In this document: positions 1-64,000 of the stretch, piece after piece
Position numbering within the stretch: position 1 is the first letter of the stretch
Layout of the letters: each line of letters starts with the position of its first letter
Assembly (NCBI RefSeq): GCF_000215935.2
Contig: NZ_AFNU02000002.1
Location: 124,001 to 188,000 of the forward strand
DNA: 64,000 nt
DNA from: Haloplasma contractile SSD-17B
GTDB taxonomy: Bacteria; Bacillota_I; Bacilli_A; Haloplasmatales; Haloplasmataceae
Direction: 5' to 3'
The notes under the pieces: generated by a model
The model's database searches: none
The model's input: the letters and a program-made list of their open reading frames with translations, nothing else
What the model was told of the DNA's origin: nothing
Position numbers and translations under genes: made by a program

Positions 1-629
1 TCTGCACCTGTATCCCAAGTGTGAAGTGTCCAACTATCGTATGCAGTTTCATCATTACGAACTTCTGGGTCGTAATATAGAACAGTAATAGTTCCTAATG
101 ACGCATTTTCTCGTCCAAGACGCGCGAAATCTGTTGGGTTGTTAAAGAATGAATAAGCATCTGTGTTTACAAACACTCCATCATTTCCCTGAATAAAGTA
201 TACATGCAGCTCATCAACTGTTCCATCAATTAATGAAGACCAATCGTATTCAATATTCGCTCCACCAGCTGAATCTTTGTAGTCACCAGGCCAGGTAGCA
301 GTGTCCGATGCAAGATTTTGACTAATAGGTATAAACGCACCTTTGTCATCTAAAGAATCTGCTGCAGAACGATCAACACAGATTTCTATTACAGCTCCAA
401 AATCATCTGTTCCTGATTTAGCAACACCGTCCGCTGAACCTGAATCACCATTCCCCCAAGTCCAAACACCAACTTCATCATATACATCATCTAGACGTTT
501 GTAATGAACAACTACTTTTGCGTCGTCACATGCCTTTTCAGTATATTCGGCATTAATATCTATTATAGAAACCCCAAAAGTTACTATTGTAGCAACCATA
601 ATTAAAAGAAAAGATAATAATTTCTTCAT
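1..629 (-). CDS. Secreted CBM41-type starch-binding protein, N-terminal part (runs off the left edge)
   Basis: This open frame starts at 629 behind an AGGAGGAG site and continues past base 1, so only about 209 codons are visible. It begins with a signal peptide (MKKLLSFLLIMVATIVTFGV) without a lipobox Cys; cleavage probably follows INA near residue 28. A segment starting VVVHYKRLDD and ending ELHVYFIQGN matches the CBM41 fold of the two pullulanases downstream (VVVHYHRVEG, EIHIWFIEGQ). A second such unit starts near residue 185 (ITVLYYDPEV). Tandem CBM41 modules usually precede pullulanase or amylase catalytic domains, so the missing part is probably a GH13 enzyme. That is inference. The gene has its own regulated promoter at 684-746. 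Confidence 0.8.
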   Translation of the reverse strand, partial: MKKLLSFLLIMVATIVTFGVSIIDINAEYTEKACDDAKVVVHYKRLDDVYDEVGVWTWGNGDSGSADGVAKSGTDDFGAVIEICVDRSAADSLDDKGAFIPISQNLASDTATWPGDYKDSAGGANIEYDWSSLIDGTVDELHVYFIQGNDGVFVNTDAYSFFNNPTDFARLGRENASLGTITVLYYDPEVRNDETAYDSWTLHTWDTGA

Positions 630-663
630 AAACTTTCTCCTCCTATATTATTTAATTTTATAT

Positions 664-746
664 TTGAAATCGCTTTCCTCTAGATTATAAGATTTTATAA
701 GATTTTTGTAAATTAAAAATTTTGATTTTGTTTGTACAAAACCGAC
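664..746 (-). promoter_or_regulatory. Promoter of the CBM41 gene: TTGTACAA box, -10 and cre-like operator
   Basis: Read on the minus strand, GTCGGTTTTGTACAA (746-732) is followed after exactly 42 nt by TATAAT (689-684). A GAAATCGCTTTC palindrome typical of CcpA/LacI operators (666-677) lies just downstream of the -10. The same layout recurs upstream of four other glucan genes in the window. Confidence 0.65.
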
Positions 747-805
747 TTCATTATTAAAATTTTTCCGTAACCATGTATAATGTGACTTTTAAATAACATA
801 AGCGT

Positions 806-846
806 ATAAAAAAATAGGAATCCTGTATCCTTTACAGAAATTCCTA
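806..846 (-). terminator. Intrinsic terminator of the first AraC regulator
   Basis: On the minus strand a stem of AGGAATTTCTGT with ACAGGATTCCT (one bulge) overlaps the stop codon at 844 and is followed by ATTTTTTTAT. Confidence 0.75.
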
Positions 847-1758
847 TAATTTTGTCTTTTTATCTAAACGAGCATTTTTATAAAATTCAAGTGGTGGTAT
901 TCCGACATATTTTTTAAATAACTTACTGAAATAATAGGGATTATCGATCCCAACTAAATACGCAACGACAGAAATCTTCACATCATTATTTAATAGTATT
1001 TCTTTTGCTTTTTCTATTTTCTTTAATTGAAGATATTGTTGAATACTACAACCATTATACTTCTTAAACAAACGATTTAAATAATCGTAGTTGAATTCGA
1101 ACTTTTCCACAACCATTTCTTTTGTAACCTGTCTATAAGAGTTTGATTCAATAAATTTTTTAACTTGTTGTGCTGTGAAAAAAGTTTTAGAAACCTTTTT
1201 GTAAAATTTATTATTTTTCTCATTTAAAATTAAGCGATATAAACGAATAAAAATTTCAATTAAACGAGTCGCGCATAGTACAGCATGAAAGTCATTTCCA
1301 TTATAATAGTCCTCAGCACCTTCTTCTACGTCATTAATTATTTTATAAAAGGAATTTAAATCCTTAACACTATAATGTTTAGGTAAATACAAATAGAAAT
1401 CTTTAAACTCTTTTTGATCATTAAAATAAGGTGATTTATTATGGTAAATCATATTGTCCAACTCTTTATCATTCTTGTATTCGTATTCTATATCATCAAT
1501 TTTAAAGTGAATATAGTAATAATCACATGCAGAAGCTTTATATCCAATATGCCTCTTCTCAGGTTCTAACACCAAAATGTCACCTTTAGTTAAATGATAG
1601 TGTGTTTCCCCTTCTTTAATATACAAATCACCACCGTTTACTATAAACAAGATGTACTCATCGGATATGCGTTCAAAGTGTTTCCATTTAGTCTGATATT
1701 TTACATGACCAATAAAGGTTACTTTTGGTAGTGTACCTGTGTTTATTTTGAAGTACAT
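844..1758 (-). CDS. AraC-family transcriptional regulator (copy 1)
   Basis: A 304-residue regulator with an N-terminal cupin-like sugar-sensing domain (about residues 15-90) and a C-terminal AraC DNA-binding domain with two helix-turn-helix units (about 195-295; the last contains VAYLVGIDNPYYFSKLFKKY). The start is set at 1758 (MYFKINTG): GAGAGGAG lies 8 nt upstream, and the N-terminus then aligns with the divergent paralogue (MLFYLQKDK). An ATG seven codons earlier has no ribosome site. The protein is clearly paralogous to the one at 2295. Its place between CBM41, pullulanase and dextranase genes makes it a candidate activator of the TTGTACAA promoters, but no binding is shown. Confidence 0.9.
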   Translation of the reverse strand: MYFKINTGTLPKVTFIGHVKYQTKWKHFERISDEYILFIVNGGDLYIKEGETHYHLTKGDILVLEPEKRHIGYKASACDYYYIHFKIDDIEYEYKNDKELDNMIYHNKSPYFNDQKEFKDFYLYLPKHYSVKDLNSFYKIINDVEEGAEDYYNGNDFHAVLCATRLIEIFIRLYRLILNEKNNKFYKKVSKTFFTAQQVKKFIESNSYRQVTKEMVVEKFEFNYDYLNRLFKKYNGCSIQQYLQLKKIEKAKEILLNNDVKISVVAYLVGIDNPYYFSKLFKKYVGIPPLEFYKNARLDKKTKL

Positions 1759-1840
1759 GCAATCACTCCTCTCTCCCATTTTATCACTTTATAAGTGTAT
1801 AGTAAACAGATTTGTAGGTCTACTAACTTACTTTACAATC

Positions 1841-1870
1841 ATAAAAGAACGCCTACTTTCTAGTAGGCGT
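1841..1870 (-). terminator. Terminator-like hairpin in the leader of AraC copy 1
   Basis: On the minus strand ACGCCTAC, TAGAAA, GTAGGCGT and then TTCTTTTATG has the form of an intrinsic terminator about 90 nt upstream of the start at 1758. It could be an attenuator of the regulator gene or the end of a small upstream transcript. I see no gene feeding into it. Confidence 0.45.
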
Positions 1871-2200
1871 CTCGCGTTTCTCGATTTAAAAGATATTTAA
1901 TGTTATGACACTATTTTAAAGTCTAACTGATTAACTCTTGTTTTCAATTAGAAAACACACCTTGAACCAGAGTTTCCATTTATAACTAAATTAACAGTAA
2001 TTACAAATAAACTAAATAACTATATATACGTCACACTTTTATATGTTCTAATACTTTTACATTTTTTACTATCTATATATTTATTGTTTAAATTTAGTCT
2101 GTTCTATATAATATACCGTAACAGACAGGTTCTTACATTTCGACTGTCTGCTTCACTGTAAACTGACTGTAAATGTCGATAGATTTATCTTTTCAAAAAT

Positions 2201-2217
2201 GTGTAACCGTTTAACGG
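2201..2217 (+). promoter_or_regulatory. Cre-like or LacI-type operator upstream of AraC copy 2
   Basis: GTGTAACCGTTTAACGG resembles the CcpA cre consensus and the TATGAAACCGTTTAACAC site at the dextranase promoter. It contains the perfect palindrome CCGTTTAACGG. It lies about 80 bp upstream of the start codon at 2295. Confidence 0.5.
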
Positions 2218-2294
2218 GTACGATACCTTGTTTTATCATTGTGAAAAGAGGTTTATTTATATATAATTAATATAAAGGAATAGGAGGGATCAAT

Positions 2295-3224
2295 ATGTTA
2301 TTTTATCTTCAAAAAGATAAATTTTTCCCTAACGTTGAGTCAATTGGATTAAGCAATAAATTACAGGGGTTTAAACACAAAAAAATACACAATGATGATT
2401 ATATGATATATATTGTTAAAGATGGGGATCTATATATTATGGAAAATCAAGACGAGTATCACCTTACGGCTGGTGATGTCTTCATATTGGAACCTAATAA
2501 AACATATATGGGATACAAAAAATCAAGTTGTCAATATTTTCATATTCAATTTATGTCTGAGTTTAGTTTTCAAGTATTAGATAATGATGAGAATTCATTC
2601 ACCAAAATGTTTATTAATAATCGGAAGAAATCATTACATGGTACGGATGAAGAATCAAATAAAGACGACTCAAAGTATGACATCTATATCCCTAAACATT
2701 TTAATATTAAAAATCCAAATCATTTCTTAACGATTGAAAATTTAGTGAATAAGGCCATTGCTGATTTTAATAATAAATTTGAAAACTATTATATCTTTGT
2801 CTCTGCAATTATATTGCAGATTCTCATTATTCTATCAAGAGAATATGTCACTACGATTTACCAAACTGATGTGAATACTAAGCACACTGAGAAAGTTTAC
2901 TTTATTATAGAAAAACTACTAGGTTTTATTAATTCAAATTACCAATCTAAAATCAACGCAGAGATGATTGAAGACCATATGAATTTAAATTACGACTACT
3001 TAAACAAACTATTCAAACGTTATATGGATACAACGATTGGAAAGTACATACAGATGAAACGTATTAATGCTGCAAAGACATTAATAAAAGATACCGATTT
3101 AAATTTCTCAGATATTGCTTACCTAGTAGGGATCGATGACCCTTATTACTTTAGTAAAGTATTCAAGAAACAAACAGGAGTTTCACCTACAAACTATGCA
3201 TCCATGACAAGGTTACACGCATAG
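2295..3224 (+). CDS. AraC-family transcriptional regulator (copy 2)
   Basis: A 309-residue paralogue of the regulator at 844-1758, divergently transcribed. An AraC-type cupin (about residues 15-90; YHLTAGDVFILEPNKTYMGY is shared almost unchanged) precedes a linker and the two-HTH domain (about 200-305; DIAYLVGIDDPYYFSKVFKK). TAGGAGGGATCAAT precedes the ATG. The linker is longer and more polar than in copy 1 (GTDEESNKDDSKYD). A cre-like palindrome at 2201-2217 suggests catabolite or LacI-type control of the regulator itself. The two copies may respond to different glucan-derived sugars; that is inference from duplication and context. Confidence 0.9.
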   Translation: MLFYLQKDKFFPNVESIGLSNKLQGFKHKKIHNDDYMIYIVKDGDLYIMENQDEYHLTAGDVFILEPNKTYMGYKKSSCQYFHIQFMSEFSFQVLDNDENSFTKMFINNRKKSLHGTDEESNKDDSKYDIYIPKHFNIKNPNHFLTIENLVNKAIADFNNKFENYYIFVSAIILQILIILSREYVTTIYQTDVNTKHTEKVYFIIEKLLGFINSNYQSKINAEMIEDHMNLNYDYLNKLFKRYMDTTIGKYIQMKRINAAKTLIKDTDLNFSDIAYLVGIDDPYYFSKVFKKQTGVSPTNYASMTRLHA

Positions 3225-3239
3225 AAATAAACAATAAAA

Positions 3240-3280
3240 TGGCTATTATAATGAATCTAATTCTATTATAATAGCCTTTT
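3240..3280 (+). terminator. Intrinsic terminator after AraC copy 2
   Basis: GGCTATTATAAT and ATTATAATAGCC form a 12-bp stem followed by TTTTCATCTTTT, shortly after the stop at 3224. Confidence 0.8.
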
Positions 3281-3332
3281 CATCTTTTATAAATAGATAA
3301 TCTCTACTTCGTTTGTAAAATAACTTAAGATT

Positions 3333-3375
3333 ATTATAAAAAGTCACGTTCAGATTAATCTGAACGTGACTTTCT
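3333..3375 (-). terminator. Intrinsic terminator of the first pullulanase gene
   Basis: A perfect palindrome (3340-3373: AAAGTCACGTTCAGATT and its complement) is followed on the minus strand by TTTTTATAAT, downstream of the stop codon at 3399. Confidence 0.85.
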
Positions 3376-3398
3376 CATATTCTATTCAATTAGTTCTA

Positions 3399-5945
3399 TT
3401 AATCTAAATATGCAACAATTGTTCCATGAGCAGAAACTTGAATTTCATTACCTGTAATCTGACGAAGTACTTCAGTTCCAGCTTGGTTTTCGTCCACTAC
3501 AATATTCCATGTTCCATTATGTGGTACGGTTACATCTACTGGGTTACTCTTACCGTTAAATAACACTAAAATTGTTCCCCAGGCATCATTGTTTGCATTG
3601 TTTTCAATCGTATAACCTATAACCCCTGATTGAGTATTCGTGATAAAGCTTAAGTTTTCATTGATGTCAGCTTTCGTAGTCATTCTAAATGCAGGGTGTG
3701 CTTGTCTTAATTCAATTAGTCCTTTGTGATAATTAAATACATCTACATATTCTAATTTCTCTGTCCATTCTAATTGGTTGATTTCATCAGACGATTCATA
3801 ACTGTTATGATCGCCATCTTTAGTACGTAAGAAATCAGTTCCTGCATGTAAGAATGGTATTCCTTGAGAGGTTAATACAATTGCATTTGCTTGCTTATGC
3901 ATTAAGATTCGTTCCTCAAGGCTGTATGAACCAGCTGAATGAGTAAGTTTATCCCAAAGTGTTTTGTTATCATGTGCCGAAGCATAATTAATTACTTGCT
4001 CAGGATCAATAGCCCATCCACTTGTTCCACCAGTGATTCCAAATTTCACATCACCTTCTCTATAGCCATTTTGAATAAATCCTTGGTCCGTTCCATCAGG
4101 TGAACCTTTCATACCATCACGAGTTGTATCATTAAAGGCAGCAACACCTGGCATATTATGAATATTATGTTTTCCTGCTTTTAAATCACCTCTTAGTGGT
4201 GATCCGCCTGCATCCCAAGGTTCACCATATACGATAATTGAATCATCTATTTCATTTAATGTTGTTCTAATTTGATTCATTGTCTCTACATCATGTAATG
4301 CCATTAAATCAAATCGGAACCCATCAATGTTATATTCCGTTGCCCAGTATGAAACAGAATCAACCATTAACTTTCTTACCATAAGACGTTCTGATGCTAA
4401 TTCGTTCCCACAACCAGAACCATTAGCGAAGTGACCATTTACTAGCCTATAATAATAATTAGGTACTAATTTATTTAAGTTAGAATCTTGTGATGGACCT
4501 GTATGGTTGTAAACTACATCCATAACAACACGGATATCATTTTGGTGAAGTTTTTGTACCATTTGTTTGAATTCATTCACTCGAACATTTCCATCGTACG
4601 CATTAGTTGAGTATGACCCTTCAGGTACATTATAGTTTAATGGGTTATAACCCCAGTTAAATTCAGCATTTACTTCGTTATTTGCATGATCAAACGAAGG
4701 CAGTAAGTGAAGATGTGTAATCCCTAATTCTTTTAGGTGATCAAGTCCTGTTGTTACGGACATTCCTGTTGATGGATCTGTATAAGATGTTCCTTCCTCT
4801 ACTATTCCCAGGAACGTCCCTACTTCCTCTATTCCAGAGTTCGGATCTGTTGATAAATCCCGAACGTGAAGCTCGTATATAATTGAATCTTCACGATTCA
4901 CTAACTCTGGTCGATTGTATGTATTAAAATATTCAGGGTTTGTAGCATCTAAGTCAACGATCATTCCACGAGAACCATTGATACCCGCACTTTTCGCATA
5001 TGGATCAACAACTTCAAACGTATCATCAAAGTTTGAAACGGTATACGTATAATACTTACCGAATAATGCTTCACTCGATTCATAAACCCACGTACCATTA
5101 ACATCTTCTTCCATGCTATAAGTAGTTGCGATTCCATCTTTTCCTGCATCATAAATATTAACTTTCATTTCATTCGCTAAGGGAGCCCATACCCTAAACA
5201 TAAATGTTTGAGTTGTATCATTATAGGTTACACCTAGGTCATCCCCTTCATACGTATATGTTTCTATAAAGTAATCACTATCATAGAACGAATCAACGTT
5301 AATCGTTTCTTCTAGTTCCCCTACAATTACTTTACTACGGCGATTTGTTAAATCAAATGTTCTGTCTAAGGTAATTAGTACTCTCGTCCCGTCTTCTGTA
5401 TAATCGAGCGATTCGATATTATATCCATAGTAGAAACTTCCTGTTACATCGATTTCAGTACTTGATGAGATTTTACGGTCAATGTCAACTGAAATTACAT
5501 TTTTCTTTATTAACTCTACATTTTTTATTTCTGGCTCTGTAGATAATTCCTTGAAACTAATTGTAGATTGTCCTTCTATGAACCATATATGAATCTCATT
5601 ATTCTCATCTGGATCTATTTCTAAGACATCTATAAAGGCCTTTGATAAATCTACATTATTATCATCCTTAGAAATCTTAATTCCAATACGTTCAGAATCT
5701 TTTAAAGTGCCATCTAAATCTAGTCTAGCGACCTTACCAAAGTCGTTCTCTTTATCAAACTGGATTGTTTCTTCATTGGATTTTTCTGGATAAAATTCCC
5801 AAGCTGATACATTCCAATCCGTATAATCCCCTTCTACACGATGGTAGTGAACAACTACAGTTGTATGATCTTCTTCATTTTGTCCTCCATTACATCCTAT
5901 TAAGATAAAAAGTAATGGGAGTAATATATAAATAATACGTTTCAT
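3399..5945 (-). CDS. pulA: Surface lipoprotein type I pullulanase (GH13_14)
   Basis: An 848-residue enzyme that hydrolyses alpha-1,6 branches of pullulan, glycogen or amylopectin at the cell surface. The lipobox is FILIGC with Cys18. A CBM41 starch-binding module spans about residues 28-130, then an Ig-like linker domain, a CBM48-like N-domain (about 245-330, FRVWAPL) and the GH13 barrel with YNWGYNPLNYNVPEGSYS-type type I signatures. Predicted catalytic residues are Asp546 (FRFD), Glu575 (YGEP) and Asp659 (AHDN). The start follows GAGGAGGATTAATA. A paralogue lies directly upstream at 6132. Promoter elements at 6009-6071 match the island-wide pattern. Pullulanase is assigned with high confidence; exact substrate preference is not visible. 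Confidence 0.95.
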   Translation of the reverse strand: MKRIIYILLPLLFILIGCNGGQNEEDHTTVVVHYHRVEGDYTDWNVSAWEFYPEKSNEETIQFDKENDFGKVARLDLDGTLKDSERIGIKISKDDNNVDLSKAFIDVLEIDPDENNEIHIWFIEGQSTISFKELSTEPEIKNVELIKKNVISVDIDRKISSSTEIDVTGSFYYGYNIESLDYTEDGTRVLITLDRTFDLTNRRSKVIVGELEETINVDSFYDSDYFIETYTYEGDDLGVTYNDTTQTFMFRVWAPLANEMKVNIYDAGKDGIATTYSMEEDVNGTWVYESSEALFGKYYTYTVSNFDDTFEVVDPYAKSAGINGSRGMIVDLDATNPEYFNTYNRPELVNREDSIIYELHVRDLSTDPNSGIEEVGTFLGIVEEGTSYTDPSTGMSVTTGLDHLKELGITHLHLLPSFDHANNEVNAEFNWGYNPLNYNVPEGSYSTNAYDGNVRVNEFKQMVQKLHQNDIRVVMDVVYNHTGPSQDSNLNKLVPNYYYRLVNGHFANGSGCGNELASERLMVRKLMVDSVSYWATEYNIDGFRFDLMALHDVETMNQIRTTLNEIDDSIIVYGEPWDAGGSPLRGDLKAGKHNIHNMPGVAAFNDTTRDGMKGSPDGTDQGFIQNGYREGDVKFGITGGTSGWAIDPEQVINYASAHDNKTLWDKLTHSAGSYSLEERILMHKQANAIVLTSQGIPFLHAGTDFLRTKDGDHNSYESSDEINQLEWTEKLEYVDVFNYHKGLIELRQAHPAFRMTTKADINENLSFITNTQSGVIGYTIENNANNDAWGTILVLFNGKSNPVDVTVPHNGTWNIVVDENQAGTEVLRQITGNEIQVSAHGTIVAYLD

Positions 5946-6008
5946 TATTAATCCTCCTCTTAATGTGATTAAGTCTATTTATTAATATTTTTAAGTTTTA
6001 CCTACTAC

Positions 6009-6071
6009 ATTATAAAACGCTTTACTAAAAAAGAACATGTACAATGTCTTGTTTATTTGTACTAAATCTAC
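6009..6071 (-). promoter_or_regulatory. Promoter of the first pullulanase gene
   Basis: On the minus strand GTAGATTTAGTACAA (6071-6057) precedes TATAAT (6014-6009) by exactly 42 nt. A second half-site GTACAT begins 20 nt after the first GTACAA. A cre-like TATAAAACGCTTTACT (6011-6026) overlaps the -10. The block TACATGTTCTTTTTT is also present at the neopullulanase promoter. Confidence 0.7.
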
Positions 6072-6082
6072 GTTTTAATAAC

Positions 6083-6120
6083 AGAAATGTAGGTAAAATT
6101 TGCGACATTCTACCTACATC
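6083..6120 (-). terminator. Probable terminator of the second pullulanase gene
   Basis: ATGTAGGTA and TACCTACAT pair around a 13-15 nt loop, followed on the minus strand by a weak TTTCTGTTATT tract. It lies just after the stop at 6132. Confidence 0.55.
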
Positions 6121-6131
6121 ACTTTTCTTAA

Positions 6132-8825
6132 TTATTTATATGCAATAATTGTGCCATGTCCCGCTACTGTAATTGAATCTGCATCTACTGTGTCTAGTAT
6201 TTCAGTACCTGCCGTATTTTCATCGACAACAACATTCCAAGTACCATCTAGATATTCTGCTAGATCGACTGTTCTCTCAGTGTCATTGCCATTAAATAAT
6301 ACTAAGATTGTTTCCCAATCATCACCATTTGCATGATTGTTTAATGTATACCCTATAATTTCAAATTCACCGGAATCTGAATAGGTTTCAATGTGGATAA
6401 AGTTAAAATGTTCAATGACTTCCTCTCGAGTATTTAGCCTAAACGCTGGATGTTCATTGCGAAGTTTTATTAATCCTTTATAGTATTCAAATACATAGTT
6501 GTATTCTGCTTTACGATCCCATTCTAACTGATTAATCTCGTCCGGTAAATTGTAACTATTATGCTCTCCGTCTTTAGTACGTAAGAAGTCTACACCTGCA
6601 TGTAAGAACGGAATCCCCTGAGATGTTAGTACAACCGAGTTTGCTAATTTTTGCATTTGAATACGAGTTGATTCTAATTCGTGACCGGCCGTGTTATAAA
6701 TTTGGTCCCAAAGTGTTTCATTATCATGCGATGTAACGTAATTAATTGATTGTTGTGGATCACTAGCCCACGTGTATTTATCGCTATATGTTTGGTCGTT
6801 TGAGTTGTTTGGATCGTAATAATCAATTGCTCCAACAATACCAAACTTCACATCATTAATGCGATCACCTGTTTGAATAAATCCGCTTTTAAGTCCTTCC
6901 CGGATATCATCATTGAACACACCTACACCAGGAACCTGACTAATATGATGCTTCTGAACTTGCTGTTCCCACGGTAATGGAGTGAGTCCACCAGTCCAAC
7001 CTTCACCATAAACAATAATAGATGGATCAATTTCATCTAAGGCAGCACGTACCTGGTTCATCGTTTCAATATCATGTAAAGCCATAAGGTCAAAACGAAA
7101 TCCATCTATTTTATATTCAGTTGCCCAGTAGACTACAGAATCAACAATAAATTTCCTTACCATTTTGCGTTCAGATGCAGTTTCACTTCCAGTACCTGAA
7201 CCATTTGACCAATGGCCATCTACTATTCGATAATAATAGTTAGGAACTAATTTATTCAGATTTGAATCGTGTGTGGGTCCTGTATGATTATATACAACAT
7301 CCATAACAACACGAATACCGTTTTGATGCATAGATTGTACCATTTGTTTAAATTCGTTTACACGAACTTCTCCATTATATGGATCGGTTGAATATGAACC
7401 TTCAGGAACATTGAAATTTAATGGATCATATCCCCAATTAAATTGATCATTACGCCTTTCATCAACTGAAGCGTAGTCAAATGCAGGAAGTAAGTGTACG
7501 TGTGTAATCCCAAGTTCTTTTATGTGATCAAGTCCTGTTGTAACAGTTACACCAGTATCCTCATTCGTATAAGTTGTTCCTTCCTGCGTGAATGCCATGA
7601 ACTTTCCTTTATACTCGTCTTTTACATTTGATGTTTCATGTATAGATAAGTCTCTAACGTGAAGTTCATAGATTATTGCATCTTCATGTTCAACAAATGT
7701 TTTGGCTGTTGTTAAATTCCAATTTAGAGGATCAGTTGTATTTAAATCTAATATCATTCCACGCCTTCCATTTACACCAGCAGATTTCGCGTATGGATCT
7801 ACTACTTCATGAGTGTTACCATGATTTGTAACTTTATACGTATAGTATTTTCCATGTAAGTCTTCATCAACTGTTGCTACCCATGTCCCCTTTAATGATT
7901 TTGTCATATCAATTTGCTTATAGATATCATTCTTAGTAGCGTCTCCACCGTTGTAGAGTGTTAATTTCATTTCACTTGCAATAGGAGCCCATACTCTAAA
8001 TGATGATTGGGACTTTGTATAAGTTACCCCTAAATCGTCACCATCATAATATAAAAATTCATCAAATAGATTTGTATTATACAGTGATTCCCCTTTAAAT
8101 GATTTTGCAGTAGAACCATTGATTAAGATACGATAATCTGTGTGTGAAAAATCAAAATCTCCGGCAAGTGTTAATGTTGCTCCCATCCCGTCTGTGTTTA
8201 TATTTACATCGCGAATATCTAAATTTTCTAGCCCTCCTAAGAGTTCAATCTTATCCTGATTTGATATTTCTTGGTCAGTCTCGATTGTAATTTCTCGTAA
8301 TGAGTTAATAGTGTATGCTGTCACTCTTGGTCCCAAGTACATGTTATCTAGGTTTTTATAAATCATTTCTTCACCCTGAAGCAGCCATACATGTACTTCA
8401 TTGTTTTCATCTGTCTCATATGTATTTATAAATCGATTTTGATCAATATCTTTTTCTTCCCAGTCGCCTTTTTTAACGATTATTCCAATCTTAGTTGAAT
8501 CGTTTAACTCAGCTTTAAGTGGAATTCTAGCTACTTTTCCAAAATCATCACTTCTAGTGAATGAATACTCTTTCCCATCTTTATCGATTGGTCTTGATTG
8601 CCATAACCATAAATTCCAATCATCATAATCCCCATTTGTTCGTTTATAATGGATGACAAGCGTTTTGTCCCCTAGTTTCTCATCATCATTTTGCTGTGTA
8701 TGATTTGTCTCTACTGATACATCAGTAAGTTCTGTTGTACTTGTTGTATCTACTCGACTTGTACATCCAACTAGCACAACTAAAAACAAACTTAACAGAA
8801 GTCGAAGAATTGTTTTTAGTTTCAT
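6132..8825 (-). CDS. pulA: Second surface lipoprotein type I pullulanase (GH13_14)
   Basis: An 897-residue paralogue of the pullulanase at 3399 with the same architecture: lipobox VVLVGC (Cys21), a Thr/Ser/Asp-rich spacer, CBM41 (about residues 54-160), an Ig-like domain, a CBM48-like module (about 270-350) and the GH13 barrel. Predicted catalytic residues are Asp579 (FRFD), Glu608 (YGEG) and Asp701 (SHDN). It differs after the acid/base residue (EGWTGG instead of EPWDAGG) and has a longer insert before the third carboxylate (DYYDPNNSND), so branch-length preference may differ. GAGGAGGGTACAAA precedes the start. Its promoter has a good -10 (TATAAT 8867-8872) but only a weak match to the TTGTACAA box. 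Confidence 0.95.
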   Translation of the reverse strand: MKLKTILRLLLSLFLVVLVGCTSRVDTTSTTELTDVSVETNHTQQNDDEKLGDKTLVIHYKRTNGDYDDWNLWLWQSRPIDKDGKEYSFTRSDDFGKVARIPLKAELNDSTKIGIIVKKGDWEEKDIDQNRFINTYETDENNEVHVWLLQGEEMIYKNLDNMYLGPRVTAYTINSLREITIETDQEISNQDKIELLGGLENLDIRDVNINTDGMGATLTLAGDFDFSHTDYRILINGSTAKSFKGESLYNTNLFDEFLYYDGDDLGVTYTKSQSSFRVWAPIASEMKLTLYNGGDATKNDIYKQIDMTKSLKGTWVATVDEDLHGKYYTYKVTNHGNTHEVVDPYAKSAGVNGRRGMILDLNTTDPLNWNLTTAKTFVEHEDAIIYELHVRDLSIHETSNVKDEYKGKFMAFTQEGTTYTNEDTGVTVTTGLDHIKELGITHVHLLPAFDYASVDERRNDQFNWGYDPLNFNVPEGSYSTDPYNGEVRVNEFKQMVQSMHQNGIRVVMDVVYNHTGPTHDSNLNKLVPNYYYRIVDGHWSNGSGTGSETASERKMVRKFIVDSVVYWATEYKIDGFRFDLMALHDIETMNQVRAALDEIDPSIIVYGEGWTGGLTPLPWEQQVQKHHISQVPGVGVFNDDIREGLKSGFIQTGDRINDVKFGIVGAIDYYDPNNSNDQTYSDKYTWASDPQQSINYVTSHDNETLWDQIYNTAGHELESTRIQMQKLANSVVLTSQGIPFLHAGVDFLRTKDGEHNSYNLPDEINQLEWDRKAEYNYVFEYYKGLIKLRNEHPAFRLNTREEVIEHFNFIHIETYSDSGEFEIIGYTLNNHANGDDWETILVLFNGNDTERTVDLAEYLDGTWNVVVDENTAGTEILDTVDADSITVAGHGTIIAYK

Positions 8826-8866
8826 TTTGTACCCTCCTCTAATTATCCCATTTACTAATTAATTTC

Positions 8867-9010
8867 ATTATATCAAAGCGGTTACAATTATAAAAGCGAT
8901 ATCACTGTGGTAACATTTACATGTTATGAGTTAACAGAACTTTCAAATGTCGAATTTGTACAAAGAATTCTTTATTTTACATGTTCTTTTTTATGATGAC
9001 CGATTATAAT
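8867..9010. promoter_or_regulatory. Divergent promoter region: pullulanase 2 (-) and neopullulanase (+)
   Basis: Plus strand: GTCGAATTTGTACAA (8949-8963), 41 nt, then TATAAT (9005-9010); the second half-site TTACAT starts at 8977. Minus strand: -10 TATAAT (8872-8867), with a degenerate CATGTAAAT where the box would be expected. Two cre-like sites, TATCAAAGCGGTTACAAT (8871-8888) and TAAAAGCGATATCACT (8891-8906), cover the minus-strand core promoter. Confidence 0.65.
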
Positions 9011-9040
9011 GTTAACTGATTAGGAAGGAGAGATTGTAAT

Positions 9041-10894
9041 ATGACAATTAATAAGCATGCAATATACCATCAAACAAAGAGTAATTTTTCATATATGTAT
9101 GACAATGAGACCTTGCATATACGCATTAAAACAGCAAAAAACGATGTAGATTCAGTTCGAATAGTATATGGTGATGTTTTTAATTGGGGAGCACTCCCTA
9201 TGGCTACAAACCAACAAAAAGAAGACGATTCTAGTGACAATAAAAAATGGGGGTGGAAACGTCAGAGTGATGATGATGAATTTCTTGTTAAAGAATATTC
9301 TACTGATTTATATGATTTTTGGTTTTGTGAAATCAAACCAAAATATAAACGTGTGAAATATGCATTTATTATAAATGAAATCTTTATGTATGGTCCGCGA
9401 GAAATTGTTGATTTAAACGAGAAACCAGAAAAAGAATTCGATATGGGGAATCACTTTAATTACCCATTCTTGAATGATATCGATAGGTTTACAGGGCCTG
9501 ACTGGGTTAAAGAGACCATATGGTATCAAATTTTTCCTGAGCGATTTGCAAATGGCGATGAGACTAATGATCCTAGACATGTAAAACCATGGGGTAGTAT
9601 ACAAAAAGTTACAAATAACATGTTTTTCGGTGGAGACTTAGAAGGAATCATATCAAAATTAGACTATATAAAAGAACTCGGTGCTAATGGAATTTACTTT
9701 ACTCCAATCTTTAATTCTCCATCTACTCACAAGTATGACACAGAAAACTATTATGAGATTGATCCACAATTTGGTGATATTGAAACATTTAAACGTTTAG
9801 TAAAAGAAGCGCACAAACGTGGAATTAAAGTCATGTTAGATGCTGTATTTAATCATTGTGGTTTTACACATCGTTTCTGGCAAGACGTTTTAGAACACGG
9901 TGAACACTCGAGATATAAAGACTATTTCCACATTAAGCAATTTCCTTTATTTGATGGAAATCCTGGTGACTTCCGATTTGAAGAAGGAAAATCAGAATTA
10001 AATTATCATGCGTTTGCCTTTGCTCATCGCATGCCTAAACTTAATACCGAGAATCCTGAGTTAAGAGACTATCTAATAGACGTTGCTAGGTTCTGGATAA
10101 AAGAATGTGATATTGATGCCTGGCGCTTAGATGTGTCGAATGAAGTGGATCATTACTTCTGGCGAGAATTTAAGAAAGCGTGCGATGCAGAAAAAGAAGA
10201 CTTCTATATTGTTGGTGAAAACTGGGATGATTCAACACCTTGGCTATCAGGTGATCAGTTCCAATCTGTTATGAACTACGAGTTTACGTTCCCATGTTGG
10301 CATTTCTTTGGTTACAATAACCTAAATGCAGAAGAATTTACCACTGCTATTAACCGTGTATTAACACTTTATCCTAAAAATGTTCAAGAACAACTATTTA
10401 ACCTACTCGACAGTCATGATACAACTCGTATTTTAACAACATGCGGTAATAATAGGGACCGAGTTAAATTAGCCTATCTATTTCAAATGACATTCGGTGG
10501 TACACCAAGTATCTATTACGGTGGAGAAATAGGACTCGAAGGTGAACATGACCCAGACAATCGTCGTTGTATGATCTGGGATGAAGAAAAACAAGATTTA
10601 AGTATGTTTAAGTTCTTACAAACATTAATTAAACTAAGAAAAACCTACTCTGCTTTTAAGACTGTTGATATTGATTGGATTGATGCAGATGCTGAAAAGA
10701 ACTACCTTGTGTATAAGAAAAAATCATCTGATGAAACTGTTTATGTGTTTATGAATAATAGTCAACATCCTGTAACGATTGATACTCCGGTTGAACTAAT
10801 TGATTCTACAGTTACTGATCTTTATAATCAAGAAAAAATTACTTTAGGGAAAGAAGTAACTTTAGGAAAATATGATTTTATGATTGTTAAGTAA
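9041..10894 (+). CDS. Cytoplasmic neopullulanase / cyclomaltodextrinase / maltogenic amylase (GH13_20)
   Basis: A 617-residue protein without signal peptide. An N-terminal CBM34-like domain (residues 1-130, involved in dimerisation in this subfamily) is followed by the GH13 barrel beginning WYQIFPERFANGD. Predicted catalytic residues are Asp364 (WRLDVSNE), Glu393 (GENWDD) and Asp460 (SHDT). Such enzymes degrade imported maltodextrins, cyclodextrins or pullulan fragments in the cytoplasm. That fits a division of labour with the surface pullulanases next door. The start follows GGAAGGAGAGATTGTAAT. Its promoter carries the conserved TTGTACAA box. The exact name within the subfamily cannot be decided from sequence alone. 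Confidence 0.9.
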   Translation: MTINKHAIYHQTKSNFSYMYDNETLHIRIKTAKNDVDSVRIVYGDVFNWGALPMATNQQKEDDSSDNKKWGWKRQSDDDEFLVKEYSTDLYDFWFCEIKPKYKRVKYAFIINEIFMYGPREIVDLNEKPEKEFDMGNHFNYPFLNDIDRFTGPDWVKETIWYQIFPERFANGDETNDPRHVKPWGSIQKVTNNMFFGGDLEGIISKLDYIKELGANGIYFTPIFNSPSTHKYDTENYYEIDPQFGDIETFKRLVKEAHKRGIKVMLDAVFNHCGFTHRFWQDVLEHGEHSRYKDYFHIKQFPLFDGNPGDFRFEEGKSELNYHAFAFAHRMPKLNTENPELRDYLIDVARFWIKECDIDAWRLDVSNEVDHYFWREFKKACDAEKEDFYIVGENWDDSTPWLSGDQFQSVMNYEFTFPCWHFFGYNNLNAEEFTTAINRVLTLYPKNVQEQLFNLLDSHDTTRILTTCGNNRDRVKLAYLFQMTFGGTPSIYYGGEIGLEGEHDPDNRRCMIWDEEKQDLSMFKFLQTLIKLRKTYSAFKTVDIDWIDADAEKNYLVYKKKSSDETVYVFMNNSQHPVTIDTPVELIDSTVTDLYNQEKITLGKEVTLGKYDFMIVK

Positions 10895-10902
10895 TTAAGT
10901 AA

Positions 10903-10942
10903 GTAAAAAAGCTAGATTTCAAATGAAATCTAGCTTTTTTTA
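10903..10942. terminator. Bidirectional terminator between convergent genes
   Basis: AAAAAAGCTAGATTTC and GAAATCTAGCTTTTTT form a long stem with a 4-nt loop, giving U-tracts on both strands. It serves the gene ending at 10894 and the gene ending at 10950. Confidence 0.9.
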
Positions 10943-10949
10943 GTGTGAA

Positions 10950-13403
10950 TTATTGTACAGTTAATTGGTTTACAGCATCTGTACCAGTTGGTAAGTCAGC
11001 TGCTTCTCGGTAATAAGTAAAGAATGAATCTAGTGACATCCATCCCCAATTATTATCAGGCGCATCATCAACAACATGAATATATAATTCTTCACCAATA
11101 TAATCCGTTAAGTCAGATTTATACTGTACTAAGTATCCATCGTTAAAGTCTGTATTTTTATATCTCGCTATTTCAGTATCATCAGATGTATCGTCAGTTC
11201 CATTAGTATTATATATTGATATATATAGATCTCCTTGTGTAGTTACATCTCTGTCAGGATATGCACCACCAAGTTTGAAGGAAATCCATCCTGATCCACT
11301 CAATTCAAATGTTGATGAAGTCATTGTACCTTTACCATCTGACCAATCGTTACCTCTATAGAAATAGCTTCCATCCATACCAAAATTAGTTGTACCATCC
11401 CAATAAGTATCATCATCTTTAATTGCCCAATTAGCAAATATACTGTTGTCTCCAGGAGCAGTCCATCCAGTTAAGTCTCCAGTTTCGAATCCACCGTTTA
11501 CGATTTCATCAAACACATAAACGTTCACAGTTACAACTGTCTCTTGACCAGTACTATCTGTTACTTTATACGTTAATGTATATGTACCTACTGTATTTAG
11601 GTCAAAGTCAGTACTTTTTTCAACAATAATACTGTCTGTTAAGTCACCTTCAGGTACATCGACAGCTGTTACACCATCTAACCAATTAGGTTCAGTTGAT
11701 CCTACTTTGATTTCATAGTCTTTTGTCCCTTTAATTTCAGGAGCAAGATCTTGATCAATAACTTCTACTGTCATGGTATTAACTACTTCATTATCACTTG
11801 AGTCTTTGACAGTATAAGTTACAGTATATGTACCAAGTGTGGTTAAATCTACATTTGTAGCATCCACCGTTATTGCAGGAGTATCATAATTATCAGTTGC
11901 TGATATATAACTTTCCCAATCCACACCAGTAGTATCAATCATTAAATAAACTATATCTTCTAATGTCACTACTGGGTCTTCAGTATCAACTACACTTACT
12001 GCAATTGATTTAGTCGTTTCATTACCAGAATCATCTGTTACTGTAACATCAACTGTATAGTCTCCTAATGTCGTTAAATCAACATTAGCAGCATCCGTTT
12101 CAATTGTAGGGTTTGCATCAAAGTCATCAGTTACTGTAATATAACTATTCCAATCAGCAGAGTCCCCAACTTCAATTGTTGCGTCTACTACTGTTACTGT
12201 AGGTGCTGTAGTATCTCCTACTTCATAGTCTAATGCAAGTTCTGCACCAGTAGGTAAGTTTGCTTCATCAGCATAATACGTTGTAAATGAATCCATTGCA
12301 AACCATCCCCAGTTACTAGTTGCATCATCTACAATATTGATGTATACATTGTTACCAACGAATTCAGATACATCAGCTTTGTAAAGTGTTAAGTATCCAT
12401 TTTCATTGTGTAAATTATTGCGGAAACGTGCTAATTCAGTATCATCACTTGTATCTTCAGGAGTACCATTTACATCCATAATCGTTACATAGATGTCTCC
12501 ATCGTTCTCTACATTACGATTTGGCTTTCCTCCACCTAGTTTATAAGTGATCCAACCAGTTCCACCGATTCTGAAAATAGAAGAACGTAATGTTCCAGTC
12601 GCTCCCTCATTATCATTACCACGATAGAAATAGTCACCATCTTTACCAAAGTTTGTACTATTATCCCAATATGTATCGTCATCATATAGGTAATCAATTG
12701 TGAATATATCCCCTTCAGCTGTCCAACCAGTTAGGTCACCAGTTTCAAATCCACCGTTTACGACTTCATTCGTAGCACCGTAGATTGTTACATCAACATA
12801 TTCAGTAGCAGAATTCCCATCACTGTCCGTTACTGTATATTTTAATGCGTAAGTCCCATCTTCATCACTCTTAACAAATCGAGTACTTACTTGAATTGAA
12901 GCTGTGATATCTCCATCCTGAATATCAGTTGCAGTTACTCCCTCTAACCAGAATGACGCCTCTTTTTCACCTGTATATGCAGCGACTGCAAGGTCACTCA
13001 CACCAATTATTTCAGGTATTTGAGGGTCTGTATCTATTACAACTACTGAAAATACTCGTTTTTCAGTTACATCATTCAGTTTGATTGTTGCTGTTAGTCT
13101 TACAATCTCATCCCCTGCGTCAACACCAGGTCGCGTTACCGTCCCATTGTTAGCGACTACATATGTATTATTTGACTCCCATGTAATCTTAGAACCGTGA
13201 GCACCTTGTGTTGGTAAAACTAGATCATTTTTAACATTCATAAGATCATCAGTTACTGATATAGCAGCAATATCTTCAGCTACTTTTTCTTCGTCAGTTA
13301 ATGTAGCCTCTGTTGTATCAGTGGTATCTGTAGTACCATCATTAGTACATGCTGACAATGTTAATACCATTACAACAAGTAGTAAAAGCGTAATTTTTTT
13401 CAT
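10950..13403 (-). CDS. Large non-catalytic surface lipoprotein with Ig-like and duplicated jelly-roll-type domains
   Basis: An 817-residue lipoprotein (LTLSAC, Cys19). The start is placed at 13403 because GGGAGGAATTGCAAA precedes it; an upstream GTG or ATG would add 19 residues before the signal peptide. After a Thr/Asp-rich spacer come an atrophied Ig-like domain (about 45-125), a DUF5011-like Ig domain, a module beginning VNGGFETGDLTGW (about 212-390), three more DUF5011-like domains and a second copy of the VNGGFETGDLTGW module (about 635-800). No glycosidase motifs are visible. The duplicated module resembles carbohydrate-binding domains attached to secreted glycosidases. With its shared promoter signature, a polysaccharide-capture role is likely but inferred. 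Confidence 0.7.
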   Translation of the reverse strand: MKKITLLLLVVMVLTLSACTNDGTTDTTDTTEATLTDEEKVAEDIAAISVTDDLMNVKNDLVLPTQGAHGSKITWESNNTYVVANNGTVTRPGVDAGDEIVRLTATIKLNDVTEKRVFSVVVIDTDPQIPEIIGVSDLAVAAYTGEKEASFWLEGVTATDIQDGDITASIQVSTRFVKSDEDGTYALKYTVTDSDGNSATEYVDVTIYGATNEVVNGGFETGDLTGWTAEGDIFTIDYLYDDDTYWDNSTNFGKDGDYFYRGNDNEGATGTLRSSIFRIGGTGWITYKLGGGKPNRNVENDGDIYVTIMDVNGTPEDTSDDTELARFRNNLHNENGYLTLYKADVSEFVGNNVYINIVDDATSNWGWFAMDSFTTYYADEANLPTGAELALDYEVGDTTAPTVTVVDATIEVGDSADWNSYITVTDDFDANPTIETDAANVDLTTLGDYTVDVTVTDDSGNETTKSIAVSVVDTEDPVVTLEDIVYLMIDTTGVDWESYISATDNYDTPAITVDATNVDLTTLGTYTVTYTVKDSSDNEVVNTMTVEVIDQDLAPEIKGTKDYEIKVGSTEPNWLDGVTAVDVPEGDLTDSIIVEKSTDFDLNTVGTYTLTYKVTDSTGQETVVTVNVYVFDEIVNGGFETGDLTGWTAPGDNSIFANWAIKDDDTYWDGTTNFGMDGSYFYRGNDWSDGKGTMTSSTFELSGSGWISFKLGGAYPDRDVTTQGDLYISIYNTNGTDDTSDDTEIARYKNTDFNDGYLVQYKSDLTDYIGEELYIHVVDDAPDNNWGWMSLDSFFTYYREAADLPTGTDAVNQLTVQ

Positions 13404-13429
13404 TTTGCAATTCCTCCCTTTATATTTAT

Positions 13430-13526
13430 ATAAAAGCGTAGTAAAACGCTTTCTTACCATATATAGTAAAATAAAAGCGCTTATAATGGAATGAATAAAA
13501 GCGACCTTTCTTGTACAAAATCGTAC
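13430..13526 (-). promoter_or_regulatory. Promoter of the surface lipoprotein with multiple cre-like sites
   Basis: On the minus strand GTACGATTTTGTACAA (13526-13511) precedes TACTAT (13468-13463) by exactly 42 nt; ATTCAT occupies the second half-site position. Four AAAAGCG or AAAACGC elements (starting near 13431, 13442, 13482 and 13496) flank the -10, the highest density in the window. Confidence 0.65.
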
Positions 13527-13652
13527 TTAACGTATTTCTTCACGAATACACCCACTATATCGAACCCTTTTACATATAAACTCACCTTAATAGTAAACCA
13601 TAGTTGTTCGCGTAAAATTTGTCTGAATCTGTTTTATTAATATAATTTTATT

Positions 13653-13698
13653 CGAACAAAAAACTCTACCATGACTGCTTGATCATAATAGAGTTTCC
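13653..13698 (-). terminator. Intrinsic terminator of the GH66 gene
   Basis: AAACTCTA and TAGAGTTT pair, with an inner ATGA/TCAT pairing, followed on the minus strand by TTTTTTGTTCG. It lies just after the stop at 13714. Confidence 0.75.
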
Positions 13699-13713
13699 TA
13701 TTTCGTATCTTAT

Positions 13714-15537
13714 TTATTTTTCAAATATAATCATGTCCCAATATTCTAACTTAGGAAGTGTTAATGATACAAATTGATTGCCATCTTCATCTGTATGCAC
13801 TTCGAATTCAAGATCAATTGGTAACGCTTCATTTTGGTCAGGAGATGCTAACATGACATTCTTAATATCTCCTTCAATATAGTAATTAATTTTTTCATTC
13901 TCTAAGATTTCAGGAGCTTTTTTATCTTTTTCATCATCGCGCCAGTCATTTTCATTACCGAGTAAGTTAATTAAATGTAACATTTGATAATGATTTTTTG
14001 TTTTCGAGAAGTACCAGACACTATTTTTCACTCCATTTGTAGACGCATATATTTCGTTATTTTCAAATTCTACTTTTCCACGTTCTTCCGATACATTATC
14101 TCTTAATAAGTTTTGATACCCTACTAAGAAATCATAGTATTTACGAAGTCTTGATTTAAGTTCATTAGACATACTCAAATCGTTATTAGGAAAATATTCA
14201 CTACCTAGCATCCCTGAGTCACCTAGTTCTAAGTGAGCTCCACCACTAGCAAAGATTGTTGCATTTGTTAGTAATATTGAATGTGTGTTAAATAGTCCAC
14301 GGTTTCCGTAGTTCATGTAGGCTGCTAATATTGTAGACATATTACCCCACTCAAATCCATGGTCAATCACGTCTTTTAAATGCGAGTATGTAGCGTGGCT
14401 ACGGTTAAATGTCCATACCTCTTCATATAGGAAGTCCACTGGAATATCTTTAGCAATACGTTCTTGGCCGTACCCATCTACTGCATTAAATACTAATTTC
14501 TTATCTGTTTCAGTCTTTGCTTTATTTAATAAATCTACATATCCTTGTACTAAATCAACACGATTCCCCTGATAATCATAACGATCACCGCGTCCACCTA
14601 ATTGATCAACATGCCATCCGTCAAAGTTTAGTTTTTCCATTGCTATTTTTTCTTGTTCAATGATATGATTTTGCCATTCTGTATTATTTGGATCCATTAA
14701 TAAAATTTTATCTGTTTGCCAGTTTAAACCCGTTAGATCATGATTATCTATATTGGTTGCAAATGAATCTGTATATAGTCCCCAATCTAGATTAACTCCT
14801 TCTTGTTCAGGGTTTTCAAAAGTACCGAATAATAAGTTATAGTTCATTGCCATCATATTATGTTCGTGAGCAACGTCAATGTAACCTTGTACCGTGTCTA
14901 AATAGACATCACGGTTACTTAGTTCTTTCCATGTTTCAAGTGGATTACCATTTTCATCGAGTGGCAGTGGTAATTCATGTTTATAATGCCAGTCATAGAA
15001 TTGTAGTCCATTTATATGGTATTTATTTAAATTATTAAGTGTTTGTTCGATCACAGTACGCGATTTTTTATTATATTCTACTAGATACCCATACCTAGGG
15101 AATTTACTCCAATCAGAAGATACATCTAAAGCTGATGAATAAAAGTCAATTTCTTTTCCTTCTTTTACAAAAGTACTTTCTATAATATAACCAGTAAAAT
15201 CGTTATCTGGAGCATCTAACTCAAATGTTAACCGATCACGCCCGCCTTCTTCTAACGTAACATCTTGCCCGTCAAGTACCACAACCGTTTCATTTAAATA
15301 ATTTAACGTAATAGTAACTGTTCCTGAGTGAGTTTCCTCTGTTCGGTTGTGCAAGTTCACATAAATTTCTACCTGTTCACTTGGTTCATAACGACTTTTA
15401 TCTGTGTATAAATCACTAAATAAGTTCATTCTAACTACTTCCTCCGCTTCTGTTGTCTCTTCTGGCATTGCCTTACAACCAATTAATAGTAGCATAGGCA
15501 TTAAAGCTATTGTTATTAATAACCATTTTAAAGACAT
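13714..15537 (-). CDS. GH66 family surface lipoprotein: dextranase or cycloisomaltooligosaccharide glucanotransferase
   Basis: A 607-residue lipoprotein (LLLIGC, Cys21). An Ig-like N-domain (about residues 35-140) is followed by a GH66 barrel starting FPRYGYLVEY. The predicted nucleophile is Asp311 in NFDGWHVDQLG, and the acid/base is one of Glu372/Glu373 in DFLYEEVW, matching the family pattern. GH66 enzymes cut alpha-1,6-linked dextran or cyclise it. At about 600 residues, and without the inserted CBM35 typical of cyclising enzymes, a plain dextranase is the simpler reading, but this is not certain. The start follows AGGAGGAGATCATT. Its promoter shares the island TTGTACAA box, linking dextran use to starch use. 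Confidence 0.85.
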   Translation of the reverse strand: MSLKWLLITIALMPMLLLIGCKAMPEETTEAEEVVRMNLFSDLYTDKSRYEPSEQVEIYVNLHNRTEETHSGTVTITLNYLNETVVVLDGQDVTLEEGGRDRLTFELDAPDNDFTGYIIESTFVKEGKEIDFYSSALDVSSDWSKFPRYGYLVEYNKKSRTVIEQTLNNLNKYHINGLQFYDWHYKHELPLPLDENGNPLETWKELSNRDVYLDTVQGYIDVAHEHNMMAMNYNLLFGTFENPEQEGVNLDWGLYTDSFATNIDNHDLTGLNWQTDKILLMDPNNTEWQNHIIEQEKIAMEKLNFDGWHVDQLGGRGDRYDYQGNRVDLVQGYVDLLNKAKTETDKKLVFNAVDGYGQERIAKDIPVDFLYEEVWTFNRSHATYSHLKDVIDHGFEWGNMSTILAAYMNYGNRGLFNTHSILLTNATIFASGGAHLELGDSGMLGSEYFPNNDLSMSNELKSRLRKYYDFLVGYQNLLRDNVSEERGKVEFENNEIYASTNGVKNSVWYFSKTKNHYQMLHLINLLGNENDWRDDEKDKKAPEILENEKINYYIEGDIKNVMLASPDQNEALPIDLEFEVHTDEDGNQFVSLTLPKLEYWDMIIFEK

Positions 15538-15560
15538 AATGATCTCCTCCTATGTATTCC

Positions 15561-15648
15561 TATGAAACCGTTTAACACTAATCATATTATAAGCATAATT
15601 ACTTGTTTTTAAAATGTATATAATGTGATTTTTTTGTACAATAACTAC
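15561..15648 (-). promoter_or_regulatory. Promoter of the GH66 gene
   Basis: On the minus strand GTAGTTATTGTACAA (15648-15634) precedes TATAAT (15591-15586) by exactly 42 nt, and ATACAT lies at the second half-site position. A cre-like TATGAAACCGTTTAACAC (15561-15578) sits just downstream of the -10. Confidence 0.7.
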
Positions 15649-15742
15649 TATTTTAATAAACGCCTCATAGCTTCAACTGGTCGATTTCCTAAAAACAGTT
15701 TGTAAACGAATTGAATATCGAAACTATTAATCATTTCCATTA

Positions 15743-15782
15743 TAAAAAAACTCACAGAGTTAGAAAAGTCTGTGAGTTCTTC
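15743..15782 (-). terminator. Intrinsic terminator of typA
   Basis: AACTCACAGA and TCTGTGAGTT form the stem; the minus strand continues with TTTTTTTATAATG. Confidence 0.85.
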
Positions 15783-15807
15783 TTATTAACGTATATGTAT
15801 AACAAAA

Positions 15808-17643
15808 TTACGCATTTTCTTTCGCATATTTTATTTCTTTTGTATGGCGTCTACGTTCATTTTCCTTTAGGTGTTTCTTTCTTAAACGAACATCATCTGG
15901 TGTAATCTCAACTAATTCATCATCATTAATAAATTCTAATGCATCTTCGATGGTAAAGATTCTTGGTGGCGTCAATTTCATCGCTTCATCCGCACCTGAT
16001 GATCGCATATTGGTTAGTTTCTTGTTTTTACATGGATTTACCGTTAAATCATTACTTCGACTGTTTTGACCTACGATCATTCCTTCATAAACCTTAGTAC
16101 CTGGTTTGATAAAGATAATTCCTCGCTCTTCAAGGTTAAATAGTGAGAATGTCATGGCTTCCCCATCAACTTTCGAAACCAGAACTCCATTACTACGTTG
16201 TTCGATATCTCCTTTGAATTCATCAAATCCTTCAAATCGACGAACTAGAATACCTTCACCACGCGTTTCATTAATAAATTCACTTCTAAATCCTAAAAGT
16301 CCTCTAGTTGGTGCTACATACTCTATTTTGACCATATCATTATCAATTTGCATGGATTCCATAATTCCTTTACGAAGGTTAAGATTCGTAATGACTTTAC
16401 CTGAATGTACTTCTGGAACAGTGATAACAACACGTTCTATTGGTTCAAATACTTTTCCTTCGCGTTCCTGCATGATTACCTCAGGGCGAGAGATTGCTAA
16501 TTCATATCCCTCACGTCTCATATTTTCAATAAGAATCGATAAGTGAAGTTCACCACGACCTGATACTTTAAATCCTTCGACTCCATCGATTGGCTCAACT
16601 TTTAAACCGACATTAACTTCAAGTTCTTTTTCAAGACGCGCTTTAATTTGTCTTGAAGTTACATATTTTCCACTAAGACCAGCAAATGGTGATTTATTTA
16701 CTAAAAAGTTCATAGATAAAGTAGGTTCTTCTATATTCAGCATCGGTAGCGGATCAACTGTGTTCTCAGCTCCGATTGTCTCACCGATTGATAAATCACT
16801 AATACCTGCAACAACGACTATATCACCACTATAAGTTTCTTTAACAGGGGTACGTTGTAACCCTTTATAAACAAAGATTTGACTAATCTTTCTTTTTACA
16901 ATCTTCCCATCACGTTGTGATACAGAAACGGTTTGTCCTTCTCTGATTGTACCCTTGTAGATACGACCAATTCCTAATCGACCAATATAATCATCGTACG
17001 CTAGGTTTGACACCTGTAACTGTAAAGGTTCGTCATTTACATTAGGATACACATCCGCATGTTCAACAATTGTTTCAAATAACGGGGTGATGTCTTGACT
17101 ATCATCATCTAGATCTCTTTTGATAATTCCATCTTTTGCAATTCCATAAAGTATCGGGAAGTCTAATTGATCGTGATCTGCATCTAACTCAACAAACAGA
17201 TCGAACACCATGTCTACTACTTCTTCAGCACGTTGGTCTTTTTTATCAATTTTATTAATTAATAAAATCGGACGTAGACCTAGTTCTAATGATTTCTGAA
17301 GCACAAATCGTGTTTGAGGCATTGGCCCCTCGCTTGAATCAACTAACAATATTACAGTATCTACTGTTTTAATGATTCGCTCTACCTCAGATGAAAAATC
17401 CGCATGTCCTGGCGTATCTACGATATTAATTTTTATGTCTTTATACATTACTGAACAGTTTTTTGAATAAATCGTAATTCCTCGTTCTCGTTCTAAATCA
17501 TTACTGTCCATTACACAGTCGACCATTTCTTCATTATCTCTGAACACATTACTTTGAGATAAAAAAGCGTCAACTAGCGTTGATTTCCCCGCATCAACGT
17601 GTGCAATAACTGCTATATTAATTATTTTTTCTTTGTTTTCCAT
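15808..17643 (-). CDS. typA: Ribosome-associated GTPase BipA/TypA
   Basis: A 611-residue translational GTPase of the EF-G superfamily that acts on 50S assembly and stress adaptation. The G1 motif is AHVDAGKST (residues 14-22), G3 is DTPGHADF and G4 is NKID. The effector-region motif RERGITI is typical. Domain II, the EF-G-like domains III and V and the BipA-specific C-terminal domain follow; length is normal for the family. The start is preceded by AAAGGAGTACTAGA. It is a single gene flanked by its own terminator and shows no functional link to the adjacent glucan island. Confidence 0.97.
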   Translation of the reverse strand: MENKEKIINIAVIAHVDAGKSTLVDAFLSQSNVFRDNEEMVDCVMDSNDLERERGITIYSKNCSVMYKDIKINIVDTPGHADFSSEVERIIKTVDTVILLVDSSEGPMPQTRFVLQKSLELGLRPILLINKIDKKDQRAEEVVDMVFDLFVELDADHDQLDFPILYGIAKDGIIKRDLDDDSQDITPLFETIVEHADVYPNVNDEPLQLQVSNLAYDDYIGRLGIGRIYKGTIREGQTVSVSQRDGKIVKRKISQIFVYKGLQRTPVKETYSGDIVVVAGISDLSIGETIGAENTVDPLPMLNIEEPTLSMNFLVNKSPFAGLSGKYVTSRQIKARLEKELEVNVGLKVEPIDGVEGFKVSGRGELHLSILIENMRREGYELAISRPEVIMQEREGKVFEPIERVVITVPEVHSGKVITNLNLRKGIMESMQIDNDMVKIEYVAPTRGLLGFRSEFINETRGEGILVRRFEGFDEFKGDIEQRSNGVLVSKVDGEAMTFSLFNLEERGIIFIKPGTKVYEGMIVGQNSRSNDLTVNPCKNKKLTNMRSSGADEAMKLTPPRIFTIEDALEFINDDELVEITPDDVRLRKKHLKENERRRHTKEIKYAKENA

Positions 17644-17869
17644 TCTAGTACTCCTTTATATTTAAATAGTGACATTGTTTTATTTATTTAGTTTAGTAAA
17701 GCTTAATCTTGTATACTCTTTTCTTGCACAAATACTAATTATAACACTTTTTAATCTAATACTCTATACTTTTAAAATTCTTTACAAATTTCTTTTCATA
17801 TATTATCGTTTGCATAAGTGTTACATTCTATAAAAAACTTTGAAATTCTAACTATTTATTTAAATGTTA

Positions 17870-17898
17870 TTGACTAATGTTTTATTTTATATTAAAAT
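17870..17898 (+). promoter_or_regulatory. Sigma-A-type promoter for the DegV gene
   Basis: TTGACT (17870-17875), a 17-bp spacer and TAAAAT (17893-17898), about 60 nt upstream of the start at 17957. Apart from this I see nothing notable in the 313 bp gap 17644-17956. Confidence 0.7.
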
Positions 17899-17956
17899 AG
17901 TTCTATATTCAAAGTAAATATTTATGTTTGTTTTATTATATAAGGAGGATGTAGTA

Positions 17957-18817
17957 ATGAGTAAAATAGCAATCGTAACAGATAGCACGAGTGGAATTGA
18001 TTTCATAGATGGATACGACGATATAAAAATAGCAAGAACAACACTTATTATGGATCAAGATGAATACCTGGATGGTTTGGAAATAACACCTAAAGAGTTC
18101 TATGATCGTTTAGAAAATTTAAATAATATTCCAATGACTTCACAACCTTCAATCGGGATACTTGTGGAAATTTTTGAAGAACTAAAAAAAGAAGGCTACA
18201 CAGATGCAATCTATGTCTGTATATCTGAACATTTAAGTGGTACCTTCCAGAGCGTTTGCATGGCAGCTAACATGGTAGAAGGTATTAATGTTCATCCATT
18301 TAATACACAAACAGCAACGTTTATAGCTGGTTTCATGGCAACAGAGGCACACCGTATGGCTTCAGTTGGTGAATCAGTAGAAGCTATTATTCAATACTTA
18401 GAAACGCTAAGAGATAACGACCGTATTGTATTAATGGTCGATGACCTTAAGTATCTTGTAAAGAATGGACGCTTATCAAATGCTTCTGGATTCATAGCGT
18501 CTGCGTTAAAGATTAAACCACTTCTTGAATTAAACGAGGAAGGAAAAATTGTTGCGACAGAAAAAATTCGTACGACTAAAAAGGCGATCAATCGTGTAAT
18601 TGAGAGCTACTTAGAAGATACAAATGATGGAAAAGATGCTAAGTTTACATTTTTATTTAATACTGAGGCGCCTGAACACGTAGAATATGTAAAATCTAAA
18701 CTTTCTGATATTGGAATCGATACGGATCAGTTTATTGATATTCCCGTTTCTCCTGCAATTGGTTGTCACGTAGGAAAAGGTGTAATTGGTATTGGTTATA
18801 TTAAAAAAAGTAACTAA
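17957..18817 (+). CDS. DegV family fatty-acid-binding protein
   Basis: A 286-residue DegV protein. The start MSKIAIVTDSTSG at 17957 has AAGGAGGATGTAGTA upstream; an upstream ATG would add 11 residues without a ribosome site. IVTDSTSGID at the N-terminus and the SQPS and HLSGTFQS segments match the fatty-acid pocket of the family. DegV (FakB-like) proteins bind acyl chains for the FakA kinase or related use. No fakA-like gene is seen here. It stands alone with its own promoter and terminator, divergent from typA. Confidence 0.92.
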   Translation: MSKIAIVTDSTSGIDFIDGYDDIKIARTTLIMDQDEYLDGLEITPKEFYDRLENLNNIPMTSQPSIGILVEIFEELKKEGYTDAIYVCISEHLSGTFQSVCMAANMVEGINVHPFNTQTATFIAGFMATEAHRMASVGESVEAIIQYLETLRDNDRIVLMVDDLKYLVKNGRLSNASGFIASALKIKPLLELNEEGKIVATEKIRTTKKAINRVIESYLEDTNDGKDAKFTFLFNTEAPEHVEYVKSKLSDIGIDTDQFIDIPVSPAIGCHVGKGVIGIGYIKKSN

Positions 18818-18839
18818 TAACTTATTATTAAGCAAAAAT

Positions 18840-18870
18840 TTAGGATGGCAAATTTGCCATCCTTTTTATT
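18840..18870 (+). terminator. Terminator after the DegV gene
   Basis: AGGATGGCAA and TTGCCATCCT form a stem followed by TTTTTATTAT. It lies between two convergent genes, so it may act on both strands. Confidence 0.85.
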
Positions 18871-18898
18871 ATATGAATTTAATTAGAAATTTCAAAAT

Positions 18899-21622
18899 CT
18901 ATTCTTTAATATTTCTTTCTAGACGTGCAAATTTTGATAACTCAGCAAAAATCAACGGTATAAAACTCAGTCCTACTGCAATTAAGATATGCGTTTTATC
19001 TAGTGGGACTAAGTGGAAGATTGAACCAAATAATGGGACGTATACCAATAATCCTAATAGAACAAGTGATAACACTACAGAATAATTTAAAAACTTATTT
19101 CCAAACATGTTAATCTGGAAAATGGTCTTACTTTCTGAACGTGATGAAAATGCACGGAGTAATTCACCAACAACAACCGTAACAAAGGTCATGGTTCTTG
19201 CAATTTCAACTGGATCCGCCTGTGACATATTTGCATGCGAGATTTCTAACCCTAATTTAAAACTCGTTAATGCCCCTATTGCTAAACCTAGGGCCTGAAA
19301 TACTACTTTTATAATAAAACTTTTATTTGCGATTGGTTCTTTAGGATCGCGTGGTTTCTTTTCCATAACATTTCCTTCACTCTCCTCAAGTCCAATAGCA
19401 AATGCAGGGAATGAATCAGTCATTAGGTTAATCCATAATAATTGTATTGCAACAAGTGGTATAACTCCTCCAAAGAAGTTAGTAAAAATCATTGCCACAA
19501 GTATGAGAAGAATTTCTCCGATGTTACATGAAATAAGGAAACTAATAAATTTACGTATATTTATAAAAATCGTTCGTCCTTCTTCTACAGCATCAACAAT
19601 CGAAGTAAAGTTATCATCAGTTAAAATCATATCGGCAGCTTGTTTAGAAACATCTGTACCTGTGATTCCCATCGCTACACCAATCTCAGCTTTCTTAAGC
19701 GCTGGGGCATCATTGACCCCATCACCCGTCATGGCTACGATTTCACCATGGTCTTGAATCGCACTTACAATTCTAACTTTATGTTCAGGAGAAACACGGG
19801 CAAACACATTAACATTTCTTACAGCATCAATGAATTCCTGATCCGATAAATCGTCAATTTCGTCCCCACTTAATACATTCTCTTCATCTTTAACAATACC
19901 AAGCTCACTACCAATTGCAGTAGCAGTTAGTTTATGATCACCTGTTATCATGACTACTCGTATACCTGCACTGTGACATTTTTTAATTGCAACTTTTGCT
20001 TCTTCACGTGGCGGGTCGATCATTCCAGTAATTCCTAAAAATATTAAATCGTTCTCTTCTTCTTTTATATCAACAGATTCATTTACCTCTTTATAAGCAT
20101 ACGCCAAAACTCTGAGCGCATTCTTCGCTAATTTTAAGTTTTGTTCTTGTATATTCTTGATAATTTCGTCTGTTAATTCAGTCTTTTCACCATTTACTAA
20201 GGCATATTTACAGCGTTTTAATAGTTGATCAAACGCACCTTTTGTAAACATAATGTGCTTATCCTCGACATCATTAATAACAGACATTAATTTACGTTCT
20301 GAATCAAAAGGAAATTCCTGAATGCGTTTATATTTTTTATTTAATTCTTCATAATGATAGTCAGCCTTCAAACCGAGTACAAGTAATGCCCCTTCTGTAG
20401 GGTCACCAATAATATCATTTTCTTCATCTTTTATTTTTGCATCATTACATAGACAACATGTCTTTAAAAGTAAATCGAGATTTGTATTTATTTCTGCTTG
20501 CTCTCCATCTAAAGTAATGTCTCCTTCTTTTAGATATCCAACACCAGAAACTTCATACTCGTTTGTTAAATCATAGATGCTTTGAACTAGCATCTTATTC
20601 TGAGTTAACGTTCCCGTCTTATCTGAACAAATAACCGTAGTACTACCCAGTGTTTCAACAGCAGATAAGCGCTTCATAATAGCATTACGTTTTACCATGC
20701 GTTGCATTCCCAGTGCTAATACAACTGTAACCACTGCAGGTAGTCCTTCAGGAATTGCAGCAACCGCTAAACTTACAGCTGTCATAAAGATGTCAAGTAA
20801 GTCTTTTCCTTGAATCATTCCTAGAATAAAAATGATTACAGATACCACAATACAGATAATACCAAGGATTTTACCGAATTGATCGAGTTTTTCTTGTAAC
20901 GGCGTTTTTTCATCCACAGCTTCATTAATCATACCCGCTATTTTTCCAATCTCAGTTTCCATACCAATACCCGTTACGACTCCAGTTCCTCTTCCGTAAG
21001 TAACCATTGTCGACATAAATAGCATGTTTTTACGGTCTCCAAGTGAAACTTTATCGCCTTTTTTGTAAACGTCTCGATAATCTTTTTCAACAGGTACACT
21101 TTCACCAGTTAGTGCAGATTCTTCAATCTTTAAATTCACACTCTCAATTAAACGGATATCTGCAGGTATATAATCTCCTGTCTCAATCACAACAACATCA
21201 CCAACCGTTAGCTCCTTTGATGATATTTCTTTGATTTTTCCGTCTCGTATTACCTTTGCCTTAGGCGATGACATTTCTTGCAGAGCAGCAAGTGCATTAG
21301 ATGCCTTTTTTTCCTGTACAACTCCTAAAATCGCATTAAGTATAACTATTACAAGAATAATGATTCCATCGATGTAATCATGTCCCTCTGTAATAGCTAT
21401 GAATAGGGATATTACTGCTGCAACAATTAAGATCATAACAAGAAACGACTTAAATTGATCAAAAATCAATTCTACTATTGTTTTTTGTCGTTTACCTTTT
21501 AGAGTGTTCTCTCCATATTGTTCTATTCGCTTCTCTACTTCACGTTGACTAAGTCCATCATTACGATCGACTTCTAGTTTGTCTAACACTTCATCTACTT
21601 CACCATAATAGATATCTTCCAT
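18899..21622 (-). CDS. P2A-type cation-transporting ATPase, probably Ca2+ export
   Basis: A 907-residue P-type ATPase. It has the actuator motif TGES (residues 172-175), the TM4 ion-site motif PEGL (291-294) and the phosphorylation motif DKTGTLT with Asp334, plus the hinge [14 protein letters not shown]. An N-terminal cation-ATPase domain and ten predicted membrane helices with the usual four C-terminal ones complete it. VAAIPEGLP is typical of SERCA-type calcium pumps, as in Listeria LMCA1. The ion is inferred from this motif and not proven. It is a single gene with a start after AAAAGGAGTTTTCGAT. Confidence 0.9.
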
Positions 21623-22174
21623 ATCGAAAACTCCTTTTTATTTTAACTTTGTTAGCCATCTCCGTTGTTATCTAAATCGATAAAAACAGTGCCTCTACCC
21701 AGTACATTTTATACGTACATAACAATCATAAATTAACTATAAATCGTCGTGTGTAATTGAGTTTCATAAATCAAGTATCTCTATTTAAGAAATACGAGAG
21801 AATATATTCGCATGTTTTACTAACAAAGCGTTTATTTTTATCATCTTTATATGTAATAAAATGCTCACTTCATTTATTTTTGCACAGTCACTCCTAAAAA
21901 AATATCAGATTGTTTTAGCCTTGTAAACAGACACTCAGACACTTTATTAATTTATAGGTCGATTAGTAACTAATAATCTATATTATTTTAAACCGAATAA
22001 CCATGTTTTATTATAATTTCTATTTATTATGATAGCACATGACTTTTTTTATTCAATAAATATAATATCCAAATATAGTAAAAAGGTGATAAAATTTACA
22101 AGTACCCATATAGTTATACTCCTATATGGGTACTTTAAATATAGCCTATCTACTTTACAATTTAGTTCTATTGA
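21623..22174. other. Long non-coding stretch upstream of the P-type ATPase
   Basis: No gene is supported. A possible minus-strand promoter TTGAAT-N16-TATCAT lies near 22025-22055; if real, the ATPase would have a leader of about 400 nt. I looked for a manganese (yybP-ykoY) riboswitch, which often precedes such pumps, and did not recognise its core. The 3' end holds the hairpin annotated at 22099-22135. Confidence 0.35.
22090..22135 (-). terminator. Terminator of the mannonate-dehydratase-like gene
   Basis: AAGTACCCATATAG and CTATATGGGTACTT form a 14-bp stem; the minus strand continues with TTGTAAATTTTATC, a modest U-rich tract. Confidence 0.65.
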
Positions 22175-23380
22175 TTAAGGTCTAGCTGATGTACCATCCG
22201 GTAAACGAGACAATGTCCACTCCGGCAATTCATTTTTACACGGATACTTTGCTGCCGCTTCTTCATCGATATCAATCCCTAGTCCCGGCCTTTCATTCGG
22301 GTAAACATACCCATCTTTGAACTCTGGTATTCCCGTGAACACCTCATAGACTGCATCGTTAAAGCCATTCCATTCCTGTATTCCAAAGTTTATACTACTG
22401 ATATCTAGGTGAATATTTGCAGCATGTCCTACAGGAGAAACATCAATCGGGCCATGCCATGCCGTACGAACCCCGTATGCTTCACATAATGATACTAACT
22501 TCTTAGCCGGTGTAATTCCACCTATTTGACTAATATGAATTCGGATAAAGTCAATCAACCTGTTTGTAATTAAATCTTGCCATTCATGTTGATTATTGAA
22601 TAGTTCCCCCATAGCAATCGGAACTGATGTTTGTTGTCTTACATTTTCAAACCAACTGATTTGCTCAGGAGGTAACAAGTCCTCTAAAAAATACAACTGA
22701 TACTTCTCCAGCTTCTTAGCAAAGTTCACCGCATCAATAGGAGCTAGCCGTTCGTGAACATCATGTAATAATTCAACATTCCACCCTACTGTATTTCTCA
22801 AATGATCAAACAATTTAATCACACTATTCATGTATGCGCGAGGGTGATAATAAGATCCCTTTAAAGCCCCCATTGGCTTATGAATTTCTTGATCCACACC
22901 ACCATATAGTCCTTGTTGGCATCTAACGTAACGATAGCCATCATTCATTGCACTCCTTACATTGATTGTTACTTCTTGTACATTATTCCCATCAGCATGT
23001 TTATAACACGCCACTCCTTCACGGCACTTCCCGCCTAATAACTGATATACTGGCATTCCCGCTAGTTTCCCTTTTATATCCCATAAGGCCATATCAATAC
23101 CTGATATAGCATTATTTAATACGGGTCCATTTCTCCAATAACCACTTACCATAGCTGTTTGCCATATATCCTCGATCATTTGAGGGTCTTTACCGATTAA
23201 AAATGGTTTTAGGTATTCATTAATTGCTGTTTCAACCGCAAGGTAGCGTTGTGTAAATGTCGCACATCCTACGCCATATAAACCATCTTGATTGGTCTCC
23301 ACTTTTACAACAACTAGATTGACTCCCTCCGGTGCAGTTAGTATTGTTTTTACATTTGTAATTTCTACTTTTGACATCAT
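22175..23380 (-). CDS. Enolase-superfamily dehydratase, ManD/RspA type
   Basis: A 401-residue member of the mandelate racemase/muconate-lactonising group, closest to the D-mannonate dehydratase (ManD, also called RspA) family. YGVGCATFTQR, WRNGPVLNNAISGIDMALWD and GIQEWNGFNDAVYEVF are family segments; VELLHDVHERL and YFLEDLLPPEQ supply metal-binding acids. The start is the ATG at 23380, 7-9 nt after AAAAGG; a TTG two codons upstream is too close to that site. Many family members have very low mannonate activity, so the physiological substrate is uncertain. It is not in an operon; no uronate genes are nearby. Confidence 0.85.
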   Translation of the reverse strand: MMSKVEITNVKTILTAPEGVNLVVVKVETNQDGLYGVGCATFTQRYLAVETAINEYLKPFLIGKDPQMIEDIWQTAMVSGYWRNGPVLNNAISGIDMALWDIKGKLAGMPVYQLLGGKCREGVACYKHADGNNVQEVTINVRSAMNDGYRYVRCQQGLYGGVDQEIHKPMGALKGSYYHPRAYMNSVIKLFDHLRNTVGWNVELLHDVHERLAPIDAVNFAKKLEKYQLYFLEDLLPPEQISWFENVRQQTSVPIAMGELFNNQHEWQDLITNRLIDFIRIHISQIGGITPAKKLVSLCEAYGVRTAWHGPIDVSPVGHAANIHLDISSINFGIQEWNGFNDAVYEVFTGIPEFKDGYVYPNERPGLGIDIDEEAAAKYPCKNELPEWTLSRLPDGTSARP

Positions 23381-23912
23381 ACTCAATCCTTTTCTTCTTA
23401 TATTAGATATCGTGCGTTACTTATATAGTGTGTTGATTTGCTCTTTTTAGTGTAATTTAATTCGTATGTTTTAATTTTATTGTTTATTATTTTAAATTAA
23501 TTATTAAACCTTAAATAGGGTGGGCACTGCTACATCCAGTTCCCCGTAAGCTTTATTATGGACCTAACACAATTGAACACTTAATTTTAGTAAAATCAAA
23601 AAACCGAGATTTACGTAATAACTCCTTAGCCTCAGAAAAAATGAGTCCCTTCATATTGTAAAAACTAAGAATCTCGCCCTCTACAGCGTTCTATATCGTT
23701 TATATATACCTCGTTTAACATCAAACCGTAGTCACATAGTAGTCGTTCAAGCTATTCTTAACTAGAGTACAGACACCACAGCGTTAAGATATTGCAATTA
23801 TAACTATAAAAGCCTCATTAGTAAGCTTGTCCATCTCTTCCATAAGCGTAAAGTTTATTACCCTCTCAAGGCCTCTAATTAGGTGAACTTGCTATTTGAT
23901 TGACCGAGACAC
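23381..23912. other. 532 bp without a clear gene; possible decayed coding sequence
   Basis: This stretch is less AT-rich than neighbouring intergenic DNA. On the minus strand, roughly 23550-23690, a protein-like reading MKGLIFSEAKELLRKSR continues to a stop about 32 codons after its ATG. An open run without start extends upstream of it, and frames break repeatedly. I cannot identify a family. It may be a relic of an inserted or degraded gene. Confidence 0.3.
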
Positions 23913-24434
23913 TTACCTTAATTGTCCTCTTGCTTTCTTTAAAAATTCGAGATCTCGTATTTTAATATACTGCCCCATTCTGTCACTCGTATCATCCTGT
24001 TCAAGAGTATGAATTGCTTCATCTAGTGATAGCCATTTAACCCTGAACCCATTTTCAATCTCTCGCTCTGTAAATGTTGGGTCCATTACTTCACCCTTTA
24101 CCCTAGCAATATACCCATACGAAAGTTGCATTAGATAAGGTTCGTATAAATCTCTATACTCAATTACAATTCCTAAGTCACCCTCAACTTTTAGATCCGT
24201 TACCCCAATCTCTTCTCTTACTTCACGCTTTAAAGCTTCTATAATGTCTTCTGCCTGTTCAATTCCACCACCTGGTAACTTGTGATAATGATGTTTAGCA
24301 ACGTATAATAGGGCAATATCATTTTTTTCATTAAACAATACACATCTTGCTGCTTTTCTAATTGTGTACAAGGCATCTGAATTGAATCGATAGTGATTGT
24401 CATTCAGTGTGCAAATTTCTTTTAAAAGTTCCAA
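23913..24434 (-). CDS. Nudix hydrolase
   Basis: A 173-residue Nudix-fold hydrolase. The Nudix box runs from GGGIEQAEDIIEALKREV to EEIGV, with the REVREEIG core intact for metal binding. The start is a TTG at 24434, with AGAGG about 8 nt upstream. Nudix enzymes cleave nucleoside diphosphates linked to another moiety; the substrate cannot be inferred. KHHYHKLPGGG upstream of the box resembles the MutT/ADP-ribose-pyrophosphatase-like group. It lies downstream of the hypothetical gene at 24548 on the same strand with a 113 bp gap. Confidence 0.85.
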   Translation of the reverse strand: MELLKEICTLNDNHYRFNSDALYTIRKAARCVLFNEKNDIALLYVAKHHYHKLPGGGIEQAEDIIEALKREVREEIGVTDLKVEGDLGIVIEYRDLYEPYLMQLSYGYIARVKGEVMDPTFTEREIENGFRVKWLSLDEAIHTLEQDDTSDRMGQYIKIRDLEFLKKARGQLR

Positions 24435-24547
24435 AATACCTCTACCTCTCCAACTGTAATATTTTGTAAAAAACTGCGTTTTCTATATTATACCAAATTT
24501 CTCTATAATTAGTACAGTAATAATAGGTAAGTCTCCTCTACGATTCG

Positions 24548-25030
24548 TTATGAATCCATACTTACTAGTTCATGAATTAATTTTTTTGTATCAATCATCA
24601 GGTTTGGGAAGTAACTATCGATTAATTGATCTACCTCTTTGGTAATTTCCTGGTAACAGTTTGGTGGTTGATAATTCGTCGCGAAATGCTCTAATTGCTT
24701 ATTTCCATCTTGATACATATTATTTATAATTGTTAGTGCATAACGAATTGTATTACGATCATTTAAGTCGATTAGAATCGAGTTTAATGTTTTTATTATA
24801 AATTCACGTTCATATTCACCTTGATCAAAATACTTAAAGAACAATTCCTTGATTTTAGTTCGATAGATGTATTCTTTAACATCATAGGTTATCAGTAATT
24901 TATAATCATAAGAACTCAGTATATTGCTTACCCAATTATTATTATTAACAAACCTCATAAATTCTTGTCCTGATATACATCCCCTTGCATATAAATAAAA
25001 ACGTTGTTTCAAATCACAATATCGATTCAT
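24548..25030 (-). CDS. Hypothetical protein
   Basis: A 160-residue protein of unknown function with a sound start (AAGGGGAGAATAATA before ATG). It appears soluble and mostly helical, rich in Asn, Tyr and Ile, without signal peptide or membrane segment. The middle (ALTIINNMYQDG) and C-terminus (VDQLIDSYFPNLM) look like paired amphipathic helices. I recognise no motif. Small soluble helical proteins like this can be antitoxins or immunity proteins, but no toxin is seen next to it. Confidence 0.6.
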   Translation of the reverse strand: MNRYCDLKQRFYLYARGCISGQEFMRFVNNNNWVSNILSSYDYKLLITYDVKEYIYRTKIKELFFKYFDQGEYEREFIIKTLNSILIDLNDRNTIRYALTIINNMYQDGNKQLEHFATNYQPPNCYQEITKEVDQLIDSYFPNLMIDTKKLIHELVSMDS

Positions 25031-25164
25031 TATTATTCTCCCCTTATAATCAGTCTTTGTTAATTCATTATATGTAAACTACGTAGCAATAAATGAATAC
25101 CACTCAAATAAAATACTTAATACGTATTTACAATCCTTATTTTTATTAAGTATCTTATGTTACT

Positions 25165-25187
25165 TATACTGTAGTTAATGTTATAAT
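25165..25187 (+). promoter_or_regulatory. Probable promoter of the membrane hydrolase gene
   Basis: TTACTT, a 16-bp spacer and TATAAT (25182-25187). A strong GGGAGGTG follows at about 25210 but has no in-frame start near it, so the ATG at 25261 is only weakly supported by a ribosome site. Confidence 0.45.
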
Positions 25188-25260
25188 ATTACTAATTACG
25201 GTGAGAAGAATGGGAGGTGTATAACTTTATATCCGCTTTAGTGATATAGAGTTATTAATT

Positions 25261-26664
25261 ATGCGACTTTATGAAATCTTATTATTTATATTCTGTTTTT
25301 TTGAACTGTTTCTTTTATATTTCAGGTGCCAAAAAAATACTTACTCTTTAATTTCAATCCTTGGTACTGTGTCTATTTTAATCCTTCATTATATTAGAGA
25401 GGGTTTTCGTTGGCAACTATATCCACTCTATTTTATAATATTAGTTCTGTTGATTATTCATCTTATCTTATTCTTTAAAAACAGCCACTTCAAGTTACGT
25501 AGGCTTCAAGTGATTACTGTCCTACTCTTAATGACCCTATCGATTCTCCTTGCAACCATATTTCCTGTATTTCAAATCCCTGCACCTTCAGGAGAGCATA
25601 CTGTTGGTACTCGAACTTTTGAACTAATAGATGAGGACCGTGAAGAAATTTATAGTAATCATGTTTCAGCGAAAAAAAGAAAAATTAAATATCAAGTATG
25701 GTATCCCGCTACTAATATTGAAGATGATTCAGTATCGTCTTGGTTACAAGAAGGAAAACCTGTGTCAGTCGGTGTGTCTCGATTGATGGGATTTCCCGAT
25801 TTTGTGTTAACTCATACAGCATTAATTAATTCTAACTCCTATCTAGATGCTAAACTAAAAACGCAAACCGAATTATATCCTGTTGTTATCATATCTCATG
25901 GTTGGACTGGTTTTAGAAATTTACATACTAATATGGCCGAAATGCTTGCTAGTCATGGTTATATCGTAGTTTCTATTGACCATACCTATGGTGCTGCCGT
26001 AACCGTTTTTGAAAATGGAACGACCGCTTATTTAAATCCTGATGCACTACCTGATCGTGATACAACAGAAAATTTCTTAGAGTATGCAAACACACTAGTT
26101 AACACATATGCTCTTGATATTCAATTTGTTATCGATCAATTAGAAATCCATAACCAAGACAATACATCTTTTCTTTACAATCAGTTAGATCTTACAAAAA
26201 TAGGACTTCTAGGCCACTCTACAGGTGGTGGAGCCGCAACAAAAACGGTAATAACCGATTCTAGAGTAAGCGCAGTCGTTGGACTAGACCCCTGGGTTGA
26301 ACCCATACAGGACACTATAATCAAGGACGGTATTCAAGTGCCTGGTTTATTTCTACGCAGTGAAGAATGGGAAGTTCATGAAAATAATGAACAATTCAAA
26401 CAATTAAACGACGCTAGTGAATATTATGCTAGTACTTATCAGATAAATGAAACATTGCATACAGACTTTACGATGGCTCCTATGTACTCACCGCTAACCA
26501 AAACATTAGGTATGGCTGGAGAATTAGACTACAACCAATCATTTGAAATTCAGTCTGATTTCCTTCTGAATTTCTACAACCTTAACCTTAAAGGTGAGGA
26601 GAGCAAAACATCACAAGAGTTAAAAGAGGCGTACAGCGAGGTCGTTGATCTAACATTTGAATAG
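25261..26664 (+). CDS. Membrane-anchored alpha/beta hydrolase (PAF-acetylhydrolase-like / dienelactone hydrolase clan)
   Basis: A 467-residue protein. Residues 1-110 contain about four hydrophobic membrane segments (LLFIFCFFELFLLYF, LYFIILVLLIIHLILFF and others). The extracytoplasmic part has the alpha/beta-hydrolase fold: VVIISHGWTG (oxyanion region), the nucleophile elbow GLLGHSTGGG (Ser near residue 320) and a late His near TLHTDFT. This layout matches bacterial homologues of platelet-activating-factor acetylhydrolase. The substrate is unknown; a lipid or ester is plausible. An in-frame TAA 36 nt upstream limits any N-terminal extension. Confidence 0.75.
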   Translation: MRLYEILLFIFCFFELFLLYFRCQKNTYSLISILGTVSILILHYIREGFRWQLYPLYFIILVLLIIHLILFFKNSHFKLRRLQVITVLLLMTLSILLATIFPVFQIPAPSGEHTVGTRTFELIDEDREEIYSNHVSAKKRKIKYQVWYPATNIEDDSVSSWLQEGKPVSVGVSRLMGFPDFVLTHTALINSNSYLDAKLKTQTELYPVVIISHGWTGFRNLHTNMAEMLASHGYIVVSIDHTYGAAVTVFENGTTAYLNPDALPDRDTTENFLEYANTLVNTYALDIQFVIDQLEIHNQDNTSFLYNQLDLTKIGLLGHSTGGGAATKTVITDSRVSAVVGLDPWVEPIQDTIIKDGIQVPGLFLRSEEWEVHENNEQFKQLNDASEYYASTYQINETLHTDFTMAPMYSPLTKTLGMAGELDYNQSFEIQSDFLLNFYNLNLKGEESKTSQELKEAYSEVVDLTFE

Positions 26665-26672
26665 ATATACAA

Positions 26673-26713
26673 TCAAAAAAAGCCTATACAAAAAATTGTA
26701 TAGGCTTAAACTT
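26673..26713. terminator. Bidirectional terminator
   Basis: AAGCCTATACAA and TTGTATAGGCTT form the stem, with an A-tract on one side. It separates the convergent genes ending at 26664 and 26722; the minus-strand T-run is the stronger one. Confidence 0.85.
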
Positions 26714-26721
26714 TAAATAAA

Positions 26722-27180
26722 TTATGCAGCATCTGTATCCGTATCGTCTTCAATTTTTGCCTTTTCAAGCGCTTGTTCTACAGCGGCCATCCAACCTTCT
26801 GAACTTGCTGTTGCACCTGCAATGATATCCACATCTGATGATTGTTGATCAACCATTTCTTCAGCAAATGAGAATCGATAATATTTTAAATCAGGCAATG
26901 TTTTTCCACCGTAAATTTCAACACCAGCTTCTACTTCCTCACCAGTGTAGTAGTCATATTTTGCTTTTGATCCATCTGCTTCAAGTCGATGTAAGACAAT
27001 TGATACGATTTCATCATCTGATATTGTAACTACTGCTTCTTCAAATCCGTAGTTTGGATTCGCTACTCTTCCTGTGTATGTTCCATTGTTATAAACCTTT
27101 GGTGCTACTTCTTTATCACCACAAGCTGTTAACGTTAATGTAATGATAAACATGGAAAATAACATTAATAATTTTTTCAT
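26722..27180 (-). CDS. FMN-binding domain lipoprotein
   Basis: A 152-residue lipoprotein (LTLTAC, Cys20) with one FMN-binding domain. IAGATASSEGW contains the D/SGATxS/T-type flavinylation motif to which ApbE attaches FMN through a phosphoester; YNNGTYTGRV is the usual domain start. Such proteins take part in extracytoplasmic electron transfer. Neither ApbE nor an NADH dehydrogenase-like partner is visible nearby, so the pathway is unknown. The acidic tail (KIEDDTDTDAA) is unusual but harmless. AGGAGGATATATAA precedes the start. Confidence 0.82.
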   Translation of the reverse strand: MKKLLMLFSMFIITLTLTACGDKEVAPKVYNNGTYTGRVANPNYGFEEAVVTISDDEIVSIVLHRLEADGSKAKYDYYTGEEVEAGVEIYGGKTLPDLKYYRFSFAEEMVDQQSSDVDIIAGATASSEGWMAAVEQALEKAKIEDDTDTDAA

Positions 27181-27396
27181 TTATATATCCTCCTCATATA
27201 AGAAATTTCATAAATTAAGTTCATTAGTAGTTTAATAGTAGCGTAATACACTAGTACTACACTCCTACTATTAATATATCAAAAAATACTAAAGTTGACA
27301 TCTAATATGCATTTGTTAAGTTTTAGCATAAACCCACTATGTTAAAGTGTCACATAATTCTCCTATAGATCACATACCTTTAATTAGGAGTGTGGT

Positions 27397-27879
27397 ATGA
27401 TGATCTATAATCGAAAGTTAGCTATTGAGTATGCGCTTAAATATGGGGAAAATCCCAACCCAGATTATAAATACTTTGATATCTATGGTATAGATGGTGG
27501 TGACTGTACAAATTTTATTTCACAGTGCCTTAAATATGGCGGCATTCCTATGGTATATAATAAGCCGGCACCCTGGTATTATAGTAACTCTAACTGGTCA
27601 ATATCGTGGACATTATCTCATTCTTTGTATTGGTGTCTTAAAATACGTCAAGAAAAAATGCTAGATGGACCCCGGGGAATTGAACTTAATCATTACAGTG
27701 AGTTAGAATTAGGGGATCTAATATTTTATAAGGAGAATGGTCGGAATAATCACAGTGCAATAATCACCGATTTTAAAGATGGTTATCCGCTCGTATCTCA
27801 GCACTCAGTCAATGCTGTCAATATAAATTATATAAATGAAAAAAAATCCGATATGTTATTTATGAAAATTAAAAGTTAA
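27397..27879 (+). CDS. Putative amidase-domain protein (Amidase_6 type)
   Basis: A 160-residue protein matching the putative amidase domain found in Bacilli, often at the C-terminus of wall or spore-coat proteins. YNRKLAIEYALKY at the start, GGDCTNFISQCLKYGG with the candidate catalytic Cys, and HSAIITDF with a His reproduce the family pattern. It has no signal peptide, so it may act in the cytoplasm or mother cell. Two in-frame ATGs (27397, 27400) follow GGAGTGTGGT. The role is inferred from family only. Confidence 0.75.
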   Translation: MMIYNRKLAIEYALKYGENPNPDYKYFDIYGIDGGDCTNFISQCLKYGGIPMVYNKPAPWYYSNSNWSISWTLSHSLYWCLKIRQEKMLDGPRGIELNHYSELELGDLIFYKENGRNNHSAIITDFKDGYPLVSQHSVNAVNINYINEKKSDMLFMKIKS

Positions 27880-27880
27880 A

Positions 27881-27930
27881 AAGAAGTTCCGATTAATTTT
27901 TTTAAATAAATTAATCGGAACTTCTTTTAT
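27881..27930. terminator. Bidirectional terminator
   Basis: AAGAAGTTCCGATTAATTT and AAATTAATCGGAACTTCTT form a long stem, followed on the plus strand by TTATG. It lies between convergent genes. Confidence 0.8.
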
Positions 27931-27951
27931 GTTAGAGAATACGATTAAAGC

Positions 27952-28818
27952 TTAATAGTCTTCATTTTCTTCTTTACGCAAATATTGCTCTGGTTCTATA
28001 TTTGGCACTTCTATCCCATACTGTTCGAATCCATATTCAAACATGTTCATATGATCTTCCCAGTCATTAGGAGCATTCAATGTTACAGCAATTAACTGCA
28101 CGCCATCTTTTTCAGCTACTGTGACTAATGTTCGTCTTGCTCTTTGAGTAAACCCTGTTTTACCACCCACAACCCATTCTACATTTCTAACAAGACGGTG
28201 CTTGTTGATCCAGTTATAAGGGATACCTAGTGTAGAGGTAGTTTCATAGGTAGTAGCATTTACTAGTTCTCTAAAATCCTTGTTATTCATTGCATATTGC
28301 ATCAGAATAGCCATATCATATGCTGTTGAATAATTTTCTGTCACCTCATCTAAACCAGATGGATTTCCGAATTCAGTTTGTTCCATTCCAATTGCTGCAG
28401 CCTTTTGATTCATCAACTTGACAAAATCATCTACGTTCCCTGCAACAAATTCTCCTATTGCCCAAGCTGCGTCGTTACCAGAACGTAACATTAAACAATA
28501 GAGTAAATCTCTTAATGTTAACACATCACCTGCTGTTAACGGACACGCTGATCCTACTTGCTGTGCCGCTTCCTCACTTATGACCACTTCACTATCTAAA
28601 TCAGCAGCTTCAATTGCTACAATTGCTGTCATGATTTTTGTTATACTAGCAATTAAATGTGGTGAATAGGCATTCTTTTCATACAATATTTCTCCTGTAT
28701 TCCCATTTATTAATACTGCATTTCTAGCACTCGTTTCTACTTGTGCATTAGCACGTAAACTAAATGCTGAAATAAAAAATATTGCTAAAATAGGAAGAAT
28801 TAATAAGAGCTTTTTCAA
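27952..28818 (-). CDS. D-alanyl-D-alanine carboxypeptidase (peptidase S11)
   Basis: A 288-residue penicillin-binding protein that trims the terminal D-Ala of peptidoglycan stem peptides. All three active-site motifs are present: S58-ITK, S113-GN and K220-TG. The start is a TTG at 28818 because AGGAGGTGAAACA sits directly upstream and the reading then begins with a clean signal peptide (KKLLLILPILAIFFISAF) cleaved after ANA. An ATG further upstream would add 25 polar residues. It is shorter than vegetative DacA and closer to the DacF/DacB sporulation-type length, but it lacks spmAB neighbours. Its presence implies a peptidoglycan wall. Confidence 0.93.
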   Translation of the reverse strand: MKKLLLILPILAIFFISAFSLRANAQVETSARNAVLINGNTGEILYEKNAYSPHLIASITKIMTAIVAIEAADLDSEVVISEEAAQQVGSACPLTAGDVLTLRDLLYCLMLRSGNDAAWAIGEFVAGNVDDFVKLMNQKAAAIGMEQTEFGNPSGLDEVTENYSTAYDMAILMQYAMNNKDFRELVNATTYETTSTLGIPYNWINKHRLVRNVEWVVGGKTGFTQRARRTLVTVAEKDGVQLIAVTLNAPNDWEDHMNMFEYGFEQYGIEVPNIEPEQYLRKEENEDY

Positions 28819-29296
28819 TGTTTCACCTCCTATCAACACATTTTTGTCAAAAACCAAAATTGATCTTTGCACTATTATTTTCGACTTTTTCACCTATAAA
28901 TATACGATTTTTACTATTGCAATTTATCCCTATTTGATGATTGACATTTATTGTATTTGTTATAATAACTAGAAGTTACCATTCTAATTTATAACCTCTG
29001 TTTTATTAGTCTACATCTGAAATATTTTTTGTATTTATACTTATACTATAATTAAGTGATTAATCATGAATCTCCATTTTTTTCTTCGTACTTTCATTTT
29101 ATCTGATGCTTATTAAGTATGCCTATACAATGATCTTTCTAATTACAGACGCAATATTATTTGTATTTATTTCTTTATTATAATTTTAAGTATTAAAACA
29201 TATTTTTAATGGTATATGTAGAAATTATTATACGCAGGAACTATAAAATTATAAAAAAATTCAGACCCTTATTGTTTACAGGATCTGAATTTTTTT
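28819..29296. other. Very AT-rich intergenic stretch
   Basis: No gene is supported. A plus-strand TTGACA at about 28941 is followed by TATAAT after only 14 bp, too close for a normal promoter. Short hydrophobic readings near 29080-29180 on the plus strand lack ribosome sites. Confidence 0.35.
29253..29294 (-). terminator. Terminator of the EamA transporter gene
   Basis: AAATTCAGATCC and its partner GGGTCTGAATTT (minus strand) form a stem with a U-tract on both strands, immediately after the stop at 29297. Confidence 0.75.
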
Positions 29297-30181
29297 CTAT
29301 TCAATGCTCTTTAGATATTGTTCTCGTAATTCTTTCATTCGTTCTAACTTAATATAAAAGAATACACTCACGATAATTAACAATCCTCCAACTATTTGTG
29401 CAAATAATACAGATTCTCTAAGAAAAATCATAGCTATGACAGTCGCTATAAAGGGTTCGAGTAATATGGCTGTAGCAACTAGTGACGATTTTAAATACTT
29501 TAATACGTATATAAAAATGACTTGACCTGCATTTGGAATCATTGCCATTAATAATAATAGCACCCAATTATAGGTCGTGAAATTAGCCATATCATATCCA
29601 TATATAAGATTATATATAAATAAAATAAAGCTCGCAATTAAAAATAGAATTGATGTATAGATGATAAATGAATACTTCGTTACAATCTGTTTACCAATCA
29701 ACAAATAAATAACATATAAAATTACAGCAACAAACGTTAGAAAATCGCCTAAGATAGCATCGGGACCAAGATTAATATCCCCTCTAGCAACAATACCCAC
29801 ACCAACAAACGATAATAAGAGAGCAATAAATTGAGCACGACTAATTTTCTCTCTATATAAAAAATAACCGAAAATCAGTGCTACTAACGGTTGCGTACAG
29901 ATAATCAACGTTGTACTCGTTACAGTTGTCAGAGTTAGGGCTTTAAAGTATGCCAGATAATGCATACTTATAATCAGTCCTCCAATTAATAACACATTAA
30001 ACTCCTTTAACTTTAGTGTATATAGTTTAGGATCTCTTAATGCAAAGACAAACAGAATACTCCCACCAATCGCTAAACGATACATGGCAATTACCGATAT
30101 ATCAACCTCACTTAACTTCACAAGAGTCCCCGTAAATGAAACGAGAAAGACTCCTAATATTAATAACAATATATTTTTCAT
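29297..30181 (-). CDS. EamA/DMT superfamily transporter
   Basis: A 294-residue inner-membrane protein with ten predicted helices in two EamA repeats (about 1-135 and 150-290). The start at 30181 (MKNILLLILGV) is preceded by GAGGTGGAG; earlier in-frame ATGs would add 13 polar residues. The proline-less GTLVKLSE in helix 1 and EPFIATVIAMIFLRE in helix 9 are typical of drug/metabolite exporters of the DMT group. The substrate cannot be told from sequence. It is a monocistronic unit with its own terminator. Confidence 0.85.
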   Translation of the reverse strand: MKNILLLILGVFLVSFTGTLVKLSEVDISVIAMYRLAIGGSILFVFALRDPKLYTLKLKEFNVLLIGGLIISMHYLAYFKALTLTTVTSTTLIICTQPLVALIFGYFLYREKISRAQFIALLLSFVGVGIVARGDINLGPDAILGDFLTFVAVILYVIYLLIGKQIVTKYSFIIYTSILFLIASFILFIYNLIYGYDMANFTTYNWVLLLLMAMIPNAGQVIFIYVLKYLKSSLVATAILLEPFIATVIAMIFLRESVLFAQIVGGLLIIVSVFFYIKLERMKELREQYLKSIE

Positions 30182-30282
30182 ACTCCACCTCATGTAAGGA
30201 TACATTATTTTAAAATTCATACTAATTATAGCAAATGACCTTAACTAATCCCAGTCCAAATTTTCAATTATTTTGAAACAAT

Positions 30283-30316
30283 GAAAATGGCATAGCTGAG
30301 TAAGCTATGCCATTCA
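30283..30316 (-). terminator. Terminator of the PspC gene
   Basis: ATGGCATAGCT and AGCTATGCCAT with a 5-nt loop, followed on the minus strand by TTTCATTG. Confidence 0.75.
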
Positions 30317-30325
30317 ATAATTTAA

Positions 30326-30526
30326 TTAATTATAACGCTCCGGTAAAACAATTCCAAGTACTATATAGACAATCAACGTTGGAAAAACTGCTGTAGCTAA
30401 TCCTATTAACACAAACAGGATACGCACCAATGTAGGATCTGCATTAAAATAATCCGCAAATCCACTACATACTCCTAACATGACTTTATCGTTCATATTT
30501 CGCGTTAATCTCTTTTCTTCTTTCAT
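30326..30526 (-). CDS. PspC-domain small membrane protein
   Basis: A 66-residue protein consisting of one PspC domain: a basic N-terminus, the signature GVCSGFADYFNADPTLVRI and a C-terminal hydrophobic hairpin (LFVLIGLATAVFPTLIVYIVLGIVL as two short passes). In proteobacteria PspC senses membrane stress; stand-alone copies in Gram-positives are common and poorly understood. AGGAGGTATAGATT precedes the start. No other phage-shock gene is nearby. Confidence 0.88.
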   Translation of the reverse strand: MKEEKRLTRNMNDKVMLGVCSGFADYFNADPTLVRILFVLIGLATAVFPTLIVYIVLGIVLPERYN

Positions 30527-30929
30527 AATCTATACCTCCTAATTAATTTTATACCTACTACTATTATAGCGAGTTTTTGGGCAAAAATCCAAATTAATCC
30601 AAAATTTGTTTTAGTTTTTTCACAGTAGTAAGTAATTCTTAAATCATCAGTCATTCTTGTTGCAAATCTTTACTTCTTTAACTACTCCCTTTTCCGATAC
30701 TATAAGTCCCTGCCAAGACAGTACTGATCTAAACAATCAGTTATTAGTAATGTTATACATTAAATTCTTTAATCTTAGTCATATACCTTATAAGTAATCC
30801 GTTTCACGTAAAGCTACTAGTATATGATTTCATTTTAGCACATACTATCTTTCAATATCTTATTTTATATCTCAAATAGAAAAGACAGGCATAAAACCAG
30901 CCTGTCTTAGTGATTGTATTTTATTAAAT
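30527..30929. other. 403 bp intergenic stretch
   Basis: Apart from the terminator at 30888-30910 and the ribosome site of the PspC gene, I see no coding sequence, repeat or structured element that can be supported here. Confidence 0.4.
30884..30910 (-). terminator. Terminator of the monosaccharide ABC operon
   Basis: AAGACAGGC and GCCTGTCTT form a stem around a 9-nt loop, followed on the minus strand by TTCTATTTG, after the stop at 30930. Confidence 0.75.
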
Positions 30930-32093
30930 TTAAGCCGCTTTCATATTACGAGTTTTTACATCAAATACAACAGCTGCTACTAGTACTAAACCACGGATTA
31001 GATATTGCATACTGATTCCAACACCCATTAAGTTCATTCCGTTTGTAAGTGAAGCCATTACTAATGCACCAGTAATTGCACCAGTTACCTTACCAACTCC
31101 ACCGGCAGCACTTGCTCCACCAATAAATGCTGCAGCAATTGCATCTAACTCAAACATTTGTCCTGCACTAGGAGTTGCTGAATTTAAACGTGCCGTATAT
31201 AAAATTCCTGATAACGCAGCTAATGTTCCCATACTACCAAAAACAAAAAGCGTTATTTTTTCTACACTAATTCCAGATAAGTTTGCCGCTTCAGGGTTTC
31301 CACCAACCGCATAAATGTGGCGTCCTAATACCGTTAAATTCATCATAATATGATACACAATTACAACAATTAATACAATTAACATTGTAATTGATAACCC
31401 TTTATAAGTTGCTTGAAGCCAAGTGATTGAAAGAATAGCCAAACTCATAATCACTTGTTTTACTATAAAAATTTCTGTAGATGAATTTTCAAATCCATAT
31501 TGTTGTTTTTTCTGTCTACCGTATAAAGAAATTCCAATAAGAAGCAATACTCCTATTATACCAATTAATAATGTTAGTAAATGAACTTCTAAATTACCTA
31601 ATTTTAGGACTGCTAGTGAATCTATATAACCATTTCCAATTTTCTCTAAACCTTCATTTTTAGGGAGAATAGTTTCACTATTTGTAACCTCTAACAATAA
31701 ACCTCTAAATACTAGCATACCAGCTAATGTAGTTACAAATGCAGGTATTTTAACTTTAGCTACAAAGAATCCATTGATTAGTCCAATAGCTGCACCTAAA
31801 GCTAATGATAAAGGAATTACAAGTTTTAGTGACATCCCTGTATCTCTTAGGAGCAAAGCTGTTACCGCCCCTATAAATCCAGCTAGATATCCAACCGATA
31901 AATCAATGTGCCTTATAATTATAATAAGTGTCATACCTACACCCAGTACTGCAATGTATCCCGTTTGTAGGAATAAGTTATTAATATTCCTTGGTGACAT
32001 AAATAAACCCTGTGTCATAAAGTAGAAAAAGATCCAAATTGTTATTAAAGCAATATACATTCCATATTCTCTTATATTATTACGTATACTCAT
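30930..32093 (-). CDS. mmsB: Monosaccharide ABC transporter permease (MmsB/GguB/XylH type)
   Basis: A 387-residue permease of the ribose/xylose family (BPD_transp_2) with about ten to twelve helices and the motif HIDLSVGYLAGF in the first half. ARLNSATPSAGQMFELDAIAAA near the C-terminus is characteristic of the ChvE-GguAB group. It forms the channel for the binding protein at 33831 and the ATPase at 32106, which lies 12 bp upstream. AATAGGAGGTAAGACTA precedes the ATG. Homologous systems import glucose, galactose, arabinose or xylose; which of these is used here is not determined. Confidence 0.92.
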   Translation of the reverse strand: MSIRNNIREYGMYIALITIWIFFYFMTQGLFMSPRNINNLFLQTGYIAVLGVGMTLIIIIRHIDLSVGYLAGFIGAVTALLLRDTGMSLKLVIPLSLALGAAIGLINGFFVAKVKIPAFVTTLAGMLVFRGLLLEVTNSETILPKNEGLEKIGNGYIDSLAVLKLGNLEVHLLTLLIGIIGVLLLIGISLYGRQKKQQYGFENSSTEIFIVKQVIMSLAILSITWLQATYKGLSITMLIVLIVVIVYHIMMNLTVLGRHIYAVGGNPEAANLSGISVEKITLFVFGSMGTLAALSGILYTARLNSATPSAGQMFELDAIAAAFIGGASAAGGVGKVTGAITGALVMASLTNGMNLMGVGISMQYLIRGLVLVAAVVFDVKTRNMKAA

Positions 32094-32105
32094 TAGTCTT
32101 ACCTC

Positions 32106-33623
32106 CTATTTTGTCGCTAGTTCCATTATATTTTCTTGCGTCGCTTCTTCTATAGGGACTTCACCTGTAATTTTTCCGTCACTCATTACATATACCCGGT
32201 CGCTCATTCCTAAAACTTCCGGAAGTTCTGAAGAAATCATGATAATACTCATCCCGTTCTCAACCAATTTGTTCATGATGCTATAAATTTCAAACTTAGC
32301 ACCAACATCAATTCCACGTGTTGGTTCATCTAAAATTAATACATCTGGATTCGTAAATAACCATTTACCTAAAGCAACTTTCTGTTGGTTTCCACCACTT
32401 AGATTATTTACTTTTTGCTCTATTGATGGTGTTTTAATTTTAAAGGATTTTTTATAATACTCTGTAGTTTTAATTTCTTCATTTTTATTTAAGAATCCAT
32501 AGTTTGCTATACCTTCCAGGTTCGCCATTACTGTGTTTTCTTTTACATCATTAATCAAGACCAGACCATTTCCTTTGCGGTCTTCTGACACATACGCTAA
32601 TCCATTCTTTATAGAATGACTAGGGTTCTTTATCATAACTTCTTCGCCTTTGATAAAGCTTTTTCCTTCTACTTTGTATTTTTTAGGATTCTCAAATATA
32701 CTTAGTGCTAATTCTGTACGACCAGAACCCATTAAACCTGAAATTCCTATTATTTCACCTTTACGAACATTAAAGTTTGCGTTATCAATTATTTTACGAC
32801 CTGTTTGATCATAAACGTTCCAGTCTTTTACTTCTAGACTTATGTCTCCGATTTGTACATTTTTACGTTTTGGATAAATATCATTAATTTCTCGCCCAAC
32901 CATATGGGTAATGATTTTATTTTCAGTAATGTTTTCCTTTTCACGATCCATCGAGCAAATTGTTTTTCCATCACGAAGTACTGTTACTGTATCTGCAATA
33001 GCTAATACTTCTTTTAATTTATGACTAATCATGACTGATGTTACGCCTTGTTTCTTTAGCTCTACTAATAGTTCAAGTAAGTTTTCACTATCATCTTCAT
33101 TTAAAGCAGCTGTTGGCTCATCTAAAATTAATAGTTTAACATTCTTACTTAATGCTTTAGCGATCTCAACTAATTGTTGTTTACCAACACCTAGTTCCTT
33201 CACTAACGTATTTGGATCTATATTTAATTTAACTTTATCCAGTTGTTTTTTAGCTGCAGTAATTGTATCATTCCATCTCACAAAATTATGTGAATGCAGT
33301 TCATGGCCCAGATAAATATTTTCATATACTGACATTTCTGGTACTAACGCTAATTCCTGATAAATTATAGCAATTCCAGCCTCTTCACTATCTCGAATCC
33401 CAGTGAACTCTTGAACATTACCATTATATACTATATCTCCTGTATAATTACCATAGGGGTAAACACCACTTAATACCTTCATTAACGTTGATTTTCCGGC
33501 CCCGTTCTCACCAACCAAACAGTGTATTTCTCCTTCCTTTACTTTGAAGTTTACATTGTCTAGCGCTTTAACACCCGGAAATTCCTTAGTAATATTTTGC
33601 ATGTGTAATAATATATTTGACAT
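32106..33623 (-). CDS. mmsA: Monosaccharide ABC transporter ATP-binding protein (MmsA/GguA type)
   Basis: A 505-residue protein with two fused ABC domains, as in RbsA/XylG. The first has Walker A GENGAGKST (about residue 41), a degenerate signature LGVGKQQLVEIAKAL and Walker B LLILDEPTAAL. The second has a Walker A-like GLMGSGRTE, the signature LSGGNQQKVALGKW and DEPTRGIDVG. The asymmetry, with the second Walker A lacking its Lys, is normal for this family. AGGAGGTGACGTT precedes the start. It is the second gene of the operon with 33831 and 30930. Confidence 0.94.
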   Translation of the reverse strand: MSNILLHMQNITKEFPGVKALDNVNFKVKEGEIHCLVGENGAGKSTLMKVLSGVYPYGNYTGDIVYNGNVQEFTGIRDSEEAGIAIIYQELALVPEMSVYENIYLGHELHSHNFVRWNDTITAAKKQLDKVKLNIDPNTLVKELGVGKQQLVEIAKALSKNVKLLILDEPTAALNEDDSENLLELLVELKKQGVTSVMISHKLKEVLAIADTVTVLRDGKTICSMDREKENITENKIITHMVGREINDIYPKRKNVQIGDISLEVKDWNVYDQTGRKIIDNANFNVRKGEIIGISGLMGSGRTELALSIFENPKKYKVEGKSFIKGEEVMIKNPSHSIKNGLAYVSEDRKGNGLVLINDVKENTVMANLEGIANYGFLNKNEEIKTTEYYKKSFKIKTPSIEQKVNNLSGGNQQKVALGKWLFTNPDVLILDEPTRGIDVGAKFEIYSIMNKLVENGMSIIMISSELPEVLGMSDRVYVMSDGKITGEVPIEEATQENIMELATK

Positions 33624-33769
33624 AACGTCACCTCCTAAAGATTTCTTTTATAAACGCTCTGTTAGTAACCAATTAGATGATTAATACTTTCTCTATCTGC
33701 CACTTAAATACGTATGAATTGTTAGATGTTATTGATCCGACGTTTAAACTCAGGTTCACTAACACAGCA

Positions 33770-33818
33770 TTTACAAAAGAGTGGATGGAGAATAAATTCT
33801 CCATCACCTTTTGTAAGT
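33770..33818 (-). terminator. Intra-operon hairpin after the binding-protein gene
   Basis: ATGGAGAA and TTCTCCAT with a 4-nt loop, extended by ACAAAAG/CTTTTGT flanks, stands between the binding-protein stop (33831) and the ATPase gene. It is probably a partial terminator or mRNA stabiliser giving more binding protein than permease. Confidence 0.6.
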
Positions 33819-33830
33819 TATTTAATCTAT

Positions 33831-34928
33831 TTACTCAGACCAAGTAAATTTGTCTGCATCATAGTAACCTGAATCAATTAAAATTTGTTGTACATTATCT
33901 GCATCAACAACATCAACAGGAACTTGTACTGCAGGTACATCAATTTCACCATTGTTATATGAACCGTCTGTAGAGATTGATTTACCTTCTAATAAATTAG
34001 TCGCCATATCAATTGCACCAGTAACTAATTTACGAACATCTTTAAAGACTGTCATGTCCTGTTTTCCATCGATAATGTATTGGATTGATGCTTCTTCTGC
34101 ATCCTGTCCTGTTATAACATAATCACTTATATTTGCATCGCCATTGAATACATCTGCAATAGAACGAGCAGTTCCATCATTTGGAGCTAAAACATAAGCA
34201 GTCGCATCCTCTTGATCAAAGTTTGTTAAGTTTGATTCTGCTAAGTTCTTAGCATCTCCAAAGTGCCAGTTTGTTGTAATAACGTTAATTACATCTGCTA
34301 ATTCAGCTCTTGTATGAGTAGCTGATGTTAAATCTACATTTCCATTATAATTTTGAACTTCGAATGCACCATTTTCAATGTAAGGCTTTAATACTTCTAA
34401 AGCACCTTCGAAGAATAAGAATGCATTGTTATCACTAGCAGCTCCAGCATATAGGAATAATGGTAATGAAGCATCAGCTACTAACGCATCTCCAGCTTGT
34501 TCTACTAAGTATTCTGCTTGTGCTGCACCAACTGATTTACTATCAAATGTAATGTAGTAATCTACTGCATCTGTATCCGTAACTAGACGGTCATAAGAGA
34601 TTACTTTAACACCATCGTTTTTAGCTGATTGTATAGCTGCGGCAGCTGCGGCACCATCATGAGGGGCAATAATTAATACATCAATCCCTTTTGAAAGAAG
34701 TGCTTCAACGTTTGATTTTTCTTTAGCTGAATCCCCTTGGCTAAATAAAATCTCAACACTATAATCTGTATCTTCTAAAGCAGCTCTAAATCGTGCTTCA
34801 TCCTGAACCCATCTTGGTTCTTCTTTAGTTGGTAATACAATCCCAATATTTACTTTCTCTGCTGTTTGACAAGCAGCTAATGTTGCAACAACAACAAATA
34901 CCGTAATAATAGATAATAATTTTTTCAT
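33831..34928 (-). CDS. chvE: Sugar-binding lipoprotein of the ChvE/MmsE type
   Basis: A 365-residue solute-binding protein of the periplasmic-binding 4 group, anchored by a lipobox (TLAAC, Cys19 from the chosen start). The second of two adjacent ATGs (34928) is chosen since it lies 8 nt from GGAG; the first is only 2 nt away. NIGIVLPTKEEPRWVQDEAR and VLAPNDGTARSIADVF are typical of ChvE, the multiple-monosaccharide receptor. It is first in the operon with 32106 and 30930. Its 190 nt leader carries a promoter under an operator-like palindrome and a GlcT-type antiterminator followed by a terminator (34981-35167). Confidence 0.92.
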   Translation of the reverse strand: MKKLLSIITVFVVVATLAACQTAEKVNIGIVLPTKEEPRWVQDEARFRAALEDTDYSVEILFSQGDSAKEKSNVEALLSKGIDVLIIAPHDGAAAAAAIQSAKNDGVKVISYDRLVTDTDAVDYYITFDSKSVGAAQAEYLVEQAGDALVADASLPLFLYAGAASDNNAFLFFEGALEVLKPYIENGAFEVQNYNGNVDLTSATHTRAELADVINVITTNWHFGDAKNLAESNLTNFDQEDATAYVLAPNDGTARSIADVFNGDANISDYVITGQDAEEASIQYIIDGKQDMTVFKDVRKLVTGAIDMATNLLEGKSISTDGSYNNGEIDVPAVQVPVDVVDADNVQQILIDSGYYDADKFTWSE

Positions 34929-34980
34929 TTTCATCTCTCCTTATTTCTATTTTATTTAATTTAAAACCAATATGACCAAA

Positions 34981-35100
34981 ACAAAAAGGCATGAATAACT
35001 GACAATAAGATTTAAAATTAGCTACAAAGGTAGCTTAAGCTATAAATATAGCTAGTTAAATCTCATTACCAAATTACTCATGCCTAATCGAATTAGTAAC
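34981..35100 (-). promoter_or_regulatory. GlcT-like RNA antiterminator (RAT) overlapping a branched terminator
   Basis: Minus strand 35100-35073 reads GTTACTAATTCGATTAGGCA then TGAGTAAT. Lower stem GTTA/TAAT, upper stem CTAAT/ATTAG with loop TCG, and an internal loop GCATGAG give the shape of a GlcT/LicT target. Its 3' part (GGCATGAGTAA, 35084-35074) can instead pair with TTATTCATGCC (34998-34988) before TTTTTGTTTT, forming a terminator. Enclosed are AGATTTAA/TTAAATCT and twin hairpins AGCTAT-N4-ATAGCT (35053-35038) and AGCTAC-N4-GTAGCT (35035-35020). Confidence 0.7.
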
Positions 35101-35127
35101 ACGTACTGGTTATTAAATTATGAACTA

Positions 35128-35167
35128 AGTATAGCACATGATTGAAACGCTTGCAAGAGCGTTTTCA
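35128..35167 (-). promoter_or_regulatory. Promoter and operator of the chvE operon
   Basis: Minus strand TTGCAA (35156-35151), 17 bp, TATACT (35133-35128). The -35 lies inside a palindrome (35142-35167) with arms AACGCT and AGCGTT, of the CcpA/LacI operator type. Confidence 0.7.
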
Positions 35168-35188
35168 CTGTTAAAATTTGTAAATAAA

Positions 35189-37189
35189 CTATAATTCAAA
35201 TAATATTGAACCTTGTCCCACACAAATTCCTTTTGTTACATTAATCTTATCACTACTAAGTTTAGATATAATTATTGGTGTGATTGTACTCGTTATATCG
35301 TTTTTAATTGTAGCAAGATCTACCTCTAGTAAAAGTTGGCCTATTTCGACTGAATCTCCCTTATTAACATGTGCCGTAAAACCTTTCCCTCGCAGATGAA
35401 CTGTATCAATACCAAAGTGAATGAGTACTTCAGGACCTACTTTTGATTTAATTCCAATAGCATGTTTTGTTGGGTAAAATGAGGAAATTACTCCTTCAAC
35501 AGGAGAGACGATTTTACCATCTTTAGGAATTATAGCAAATCCATCCCCCATCATTCCACTCGAAAATATAGAATCAGGTACATCGGATAAACTAATAATT
35601 TCTCCTCCCATAGGCGATACAAAGAAATTTTTTTCTTTCTGAAATTTATTAAAATCCGTATTTTTCATCTCTATTGACTTTAACATTCTCGTCTTGATCT
35701 GCTCTGAATAGGTGCCGAATATTGCCTGAACACTATCCCCTATAATTAACACTCCGGAAGCTCCTAATTGTTTTAATTGGTCTTTTTTCACCTTGCTTAC
35801 TTCATAGACTTGTATCCGTAGTCGCGTGATGCATGAATCTAAACTTTTAATGTTTTTTTCTCCACCAATAGCGTCTATAATACTCTCTACCATCTCATCT
35901 TTATTAATACTTATGACTGTCGTTTCATTTCCTTTCTCATCATCCGTTTCTCGACCCGGTGTCTTGATATCAAATACCCGAATAGCAAATCGAAATCCAA
36001 AATAATAGATTATAGCAAAAAATAGACCAACTACTAAGACTAACCACCAACTCGTCCTATTTTGAATCACACCAAATAAAACAAAGTCAATTAAACCGCC
36101 GGAGAATGTCATTCCAATCTTAACATTTAACATATGCATAAGCATAAAGGATAATCCTGCAAATAAGACATGAACAAAAAATAAGATTGGTGCTACAAAC
36201 AGAAATGTAAATTCAATAGGCTCAGTAATACCCGTTAAAAACGAGGTCAAAGCACCAGAAATCATTAATCCGCCTACTAGTTTTTTCTTTTCCTTTCGTG
36301 CTTCGTGGTACATCGCAAGGGCCGCCGCAGGTAGCCCAAACATCATAAAAGGGTATTTACCTGTCATGAAGGTTCCTGCTGTAATTGGTACACCATCTAC
36401 CAATTGTTCAAAAAAGATTCGTTGATCCCCTCTAATGACTTCCCCAGCATTATTAACATATTCCCCAAACTCAAACCAAAAAGGCGAATAAAAAATATGA
36501 TGAAGACCGAATGGTATAAGAGCACGTTCAAACACTCCAAAAATAAAGGCAGATAGTGTTAAGTTGTAATTTACTAGATTTCTTGAAAACAAATCAAGAC
36601 CAGTTTGTACACTAGGCCATATAAATGACATGAAGATTCCTAATATTAAACAGGCTCCTGCAGTCACTATCGGTACAAATCGTTTACCTGCGAAAAACCC
36701 TAAGTATGGTGGCAATTTTATATCATAAAAACGATTGAACATGGTTGCAGCTACTCCACCAATAATTATGCCACCTAGCACACCAGTTTGTAAGGTTGGT
36801 ATTCCTAATGCCAAAATATAACTTGGATCATCTTGTTCTAATACCATCTCAATTGTTATTCCTGAGAAGATAGAAATCGTCTGATTCATAATCAGGTATC
36901 CAACAATTGCTGCTAATGCAGCAACGCCACTTCCTCCTGTGAGACCAACTGCTACGCCGACTGCAAATAATAATGGTAAATTCTCAAAAATAATCTGTCC
37001 TGATTTTTTCATTACCTCTGCAAACAGTTGAATTTGCTCATTTTCCAAAAATGGAAGTATATTGATAATATGCTCTTCCTGTATTGATGAGCCAACTCCG
37101 AGAAGAATTCCTGCTACAGGTAAGATTGCAACTGGTAACATGAGTGCTTTTCCAACTTTTTGAAACCAGCCAAACATTTTTTTAAACAT
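35189..37189 (-). CDS. ptsG: Glucose-type PTS transporter EIICBA
   Basis: A 666-residue fused permease. The EIIC domain (about 1-400, roughly ten helices, opening FGWFQKVGKALMLPVAILPV) is followed by EIIB (about 430-520, with the phospho-Cys in LDSCITRLR) and EIIA (about 540-666, with the phospho-His in LIHFGIDTVHL). Domain order and length match Bacillus PtsG; N-acetylglucosamine permeases (NagE) are similar, so glucose is likely but not certain. The ATG at 37189 follows AGGTGATTAAA; a GTG three codons earlier overlaps that site. It is co-oriented with the antiterminator gene 37313. A terminator-like hairpin lies in the gap. Confidence 0.92.
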   Translation of the reverse strand: MFKKMFGWFQKVGKALMLPVAILPVAGILLGVGSSIQEEHIINILPFLENEQIQLFAEVMKKSGQIIFENLPLLFAVGVAVGLTGGSGVAALAAIVGYLIMNQTISIFSGITIEMVLEQDDPSYILALGIPTLQTGVLGGIIIGGVAATMFNRFYDIKLPPYLGFFAGKRFVPIVTAGACLILGIFMSFIWPSVQTGLDLFSRNLVNYNLTLSAFIFGVFERALIPFGLHHIFYSPFWFEFGEYVNNAGEVIRGDQRIFFEQLVDGVPITAGTFMTGKYPFMMFGLPAAALAMYHEARKEKKKLVGGLMISGALTSFLTGITEPIEFTFLFVAPILFFVHVLFAGLSFMLMHMLNVKIGMTFSGGLIDFVLFGVIQNRTSWWLVLVVGLFFAIIYYFGFRFAIRVFDIKTPGRETDDEKGNETTVISINKDEMVESIIDAIGGEKNIKSLDSCITRLRIQVYEVSKVKKDQLKQLGASGVLIIGDSVQAIFGTYSEQIKTRMLKSIEMKNTDFNKFQKEKNFFVSPMGGEIISLSDVPDSIFSSGMMGDGFAIIPKDGKIVSPVEGVISSFYPTKHAIGIKSKVGPEVLIHFGIDTVHLRGKGFTAHVNKGDSVEIGQLLLEVDLATIKNDITSTITPIIISKLSSDKINVTKGICVGQGSILFEL

Positions 37190-37251
37190 TTTAATCACCT
37201 AAGTTTCTAAATTATTCGTGTTCTTGATACCGCGGTAAATTTTTTGATTTT

Positions 37252-37296
37252 CCTATAAATAAAAAAGCAATGAGAAAACGTATGTTTCCCCATGCT
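37252..37296 (-). terminator. Terminator between glcT and the PTS gene
   Basis: Minus strand AGCATGGGGAAAC and GTTTTCTCATTGCT pair with several wobble positions, followed by TTTTTTATTTAT. This is where Bacillus ptsG has its antitermination site, but I do not see a clear RAT overlapping it. Confidence 0.65.
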
Positions 37297-37312
37297 CCCT
37301 TCGCGACTAATC

Positions 37313-38152
37313 CTACTTGAAGTTTAATTTCGATATATGGAGTGCAATGTAGCCAATTTCACTATCAGGCACTGGTTTTCCAAGTTCTTTTTCTATAATC
37401 ATACCAATAGTCTTTGATAGCGACACTTCATATGGTAATTCAATCATAATCTTATCTAAAAATATGTTTTCTAGTGTTTGTTCGTTTAAAACACGATCAA
37501 ACACTCCTTGTAAGTGAATTACAAAACGAGAATACATAAATGAATAATCATCGAAAGAAATCTTTAATTTATCCTCAACAAATTTAGTAAGATTGCTAAT
37601 TAACTTTGTAAATGTCATTGCTTTACTTTTACTACTGTTACTTCTACCACCATGAATGTGAAGAGCAATAAATCCAATCTCAGCAACAGGTATATTAATG
37701 TCTATTGTTGAACTTATATACGTTACTGCTTTTTCAGCAATATCATACTCTTTTGGATACAAAAATTTTGTTTCATTTAAGAATGGATTAACAATTTCTA
37801 TCCCTTCATTCAACCGTTTAATCGCATAGTTTATGTGATCGATTAAACCGATATGAATATTAGGATTTAATGATTCTCCTAATTCTTCAGATGCCATAAT
37901 GATAATATCTTCTGTAATTTCGATCACTCGAGGATCCACTTGTGCAAAAAATTGTGCTTCATCACGATCATTAAGTGCATCCAATGAAATGAATTTATCT
38001 TCGATTACATCTTTGTTAGAAATAACTTGCCCCTTTTTCTTTGCAAATCCAATCCCCTTTCCAACAAGAATAGATTTTGCATCACCTTCCCTAACTAGTA
38101 CCACATTATTACTTAAAACTTTTAGTATCTCATATCCTTTGATGGCAACCAC
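37313..38152 (-). CDS. glcT: Transcription antiterminator of the BglG/GlcT family
   Basis: A 279-residue protein with an RNA-binding CAT domain (about 1-60, NNVVLVREG and VGKGIGFAKKKG), then two PTS-regulation domains (PRD1 about 65-170, PRD2 about 175-279) carrying the conserved His residues (LIDHINYAIKR, ALHIHGG, RFVIHLQG, ALHISKL). VGKGIGFAKKKG is closer to GlcT than to LicT or SacY. It should bind a RAT hairpin and allow read-through when the PTS substrate is present. The start is uncertain: the GTG at 38152 lies within its own AAAGAGGTG. It precedes the PTS gene, but the clearest RAT is in front of chvE. Confidence 0.88.
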   Translation of the reverse strand: MVAIKGYEILKVLSNNVVLVREGDAKSILVGKGIGFAKKKGQVISNKDVIEDKFISLDALNDRDEAQFFAQVDPRVIEITEDIIIMASEELGESLNPNIHIGLIDHINYAIKRLNEGIEIVNPFLNETKFLYPKEYDIAEKAVTYISSTIDINIPVAEIGFIALHIHGGRSNSSKSKAMTFTKLISNLTKFVEDKLKISFDDYSFMYSRFVIHLQGVFDRVLNEQTLENIFLDKIMIELPYEVSLSKTIGMIIEKELGKPVPDSEIGYIALHISKLNFK

Positions 38153-38225
38153 CTCTTTATATCAGGGTTTGATCATTTATATCATAAGTTTACCACTTTT
38201 GACTTTTTTTTACAAGAAACCCTTT

Positions 38226-39284
38226 TCATAAATTGAACGTTTTACCTTCTTCTGAACTCTTTATGGCTAATTCAATTATTTTAATCGTGGTTCTGGCTTG
38301 TAGAGGTGTAACATATGGTTCACAATTCTTATTAATTGCATTGTAAACATCTTTAAAATAATCACGATAATCTCCCGCTAAACTTGTTACTTTACCTCTA
38401 ACCGCTAACCCATTTAGCTCAGTATTTATAGTCCCGTGAATTGAAACAGGTTCTTGACCCCAATTTGTACTATTTTTAGGAACCTTTCCATCTCTTAAAT
38501 CTCGTTCTTGTATGTCCATACCATACTTGACAAATGAACCATTTTCTCCGAGCAAAATATACTTTGGTAATGATTCTTTTACAAGCATACCTGCTTTTAG
38601 TGTAACCTTCAATCGGTCATAATATAAAATTATCTCAAAATAATCATCTACATCACTACAGCTACGTTGTTTACGTACATCAGCAAATATTTTTTGAGGT
38701 TCCCCAAAAAGAACAAGCGCTTGATCGATTAAATGAGGTCCTAAATCATATAGAATCCCTGCTCCTGGTTCATCCTTTTCTTTCCAAGCATTAGGCTTTA
38801 GGTGATTTCTAAATCGATCAAAGTGCACCTCATATTCCACTAGTTTTCCTAACAATCCTTGTTCAATTATGTGTTTTACCGTTTTAAAGTCACTGTCATA
38901 TCGTCTATTCTGAAATACAGTCAAGATCCTATTGTATTCTTTCGATAAGCGTATTAAGTCATCTGCTTCATCAGTTGTAACAGTGAATGGTTTTTCAATT
39001 AACACATGTTTTCCACTCTTTAAAGCCTGTTTCGCAAAGGAATAATGAAGTTTATTAGGCGTCGTGATGATGACTAGGTCAATTGTCTGATCGTTCAAGA
39101 TTAGTTCTAAATCCTTTACAACTTCCGTTCCCTCATAATGTTTTGCTATATAGTTCTTTGATCCTTCATTTCTTGTTAGTATTTTTGACAATTTAAATTC
39201 GTCAAGTTCTGATATAAAAGGGGCGTGAAATACGCGGCCTGATAGACCAAATCCGATAATTGCTGTATTTAATATATGATTCAT
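38226..39284 (-). CDS. Gfo/Idh/MocA family oxidoreductase
   Basis: A 352-residue NAD(P)-dependent oxidoreductase. The N-terminal Rossmann domain (about 1-120) starts NTAIIGFGLSGRVFHAPFI, and EKPFTVT carries the catalytic-type Lys of the family. The C-terminal domain (about 130-340) contains GAGILYDLGPHLIDQAL with the usual Asp/His. GFGLSGRVFHAPF is typical of the YvaA/scyllo-inositol dehydrogenase-like subgroup. The substrate is unknown; a sugar or inositol is plausible. AAAGGAATGACATAA precedes the start. It lies upstream of glcT with a 73 bp gap but no visible terminator, so read-through into glcT is possible. Confidence 0.88.
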   Translation of the reverse strand: MNHILNTAIIGFGLSGRVFHAPFISELDEFKLSKILTRNEGSKNYIAKHYEGTEVVKDLELILNDQTIDLVIITTPNKLHYSFAKQALKSGKHVLIEKPFTVTTDEADDLIRLSKEYNRILTVFQNRRYDSDFKTVKHIIEQGLLGKLVEYEVHFDRFRNHLKPNAWKEKDEPGAGILYDLGPHLIDQALVLFGEPQKIFADVRKQRSCSDVDDYFEIILYYDRLKVTLKAGMLVKESLPKYILLGENGSFVKYGMDIQERDLRDGKVPKNSTNWGQEPVSIHGTINTELNGLAVRGKVTSLAGDYRDYFKDVYNAINKNCEPYVTPLQARTTIKIIELAIKSSEEGKTFNL

Positions 39285-39332
39285 TTATGTCATTCCTTTC
39301 TCACGTTTAGTTAGTTACTAGTATAATGTTGT

Positions 39333-39547
39333 TTACCTATAAATGCAATTTATTTTATACACTCTAAAAATATAACTCCTGTCATCTATGATCATTACTT
39401 CATGATATTCTTTGTCATATAAACGATTGAACTCATATATCTTTATAATTTCTAGAACATGAATTATATAAAGAACGCATAAATCTGCTACAGTTAATCG
39501 TTCTAGCGTCTTGTTCTTATGAACGTAGAATTTTTTAAAAAAGGCAT
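39333..39547 (-). pseudogene. Short coding relic with a frame change at a T6A6 run
   Basis: An ATG at 39547 (GAGG about 9 nt upstream) opens ATG CCT TTT TTA AAA AAT and soon meets a stop. A shift of -1 at T TTA AAA (about 39533-39540) joins a long open frame ending at 39333. The product would be 71 residues, MPF(L/F)KKFYVHKNKTLERL, then a helical stretch ending YIFRVYKIN. The family is not recognised. It may be a pseudogene, a sequencing indel in a homopolymer or genuine -1 frameshifting; the first is the simplest. It directly follows the terminator of the 5'-nucleotidase gene. Confidence 0.4.
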
Positions 39548-39583
39548 AATAAAAAGCCTCGGACTTAATCCAAGGCTCATTCT
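39545..39583 (-). terminator. Terminator of the 5'-nucleotidase gene
   Basis: AGCCTTGGATT and its partner AGTCCGAGGCT pair with one bulge; the minus strand continues TTTTTATTATG. Confidence 0.8.
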
Positions 39584-39599
39584 ATAATAAATGCAAATG

Positions 39600-40571
39600 C
39601 TACTTCTTTTCATCTTGTTGCTTATTTTTTATTTTTTGGTCCTTGTTTCCCTCTTCAAATAATTCAATTTGCTCAGAAAGATTCTTATAAGGTACGCGAG
39701 CAGATGGTACAACATTAGCAGAGTCTTTTAAATGTGTGTGCTGATCATCGAAGAAAATATCGGCACCAAACGCCTTTAATATTTCTGCTTTTCTCACGCC
39801 ACCCATAAAAAACACTTCATCAATCTTAATGTCCCATGCTTGAAGTGTTCGAATCACACGCTCATGTGCGGGGCTACTTCTAGCCGTTACAAGTGCTGTT
39901 CTAATTGGACATTCATCAATAGGAAACTCATTTTGTATTTGTGATATCAATCTTAAAAAGTTTGCAAACGGTCCTTCAGGTAATGGCTTCAGTGCATTTG
40001 TTTTTTCATGATTTGAAAAGGCTTCTAACCCGTCTCGCTTATATATTTTCTCAGATTCATCAGAGAAAATTACCGCATCCCCATCAAAGGCTAATTTAAT
40101 CTGTTCATTACTTTCTTTATACTTGCTCTTTGTATTATAAATTAATCCAGATGGTATATTACTATTAATCGCATCTTGTACATCCGTTACATGAGTTGAT
40201 AAAAACAAGTTAATATTAAAAGCCTCTGCATATGGCTTAATAGGCATACCCCCTGTTAAGGCTGCACGAATTATATCCAAATTATAATGGTTGATTGAAT
40301 TGAAAATTCGCAGACTTGAGTTTGCATTGTTACGACTCATTATAATTACTTCTACTAACCGTTTCTCAGGTACTAATTCATTTAGTTGTAATAAACTCTT
40401 TATTAATTTAAATCCAGGACCTGGTTTTAAGATTTCTTTCTCATGTTCAATTTGGTACTTAACATATTCATCAAGACCTCGCGTTTCAAATATTGTATTT
40501 TCATGTGATAGATCAAATAAAGCACTTGATGATACACCAACAATCAGTGGACTGTTTAATTCATAGGGCAT
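39600..40571 (-). CDS. Cytosolic 5'-nucleotidase (NT5C1-like, 5-nucleotidase family)
   Basis: A 323-residue soluble protein of the 5'-nucleotidase family related to vertebrate cN-I, which dephosphorylates AMP and other nucleoside monophosphates. Signatures are VGVSSSALFDLSHEN with the DxS-type start of the HAD motif, IMSRNNANSSLRIF, ALTGGMPIKPYAEAF and AFDGDAVIFSDESE carrying the catalytic aspartates, then GADIFFDDQ. The ATG at 40571 is chosen because GAGGTGTTTAAA precedes it; a GTG three codons earlier lies inside that site. The C-terminus is very basic and Gln-rich (EEGNKDQKIKNKQQDEKK). It is monocistronic. Confidence 0.88.
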   Translation of the reverse strand: MPYELNSPLIVGVSSSALFDLSHENTIFETRGLDEYVKYQIEHEKEILKPGPGFKLIKSLLQLNELVPEKRLVEVIIMSRNNANSSLRIFNSINHYNLDIIRAALTGGMPIKPYAEAFNINLFLSTHVTDVQDAINSNIPSGLIYNTKSKYKESNEQIKLAFDGDAVIFSDESEKIYKRDGLEAFSNHEKTNALKPLPEGPFANFLRLISQIQNEFPIDECPIRTALVTARSSPAHERVIRTLQAWDIKIDEVFFMGGVRKAEILKAFGADIFFDDQHTHLKDSANVVPSARVPYKNLSEQIELFEEGNKDQKIKNKQQDEKK

Positions 40572-40769
40572 TTTAAACACCTCTTTTATAAAGTCTGTTT
40601 CTGTATATTTTAAATCTATTATAACGGTTTTTAAAGTATTAATCTACATATATGTACAGAATTTACCAAAAATATTGAATTCCATGTAGCTTATAAAGTT
40701 ATTATTTAAGGTACTGATTTCTCTATACATTATTATGAAATAACCATGAGTTTCACCATTACTATTCTA

Positions 40770-40805
40770 ATAAAAAGAGTCCACAGAAAATTCTGTGAAC
40801 TCATT
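40770..40805 (-). terminator. Terminator downstream of tRNA-Thr
   Basis: GAGTTCACAGAA and TTCTGTGGACTC with a 2-nt loop, followed by TTTTTATTAG on the minus strand. Confidence 0.85.
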
Positions 40806-40812
40806 ATAAATA

Positions 40813-40887
40813 TGGTGCTGACAATGAGGATCGAACTCATAACCTCTTCCTTACCATGGAAGTGCACTACCATTGTGCTATGTCAGC
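40813..40887 (-). tRNA. tRNA-Thr (anticodon GGT)
   Basis: The full cloverleaf can be drawn: acceptor GCTGACA/TGTCAGC, D-arm around CACAATGGTAGTG, anticodon stem CTTCC/GGAAG with loop ATGGTAA (anticodon GGT, codons ACC/ACU), and T-arm ATGAG-TTCGATC-CTCAT. Discriminator A and an encoded CCA follow. It is a single tRNA with its own terminator. The rest of the 40572-40981 gap shows no gene. Confidence 0.95.
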
Positions 40888-40981
40888 TAGTAATCTACTA
40901 AGATATAATAACAAATTTTTGATCGTTAGTCCATTATTTTTATAACAATTTATGTTGAATATTTAACCAAAAGCAAATTTA

Positions 40982-41686
40982 CTAGACTAGTTCAGGAACA
41001 TTAAACCCATGTTCCTTGATTTCATGTTCATTAATATGTTCATCTAAATGCATGCAATAGATCCGATTTCGATATTTCCTAGGAATTAAATGAATGAGTT
41101 TATTGATTGATTAATGTGCATTCCCATCATAGTCTAGTCCACAAGTATCCTGATATAGCACATCGATTTTGCCTTCTTTAAAAGATGAAAGAACCTGTTC
41201 AGGAATCCTATTTGAATCACCGCTGTAATAAATTTTTTTATTATCACGCTCTATAATAAAACTAAACGCATCCACTGTCTCCAAATGAAAAACGGGAATA
41301 AAAGAGAGTTTCGGTCTCCCTAAGTTTAAGTCTTGTATTTCTAGACTTTTATGATCATAAACTTCAAACATCTCATCCTTAACACCAATACAACTGAATA
41401 ATTGGTTTATCAGTTTATAATTTGGATAATATATTTTAGTTTTTATCTGCAATAGGTAATACGCATAGAAAATCACTTCTCCTAAGCTACCGATGTGATC
41501 AGGATGAGTGTGTGTAATAATGATATGGATATTATTTATACCATCAAATAAGTCCTTCTTCCTTATTTCATGAAACACAGTACCGCCACAATCGACTAAT
41601 AATAAGGAATCCTTCTCTTTTATGTAACAACTCGTATTTCCTAGATTTGTATTGAATGCACTTCCTATACCAAGAAAGTTAAACAT
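40982..41686 (-). pseudogene. MBL-fold metallo-hydrolase interrupted by an in-frame TAA
   Basis: From the ATG at 41686 (GAGGTGTTGAGT upstream) 191 codons encode a metallo-beta-lactamase-fold hydrolase with HTHPDH at the metal site, SCYIKEKDSLLLVDCGG at the start and YQDTCGLDYDGNAH at the end. TAA at 41113-41111 then stops the frame. The same frame continues for 42 more codons (SINKLIHLIPRKYRNRIYCM, then HLDEHINEHE), a typical MBL C-terminus with a metal-ligand-like His, to a TAG at 40984-40982. One base change (TTA to TAA) would explain this. The truncated 191-residue product probably lacks a metal ligand. It lies just downstream of the gal operon terminator. Confidence 0.8.
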
Positions 41687-41730
41687 ACTCAACACCTCTT
41701 TTTTTAAAAATTTTACCAAAAGTCATATAC

Positions 41731-41772
41731 AAAAACTATAACAATATTATACTACTTTGTTATAGTTTTTAT
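41731..41772 (-). terminator. Terminator of the gal operon
   Basis: AAAACTATAACA and TGTTATAGTTTT form the stem; TTTTTGTATATG follows on the minus strand, after the galM stop at 41776. Confidence 0.8.
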
Positions 41773-41775
41773 TAG

Positions 41776-42762
41776 CTATTTATTTAATACCCAGATAGTA
41801 TGCTGCTTATACGTTTGGTTCCTATCATATAGATTACGTGTTTTATATTCATTTATATGGGGACTATTTGGTATTCCTTGCGTTTCAAAACAAATACCTG
41901 TATATCTTTTCTTGAGATAGTTTCCTGTATAGACAACGACAGCTTCTTGATCGCTATAGACATCTAAATGAGCTTCCGATAATTGTAGATGAGCAACATG
42001 ATTGATTCCGGACTTTCTATTAATTAGAAATGGCTGATCAAAACCATATGTTTTTTTAATCTGTTCGAATTCGGATTTTATATCGGTGCCAATTAATTTA
42101 AATTTAGTAAAGTCCAAAGGCGTTCCTTGTACAGGCATAGTTTTTGTCGGAATCATTTCGTCATTATTTCTTAGATAACGATCACAATTTAATAGTAATT
42201 CATGGTTTGTAATCGGTATGTCTGAATCTAAATTTAAATTAAAATAACTATGGTTTGTAAAATTTAAAAGCGTCTTTTGATCGGATACGCCTTTATAAAT
42301 CAAATGTAACTCATTCTTTTCTAGGCGGTAAATAACCTCCAGTTTTACATTACCTGGAAAACCTTCTTCACCATCTTCACTGAATGCAGTAAATTTAATT
42401 CCATCCTCTGTAGGAATTGCTTCAAAATATTTTTTATGAAATCCATTCCTACCACCATGAAGTTGGTGTTTATCTAAAAAGTTCTTTGAAAGGTGATAGT
42501 CTCTTCCGTCTATGTTTAGTATTCCATTTTGAATCCGTCCTGCATTTCTACCAACAATACTCCCTAAAACATGCCGATCGTTGATATACTCTTTATAATC
42601 TTTGTAATTAAGTACAATATTGTTATTCGTACCTAAATCTATAAATTTAGTTATTGTAGCTCCAATGTTTAGGATCGAAACGGATATACGATCATTACTT
42701 ATTGTATATTCTCTTACCTGTTTTCCATCATAAATAAATATGTCTTTCTCTTGAATGTCCAT
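41776..42762 (-). CDS. galM: Aldose 1-epimerase (galactose mutarotase)
   Basis: A 328-residue galactose mutarotase that interconverts beta- and alpha-galactose so that galactokinase can use the sugar. Family segments are SIVGRNAGRIQNG, LHGGRNGFHKK (substrate His), NFTNHSYFNLN (catalytic His) and GICFETQGIPNSPH with the catalytic Glu. No signal peptide is present. It is the last gene of galK-galE-galT-galM; the start lies 9 bp after the galT stop, behind AAGGAGTTACT. A strong terminator follows. Confidence 0.95.
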   Translation of the reverse strand: MDIQEKDIFIYDGKQVREYTISNDRISVSILNIGATITKFIDLGTNNNIVLNYKDYKEYINDRHVLGSIVGRNAGRIQNGILNIDGRDYHLSKNFLDKHQLHGGRNGFHKKYFEAIPTEDGIKFTAFSEDGEEGFPGNVKLEVIYRLEKNELHLIYKGVSDQKTLLNFTNHSYFNLNLDSDIPITNHELLLNCDRYLRNNDEMIPTKTMPVQGTPLDFTKFKLIGTDIKSEFEQIKKTYGFDQPFLINRKSGINHVAHLQLSEAHLDVYSDQEAVVVYTGNYLKKRYTGICFETQGIPNSPHINEYKTRNLYDRNQTYKQHTIWVLNK

Positions 42763-42771
42763 AGTAACTCC

Positions 42772-44256
42772 TTACAATTTGTTAATAAATCTCATATAAT
42801 GTTCAGTTGTCTTTAATACTCCACACTGTGCTAGGATGTCAACAAATTTGTATCCAATTTCATCACTTAGTATTTGATCAATATCATTTTTTGAATAATT
42901 CGAATACTTAGTCTTTATTTCCTTAATCCATGACTCATGTTTTTTTATTAAAGAATTTTCTGTTATACCGACGTTTGATTGTAAATGATTCTTAATTGCC
43001 CCAATCTCTTGTTTTAGCCTAGCAGGCAATACCGCAAGACCCATCACTTCAATTAATCCAATATTTTCTTTCTTTAGATGGTGATGTTCTTCATGGGGAT
43101 GAAAAATACCTAGTTGGTGTTCTTCAGTTGTTCGGTTGTTCCTTAACACTAAATATAATTCGTACTTGCCATTATTAAAACGTGCGATCGGTGTAATAGT
43201 ATTATGACGCTCACCATTTGTATGGGAAATAAGATCAGCAGATTTATCTGAATAATTAAACCACTTTTTTAGGATGTGCGTTCCTAAACGAACTAATTTT
43301 CCTTTCGATTCTGACCTTAATTTAATAGTGGACATTGGCCAATCAATGATCCCTGCCTCTACATGTTCAAATCCCTCTACAGTAAACATTTGTTTATAAT
43401 CACGCTTCATCATCGCAAAGTCATAACGCCCAGCCTGATAGTGCTCATGACTTAATATTGAACCACCGACAATCGGTAAATCGGCATTAGAACCTATGAA
43501 GTAATGTGGAAAAATTGAAACAAAATCTAATAACTCCTTAAAAGTATCAGGTCCAATTGACATTTGGGAATGTGAACCCCTAAATACAATCGAATGTTCA
43601 TTAAAGTAAACATAAGGTGAGTACTGCAAATACCATTCATCCTCGTTTAAACAAATTTGAATAATGCGATGATTTCTACGTCCCGGATGTCCTAGGTGCC
43701 CACCATAGCCTTCATTTTCTTTACAGAGCAAACATTTAGGGTACGATATTTTGAGCATTTCTTTCGCCTTCGCTATAGCCTTAGGGTCTTTTTCAGGTTT
43801 TGATAGGTTAATCGTTAAATCAATGTCTCCATAACCTGTTTTGGTTTTCCATTCAATATTCTTTTTTATACGATTCATTCTTATATAATTTGAATCCTTA
43901 CTCAGTTTGTAATAATAATTCGTTGCATCTTCTCGATTTTGTTCATACAGACTCCAAAACATCTTATTGACTTCACTTGGCCTCGGCATTACAGCATCCA
44001 TCAAGCGACTATCAAATAAATCTTTATATACAATGCTATCAGTTTCGATGATTCCTTTTGTTACAGCATAATCAAGGATCCTGTCTAGCGTGTCATATAA
44101 ATTAACGGGTTCTTCTATTTCAACCTTATTAAACTCCTTTAATCCTAACATGCTTATTAGACAGTTAGCACTATAGTTATAATCGAGCTTATTAATTAAA
44201 TCCCTGTTTAAAGAATAGTTTAATAATTTATTAATTTCATAATTTATATCAATCAT
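42772..44256 (-). CDS. galT: UDP-glucose--hexose-1-phosphate uridylyltransferase (Firmicutes type)
   Basis: A 494-residue GalT of the long Bacillota type (GalT2), which exchanges UDP between glucose-1-P and galactose-1-P. CLLCKENEGYGGHLGHPGRR is the Cys-rich, uridine-binding part; SILSHEHYQAGRYDFAMM contains the active-site HxH-type His; HPHEEHHHLKKENIGLIEVMG matches the second domain. ATTAGGTGTAATGAT precedes the ATG. It sits between galE (41 bp upstream) and galM (9 bp downstream), as in a standard Leloir operon. Confidence 0.96.
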   Translation of the reverse strand: MIDINYEINKLLNYSLNRDLINKLDYNYSANCLISMLGLKEFNKVEIEEPVNLYDTLDRILDYAVTKGIIETDSIVYKDLFDSRLMDAVMPRPSEVNKMFWSLYEQNREDATNYYYKLSKDSNYIRMNRIKKNIEWKTKTGYGDIDLTINLSKPEKDPKAIAKAKEMLKISYPKCLLCKENEGYGGHLGHPGRRNHRIIQICLNEDEWYLQYSPYVYFNEHSIVFRGSHSQMSIGPDTFKELLDFVSIFPHYFIGSNADLPIVGGSILSHEHYQAGRYDFAMMKRDYKQMFTVEGFEHVEAGIIDWPMSTIKLRSESKGKLVRLGTHILKKWFNYSDKSADLISHTNGERHNTITPIARFNNGKYELYLVLRNNRTTEEHQLGIFHPHEEHHHLKKENIGLIEVMGLAVLPARLKQEIGAIKNHLQSNVGITENSLIKKHESWIKEIKTKYSNYSKNDIDQILSDEIGYKFVDILAQCGVLKTTEHYMRFINKL

Positions 44257-44297
44257 ATCATTACACCTAATTTCGGTTTTTTTGATTCATTTTTCAT

Positions 44298-45287
44298 TTA
44301 GTATTCGAATCCCTTAGGGCTTCTTTCATGCCAATCCCAAGCTGATTTAATTACATCTTTAACATCTGTATATTTGGGATCCCACCCTAGTATTTCTTTA
44401 GCCTTCTTATTTGAGGCGATTAGTTTAGCAGGATCACCAGCACGTCTAGGAGTAACCTTTGCAGGTATAGGATGACCGGTTACAACTCTCGCTGCTTCAA
44501 TAATTTGTTTAACACTGAATCCTTCACCATTTCCTAAATTAAATATATTACTATTGCTTCCCTTAAGAAGTGATTCAACTGCCAGTATATGAGCATTAGC
44601 TAGATCCGTTACATGAATGTAATCTCTTATACACGTTCCATCTGCTGTATCATAATCATCACCAAAGATTCCAATATGCTCACGCTTACCAAGAGGTACT
44701 TGTAAAACAAGGGGAATTAAGTGTGTTTCAGGACTATGGTCTTCGCCTATACGACTAGATTTATGTGCACCGGCAACATTGAAATAACGCAATGAAATAT
44801 ACTTGATATTATGTGCTACATCAAACCATTTAAACATCTTTTCCATTGCTAATTTAGTTTCACCGTATGTATTCGTCGGTATGGCCTGCTCTGTTTCTAC
44901 TATTGGTATGTTCTTTGCCTCTCCATAAACAGCTGCAGTTGAAGAGAATACAATTTTATCAATCCCATAATCTCTCAGGGCGCTTAATAATACTAACGTT
45001 CCCCTTACATTATTATCATAGTAGGTGTATGGATCTGTCATACTTTCACCAACTAATGAATTAGCTGCAAAATGGATTACCGCATCAATCGTTTCATTTT
45101 CTAATACTTGGTTTAAAAAGTCACGGTCACGAATATCTCCTTCATAAAATCTAGCTTTTTCATGGATTGCATTTCTGTGTCCCGTCTGTAAATTATCAAT
45201 AATAACCACATCATATTCGTTATCAATTAGCTCATAAACCGTATGAGAACCGATATAACCTGCTCCTCCACATACTAAAACTGCCAT
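44298..45287 (-). CDS. galE: UDP-glucose 4-epimerase
   Basis: A 329-residue short-chain dehydrogenase-type epimerase. NAD-binding GGAGYIGSHT (residues 7-16), the catalytic SSTAAVYGE Ser and YGETKLAMEK (Tyr/Lys pair) are all present; RIGEDHSPETHLIPL and CIRDYIHVTDLA are typical GalE segments. It regenerates UDP-glucose for GalT. ATAGGAGGCAATACA precedes the ATG. The galK stop lies 24 bp upstream, so the genes are co-transcribed from the galK promoter. Confidence 0.97.
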   Translation of the reverse strand: MAVLVCGGAGYIGSHTVYELIDNEYDVVIIDNLQTGHRNAIHEKARFYEGDIRDRDFLNQVLENETIDAVIHFAANSLVGESMTDPYTYYDNNVRGTLVLLSALRDYGIDKIVFSSTAAVYGEAKNIPIVETEQAIPTNTYGETKLAMEKMFKWFDVAHNIKYISLRYFNVAGAHKSSRIGEDHSPETHLIPLVLQVPLGKREHIGIFGDDYDTADGTCIRDYIHVTDLANAHILAVESLLKGSNSNIFNLGNGEGFSVKQIIEAARVVTGHPIPAKVTPRRAGDPAKLIASNKKAKEILGWDPKYTDVKDVIKSAWDWHERSPKGFEY

Positions 45288-45311
45288 TGTATTGCCTCCT
45301 ATATAGTTAAA

Positions 45312-46469
45312 TTATTTTAATTTTCTAGCACCAGCTCCCACATTTACAATATAAAATGTAGGTTCATATCCGATTATTTCTGTATATTTTTTTTCTACAT
45401 TCTGTCTGAAGGTATCAATTAAATCCTCTTTAACGATACTAATTGTACACCCTCCAAAACCGGCACCCGTCATTCTTGATCCAATCACACCGTCTTGTTG
45501 TAAGGCTAGTTTAACTAACGTGTCTAACTCTACTCCTGTTACATCGTAATCGTCTCGTAAGGATACATGTGATTCATTCATTAGATTTCCGAATACATCT
45601 AAATCTCCTAGTTCGAGCGCTGCTTTCGCTTTTTTAGTTCGTATGTTTTCATAAACTGCGTGTCTTGAACGTTTTACCAATAGATTATCATTAATGTGAC
45701 ACTTAACGCTCTCAAATTGTTCTGCTGTTAAATCTCCTAGTGTATTCACATCAATATACTCTTGTATTATGGATAAAGCTTGCTCACATTCTTCACGTCT
45801 TTCATTATATTTTGAATCAGCAAGCCCACGTTTCTTGTTTGTATTCGTAACAACTAGTTTATGTTTCCCTAATTTTAGCGGAGCATAGTCATATTTTAAG
45901 GTATTTGTATCAAGCAATATTGCATGATCATCTTTACCCATACCGATTGCAAATTGATCCATAATCCCACAATTTACCCCGATATATTCATTTTCTGTTT
46001 TTTGACAGATTTTAACCAAATCAATTATATCATATTTTAATTCAAATACATCATTAAGCATTAAAGCTGTTACAACTTCTATTGAAGCTGACGATGATAA
46101 ACCCGCTCCATTTGGTATATTTCCATAATAGAAGAGATCAAATCCAGTATTCATATCTTGATTCTTTAGCATTTTAAATATACCTTTTGGATAATTAGCC
46201 CAATTGTGGTCTTCATTATATTCTAAATCATCTAAGTTTAGTTCTATAATATTTAATTTACTAAAGTTATCTGAATAGAAACATAATTTTCGGTCTTTAC
46301 GCTTACGAATAACCAAATATGTTCCTATATCGATTGCACAAGGAAAAACATTACCTCCATTGTAGTCCGTATGTTCTCCAATTAGATTCACTCTCCCAGG
46401 TGCAAAATAAATATGCTCATAAAGGTTATTAAAAACTTCTTTAAAACGACTTTCTAGTTGATCCATCAT
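45312..46469 (-). CDS. galK: Galactokinase
   Basis: A 385-residue GHMP kinase that phosphorylates galactose at C1. Signature I is PGRVNLIGEHTDYNGG, the ATP loop is GAGLSSSASIEV and the C-terminal motif is GSRMTGAGFGGC. CGIMDQFAIG carries the catalytic Asp. The start is the ATG at 46469, 8 nt after GGAGG; an ATG five codons earlier overlaps that site. It is the first gene of galKETM, with its own promoter at 46507-46535 surrounded by TTTACTAAA operator half-sites, and so probably under the LacI/GalR protein at 56071. Confidence 0.97.
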   Translation of the reverse strand: MMDQLESRFKEVFNNLYEHIYFAPGRVNLIGEHTDYNGGNVFPCAIDIGTYLVIRKRKDRKLCFYSDNFSKLNIIELNLDDLEYNEDHNWANYPKGIFKMLKNQDMNTGFDLFYYGNIPNGAGLSSSASIEVVTALMLNDVFELKYDIIDLVKICQKTENEYIGVNCGIMDQFAIGMGKDDHAILLDTNTLKYDYAPLKLGKHKLVVTNTNKKRGLADSKYNERREECEQALSIIQEYIDVNTLGDLTAEQFESVKCHINDNLLVKRSRHAVYENIRTKKAKAALELGDLDVFGNLMNESHVSLRDDYDVTGVELDTLVKLALQQDGVIGSRMTGAGFGGCTISIVKEDLIDTFRQNVEKKYTEIIGYEPTFYIVNVGAGARKLK

Positions 46470-46506
46470 AATGTTTCCCTCCATCTAACCTGTTCTGTTA
46501 CTATTA

Positions 46507-46559
46507 TTTTACTTGAGTTTTACTAAAGTGTCAATTATTTTACTAAAATTTTACTAAAC
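46507..46559 (-). promoter_or_regulatory. galK promoter with three TTTACTAAA operator half-sites
   Basis: Minus strand TTGACA (46535-46530), 17 bp, TAAAAT (46512-46507). TTTACTAAA occurs at 46520-46528 (in the spacer), 46540-46548 and 46551-46559. The last two start 11 bp apart, as in the operators at 55889 and 57113. Confidence 0.75.
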
Positions 46560-46599
46560 TGTTTTATTAGCCTTGATTTATGCTTGTTATTCTTAATGA

Positions 46600-46642
46600 T
46601 TTGTTGAAAAAAGAGCGATAAATCTTAATCGACCGCCCTTTT
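46600..46642 (-). terminator. Probable terminator of the GH42 gene
   Basis: An imperfect stem (AAAGGGCGGTCGAT with ATCGCTCTTT) is followed by TTTTTCAAC on the minus strand, after the stop at 46659. Confidence 0.5.
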
Positions 46643-46658
46643 TATAGACATATAAAAG

Positions 46659-48620
46659 TTACTTATTATTGTTTTTCTTTATAATCCTACTTTCGTATGG
46701 TTTAAACGTATAGGAGTTATATGTTTTATTTTCTGCGGTATGATTTGTTACAATTAGCCACTGTGACCTATTATGTTCTCTTCTATAAACTTCTAACCCA
46801 GCTTCAGAACTAATATATGGAATAGACTGGTTTATAACTATTTCTTCTGCAAGTTCATTTAATATAGTCGAATCAACGCCGCCTCCAATATAATAAACCG
46901 TTCCATTCTTATATTGATTACGCGTAATACACGCATGAGTACCATAAAACTTGTCAGTAAACTGATAAAGTACTTCTGCCGTTTCAGGAATAATCAGGTC
47001 ACGCCAAACTCCGCACACACCTACTTTTCCCTCATATAGACCAACACCAGTGATTGTCACTTCTTGACCGTGTTGCAATGATTCAACCTCTTTTATCCTT
47101 ATACCCGTCATTTCTCTAACCTGACAGGGAATAATTTCTTCAAAGTTAATATTATTATCTCGATTTTTAATACCTGCTCTATATGAAAAGATTACAGTTC
47201 CACCATTTTGTAAATAAAGATCAATCCTATGTTTAAGTTCTTCATTGATTATTTGCATTACCGGTAATACAACTACTTTATAGTTATTAAAATCCTTTTC
47301 TATACTTAACACATCAATTGTTGTATTTAGTTCATAAAACGGTGAATATAGCCTTAATAATTCGTTCGTAAAATTAAATTCTTTACTTTGTTGTTGAGAT
47401 TTCCATGACCAAATATTATCAAAGTCGTATAGAACTGCTATATCCGCGTTTATCTTACTATCAATTATATCTTTATGATTTTTTATATCGTTAAAAAATG
47501 ATTTTACTTCTTCATACTTTCTACCTTTTTCATTATCGTGATCAATGATCCCAAAACAAAATTGTTCTGCACCTTTTGTCATTCCACGCCATCTGAAATA
47601 CAATAAGTTATTACATCCATGAGCCATTGCCTGATATGACCACATCTTTGCTTGATTAGGTCTTGGAAGATACCCAATAACATCATGACCTTGAGCTCCC
47701 ATCAATTCTTCTACGATCCAATAATTATCTTGCTTTAATCCTCTGATATAATCATGCGTCATAGCGATATGGGCAGGAGTAATTGGTTCCTTCAGGCCTC
47801 CCCAAACTGGATAGTTATCATACGATACATAGTCAAGTTGTCTAGACATCTCATTTTGATCATAACATTTATCAAAAAATCCTCCAAAGAAATTATGAGT
47901 GACTTTCTGATGCTTTCCTTTTAATTTTCTTACTAATTCTATATGTTTCTTTGCAAACTCATTGATTGAATATGATCTAAATCTCGCCCAGTCAAGTTTT
48001 AATGTTGGATTATGTGTTGTAATTGTGGGTTTTGGTACTGGAATTTCTGAAAAGTCATTATAAGTTTGACCCCAAAATATAGTTCCATATGTCTCATTTA
48101 CTTGATCTATTGTTAGGTAACGCTGTTTAAGGTAATTCTGAAAAGCTTTTTCACATTGTTTACAGTAACACAAATCACTGCCCTCGTGACCAAATTCATT
48201 ATCTATCTGCCAATGCTTGATTCGTTTCTCACCTTTATAATGTTCGACTAATTTCTTTACAATCTTTAATGAATATTCCAAATAGTGTTTAGAATTAAAA
48301 CAATATTGTCTTCTTCCTCCAAACACTCTAACATTACCAAATTGATCCTCTGATAAAATACTTGGATGTTTCTTTGCAAGCCAAGCAGGGAATGTAGCAG
48401 TAGGAGTTCCGAACATTATATCTAAATTATATTCTTCTGCTTTTTTAATCACATAATCAAACATACTGAAGTCAAAATTCCCCTCAGTTTGTTCCATTAG
48501 ATGCCAAGCAAATTCTCCAATTCGTATTATGTTAACTCCCATTTCTTTCATTCTAATCAGATCGTCATCAATCATAAATATATCCCAATGTTCAGGATAA
48601 TAGTCAACACCTAAATACAT
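46659..48620 (-). CDS. GH42 beta-galactosidase
   Basis: A 653-residue cytoplasmic beta-galactosidase. The GH42 barrel opens LGVDYYPEHWD. The acid/base is Glu142 (QIDNEFGHE), and the nucleophile is probably Glu304 (WIVEELMGAQ). Cys107, Cys151, Cys153 and Cys156 correspond to the four zinc ligands of the Thermus A4 enzyme. There is no signal peptide, so it acts on imported oligosaccharides. The start at 48620 has a weak ribosome site (TGGGTGATTACAT). A 124 bp gap with no clear terminator separates it from the GH36 gene upstream, so co-transcription is likely. Confidence 0.93.
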   Translation of the reverse strand: MYLGVDYYPEHWDIFMIDDDLIRMKEMGVNIIRIGEFAWHLMEQTEGNFDFSMFDYVIKKAEEYNLDIMFGTPTATFPAWLAKKHPSILSEDQFGNVRVFGGRRQYCFNSKHYLEYSLKIVKKLVEHYKGEKRIKHWQIDNEFGHEGSDLCYCKQCEKAFQNYLKQRYLTIDQVNETYGTIFWGQTYNDFSEIPVPKPTITTHNPTLKLDWARFRSYSINEFAKKHIELVRKLKGKHQKVTHNFFGGFFDKCYDQNEMSRQLDYVSYDNYPVWGGLKEPITPAHIAMTHDYIRGLKQDNYWIVEELMGAQGHDVIGYLPRPNQAKMWSYQAMAHGCNNLLYFRWRGMTKGAEQFCFGIIDHDNEKGRKYEEVKSFFNDIKNHKDIIDSKINADIAVLYDFDNIWSWKSQQQSKEFNFTNELLRLYSPFYELNTTIDVLSIEKDFNNYKVVVLPVMQIINEELKHRIDLYLQNGGTVIFSYRAGIKNRDNNINFEEIIPCQVREMTGIRIKEVESLQHGQEVTITGVGLYEGKVGVCGVWRDLIIPETAEVLYQFTDKFYGTHACITRNQYKNGTVYYIGGGVDSTILNELAEEIVINQSIPYISSEAGLEVYRREHNRSQWLIVTNHTAENKTYNSYTFKPYESRIIKKNNNK

Positions 48621-48744
48621 ATGTAATCACCCAATTATATAATTTTTGTGTTGCATTTTATTCGTGAATCATTAGAACCTCTATAATATAGAGCCGACTC
48701 AGTCACTACGTTATGATATACATTATTTTATACACAGTCGATCA

Positions 48745-51018
48745 CTATTCATTTACAGATTCAATCACGAAGACTTGAGATGAATAATCTCCAATGCTAA
48801 TTATGCCGTTATAGTTGATCTCATCATGAATGGTATACGGATTCATATTTGCTCCGTTAAATACATGCTTCATTATTAATCCGACTGTCATTAGTTCATC
48901 TCCATAGAATGTTCTTTCATAACCACTCACTCTATATTCTTTTTCAGAGTCTAAACCTACTAGTTTAATACGATCCCTATTTTCATTTGGTTTCGCCAAT
49001 GTTTGATACATTCCCACTATACATTTCTCTTGATTCAAAGATACGACTTGCCACGCTACTTTGTTTCCATCATCTTCAAATGGACTTCTCAATCGATAAA
49101 ATGTACCACTATGGATTAATTTCCTATAGCGTTTAAAAAATGCAATATGGTTCGTTATTGCTTTTTTCTCCTTATGCTCTAAAGACGTGACATCTAGTTC
49201 ATACCCAAATGTTCCAAAATAAGCTACATTTGTACGCATCGATAATGGCGTATATCGAGCCACTTGATGATTTGGTACCGCAGACACATGAGACCCCATA
49301 GCTTTTAACGGATATACTAAAGATGTACCATATTGTATCTTTAAGCGTTCTACTGCATCCGTATTGTCACTCGTCCATGTTTGAGGTGCATAATAAAGGA
49401 GCGCAGGATCAAATCTTCCACCACCCGATGCACACGATTCAAATAATATATGAGGAAAGTTTTGAGTCAACCGTTCATATAGGCTATAAACACCCAGGAT
49501 ATAACGGTGGAATAATTCCCCTTGTTTAGATTGCTCTAAAAATAAAGAATAAGGTTCCGTTATATTACGATTCATATCCCATTTTATATACGATATTTGT
49601 GACTTTTCTAAAATCTTTGCCATCATATTATAGATATAATCAACAACTTGATTATTTGAAAAATCAAGGACATATTGATTTCTACCGTGCGACATTCTAC
49701 GCTCAGGTGTTTTTATAACCCAATCAGGGTGCTCTTTATATAACTCACTCTCTATATTAACCATTTCCGGTTCAAACCATAATCCAAATTTCATGCCTAA
49801 ATCAACAATTTTTTCAGCTAATCCACTAATTCCATTGGGTAGTTTATTTGCATTTACAAACCAGTCACCCAGTGATGTCGTATCATCATTGCGCTTACCA
49901 AACCATCCATCATCTAGGACAAACAACTCAATGCCAAGTGATTTGGCTTCTTTTGCAATTTGAATGATTTTATCTTCATTAAAGTCGAAATAAGTAGCCT
50001 CCCAATTGTTAATTAGGATCGGACTTGATTTCTCTTTCCATTCTCCACGCATTAAATGTTTTTTAAATAAAGTATGAAATGCGTAACTCATTCCATTTAA
50101 TCCGTTACTTGAATATACCATCACCATTTCAGGAGTTTCAAACGATTTACCTTTTTCTAAGTTCCATTCAAAACATTCTGGATTAATACCCATTTTTAAC
50201 CGCGTACGATCATAATGATTTACATCGATATCAGCAATAAAGTTCCCACTATATATTAACGAAAAACCATACACTTCACCCGTATGCTCAGAACATGTTT
50301 TTCTTTGTAATGCAATAAAAGGATTTTGTTGAGCACTACTAGCTCCTCGTAAACTTTCAATGCCTTGTTGACCCGGCACCAGTTCTCGTTTATGGATATA
50401 CCTCTCTCTAATCCAAGCTCCTGATAGTTGAATCATTTCAAAGTTACGATCATCAAAATCAACCACACCACTTAATGCTTGTAATAGCTTTATATCTTGT
50501 TCTCCGTTGTTTATAAACTTAACCCTCTTAGCAATGACAGGAAGGTTCTTAAATATAGAATAATACAGTACAATTGTTGATTTAATTTTTGAATCGTATA
50601 ATTGAATTTCTAGTGTCATAACATCCTGTTGATCATTTACGTAAGTCGAGGGCATAATTCGTTCATTAATTTCCAACTTGCCATTATGTACATCATGACT
50701 CTTATATTTAAAGTCAGTGACAATACTTCCATCTGCTTGTTTTATTTGAAATGCACCTTTTGAGAAATCTGTACTTCCGTATGTTGGGTATTCCTGACGC
50801 ATGTATTCTAAAGAAAAGGTTTCGTCCCCTTTAAAAACCCCTGTCATTTGTCCCCTTTTTGTCAAATCCAAAAGATGACTAAAATCGTTTCTATGTCTAA
50901 TCTTCTTCCCGTAGTAAAGCAATCCAATTTGTTCATTTTGAAGGACCTTCAAAATATAACTTAAGTCATCATTGTAAAGATGAAATTCCTTAGTTTTTTC
51001 ATTATAAATTATGTTCAA
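48745..51018 (-). CDS. GH36 alpha-galactosidase
   Basis: A 757-residue cytoplasmic alpha-galactosidase acting on raffinose-family or galactomannan oligosaccharides. A beta-supersandwich N-domain is followed by the barrel with FVLDDGWFGKRND, FGLWFEPEMVN, the nucleophile Asp481 (YIKWDMNRN) and the acid/base Asp551 (TSDNTDAVE); their spacing of 70 equals that of the well-studied Geobacillus enzyme. CASGGGRFDP is also typical. The likely start is the TTG at 51018, 7 nt after AGGTG; a GTG three codons earlier overlaps that site and directly abuts the GH35 stop. It is translationally coupled to GH35. Confidence 0.93.
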   Translation of the reverse strand: MNIIYNEKTKEFHLYNDDLSYILKVLQNEQIGLLYYGKKIRHRNDFSHLLDLTKRGQMTGVFKGDETFSLEYMRQEYPTYGSTDFSKGAFQIKQADGSIVTDFKYKSHDVHNGKLEINERIMPSTYVNDQQDVMTLEIQLYDSKIKSTIVLYYSIFKNLPVIAKRVKFINNGEQDIKLLQALSGVVDFDDRNFEMIQLSGAWIRERYIHKRELVPGQQGIESLRGASSAQQNPFIALQRKTCSEHTGEVYGFSLIYSGNFIADIDVNHYDRTRLKMGINPECFEWNLEKGKSFETPEMVMVYSSNGLNGMSYAFHTLFKKHLMRGEWKEKSSPILINNWEATYFDFNEDKIIQIAKEAKSLGIELFVLDDGWFGKRNDDTTSLGDWFVNANKLPNGISGLAEKIVDLGMKFGLWFEPEMVNIESELYKEHPDWVIKTPERRMSHGRNQYVLDFSNNQVVDYIYNMMAKILEKSQISYIKWDMNRNITEPYSLFLEQSKQGELFHRYILGVYSLYERLTQNFPHILFESCASGGGRFDPALLYYAPQTWTSDNTDAVERLKIQYGTSLVYPLKAMGSHVSAVPNHQVARYTPLSMRTNVAYFGTFGYELDVTSLEHKEKKAITNHIAFFKRYRKLIHSGTFYRLRSPFEDDGNKVAWQVVSLNQEKCIVGMYQTLAKPNENRDRIKLVGLDSEKEYRVSGYERTFYGDELMTVGLIMKHVFNGANMNPYTIHDEINYNGIISIGDYSSQVFVIESVNE

Positions 51019-51027
51019 TATATTCAC

Positions 51028-52791
51028 CTACTTTTGTTTATCTAAACCCGGTCTATCAGAGAAATAGATCTCATTTTTACTTTTACCTTCTGTTTCAAAA
51101 ACTATAATTGTATTCTTTCCTTTTTTAAGTAACGATTCAGGAACATATAACTTTGTTTGCGGTCCTACTTCCCAATACCGTCCAATGTTCACGTTATTTA
51201 TAAATACGACACCTTTTCCAAAACCGGTCATATCTATAAATGTATCTCCCATACATTCTATTTCCAATTCAAATTTATAAAACGCTGGTAAGTGATCCTC
51301 ATATTCTCTAGAAAAATCAACCTTGTTTATGTCATCTAGTTCTAGATTATAATGTTCCCAATTATAGTGTCCATGATTATCTATTACTAATCCACCCTTT
51401 AGTCCTTTACGTTGAGCATTCAATTTTGGTCCAAAGTTTGCTCTGCCCATATTTTCAATTAATATATCTATTCTGTTGCTCTTCTCTTGTTCTAAATCCA
51501 CACTTAAATGTTGACCAATTTCTTGATCATATTGTGTTGCAATATGATTATTGTTTACAAAAATTTGAGCACGATCATTTGCCTCTAACAGGTACATCTT
51601 TTCAACACGTCTAGCATCACCTAAATCAGAACGGTATAAAATGTAACCATAGTTTTGATTAAGTTCTTCCATTGAAAGTGGATAATTATGCTTAACAGGG
51701 CTTGATAAAGTTTCTAGCGTATTAAAAAGAGACACTTTATCCAATACAGCTACTCTTCCATACGCAATTTTATGTGTTTGCGGTAATAATTCTACCTCTT
51801 TTATTTCTGTGAATTCGGAAATCACCTTTTTAAATTCATAATATTTTTCTGTTAAGTCACCACATTCGGTTAGTATCGCATCATAATCGTAGGATGTAAC
51901 ATCTGGCTTTAATTCTTCTAAGTCATTTGCTCCGTTCATAAATCCAAAATTTGTTCCACCATGGAACATATATATATTAACTGAACCTTCATTTAGTATA
52001 TCTCTAAGCTCATTTGCTGCGTCACTTGCATCCCGCGTATGATGTCGATCATCGCCCCACGCATCAAACCAACCAACCCAAAACTCCATGCACATCACTG
52101 GTTTATTTACATACTTTTCCTTAAAGTTTTCTATATGTTCTTTTGCTCCGGTTCCAAAATTCATAGTAGGAAGTGAAACATCTGCTAAAAGAGAACCAGC
52201 ATCTAGTGCTTCGCCCCATGGACCATCTGATGTGACTACAGGAACAGTTGTACCAAAATCACGCATAATCTTTAACAGTGTAGAAAGGTATTCCTTATCA
52301 TTTCCATAATATCCATACTCATTTTCGATTTGCATCAGTATGATCGGTCCATCTTGATCTATTTGTAGAGGAGCAAGTATCTTAAATAAAACTTCAAAAT
52401 ATTCTTTTACATGTTTCATGAATGGTTTATAGACTGTTCTAACTTTCATACCAGGATCTTTAAGCAACCAAGCTGGTAATCCACCGAATTCCCATTCAGC
52501 ACATATATAAGGAGATGGCCTTACTATAACAAATAGTTCTAGAGACTGTGCTAATTCAATAAATGCTTTTATATCAAGATTTCCATTAAAAGCGTATACA
52601 CCTTTTTTGGCTTCATGCATATTCCAAGGTACATAGGTCTCAACTGTATTACAACCCATAGCTTTTAGTTTAATCAATCGGTCTTTCCAACTATCTTTCA
52701 TTGTCCTAAAATAATGCATTCCACCTGCAATAATTTTGAACGGTTTTTTATTTAAATAAAAGTCATCCTTAATTTCAAATGTATTAGTCAT
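51028..52791 (-). CDS. GH35 beta-galactosidase
   Basis: A 587-residue cytoplasmic beta-galactosidase. The GH35 barrel has GGMHYFRTMKDSWKDRL, PYICAEWEFGGLPAWLL, acid/base Glu158 (QIENEYG) and nucleophile Glu236 (CMEFWVGWFDAWG). C-terminal jelly-roll domains include GKGVVFINNVNIGRYW. Bacterial GH35 enzymes often cleave beta-1,3-linked galactosides such as lacto-N-biose type units; the linkage here is not proven. AAAGAGGTTAACA precedes the ATG. It is the first glycosidase after the importer genes, 16 bp from the permease stop. Confidence 0.93.
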   Translation of the reverse strand: MTNTFEIKDDFYLNKKPFKIIAGGMHYFRTMKDSWKDRLIKLKAMGCNTVETYVPWNMHEAKKGVYAFNGNLDIKAFIELAQSLELFVIVRPSPYICAEWEFGGLPAWLLKDPGMKVRTVYKPFMKHVKEYFEVLFKILAPLQIDQDGPIILMQIENEYGYYGNDKEYLSTLLKIMRDFGTTVPVVTSDGPWGEALDAGSLLADVSLPTMNFGTGAKEHIENFKEKYVNKPVMCMEFWVGWFDAWGDDRHHTRDASDAANELRDILNEGSVNIYMFHGGTNFGFMNGANDLEELKPDVTSYDYDAILTECGDLTEKYYEFKKVISEFTEIKEVELLPQTHKIAYGRVAVLDKVSLFNTLETLSSPVKHNYPLSMEELNQNYGYILYRSDLGDARRVEKMYLLEANDRAQIFVNNNHIATQYDQEIGQHLSVDLEQEKSNRIDILIENMGRANFGPKLNAQRKGLKGGLVIDNHGHYNWEHYNLELDDINKVDFSREYEDHLPAFYKFELEIECMGDTFIDMTGFGKGVVFINNVNIGRYWEVGPQTKLYVPESLLKKGKNTIIVFETEGKSKNEIYFSDRPGLDKQK

Positions 52792-52807
52792 TGTTAACCT
52801 CTTTTCT

Positions 52808-53617
52808 TTATGATTTAACTGAGCCTAGCATCCCTTGAACAAAGTGCTTTTGCAACATAAAGAAGATAATAATCATCGGTAGAGTTGCAATTACAATCGC
52901 AACCATTATCACACCATAATCAGGAAAATAAGCAGAAGATAATGATGAAATCATTAATGTTAATGTTTTCTTTTCAGAACTTTGTAACACAATTAATGGC
53001 CATAAATAGTTATTCCAATTCGCCATGAATGAGTAGATAGCTGCCGCAGAATAGGTGGATTTCATAATTGGCACTACAATAGTAAAGAAGATTTGAAACT
53101 CATTTGCACCATCGATTCTAGCAGCTTGTATAATTTCACGTGGGAATGTTTTAAAACTTTGTCTGAAAAAGAAGATTAAGAAGACATTTACTATAGTTGG
53201 TAAAATAATCCCCATGTGAGTATCTAATAACCCAAACCTTACAATTAATCGGAACAGTGGAATCATTAATGCAGCAAATGGGATCATCATCGTCAATAAG
53301 ACAACGGTATAAATTCGTTCTCTAATTCTTGATCTAAATAGCTCATATCCATATGCAGCCATCGATGTTACAAGTAAAGATAACAAAGTACCAATAATTG
53401 CAATTTTTGATGTATTCCAAAAGATACCGAAAATGTCTGTTGTATCGAATAAATTCCTTATATTAACCATTAGTGCATTACCAAATGTAAACTTACCTTT
53501 CGTAATATCTTGTGTTGTATTTGTAATACCGATTATCATCCAAAAGAAAGGAAAGATTGACACGAATGAGGCAAGCCCTAAAAATATATAAACTAAACTA
53601 TTTCTAACGTTCTTCAT
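52808..53617 (-). CDS. Oligosaccharide ABC transporter permease (MalG type)
   Basis: A 269-residue CUT1-family permease with six helices. The EAA loop reads RAARIDGANEFQIFFTIVVPIMK. It pairs with the permease at 53617; TAATG overlaps the upstream stop by one base, giving translational coupling. Located between the binding protein and GH35, it should carry galactosides. The ATPase is not encoded in the operon, as is common where one MsmK/MalK-type ATPase serves several importers. Confidence 0.93.
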   Translation of the reverse strand: MKNVRNSLVYIFLGLASFVSIFPFFWMIIGITNTTQDITKGKFTFGNALMVNIRNLFDTTDIFGIFWNTSKIAIIGTLLSLLVTSMAAYGYELFRSRIRERIYTVVLLTMMIPFAALMIPLFRLIVRFGLLDTHMGIILPTIVNVFLIFFFRQSFKTFPREIIQAARIDGANEFQIFFTIVVPIMKSTYSAAAIYSFMANWNNYLWPLIVLQSSEKKTLTLMISSLSSAYFPDYGVIMVAIVIATLPMIIIFFMLQKHFVQGMLGSVKS

Positions 53618-54495
53618 TATTCATCACCTGCTACTTTAAATTGGATAATCGTTAGGATAGCAACAATAAATACAATCACATAAGAAAGTGTGGCTGCATA
53701 CCCAAAGTTTGGAACATATACAAATGATTGATTATAAATATATTGTGATATTGTTAAGGTCGCGTTTGACGGACCTCCACCTGTTAGGTTCATTGGTTCA
53801 TCAAATAACTGTAGTGTCCCTATTGTAGACATAATAGCTGTAAATAGTATAATAGGCTTCAACAACGGAACAGTAATCTTAAAAAATTGCTGAATTTTAC
53901 TAGCCCCGTCTACCTCTGCTGCCTCATATACTTCACTTGATACATTTTGTAAAGCTGCTAAATAAAACACCATGTTGTATCCTGTCCACCTCCAAAGTAA
54001 CGCAATTATGATCGTTACTTTTGCCCAAAATGCATTCGTTAACCATGGTATTGGTTCATTAACTAACTGTATAAACATTAAAAACTGATTAATTAATCCC
54101 TCATATCCAAACATCATTTTAAATAATACTGAATAAGCAACAAGTGAAGTAACCGTTGGTAAAAATATAGCTGTTCTAAAAAATCCTCTATATTTTAATT
54201 TTTTATTATTTAACATAGATGCTAGCATTAATGCCATAGTTAACATAATAGGTACTTGAACTATAAAAAATATAAACGTATTTTTAAACGCCTTATGAAA
54301 CACTTCATCATTTAACATTCTTTTAATATTTCCTAATCCATTGGGTTCACAAACGATCCCTTTACATGACTTAGTGGAAAGTATTAGCGAATCTATGATT
54401 GGATAGATTAAAAAAGTTGCCATTAAAACCAAACTTGTAAATACGAAAATCCATCCATAATAATTTTTTTTATTATACTTCGCTCTTCTTAACAC
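53617..54495 (-). CDS. Oligosaccharide ABC transporter permease (MalF type)
   Basis: A 292-residue CUT1 permease with six helices; the EAA loop is EAAEVDGASKIQQFFKITVPLLK. FDEPMNLTGGGPSNATLTI follows, as in lactose/sugar permeases. The start is a GTG at 54495 behind AGGAGGATTAGCT. It shares the TAATG overlap with the MalG-type gene. A perfect palindrome (54517-54548) separates it from the binding-protein gene. Confidence 0.93.
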   Translation of the reverse strand: MLRRAKYNKKNYYGWIFVFTSLVLMATFLIYPIIDSLILSTKSCKGIVCEPNGLGNIKRMLNDEVFHKAFKNTFIFFIVQVPIMLTMALMLASMLNNKKLKYRGFFRTAIFLPTVTSLVAYSVLFKMMFGYEGLINQFLMFIQLVNEPIPWLTNAFWAKVTIIIALLWRWTGYNMVFYLAALQNVSSEVYEAAEVDGASKIQQFFKITVPLLKPIILFTAIMSTIGTLQLFDEPMNLTGGGPSNATLTISQYIYNQSFVYVPNFGYAATLSYVIVFIVAILTIIQFKVAGDE

Positions 54496-54516
54496 AGCTA
54501 ATCCTCCTTATTAATA

Positions 54517-54548
54517 AATATAGAAATAGCCTAGGCTATTTCTATATT
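54517..54548. terminator. Perfect 32-bp palindrome inside the importer operon
   Basis: AATATAGAAATAGCCT and its exact complement form a loop-less stem between the binding-protein and permease genes. No long T-run follows on the minus strand (it continues TATTAATAAGG), so it is more likely an mRNA stabiliser or processing site that raises binding-protein output than a true terminator. Confidence 0.6.
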
Positions 54549-54572
54549 CACTCACATCTATTTATCTAAATA

Positions 54573-55841
54573 TTATTCTTCTATTTGAGCTTTCACTGTA
54601 TTTTCTGCAGATTCTAACGCCTCATCAAATGTTTTATTTCCATTTAATATATCCTGCATTTCAGCCATTATTGCCGCATCTGCTTCATATGTATATAGGC
54701 CATAGTTTACTGATGGAATTTCATTCATCCATGTAGCAAAGTCTTCATAAATTTTTTGATTGCCAAAGAATTCATCTTCTTCAGTGTAAGCTGCACCTGT
54801 TTGTGATGGGATATAACTTCCTACCGCTCCACGATTAGTTAAAATCGTTTGATAGAAATCTACATCACTAGAATAGGTATCATTTAAAAACTCGATTGCT
54901 AAATCTTTGTTGTCTGAGCTATCTAGAACATACCAACTAGAACCACCAAGGTTTGATGCATTCACTGCACCAGCCATATCTAATTTAGGAATTGGTGCAA
55001 CAGCCCATTTACCAGATTGAGTATCTTCAGATTTAATAGATCCTGTAATCCAAACACCTGTTACGACAGAAGCTACATCACCATTATTCATAGCTCCTAC
55101 CCATTCTCCCCAACCAGTTGTTGGCTTCGTAATGCCTGCATCTACCATTTCCTTATATAGTCGCAAACTTTCTTTCAACACTGCACTATCTTTAACAGCA
55201 ACATTCCCCTCATTGTCAAAGTACCAGTCTCCTGCTGATTGAAGCATAATTCTCATTACACCACCATCATTAGGGTCAAAAGCAACCATCTTTTTACCTG
55301 TTTTCTCTACTACATCTTTTCCAATTTCAATATAACGGTCCCAAGTAATGTTTTCTAAGTCTGATGCTGTATAACCGGCTTCACTTAATATATCAGTCCG
55401 ATAATAGAATCCAGAAACACCACTATCAAATGGTACTCCATATACTTTATTATCAACCGTCATAAGCTCAACTTTATAATCAGCAAATTTACTGTGATCG
55501 ACTTCATTCGTTAAATCAGCAAAGCTACCAGGATATGATTGCAAATATTTTTGTGAATTATAATCTTCTATCAAGACAATATCTGGTAAACCTTTCGTCA
55601 ACCCCGACGCCAAATTTGTATGTAATTTTTGCTCAAGGTCAGCTTTTGCATAGTCAACGATTTCAATCTCAACGTCCGGATTTTCTTCTAAGAAACGAGT
55701 CTTAGCTTCCTCCATAATTGCGATATTGAAGTTAGGATCCCATGCCCATATTGTAATCTTTTCCTTTTCTTCTTTTTCCCCACATGCAGCGAGTGTTATT
55801 GTTAACACAGCTAAAATTAATAATGCAAATAACTTTTTCAT
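54573..55841 (-). CDS. Oligosaccharide-binding lipoprotein of a CUT1 ABC importer
   Basis: A 422-residue extracellular solute-binding protein (family 1) with lipobox LAAC (Cys20). Typical segments are ITIWAWDPNFN, ARFLEENPDVEIEIVDY, FAVPFDSG-type KVYGVPFDSGVSGFYYR and NGDVASVVTGVWITG. The acidic interior fits sugar binding. It is the first gene of the galactoside operon, with promoter TTGCAT-N17-TAAAAT carrying an inverted TTTAGTAAA/TTTACTAAA operator. AGGTGGAGAGATA precedes the ATG. Lactose or galacto-oligosaccharide specificity is inferred from the downstream enzymes. Confidence 0.93.
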   Translation of the reverse strand: MKKLFALLILAVLTITLAACGEKEEKEKITIWAWDPNFNIAIMEEAKTRFLEENPDVEIEIVDYAKADLEQKLHTNLASGLTKGLPDIVLIEDYNSQKYLQSYPGSFADLTNEVDHSKFADYKVELMTVDNKVYGVPFDSGVSGFYYRTDILSEAGYTASDLENITWDRYIEIGKDVVEKTGKKMVAFDPNDGGVMRIMLQSAGDWYFDNEGNVAVKDSAVLKESLRLYKEMVDAGITKPTTGWGEWVGAMNNGDVASVVTGVWITGSIKSEDTQSGKWAVAPIPKLDMAGAVNASNLGGSSWYVLDSSDNKDLAIEFLNDTYSSDVDFYQTILTNRGAVGSYIPSQTGAAYTEEDEFFGNQKIYEDFATWMNEIPSVNYGLYTYEADAAIMAEMQDILNGNKTFDEALESAENTVKAQIEE

Positions 55842-55886
55842 TATCTCTCCACCTCCGGAATATTAGCGCTATCATCGCTTATTTAT

Positions 55887-55915
55887 ATTTTAGTAAACTT
55901 TTACTAAAAATGCAA
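55887..55915 (-). promoter_or_regulatory. Promoter and operator of the galactoside import operon
   Basis: Minus strand TTGCAT (55915-55910), 17 bp, TAAAAT (55892-55887). TTTAGTAAA-CT-TTTACTAAA (55889-55908) fills the spacer and overlaps the -10, a layout suited to repression. Confidence 0.75.
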
Positions 55916-55989
55916 GTGTTATTTGTTAAAATATTCAAAAACTGGATTATTTCTAGTCTTACTATTGGTCAATTCAAAAAAAATCTAAA

Positions 55990-56031
55990 TATAAAACAAA
56001 AATAGAGTGGATCAATCCACTCTATTTTTTC
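55990..56031 (-). terminator. Terminator of the lacI/galR-type gene
   Basis: AATAGAGTGGATTGATCCAC and the matching TCTATT form the stem; TTTTGTTTTATA follows on the minus strand. Confidence 0.85.
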
Positions 56032-56070
56032 TAGTTAAGTATGCTGTTCTAAACAAGCTAATCTCAGATA

Positions 56071-57078
<1,008 letters not shown>

Positions 57079-57102
57079 TCAGTCCCCTTTGATAATTGTT
57101 TT

Positions 57103-57150
57103 TTTACTAAACTTTACTATAATTTTACTAGTAATTAGATGAAAAAGCAA
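57103..57150 (-). promoter_or_regulatory. Promoter and operator of the LacI/GalR gene
   Basis: Minus strand TTGCTT (57150-57145), 17 bp, TAAAAT (57127-57122). Half-sites TTTACTAAA (57103), TTTACTATA (57113) and TTTACTAGT (57124) follow one another at 10-11 bp steps across and downstream of the -10. The remaining part of the 57076-57476 gap shows no gene. Confidence 0.7.
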
Positions 57151-57396
57151 TGTTAATTCGTTATTGTTGTATAATTATAGGCTCTGATAGCGGACATTGT
57201 TGCTATAAGACGCATTTATTCTCAATTTTTCATATAGACTGTTAACCTGGATTAAATCTAAACTAAAAAAATGCTTAACTAATTAATAACGACTTTTTAG
57301 GTATTGAAGCCCTGTTTATAAGATGTTTATTAGCAACAGATTTTACAAACAGAGCGTAATTATACACAATATTAAAATTTCAGAACTTAATTGGAC

Positions 57397-57442
57397 TTTA
57401 AAAAAACTACAACCTCAACAATATCGGCTGTAGCTTTTTATA
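57397..57442 (-). terminator. Terminator of the small membrane protein gene
   Basis: AGCTACAGCC and GGTTGTAGTT pair around a 13-nt loop, with TTTTTTAAAG on the minus strand. Confidence 0.75.
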
Positions 57443-57476
57443 GTCATTAACTCTTTTTTCAATTTACACTTTATTA

Positions 57477-57749
57477 TTATTGATTAGAGTTTCCTTCAAT
57501 CTCTTCATCTAAACTTTTCTCGTCACTTCGGTCACGTGGAGATTGCTCTAAATGTTTTTCGTCAATAATACTTTCTCTAGCAGCTTCTGTTCCATATTGA
57601 TTTTTAATACTTATCTTTTGAGCTTTTCTCTCATAATCAAGTATGCCATCCTCATATTGATCATGATCATTTTGTTTTTTTGATGCACTACGTCTGTTAT
57701 ACGAATAGATAAATAGAAAAAGCCCCAATGCAATTAGTATATAACCCAT
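57477..57749 (-). CDS. Small single-pass membrane protein, unknown function
   Basis: A 90-residue protein: one N-terminal membrane helix (GYILIALGLFLFIYSY), then a basic patch (NRRSASKKQN) and a highly charged, mostly acidic tail (SDEKSLDEEIEGN). The ATG at 57749 is chosen because AGTAGGTGAGTATT precedes it; a GTG three codons earlier overlaps the site. I recognise no family. The topology suggests a cytoplasmic tail anchored at the membrane. Confidence 0.65.
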   Translation of the reverse strand: MGYILIALGLFLFIYSYNRRSASKKQNDHDQYEDGILDYERKAQKISIKNQYGTEAARESIIDEKHLEQSPRDRSDEKSLDEEIEGNSNQ

Positions 57750-57841
57750 AATACTCACCTACTTTGAAATTATTTATCAGTATTAGTATTCATGAATATT
57801 AGATTATATATACTATTAGATTTTTCTGTATTTTTTTATCA

Positions 57842-57880
57842 AAAAAAGACTACTAACAAATTTCTCTGTTAGTAGCCTTA
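57842..57880 (-). terminator. Terminator of dps
   Basis: GGCTACTAACA and TGTTAGTAGTC pair around an 8-nt loop, followed by TTTTTTTGATA on the minus strand. Confidence 0.85.
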
Positions 57881-57887
57881 AACAATT

Positions 57888-58331
57888 TTATTTTAGTGTG
57901 GATTTTAACATCCATATATGTTTTTGTAAACTAGCTCTTATTCCTGTTAATAAGTCCGCTGTTACATCATCCGATAGACCTTCACTTATCTCGATTCCCT
58001 CTCCTAACTCATTATTAAGCTGTTCAAAGTCAGAGAGTAGTGAGTCGATCATTTCTTCAGTAGTTTCGGTTCCTTTAGCCTCTTCAATTGTTGCAAGTTC
58101 TAAGAAATCTTTTAATGTAGCAACAGGCTGTTCGTCTAACATTAGAATACGCTCTGCTATTTCATCAAAGTGTCCTGTAGTTTCGTCGTATAATTCTTCG
58201 AACTTTTGATGTAATTGGAAGAATAATTTACCTTTTACATACCAATGGAAATTATGTAATTTTGTGTAGAGCACTCCAAAGTTTGCGACTTCCTTGTTTA
58301 ATAGTTTAGTAAGTTCAGTTTTGTTTGCCAT
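57888..58331 (-). CDS. dps: Dps-family ferritin-like DNA-protection protein
   Basis: A 147-residue Dps/MrgA-type miniferritin that stores iron and detoxifies peroxide. The ferroxidase site spans NFHWYVKGKLFFQLHQKFEE (His) and HFDEIAERI (Asp/Glu), as usual at the dimer interface. C-terminal helices end HIWMLKS. The start is uncertain: GGAGG is 12 nt from the ATG at 58331 and 3 nt from the ATG at 58340. The former gives the normal MANK start. No PerR box was recognised upstream. Confidence 0.92.
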   Translation of the reverse strand: MANKTELTKLLNKEVANFGVLYTKLHNFHWYVKGKLFFQLHQKFEELYDETTGHFDEIAERILMLDEQPVATLKDFLELATIEEAKGTETTEEMIDSLLSDFEQLNNELGEGIEISEGLSDDVTADLLTGIRASLQKHIWMLKSTLK

Positions 58332-58456
58332 AAAATACATCAACCTCCATAAATTTTTTTGTTAATTTTTAACTGTTCATTTTGCTTACAATTATATGAT
58401 ATCATCTCAATACTACTTCATCAAATGATTTGCTTACTGGACCTATAAACTATAAA

Positions 58457-58492
58457 GAACAAAAAAAACTACAGCAAAACGCTGCAGTAGTT
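58457..58492 (-). terminator. Terminator downstream of tRNA-Leu
   Basis: CTACTGCAGCG and the matching GCTGTAG, with loop TTTT, are followed by TTTTTTTTG on the minus strand. Confidence 0.88.
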
Positions 58493-58494
58493 AA

Positions 58495-58580
58495 TGGTGC
58501 GAATGGGGGGACTCGAACCCCCACGGTCAAGAACCACATGCCCCTCAAGCATGCGCGTCTACCAATTCCGCCACACTCGC
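58495..58580 (-). tRNA. tRNA-Leu (anticodon GAG)
   Basis: An 86 nt class II tRNA: acceptor GCGAGTG/CATTCGC with one G-U pair, D-arm GGCGGAATTGGTAGACGC, anticodon stem CATGC/GCATG with loop TTGAGGG (anticodon GAG, codons CUC/CUU), long variable arm TGGTTCTTGACCG, T-arm GGGGG-TTCGAGT-CCCCC, and an encoded CCA. It is a single gene with its own terminator. Nothing else is seen in 58332-58723. Confidence 0.95.
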
Positions 58581-58681
58581 ATATTTATTTACACATTCAA
58601 TATTATATAATTTAAACCGATCTGTCAATATATTATGTATAAAAAACACTGTTAATTTATAGATATAGAAAGCTTAGTCAT

Positions 58682-58726
58682 TATAAAAAACCTCTGTGAA
58701 CTGTTTATTATGAAATAAGTTCACTA
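58682..58726 (-). terminator. Terminator of the NitT/TauT-type ABC operon
   Basis: GTGAACTTATT and AAACAGTTCAC pair imperfectly; GAGGTTTTTTATAAT follows on the minus strand, after the stop at 58724. Confidence 0.65.
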
Positions 58727-59440
58727 AACCCACTTGCATAGTTGCTTTTCTAATAGTTCTATCCCTTTGAATAAGATTAACCCAATTAAAGATAAGCTAA
58801 AAATACCTGCAAATAGTTTTACAGGATTCGTCATATTTAACGTTATATAATAACCAACACCATAAAATGTTGCAAAATTTTCACTTAAATATAATACGGC
58901 GATTGCTATTCCAATACCAATTCGAATCGTCGTAAATAAACTTGGCAATATTGCTGGTATAATTACATCTTTATATAACTGTACTCTTGACAATGATACA
59001 GAACGAGATACATAGAACACTTCCTCAGGAATTGCTCGTACTGCATCTTTTACTGAGATGATGATTGGAAAAATTACAATCACTATAATGAGAACAATTT
59101 TAGTCAGGTCACCAATACCTAAAATAATTATTAATACAGGTAATAAAGCAGCCTTAGGTACTGGGTATAATCCATAAACTAAAGGCAAGAGGAGCGTTTC
59201 ACTTTTTTTAGACAATCCAATTAGTAATCCTATATGAACACCTAGTATGATAGAAATTCCTAATCCTATTATAATACGTTTTAAACTTGCAACAATATGA
59301 ACTTGTAGCTCACCTGGATAAAGACGTATAAATTGAGTGATAACATCATGTGGAAACGGAATAATTTCACGATAAATCACGGCAAATGCATACCAAAGAA
59401 GTATAGTGATGAAAAGGCTATAGATTTGTGTTAGTTTCAT
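58724..59440 (-). CDS. ABC transporter permease (NitT/TauT/SsuC type)
   Basis: A 238-residue permease with about six helices; the cytoplasmic coupling loop contains FYVSRSVSLSRVQLYKDVIIP. The start is the ATG at 59440, overlapping the ATPase stop as ATGA with AAGGAG upstream; an earlier in-frame ATG at 59473 lies inside the ATPase gene and has no ribosome site. It works with the ATPase at 59437 and the binding protein at 60260. Possible substrates of this family include sulfonates, nitrate, riboflavin and thiamine pyrimidine precursors; none can be singled out. Confidence 0.9.
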   Translation of the reverse strand: MKLTQIYSLFITILLWYAFAVIYREIIPFPHDVITQFIRLYPGELQVHIVASLKRIIIGLGISIILGVHIGLLIGLSKKSETLLLPLVYGLYPVPKAALLPVLIIILGIGDLTKIVLIIVIVIFPIIISVKDAVRAIPEEVFYVSRSVSLSRVQLYKDVIIPAILPSLFTTIRIGIGIAIAVLYLSENFATFYGVGYYITLNMTNPVKLFAGIFSLSLIGLILFKGIELLEKQLCKWV

Positions 59441-60168
59441 ATTATCTCTAGCTCCTTTCTTAACTCTATACATCGTTTATAGAATGATAACGATTGTCTA
59501 GCATTTTGATTTCCATATAAATCGGTGTTATCAATAACTTTTTTTATTACACCCTCGTCCATAACCACTATTTTTTGTCCCAAATACACAGCCTCTTCAA
59601 TATCATGCGTTACAATAATAGAAGTTAGGTCATGGCTATCATACAGTTTTAACATAGTCCGCTGAAAAGTTTCCTTGGTCATAGCATCAAGTGATGATGA
59701 TGGTTCATCTAGTAGTAGTAAATCAGACTCCATGACCAAAACTCTCCCTATTGCAACACGTTGTTTCTCTCCACCACTAATTTCTTTTATATAATGATCG
59801 GCAACATGAGTAATGTTTAATTCATGTAAGACCTGTTCGACTCGTTCATGAATTTCCTGTTTTTTTAATCCCATTCCTTTTAATCCAATTGATAAGTTAT
59901 TATACACTGTTTTCCAAGGAAATAGACCTCCATTTTGAAACACTATTCCAGTTTTTCGTCTCATTCCAGTTAAAGGATTGTCATTTATGAACATAACACC
60001 CTCTGTCGGCTTTATAATTCCTGCTAATAGGTATAAGAGCGTTGTTTTTCCACATCCCGATTTACCAATTAATGTAACTTGTTCATTTCTAGATAAATTG
60101 AACGACAAACTCTTAATCACTTCTTGTCCTTGCTTATACTGAAATGTCATGTTTTCAATCTTAATCAT
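59437..60168 (-). CDS. ABC transporter ATP-binding protein (NitT/TauT/SsuB type)
   Basis: A 243-residue ATPase with Walker A GKSGCGKTT, Q-loop region GIVFQNGGLFPWKTV, signature ISGGEKQRVAIGR, Walker B DLLLLDEPSSSLD and switch His in IIVTHDIEEAV. FPWKTVYNNL is typical of the SsuB/ThiZ group. AAGAGGGATTTAG precedes the ATG. It ends in TGA overlapping the permease ATG, direct evidence that UGA is a stop here. A hairpin (60227-60254) separates it from the binding-protein gene. Confidence 0.94.
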   Translation of the reverse strand: MIKIENMTFQYKQGQEVIKSLSFNLSRNEQVTLIGKSGCGKTTLLYLLAGIIKPTEGVMFINDNPLTGMRRKTGIVFQNGGLFPWKTVYNNLSIGLKGMGLKKQEIHERVEQVLHELNITHVADHYIKEISGGEKQRVAIGRVLVMESDLLLLDEPSSSLDAMTKETFQRTMLKLYDSHDLTSIIVTHDIEEAVYLGQKIVVMDEGVIKKVIDNTDLYGNQNARQSLSFYKRCIELRKELEII

Positions 60169-60223
60169 CTAAATCCCTCTTATCGTTTTAGTATTACAAT
60201 CCTTAAAACTAAATTATATATCT

Positions 60224-60256
60224 ATTAAAAAGTTGACCGTATACAGTCAACTTTTC
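60224..60256 (-). terminator. Hairpin between the binding-protein and ATPase genes
   Basis: AAAAGTTGAC and GTCAACTTTT with loop TGTATACG, followed by TTAATAG on the minus strand. It is a likely partial terminator within the operon. Confidence 0.65.
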
Positions 60257-60259
60257 TCA

Positions 60260-61186
60260 TTATTCTTTCCAATTAAAGGTTAGATCATTTAAACGATACT
60301 CTTCTGTAATCAAATCGTTTTCATACATCCATGCCATAACATTATTGAATTGTGTTTGATCGGGTAATTCCAAGTTATGAAACTCCTGTACAGTCACTAA
60401 GTCAACAGTATCAGCCGTCAAGATATTATGTTTTACGATATAAGACTTATACTCATTGTACTCTTTAGTCTTAAGTTCATTAATTGCATCATCAGTTGTA
60501 TTAAAGAATTTTCTTAGTGCATCTCCGTGTTCGTCTACAAATTCTTTTCTAAACACAAGCGATGTTACATTTAGTTCTTCATCAATGTTGTTCCACATTT
60601 TTGTGCCACCTGCTAACGTAGCAAATGGATCAGGTAAAATCGCCATGTGTAATCCATCATTAGAAGGATCAGTTACAAGCGCCGCCTTTCTAGCTGGTAC
60701 TGAGGGGATTCCCACCTTAGTATACGAAACACTGTTTTCCTCAGCAATTTTCGTGACTAAATAATCAAGGATACCATTTTCAAATGTACCTACTTTAGCG
60801 CCATCTGTCTCACTTAAATCCGTTTCTGTATATGCTTGATTGGCAACTAACATAAATTTTTCTTCTGTCTTCGCTGTTACGATAAGGTCAACATCATTTT
60901 CTAAATTATGACCTAGCATAACATAATCAGTATTCATACCATCTAAATGCCCACCAATAACAGCGGCATCACGCTCGTTAGCGTTCATAAAAATACGAAT
61001 CTCTACATCTAGTCCTGCTTCTTCATATAGTCCCTCTTCAAGAGCATATACATAAGGTACCGCACCTAAACTCGGCATAAACCCAATTTTAATCGTCTCT
61101 TTTTCTGGAGTACCATTACCACACGCAACAATTAATAAGAACATTGATATACTCAAAAACATAAAAATTATCTTCTTCATTTCCAT
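60260..61186 (-). CDS. NitT/TauT-type ABC substrate-binding lipoprotein
   Basis: A 308-residue lipoprotein (LLIVAC lipobox) of the NMT1/THI5-like, SsuA/TauA fold. IKIGFMPSLGAVPYVYALEEGL at the mature start, GLDVEIRIF and the hinge segment PDPFATLAGG are typical. The start is one of three close codons (61192 GTG, 61186 ATG, 61180 ATG); 61186 has the best spacing from GGGAG. The ligand is unknown. It is the first gene of a three-gene operon with 59437 and 58724. No TPP or other riboswitch was recognised in its leader. Confidence 0.88.
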   Translation of the reverse strand: MEMKKIIFMFLSISMFLLIVACGNGTPEKETIKIGFMPSLGAVPYVYALEEGLYEEAGLDVEIRIFMNANERDAAVIGGHLDGMNTDYVMLGHNLENDVDLIVTAKTEEKFMLVANQAYTETDLSETDGAKVGTFENGILDYLVTKIAEENSVSYTKVGIPSVPARKAALVTDPSNDGLHMAILPDPFATLAGGTKMWNNIDEELNVTSLVFRKEFVDEHGDALRKFFNTTDDAINELKTKEYNEYKSYIVKHNILTADTVDLVTVQEFHNLELPDQTQFNNVMAWMYENDLITEEYRLNDLTFNWKE

Positions 61187-61534
61187 CACCACTCCCTAAA
61201 TTTAAACAATTTTCATTATATCAAATTGTTATGAAAATATATATAGTTTATAGTAAGTTTCTTACTTTTTTCACAAAATCGTGATTCGTATTAACAAATG
61301 ATGCCCTCAGCTAATTTCACTTTATTAACAATGTACAGGTAGATGATCATACCTGGTTATAATATGACACCTGCTACATTTCCACTAAGAAACTAAAAAG
61401 AATAGAAAGTAACTCAAAATTCATTCCTGCTAAAAAAAACAGAATAATATTTGTTTTTTATAAAATAGACATTACATCTTATTAAATTAGTGATATAATA
61501 AAGATTAGTATTAACATAATTATGAGGTGGTATA
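61187..61534. other. 348 bp divergent intergenic region
   Basis: A minus-strand TATAAT lies about 30 nt upstream of the binding-protein start. Around 61338-61357 a small hairpin CAGGTAGATGATCATACCTG can form. A plus-strand TATAAT at about 61494 fits the hemolysin III gene. No coding sequence is supported. Confidence 0.4.
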
Positions 61535-62284
61535 ATGGAAGTTAAAAAAGATATTGAAACGTCACTCGTTTCCTTTTTAGCTGATGAACTTAAGGATAAG
61601 AAGACAACTGAATTAGATTCAATTGTAGATGCTGACGAATCATATACTGTTAAAAAATATTTTACATTAGGTGAAGAAATCTTTAATTCTATTGTACATG
61701 GAATAGGGGCACTCATCTCAATTGCATTTTTAGTATTTTTCAGTGTTAATGCAGATTCCGTCCTCGAAACAGTTGGTGTTATTCTGTTTGCATCAACATC
61801 TATAATCTTATTTACAATGTCTTGCCTATATCATGCATTTCCAAGAGGGACTACTAAAAATGTTTTTGAACGGTTTGATCATTTATCCATTTATCTATTG
61901 ATAGCAGGAACATATACTCCATTTTCATTTGCTATGGTACTAAAAGGGTACCCTAGTGGTTGGATCTTATTCTCTATTTTATGGGGTATTGCTATATTAG
62001 GGATTGTCTTAAAATCAATATGGATTAAAAAATATGTAATACTGCATACGATCATGTTCTTATTAATGGGATGGAGTATACTTGTTATTGGACCGGGTAA
62101 TATATATGATCTTCTTGGTGGATTAAACGGATTTGTTTTTTTACTAGCAGGTGGATTATCCTATAGTATTGGTGTCATATTCTTTTTATTTCCACTATTT
62201 AAATTCCATCATGCGATCTGGCATCTATTCGTTTTATTTGGTGCCATATTACATATGTTCGCTGTATTGTTATATATTTTATAA
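61535..62284 (+). CDS. Hemolysin III / PAQR-family membrane protein
   Basis: A 249-residue protein with a polar N-terminal extension (about 45 residues) and seven predicted membrane helices. EEIFNSIVHGIGALISIA, CLYHAFPRG (Ser/His motif region), FERFDHLSIYLLIAGTYTPF (Asp, His) and FHHAIWHLFVLFGAILHM (His cluster) are the zinc-binding PAQR/YqfA signatures. Bacterial members are channel-like or hydrolase-like membrane proteins, and haemolysis is not a safe inference from the name. TATGAGGTGGTATA precedes the ATG. Confidence 0.92.
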   Translation: MEVKKDIETSLVSFLADELKDKKTTELDSIVDADESYTVKKYFTLGEEIFNSIVHGIGALISIAFLVFFSVNADSVLETVGVILFASTSIILFTMSCLYHAFPRGTTKNVFERFDHLSIYLLIAGTYTPFSFAMVLKGYPSGWILFSILWGIAILGIVLKSIWIKKYVILHTIMFLLMGWSILVIGPGNIYDLLGGLNGFVFLLAGGLSYSIGVIFFLFPLFKFHHAIWHLFVLFGAILHMFAVLLYIL

Positions 62285-62287
62285 AAT

Positions 62288-62314
62288 TAAAAGCCCTTTC
62301 CGGGCTTTTTTTAT
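62288..62314 (+). terminator. Terminator of the hemolysin III gene
   Basis: AAAAGCCC, TTTCC and GGGCTTTTTTT, directly after the stop at 62284. Confidence 0.88.
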
Positions 62315-62382
62315 ATTACGCTTATAATATTTCTCTCAATTACAAAAAATAATATGATTAATAAATTAAAAGGGGATTTCAT

Positions 62383-62679
62383 ATGGATAAAGACATCTGT
62401 CAACTTTGTACGCGTAAAGAATTGCTACTAACCAAACACCATCTTGTTCCAAAAGAAGAAGGCGGAACACATTCAGAAATCGCACTTCTCTGTATTCCCT
62501 GTCATAGAACAATACATTCTTTTTATTCAAATAAAGAATTAGCCCTACACTTAAATACCCTTGATTTATTAAAAGATGATCCTAAGATTAATAAATATCT
62601 AAGATGGATTAAAAAACAGCCTCTTAAATCGAAAATTAGGATTCGTTCTCCTCATCATCGAAATAAGAGACGTCACTAA
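62383..62679 (+). CDS. Small HNH nuclease-domain protein (YisB-like)
   Basis: A 98-residue protein with a compact HNH fold: CQLCTRKELLLTKHHLVPKE supplies the first zinc Cys pair and the His-His, and ALLCIPCHRTIH supplies the second Cys pair and the terminal His. The C-terminal 25 residues are strongly basic (KSKIRIRSPHHRNKRRH), suited to nucleic-acid binding. Similar stand-alone proteins occur in Bacillus as housekeeping genes of unknown role. AAAAGGGGATTTCAT precedes the ATG. It converges with the peptidase gene at 62685, with only 5 bp between stops. Confidence 0.85.
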   Translation: MDKDICQLCTRKELLLTKHHLVPKEEGGTHSEIALLCIPCHRTIHSFYSNKELALHLNTLDLLKDDPKINKYLRWIKKQPLKSKIRIRSPHHRNKRRH

Positions 62680-62684
62680 TAATT

Positions 62685-63671
62685 CTATTTTAATGATACT
62701 CTTTCCCATTTATTAATATAGTGATACGGATTGAAGCTCCACTCTTTTCTACCATCAAATTTATAAAAACCAAAGTGAAGATGCGGAGGAAACTTTCCAC
62801 TCGTTCCTTCCTTTCCATATCCTGTAGAGCCTACATAGCCAATTACCTGTCCAGGTTCAACAATGTCTCCTTCTTCCAAACCTTTTGCATATCCATTCAA
62901 ATGTGCATAATATTCATAAGTATTATACATGTCCCGAATTCCAAGACGATAGCCCCCGAATTCATTCCAACCAATGATTTCAACAACTCCATATGCAGTT
63001 GATACAACTGGTGTTCCATAATGTGAGAAAATATCGACACCTTCATGGATACGATAGCCTCCCCAAGACCTACCAGTTCCGTAATTGTTTGTATAATCAC
63101 CGGCATAATGTTTAGGAATTGGAAATACACGTTTCCCTAATTCAACTGTATCATATTGTTCAAATAATTTTGCAATTGTAAAAATAATGTTTACCCCTTT
63201 TTCTACTTTATAATAGTTTAAAAGTGCTGCTTCGATTTCTTTTTTACCTTTACCATATGAGGATATATAATTAAGCATTGCTTGAAGACGGTCATAGGTA
63301 TTTAAACGTTCAGCTAGACCATCTCCATCTCCATCTACACCCATACCCTGAAATAAATAAATAGTGTCTAAGTTTTGATCATCTTCACGAGGATTTGCAT
63401 AACCACTCCATAAAACAGGATCAAAACAAATCGATATGATTTCTTCGTCTTTCTTACAATACTTTCGATAATTTTTTGTGTTTCTTTCGTATTGATCAAT
63501 GGCTCCGATTATGTACCATGGTATGTCTGTATACCTAGCATACTGTTTATAAATATACATCCTTTCAGGTACTTGATTGTCATCCTTTTTTGCTGCATTC
63601 ACACCTGTTGTAATTGTGCATATAGAAATAGGGAACACTAATAGTAATACTAATAATTTTTTTATTTTCAT
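62685..63671 (-). CDS. Secreted M23 (LytM-type) peptidoglycan endopeptidase
   Basis: A 328-residue protein with signal peptide (KKLLVLLLVFPISICTITTG). An N-terminal helical domain (about 35-190, IPWYIIGAIDQYERNTKNY) resembles the lytic-transglycosylase-like region of several Bacilli wall enzymes. The M23 domain (about 200-315) has zinc-site HEGVDIF and PPHLHFG. Its size and layout are like B. subtilis LytH, a spore-cortex L-Ala-D-Glu endopeptidase, but that match is from memory. ATGGAGTGAGAATATGAT precedes the ATG. The target is peptidoglycan; a sporulation role is only a possibility. Confidence 0.88.
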   Translation of the reverse strand: MKIKKLLVLLLVFPISICTITTGVNAAKKDDNQVPERMYIYKQYARYTDIPWYIIGAIDQYERNTKNYRKYCKKDEEIISICFDPVLWSGYANPREDDQNLDTIYLFQGMGVDGDGDGLAERLNTYDRLQAMLNYISSYGKGKKEIEAALLNYYKVEKGVNIIFTIAKLFEQYDTVELGKRVFPIPKHYAGDYTNNYGTGRSWGGYRIHEGVDIFSHYGTPVVSTAYGVVEIIGWNEFGGYRLGIRDMYNTYEYYAHLNGYAKGLEEGDIVEPGQVIGYVGSTGYGKEGTSGKFPPHLHFGFYKFDGRKEWSFNPYHYINKWERVSLK

Positions 63672-63815
63672 ATCATATTCTCACTCCATAAACCTTTTTT
63701 AATACTATTCTCTAATTTATTGTTTGAAAAATAGATAATTTTATAGCATAATTTTTGGTTTGGAAATTAATACTTATTTTTTTATGCTGATATTTTTAAA
63801 ATACCTATAAAAAAT

Positions 63816-63850
63816 TAAAAAGCACACCACTTTTTGGGTGCGCTTTCTAT
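63816..63850 (-). terminator. Terminator of the YjcZ-like gene
   Basis: AAAGCGCACCC and GGTGTGCTTT pair around a 6-7 nt loop, followed by TTAATTTTT on the minus strand, just after the stop at 63854. Confidence 0.8.
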
Positions 63851-63853
63851 CTT

Positions 63854-63964
63854 TTACTTTATACATCCATTAGAAACTGCTGCAATAACAATTAAAATAA
63901 ATAATACTAGAACAATGGCATATGAATTCCCATACTCACTTCTTGGTCTACAATTATAATCCAC
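63854..63964 (-). CDS. YjcZ-like tiny membrane protein
   Basis: A 36-residue protein starting with GTG at 63964 behind AAGGAGGTAATGTT. The sequence opens MDYNCRPRSEYGNSYAIVLV and ends in a single hydrophobic helix plus SNGCIK. The YG-rich start and the pattern VLVLFILIVIAAV match the YjcZ family of very small sporulation-associated Bacilli proteins (usually about 30-50 residues). A terminator follows directly, supporting a real gene. Family assignment is by pattern only; function in this family is poorly known. Confidence 0.65.
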   Translation of the reverse strand: MDYNCRPRSEYGNSYAIVLVLFILIVIAAVSNGCIK

Positions 63965-64000
63965 AACATTACCTCCTTATAAGTTTCTAGAATTAACCCA

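Follow-up and report, generated by a model that had tools for sequence, protein, structure and literature searches.

Which operon does a glucose-type antiterminator serve when the RNA element that it is expected to bind precedes the genes of a sugar ABC importer? GlcT is the textbook one-target switch, through which an active glucose PTS induces its own gene. In Bacillus subtilis, GlcT is inactivated when phosphorylated EII-Glc transfers phosphate to its PRD1; import of glucose reverses this, and GlcT binds its RNA antiterminator, the RAT (PMC12445079, PMC7430163). The window, a stretch of 64,000 nucleotides of Haloplasma contractile SSD-17B, carries a GlcT-type RAT in the 254-bp leader between ptsG and a chvE-gguAB operon, and on the sequence evidence we consider it likely (probability about 0.87) that this operon is controlled by GlcT-dependent antitermination. 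The locus reads on the minus strand, in this order:

38226-39284, minus strand: Gfo/Idh/MocA oxidoreductase gene, upstream of glcT
37313-38152, minus strand: glcT, GlcT-like PRD antiterminator with a CAT RNA-binding domain and two PRDs (Pfam CAT_RBD, PRD x2)
37270-37293, minus strand: hairpin resembling a terminator, in the glcT-ptsG gap, which has no RAT
35189-37198, minus strand: ptsG, glucose PTS EIICBA (TIGR02002, 774.6 bits, cut-off 591.8), likely start ATG at 37189
33831-34934, minus strand: chvE, sugar-binding lipoprotein of an ABC importer (Peripla_BP_4), start at 34934 or 34928
32106-33623, minus strand: gguA, ABC ATPase (NCBIfam GguA, 758.5 of 810 bits, below cut-off)
30930-32093, minus strand: gguB, ABC permease (NCBIfam GguB, 437 of 450 bits, below cut-off)

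The best NCBIfam match of the glcT product is GlcT, at 263.7 bits versus an equivalog cut-off of 320 that it does not reach, and its top PDB match is 3rio, the PtsGHI operon antiterminator. A whole-genome domain search found CAT_RBD in this protein alone, which makes it the sole CAT-domain antiterminator of the genome, and its PRD histidines are conserved in an alignment with other GlcTs. The EIIB Cys motif and the EIIA His motif of PtsG are both intact, and HPr is encoded in the same genome (another HPr-like protein with a weaker match of 57.7 bits is encoded at G000:C4:38441-38653 and is possibly Crh-like). ChvE, GguA and GguB have the ChvE-GguAB multiple-monosaccharide importer as their top families, although all three miss the equivalog cut-offs (ChvE with 268 of 460 bits); against PDB, ChvE matched 4rxu with 420 bits and the ChvE structure 3urm with 173 bits. 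The antiterminator gene had been placed 2.4 kb upstream in an earlier note on this DNA; it does lie upstream, but glcT ends 2.2 kb from the RAT, with ptsG in between.

The leader of chvE contains the following elements:

35142-35156, minus strand: cre-like site TTGCAAGCGTTTCAA over the -35 box, one mismatch to WTGNAANCGNWNNCW
35128-35156, minus strand: sigma-A-type promoter TTGCAA-N17-TATACT, read from the sequence and aligned with TTGAAA-N17-TATACT/TATTAT in two other genera
35076-35104, minus strand: GlcT-type RAT of 29 nt, ACGTGTTACTAATTCGATTAGGCATGAGT, identified by covariance model, alignment and covariation
34978-35084, minus strand: intrinsic terminator, hairpin 35084-34988 followed by a T tract at 34987-34978, its 5' arm being the 3' half of the RAT

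A GlcT/LicT RAT-like sequence (GTTACTAATTCGATTAGGCATGAG, 35100-35077, minus strand) had already been noticed here, together with the promoter (35156-35128, minus strand), which is present as described. Because a first covariance model (R1) included the RAT of the window and was circular, it was replaced for independent scoring by R2, built on 12 RATs that accompany PTS genes in other bacteria, with the window RAT and those of its family excluded. R2 identified the element as GlcT-type with 48.7 bits (E = 1.6e-11, 91,748 bases searched). An Rfam scan of the window at gathering scores returned two tRNAs only and no match to a RAT family. The commonest form among the 119 RAT loci listed from the survey described below is ACGTGTTACTGAT-N-CGATCAGGCATGAGT, and a leading ACG, which lies outside the search pattern, is conserved in 111-118 of these 119 loci and is also found in the window RAT. 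Close resemblance to the RAT of Bacillus ptsG had been proposed, and it holds: the window RAT departs from the Bacillus consensus in two positions only (G to A, C to U). These are partners in the stem and form one compensated base pair (G-C to A-U).

The fold of the RAT taken alone is weak and uninformative (+0.9 kcal/mol, z = -0.1 versus shuffles), so the case for the RAT rests on homology and covariation; the weak fold agrees with the published instability of the ptsG RAT before GlcT binding (PMC4267651). In an alignment of 25 RATs, including those of Clostridia, 98.7% of the cells are in standard pairs, and three pairs show compensatory changes, with both sides altered in eight cells. The covariation score was reached by none of 500 shuffles and was destroyed when the partner column was slid by one; covariation of the stems, the lack of which the earlier note had named as grounds for dismissal, was thus found. 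A chance match was rejected on the E value and on this covariation test.

The terminator is formed by GGCATGAGTAA (from 35084), which pairs with TTATTCATGCC (ending at 34988) with one G-U pair and is followed by TTTTTGTTTT. Its hairpin has a minimum free energy of -43.7 kcal/mol versus -19.3 +/- 3.2 for shuffles (z = -7.6). The 11-bp terminator stem originally described does share its 5' arm with the 3' part of the RAT, but the hairpin is longer than 11 bp. As the 5' arm starts inside the RAT, the two folds are mutually exclusive, as had been stated. If, instead, chvE were mainly transcribed from a start 3' of the RAT, the RAT and terminator would only insulate it from read-through out of ptsG. 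A promoter-like site with 9 of 12 matches at 35072-35045 would fit such a start, but it sits within the terminator stem, such matches are about as frequent as after shuffling (16 versus 18.7 expected), and it is the promoter 5' of the RAT that is conserved in three genera; we regard this alternative as highly improbable. Transcription would then begin at the upstream promoter, about 17 nt 5' of the RAT, and antitermination would decide whether it proceeds into chvE.

Between ptsG and chvE, two more genera of the family (G006 and G005) have the same leader, composed of cre-like site, promoter, RAT and terminator, so that the layout glcT-ptsG-leader-chvE-gguAB is conserved in three genera, represented by three genomes; the search for this leader in relatives, which had been suggested as a check, was thereby positive. 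R2 scored the RAT of G006 at 48.7 bits, the same as that of the window, and the RAT of G005 at 28.6 bits (E = 1.1e-5). In each genus the cre-like site has one mismatch to the cre consensus and takes the matching position relative to the promoter, and ATTCATGCCTTTT of the terminator is invariant. The RAT of G005, CTA-TTAAAT-TAG, corresponds to the CTG-TTAAAT-CAG of clostridial EIIA-glcT leaders as its A-U version; the loop of the G005 RAT is different and its pairing is preserved.

No RAT was found in the three genomes between glcT and ptsG, where the canonical GlcT-ptsG operon has it. In G006 and G005 only 22 and 8 bp lie between the two genes, which leaves no space for a RAT and terminator before ptsG; in the window the gap is 114 bp, and two models run with filters off and E up to 10 returned no RAT in it. 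The claim that the RAT stands before the ABC operon instead of the PTS gene thus applies to all three genomes, and no second credible RAT was present among the candidates scored in them with the RAT model. As to the hairpin at 37270-37293, escape through a promoter of ptsG itself and partial read-through are both conceivable.

Since RATs lie between two ptsG-like genes in Anaerosolibacter and Geosporobacter (L050, L139), an ancestral array glcT-ptsG1-RAT-ptsG2 is plausible, from which ptsG2 might have been lost and behind which chvE-gguAB might have landed, leaving the RAT and its terminator as a relic that would now simply terminate transcription or contribute little to regulation. Against this, three genera have kept the RAT with its terminator overlap, the promoter and the cre-like site despite a diverged middle of the terminator hairpin, the variant RAT of G005 still pairs with a different loop, and glcT is retained with its functional residues in genomes in which no other RAT was found among the candidates scored. 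We therefore consider a relic unlikely and a working RAT under GlcT control the better reading.

Within the family, glcT, chvE and the RAT are all present in three of the eight genomes and all absent in the other five. In a genome of another family (G037), chvE is present, glcT is absent and no RAT precedes chvE. In the GlcT tree, the GlcT of the family falls, with 98/97 support, inside a clade of clostridial GlcTs encoded next to RAT-ptsG and apart from other paralogues of the BglG family; because of this nesting, control of chvE by GlcT probably arose from that of ptsG. The same placement bears on the signal. The RAT might be functional with an antiterminator that senses another sugar or PTS permease, with a specificity like that of NagY or LicT; the GlcT model score below its cut-off and the resemblance of the G005 RAT to the published NagY RAT (TTTCATGTGACTAGATAATACTAGGCATGGAA, PMC12502629) would suit this. 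However, glcT adjoins a gene for a glucose-class EIICBA that scores above its curated cut-off, its product nests among the GlcTs beside RAT-ptsG, and the lower arm of the window RAT is GAGU, as in GlcT-type RATs, and not GGAA, the end of the NagY RAT. A signal other than glucose is in our view slightly less probable even than a relic, and we retain glucose as the presumed signal.

To see what GlcT-type RATs precede elsewhere, a degenerate pattern was scanned in named bacterial and archaeal genomes, which gave at least 119 loci. Among the 119 loci listed, the first downstream gene is ptsG in 101, a mannose-class EII gene (EIIAB) in 8 and ptsHI in 7 (3 are cut off), and no ABC importer stands behind the RAT in any of the 116 readable ones. 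The RATs found in 291 clostridial genomes precede ptsG or ptsG-like, mannose-class PTS or EIIA-glcT genes, likewise without an ABC importer behind them. Conversely, none of 32 ChvE-like loci (30 from the Bacillus-containing class and 2 from the class of the window) has a RAT in front; those nearest to the locus of the window mostly have a cre-like site.

The presence of the PRD histidines, of the EIIB Cys and EIIA His motifs and of HPr leads us to propose glucose-induced read-through into chvE-gguAB. When glucose is absent, phosphorylated PtsG would phosphorylate GlcT, the RAT would fail to form, and the long hairpin would stop transcription before chvE. When glucose is imported by PtsG, GlcT would be dephosphorylated and would bind and stabilise the RAT; with the 5' arm of the terminator trapped, RNA polymerase would continue into the genes of the ABC importer, which would take up a sugar. 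Transcripts reading through from glcT-ptsG would be gated by the same switch. Glucose sensed via a PTS permease would thus induce a sugar ABC importer, and PTS-sensed glucose probably switches on a different transport system in H. contractile and the two related genera.

The cre-like site, which lies over the -35 box of the promoter in all three genera, suggests added repression by CcpA that would confine expression to moderate glucose, and CcpA probably restrains the promoter in the presence of ample sugar; this is the weaker part of the proposal, as glucose induction and CcpA repression at one promoter are partly contradictory. A more far-reaching version is possible, although we rather doubt it: GlcT may no longer control ptsG, PtsG may be made independently and serve chiefly as the glucose sensor that triggers the ABC importer, and CcpA may confine expression to low or intermediate glucose. 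If this were true, a PTS permease would be used as the trigger for a non-PTS importer.

Control of non-PTS genes by antiterminators of this family is already known (SacY-sacB, NagY-hylA). The system described here resembles GlcT/RAT of B. subtilis ptsGHI (gswA) in the sequence and fold of the RAT, in its overlap with the terminator and in a GlcT-like gene adjoining a glucose permease gene, and it differs in having an ABC importer operon as its target, in the place of ptsG, upstream of the RAT, and in the cre-like site at the promoter. It shares with the RATs before mannose-class PTS genes or ptsHI of Bacillaceae (8 and 7 among the 119 loci listed) a target other than ptsG, but their targets are still PTS genes. 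The chvE operons of Bacillus-class genomes (L182-L189), whose ChvE proteins are about 55-63% identical, mostly have a clear upstream cre-like site (e.g., TGATAGCGCTTACA or TGATAGCGCTTTCA); unlike the window, all of them are without a RAT. The nearest parallel in target class is NagY of Enterococcus faecalis, of which direct targets reported in 2025 include the ABC sugar transporter transcripts ef1232 and ef2223-ef2221 (PMC12502629), most NagY targets having putative RATs (PMC9981650, PMC12502629). NagY belongs to the same antiterminator family and has the canonical overlap of RAT and terminator, but its signal is N-acetylglucosamine and its broad regulon has putative motifs, whereas here there is one RAT per genome in a conserved locus. 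The open-access literature searched yielded no report of GlcT control of an ABC importer.

The wiring had been called new; this stands for GlcT among the loci sampled, but not at the level of the family, in which NagY acting on ABC sugar genes is a precedent (PMC12502629). The mechanism is textbook, and the RNA and the type of regulator are known; the target class is new for GlcT. With RAT and regulator type moved to a non-PTS importer, the phosphorylation state of the PTS would be linked to ABC sugar uptake, and a 29-nt RNA element would appear to be rewirable to a new operon, in a compact case (one regulator and one target per genome) that is directly testable.

Some further arrangements were noted among the other RAT loci. 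In Bacillaceae, mannose-class PTS genes (EIIA-man/PTSIIB_sorb, EII-Sor) lie behind canonical RATs in L030, L045, L048, L066, L068, L072, L111 and L142, and in Clostridia (L219-L221) canonical GlcT-type RATs likewise precede mannose-class PTS genes; since glcT mostly does not adjoin them, a second PTS may be under GlcT control in trans. Downstream of one of these operons, in Amphibacillus (L030:3365-4381), there is a Gfo/Idh/MocA oxidoreductase gene that looks similar to the one upstream of glcT in the window. In L029, L039, L043, L073, L093, L097 and L138, ptsHI directly follows a canonical GlcT-type RAT, with no ptsG in between. A GlcT-type RAT in G194 (L168:1501-1528) lies shortly 5' of a gene for a lipoprotein of the endonuclease/exonuclease/phosphatase family, a possible non-PTS target, and a ptsG-like EIIC gene is divergent from this RAT. 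In L026, L223 and L224, the RAT is followed by a free-standing EIIA-Glc gene and then by a glcT-like gene, an order that suggests autoregulation of the antiterminator.
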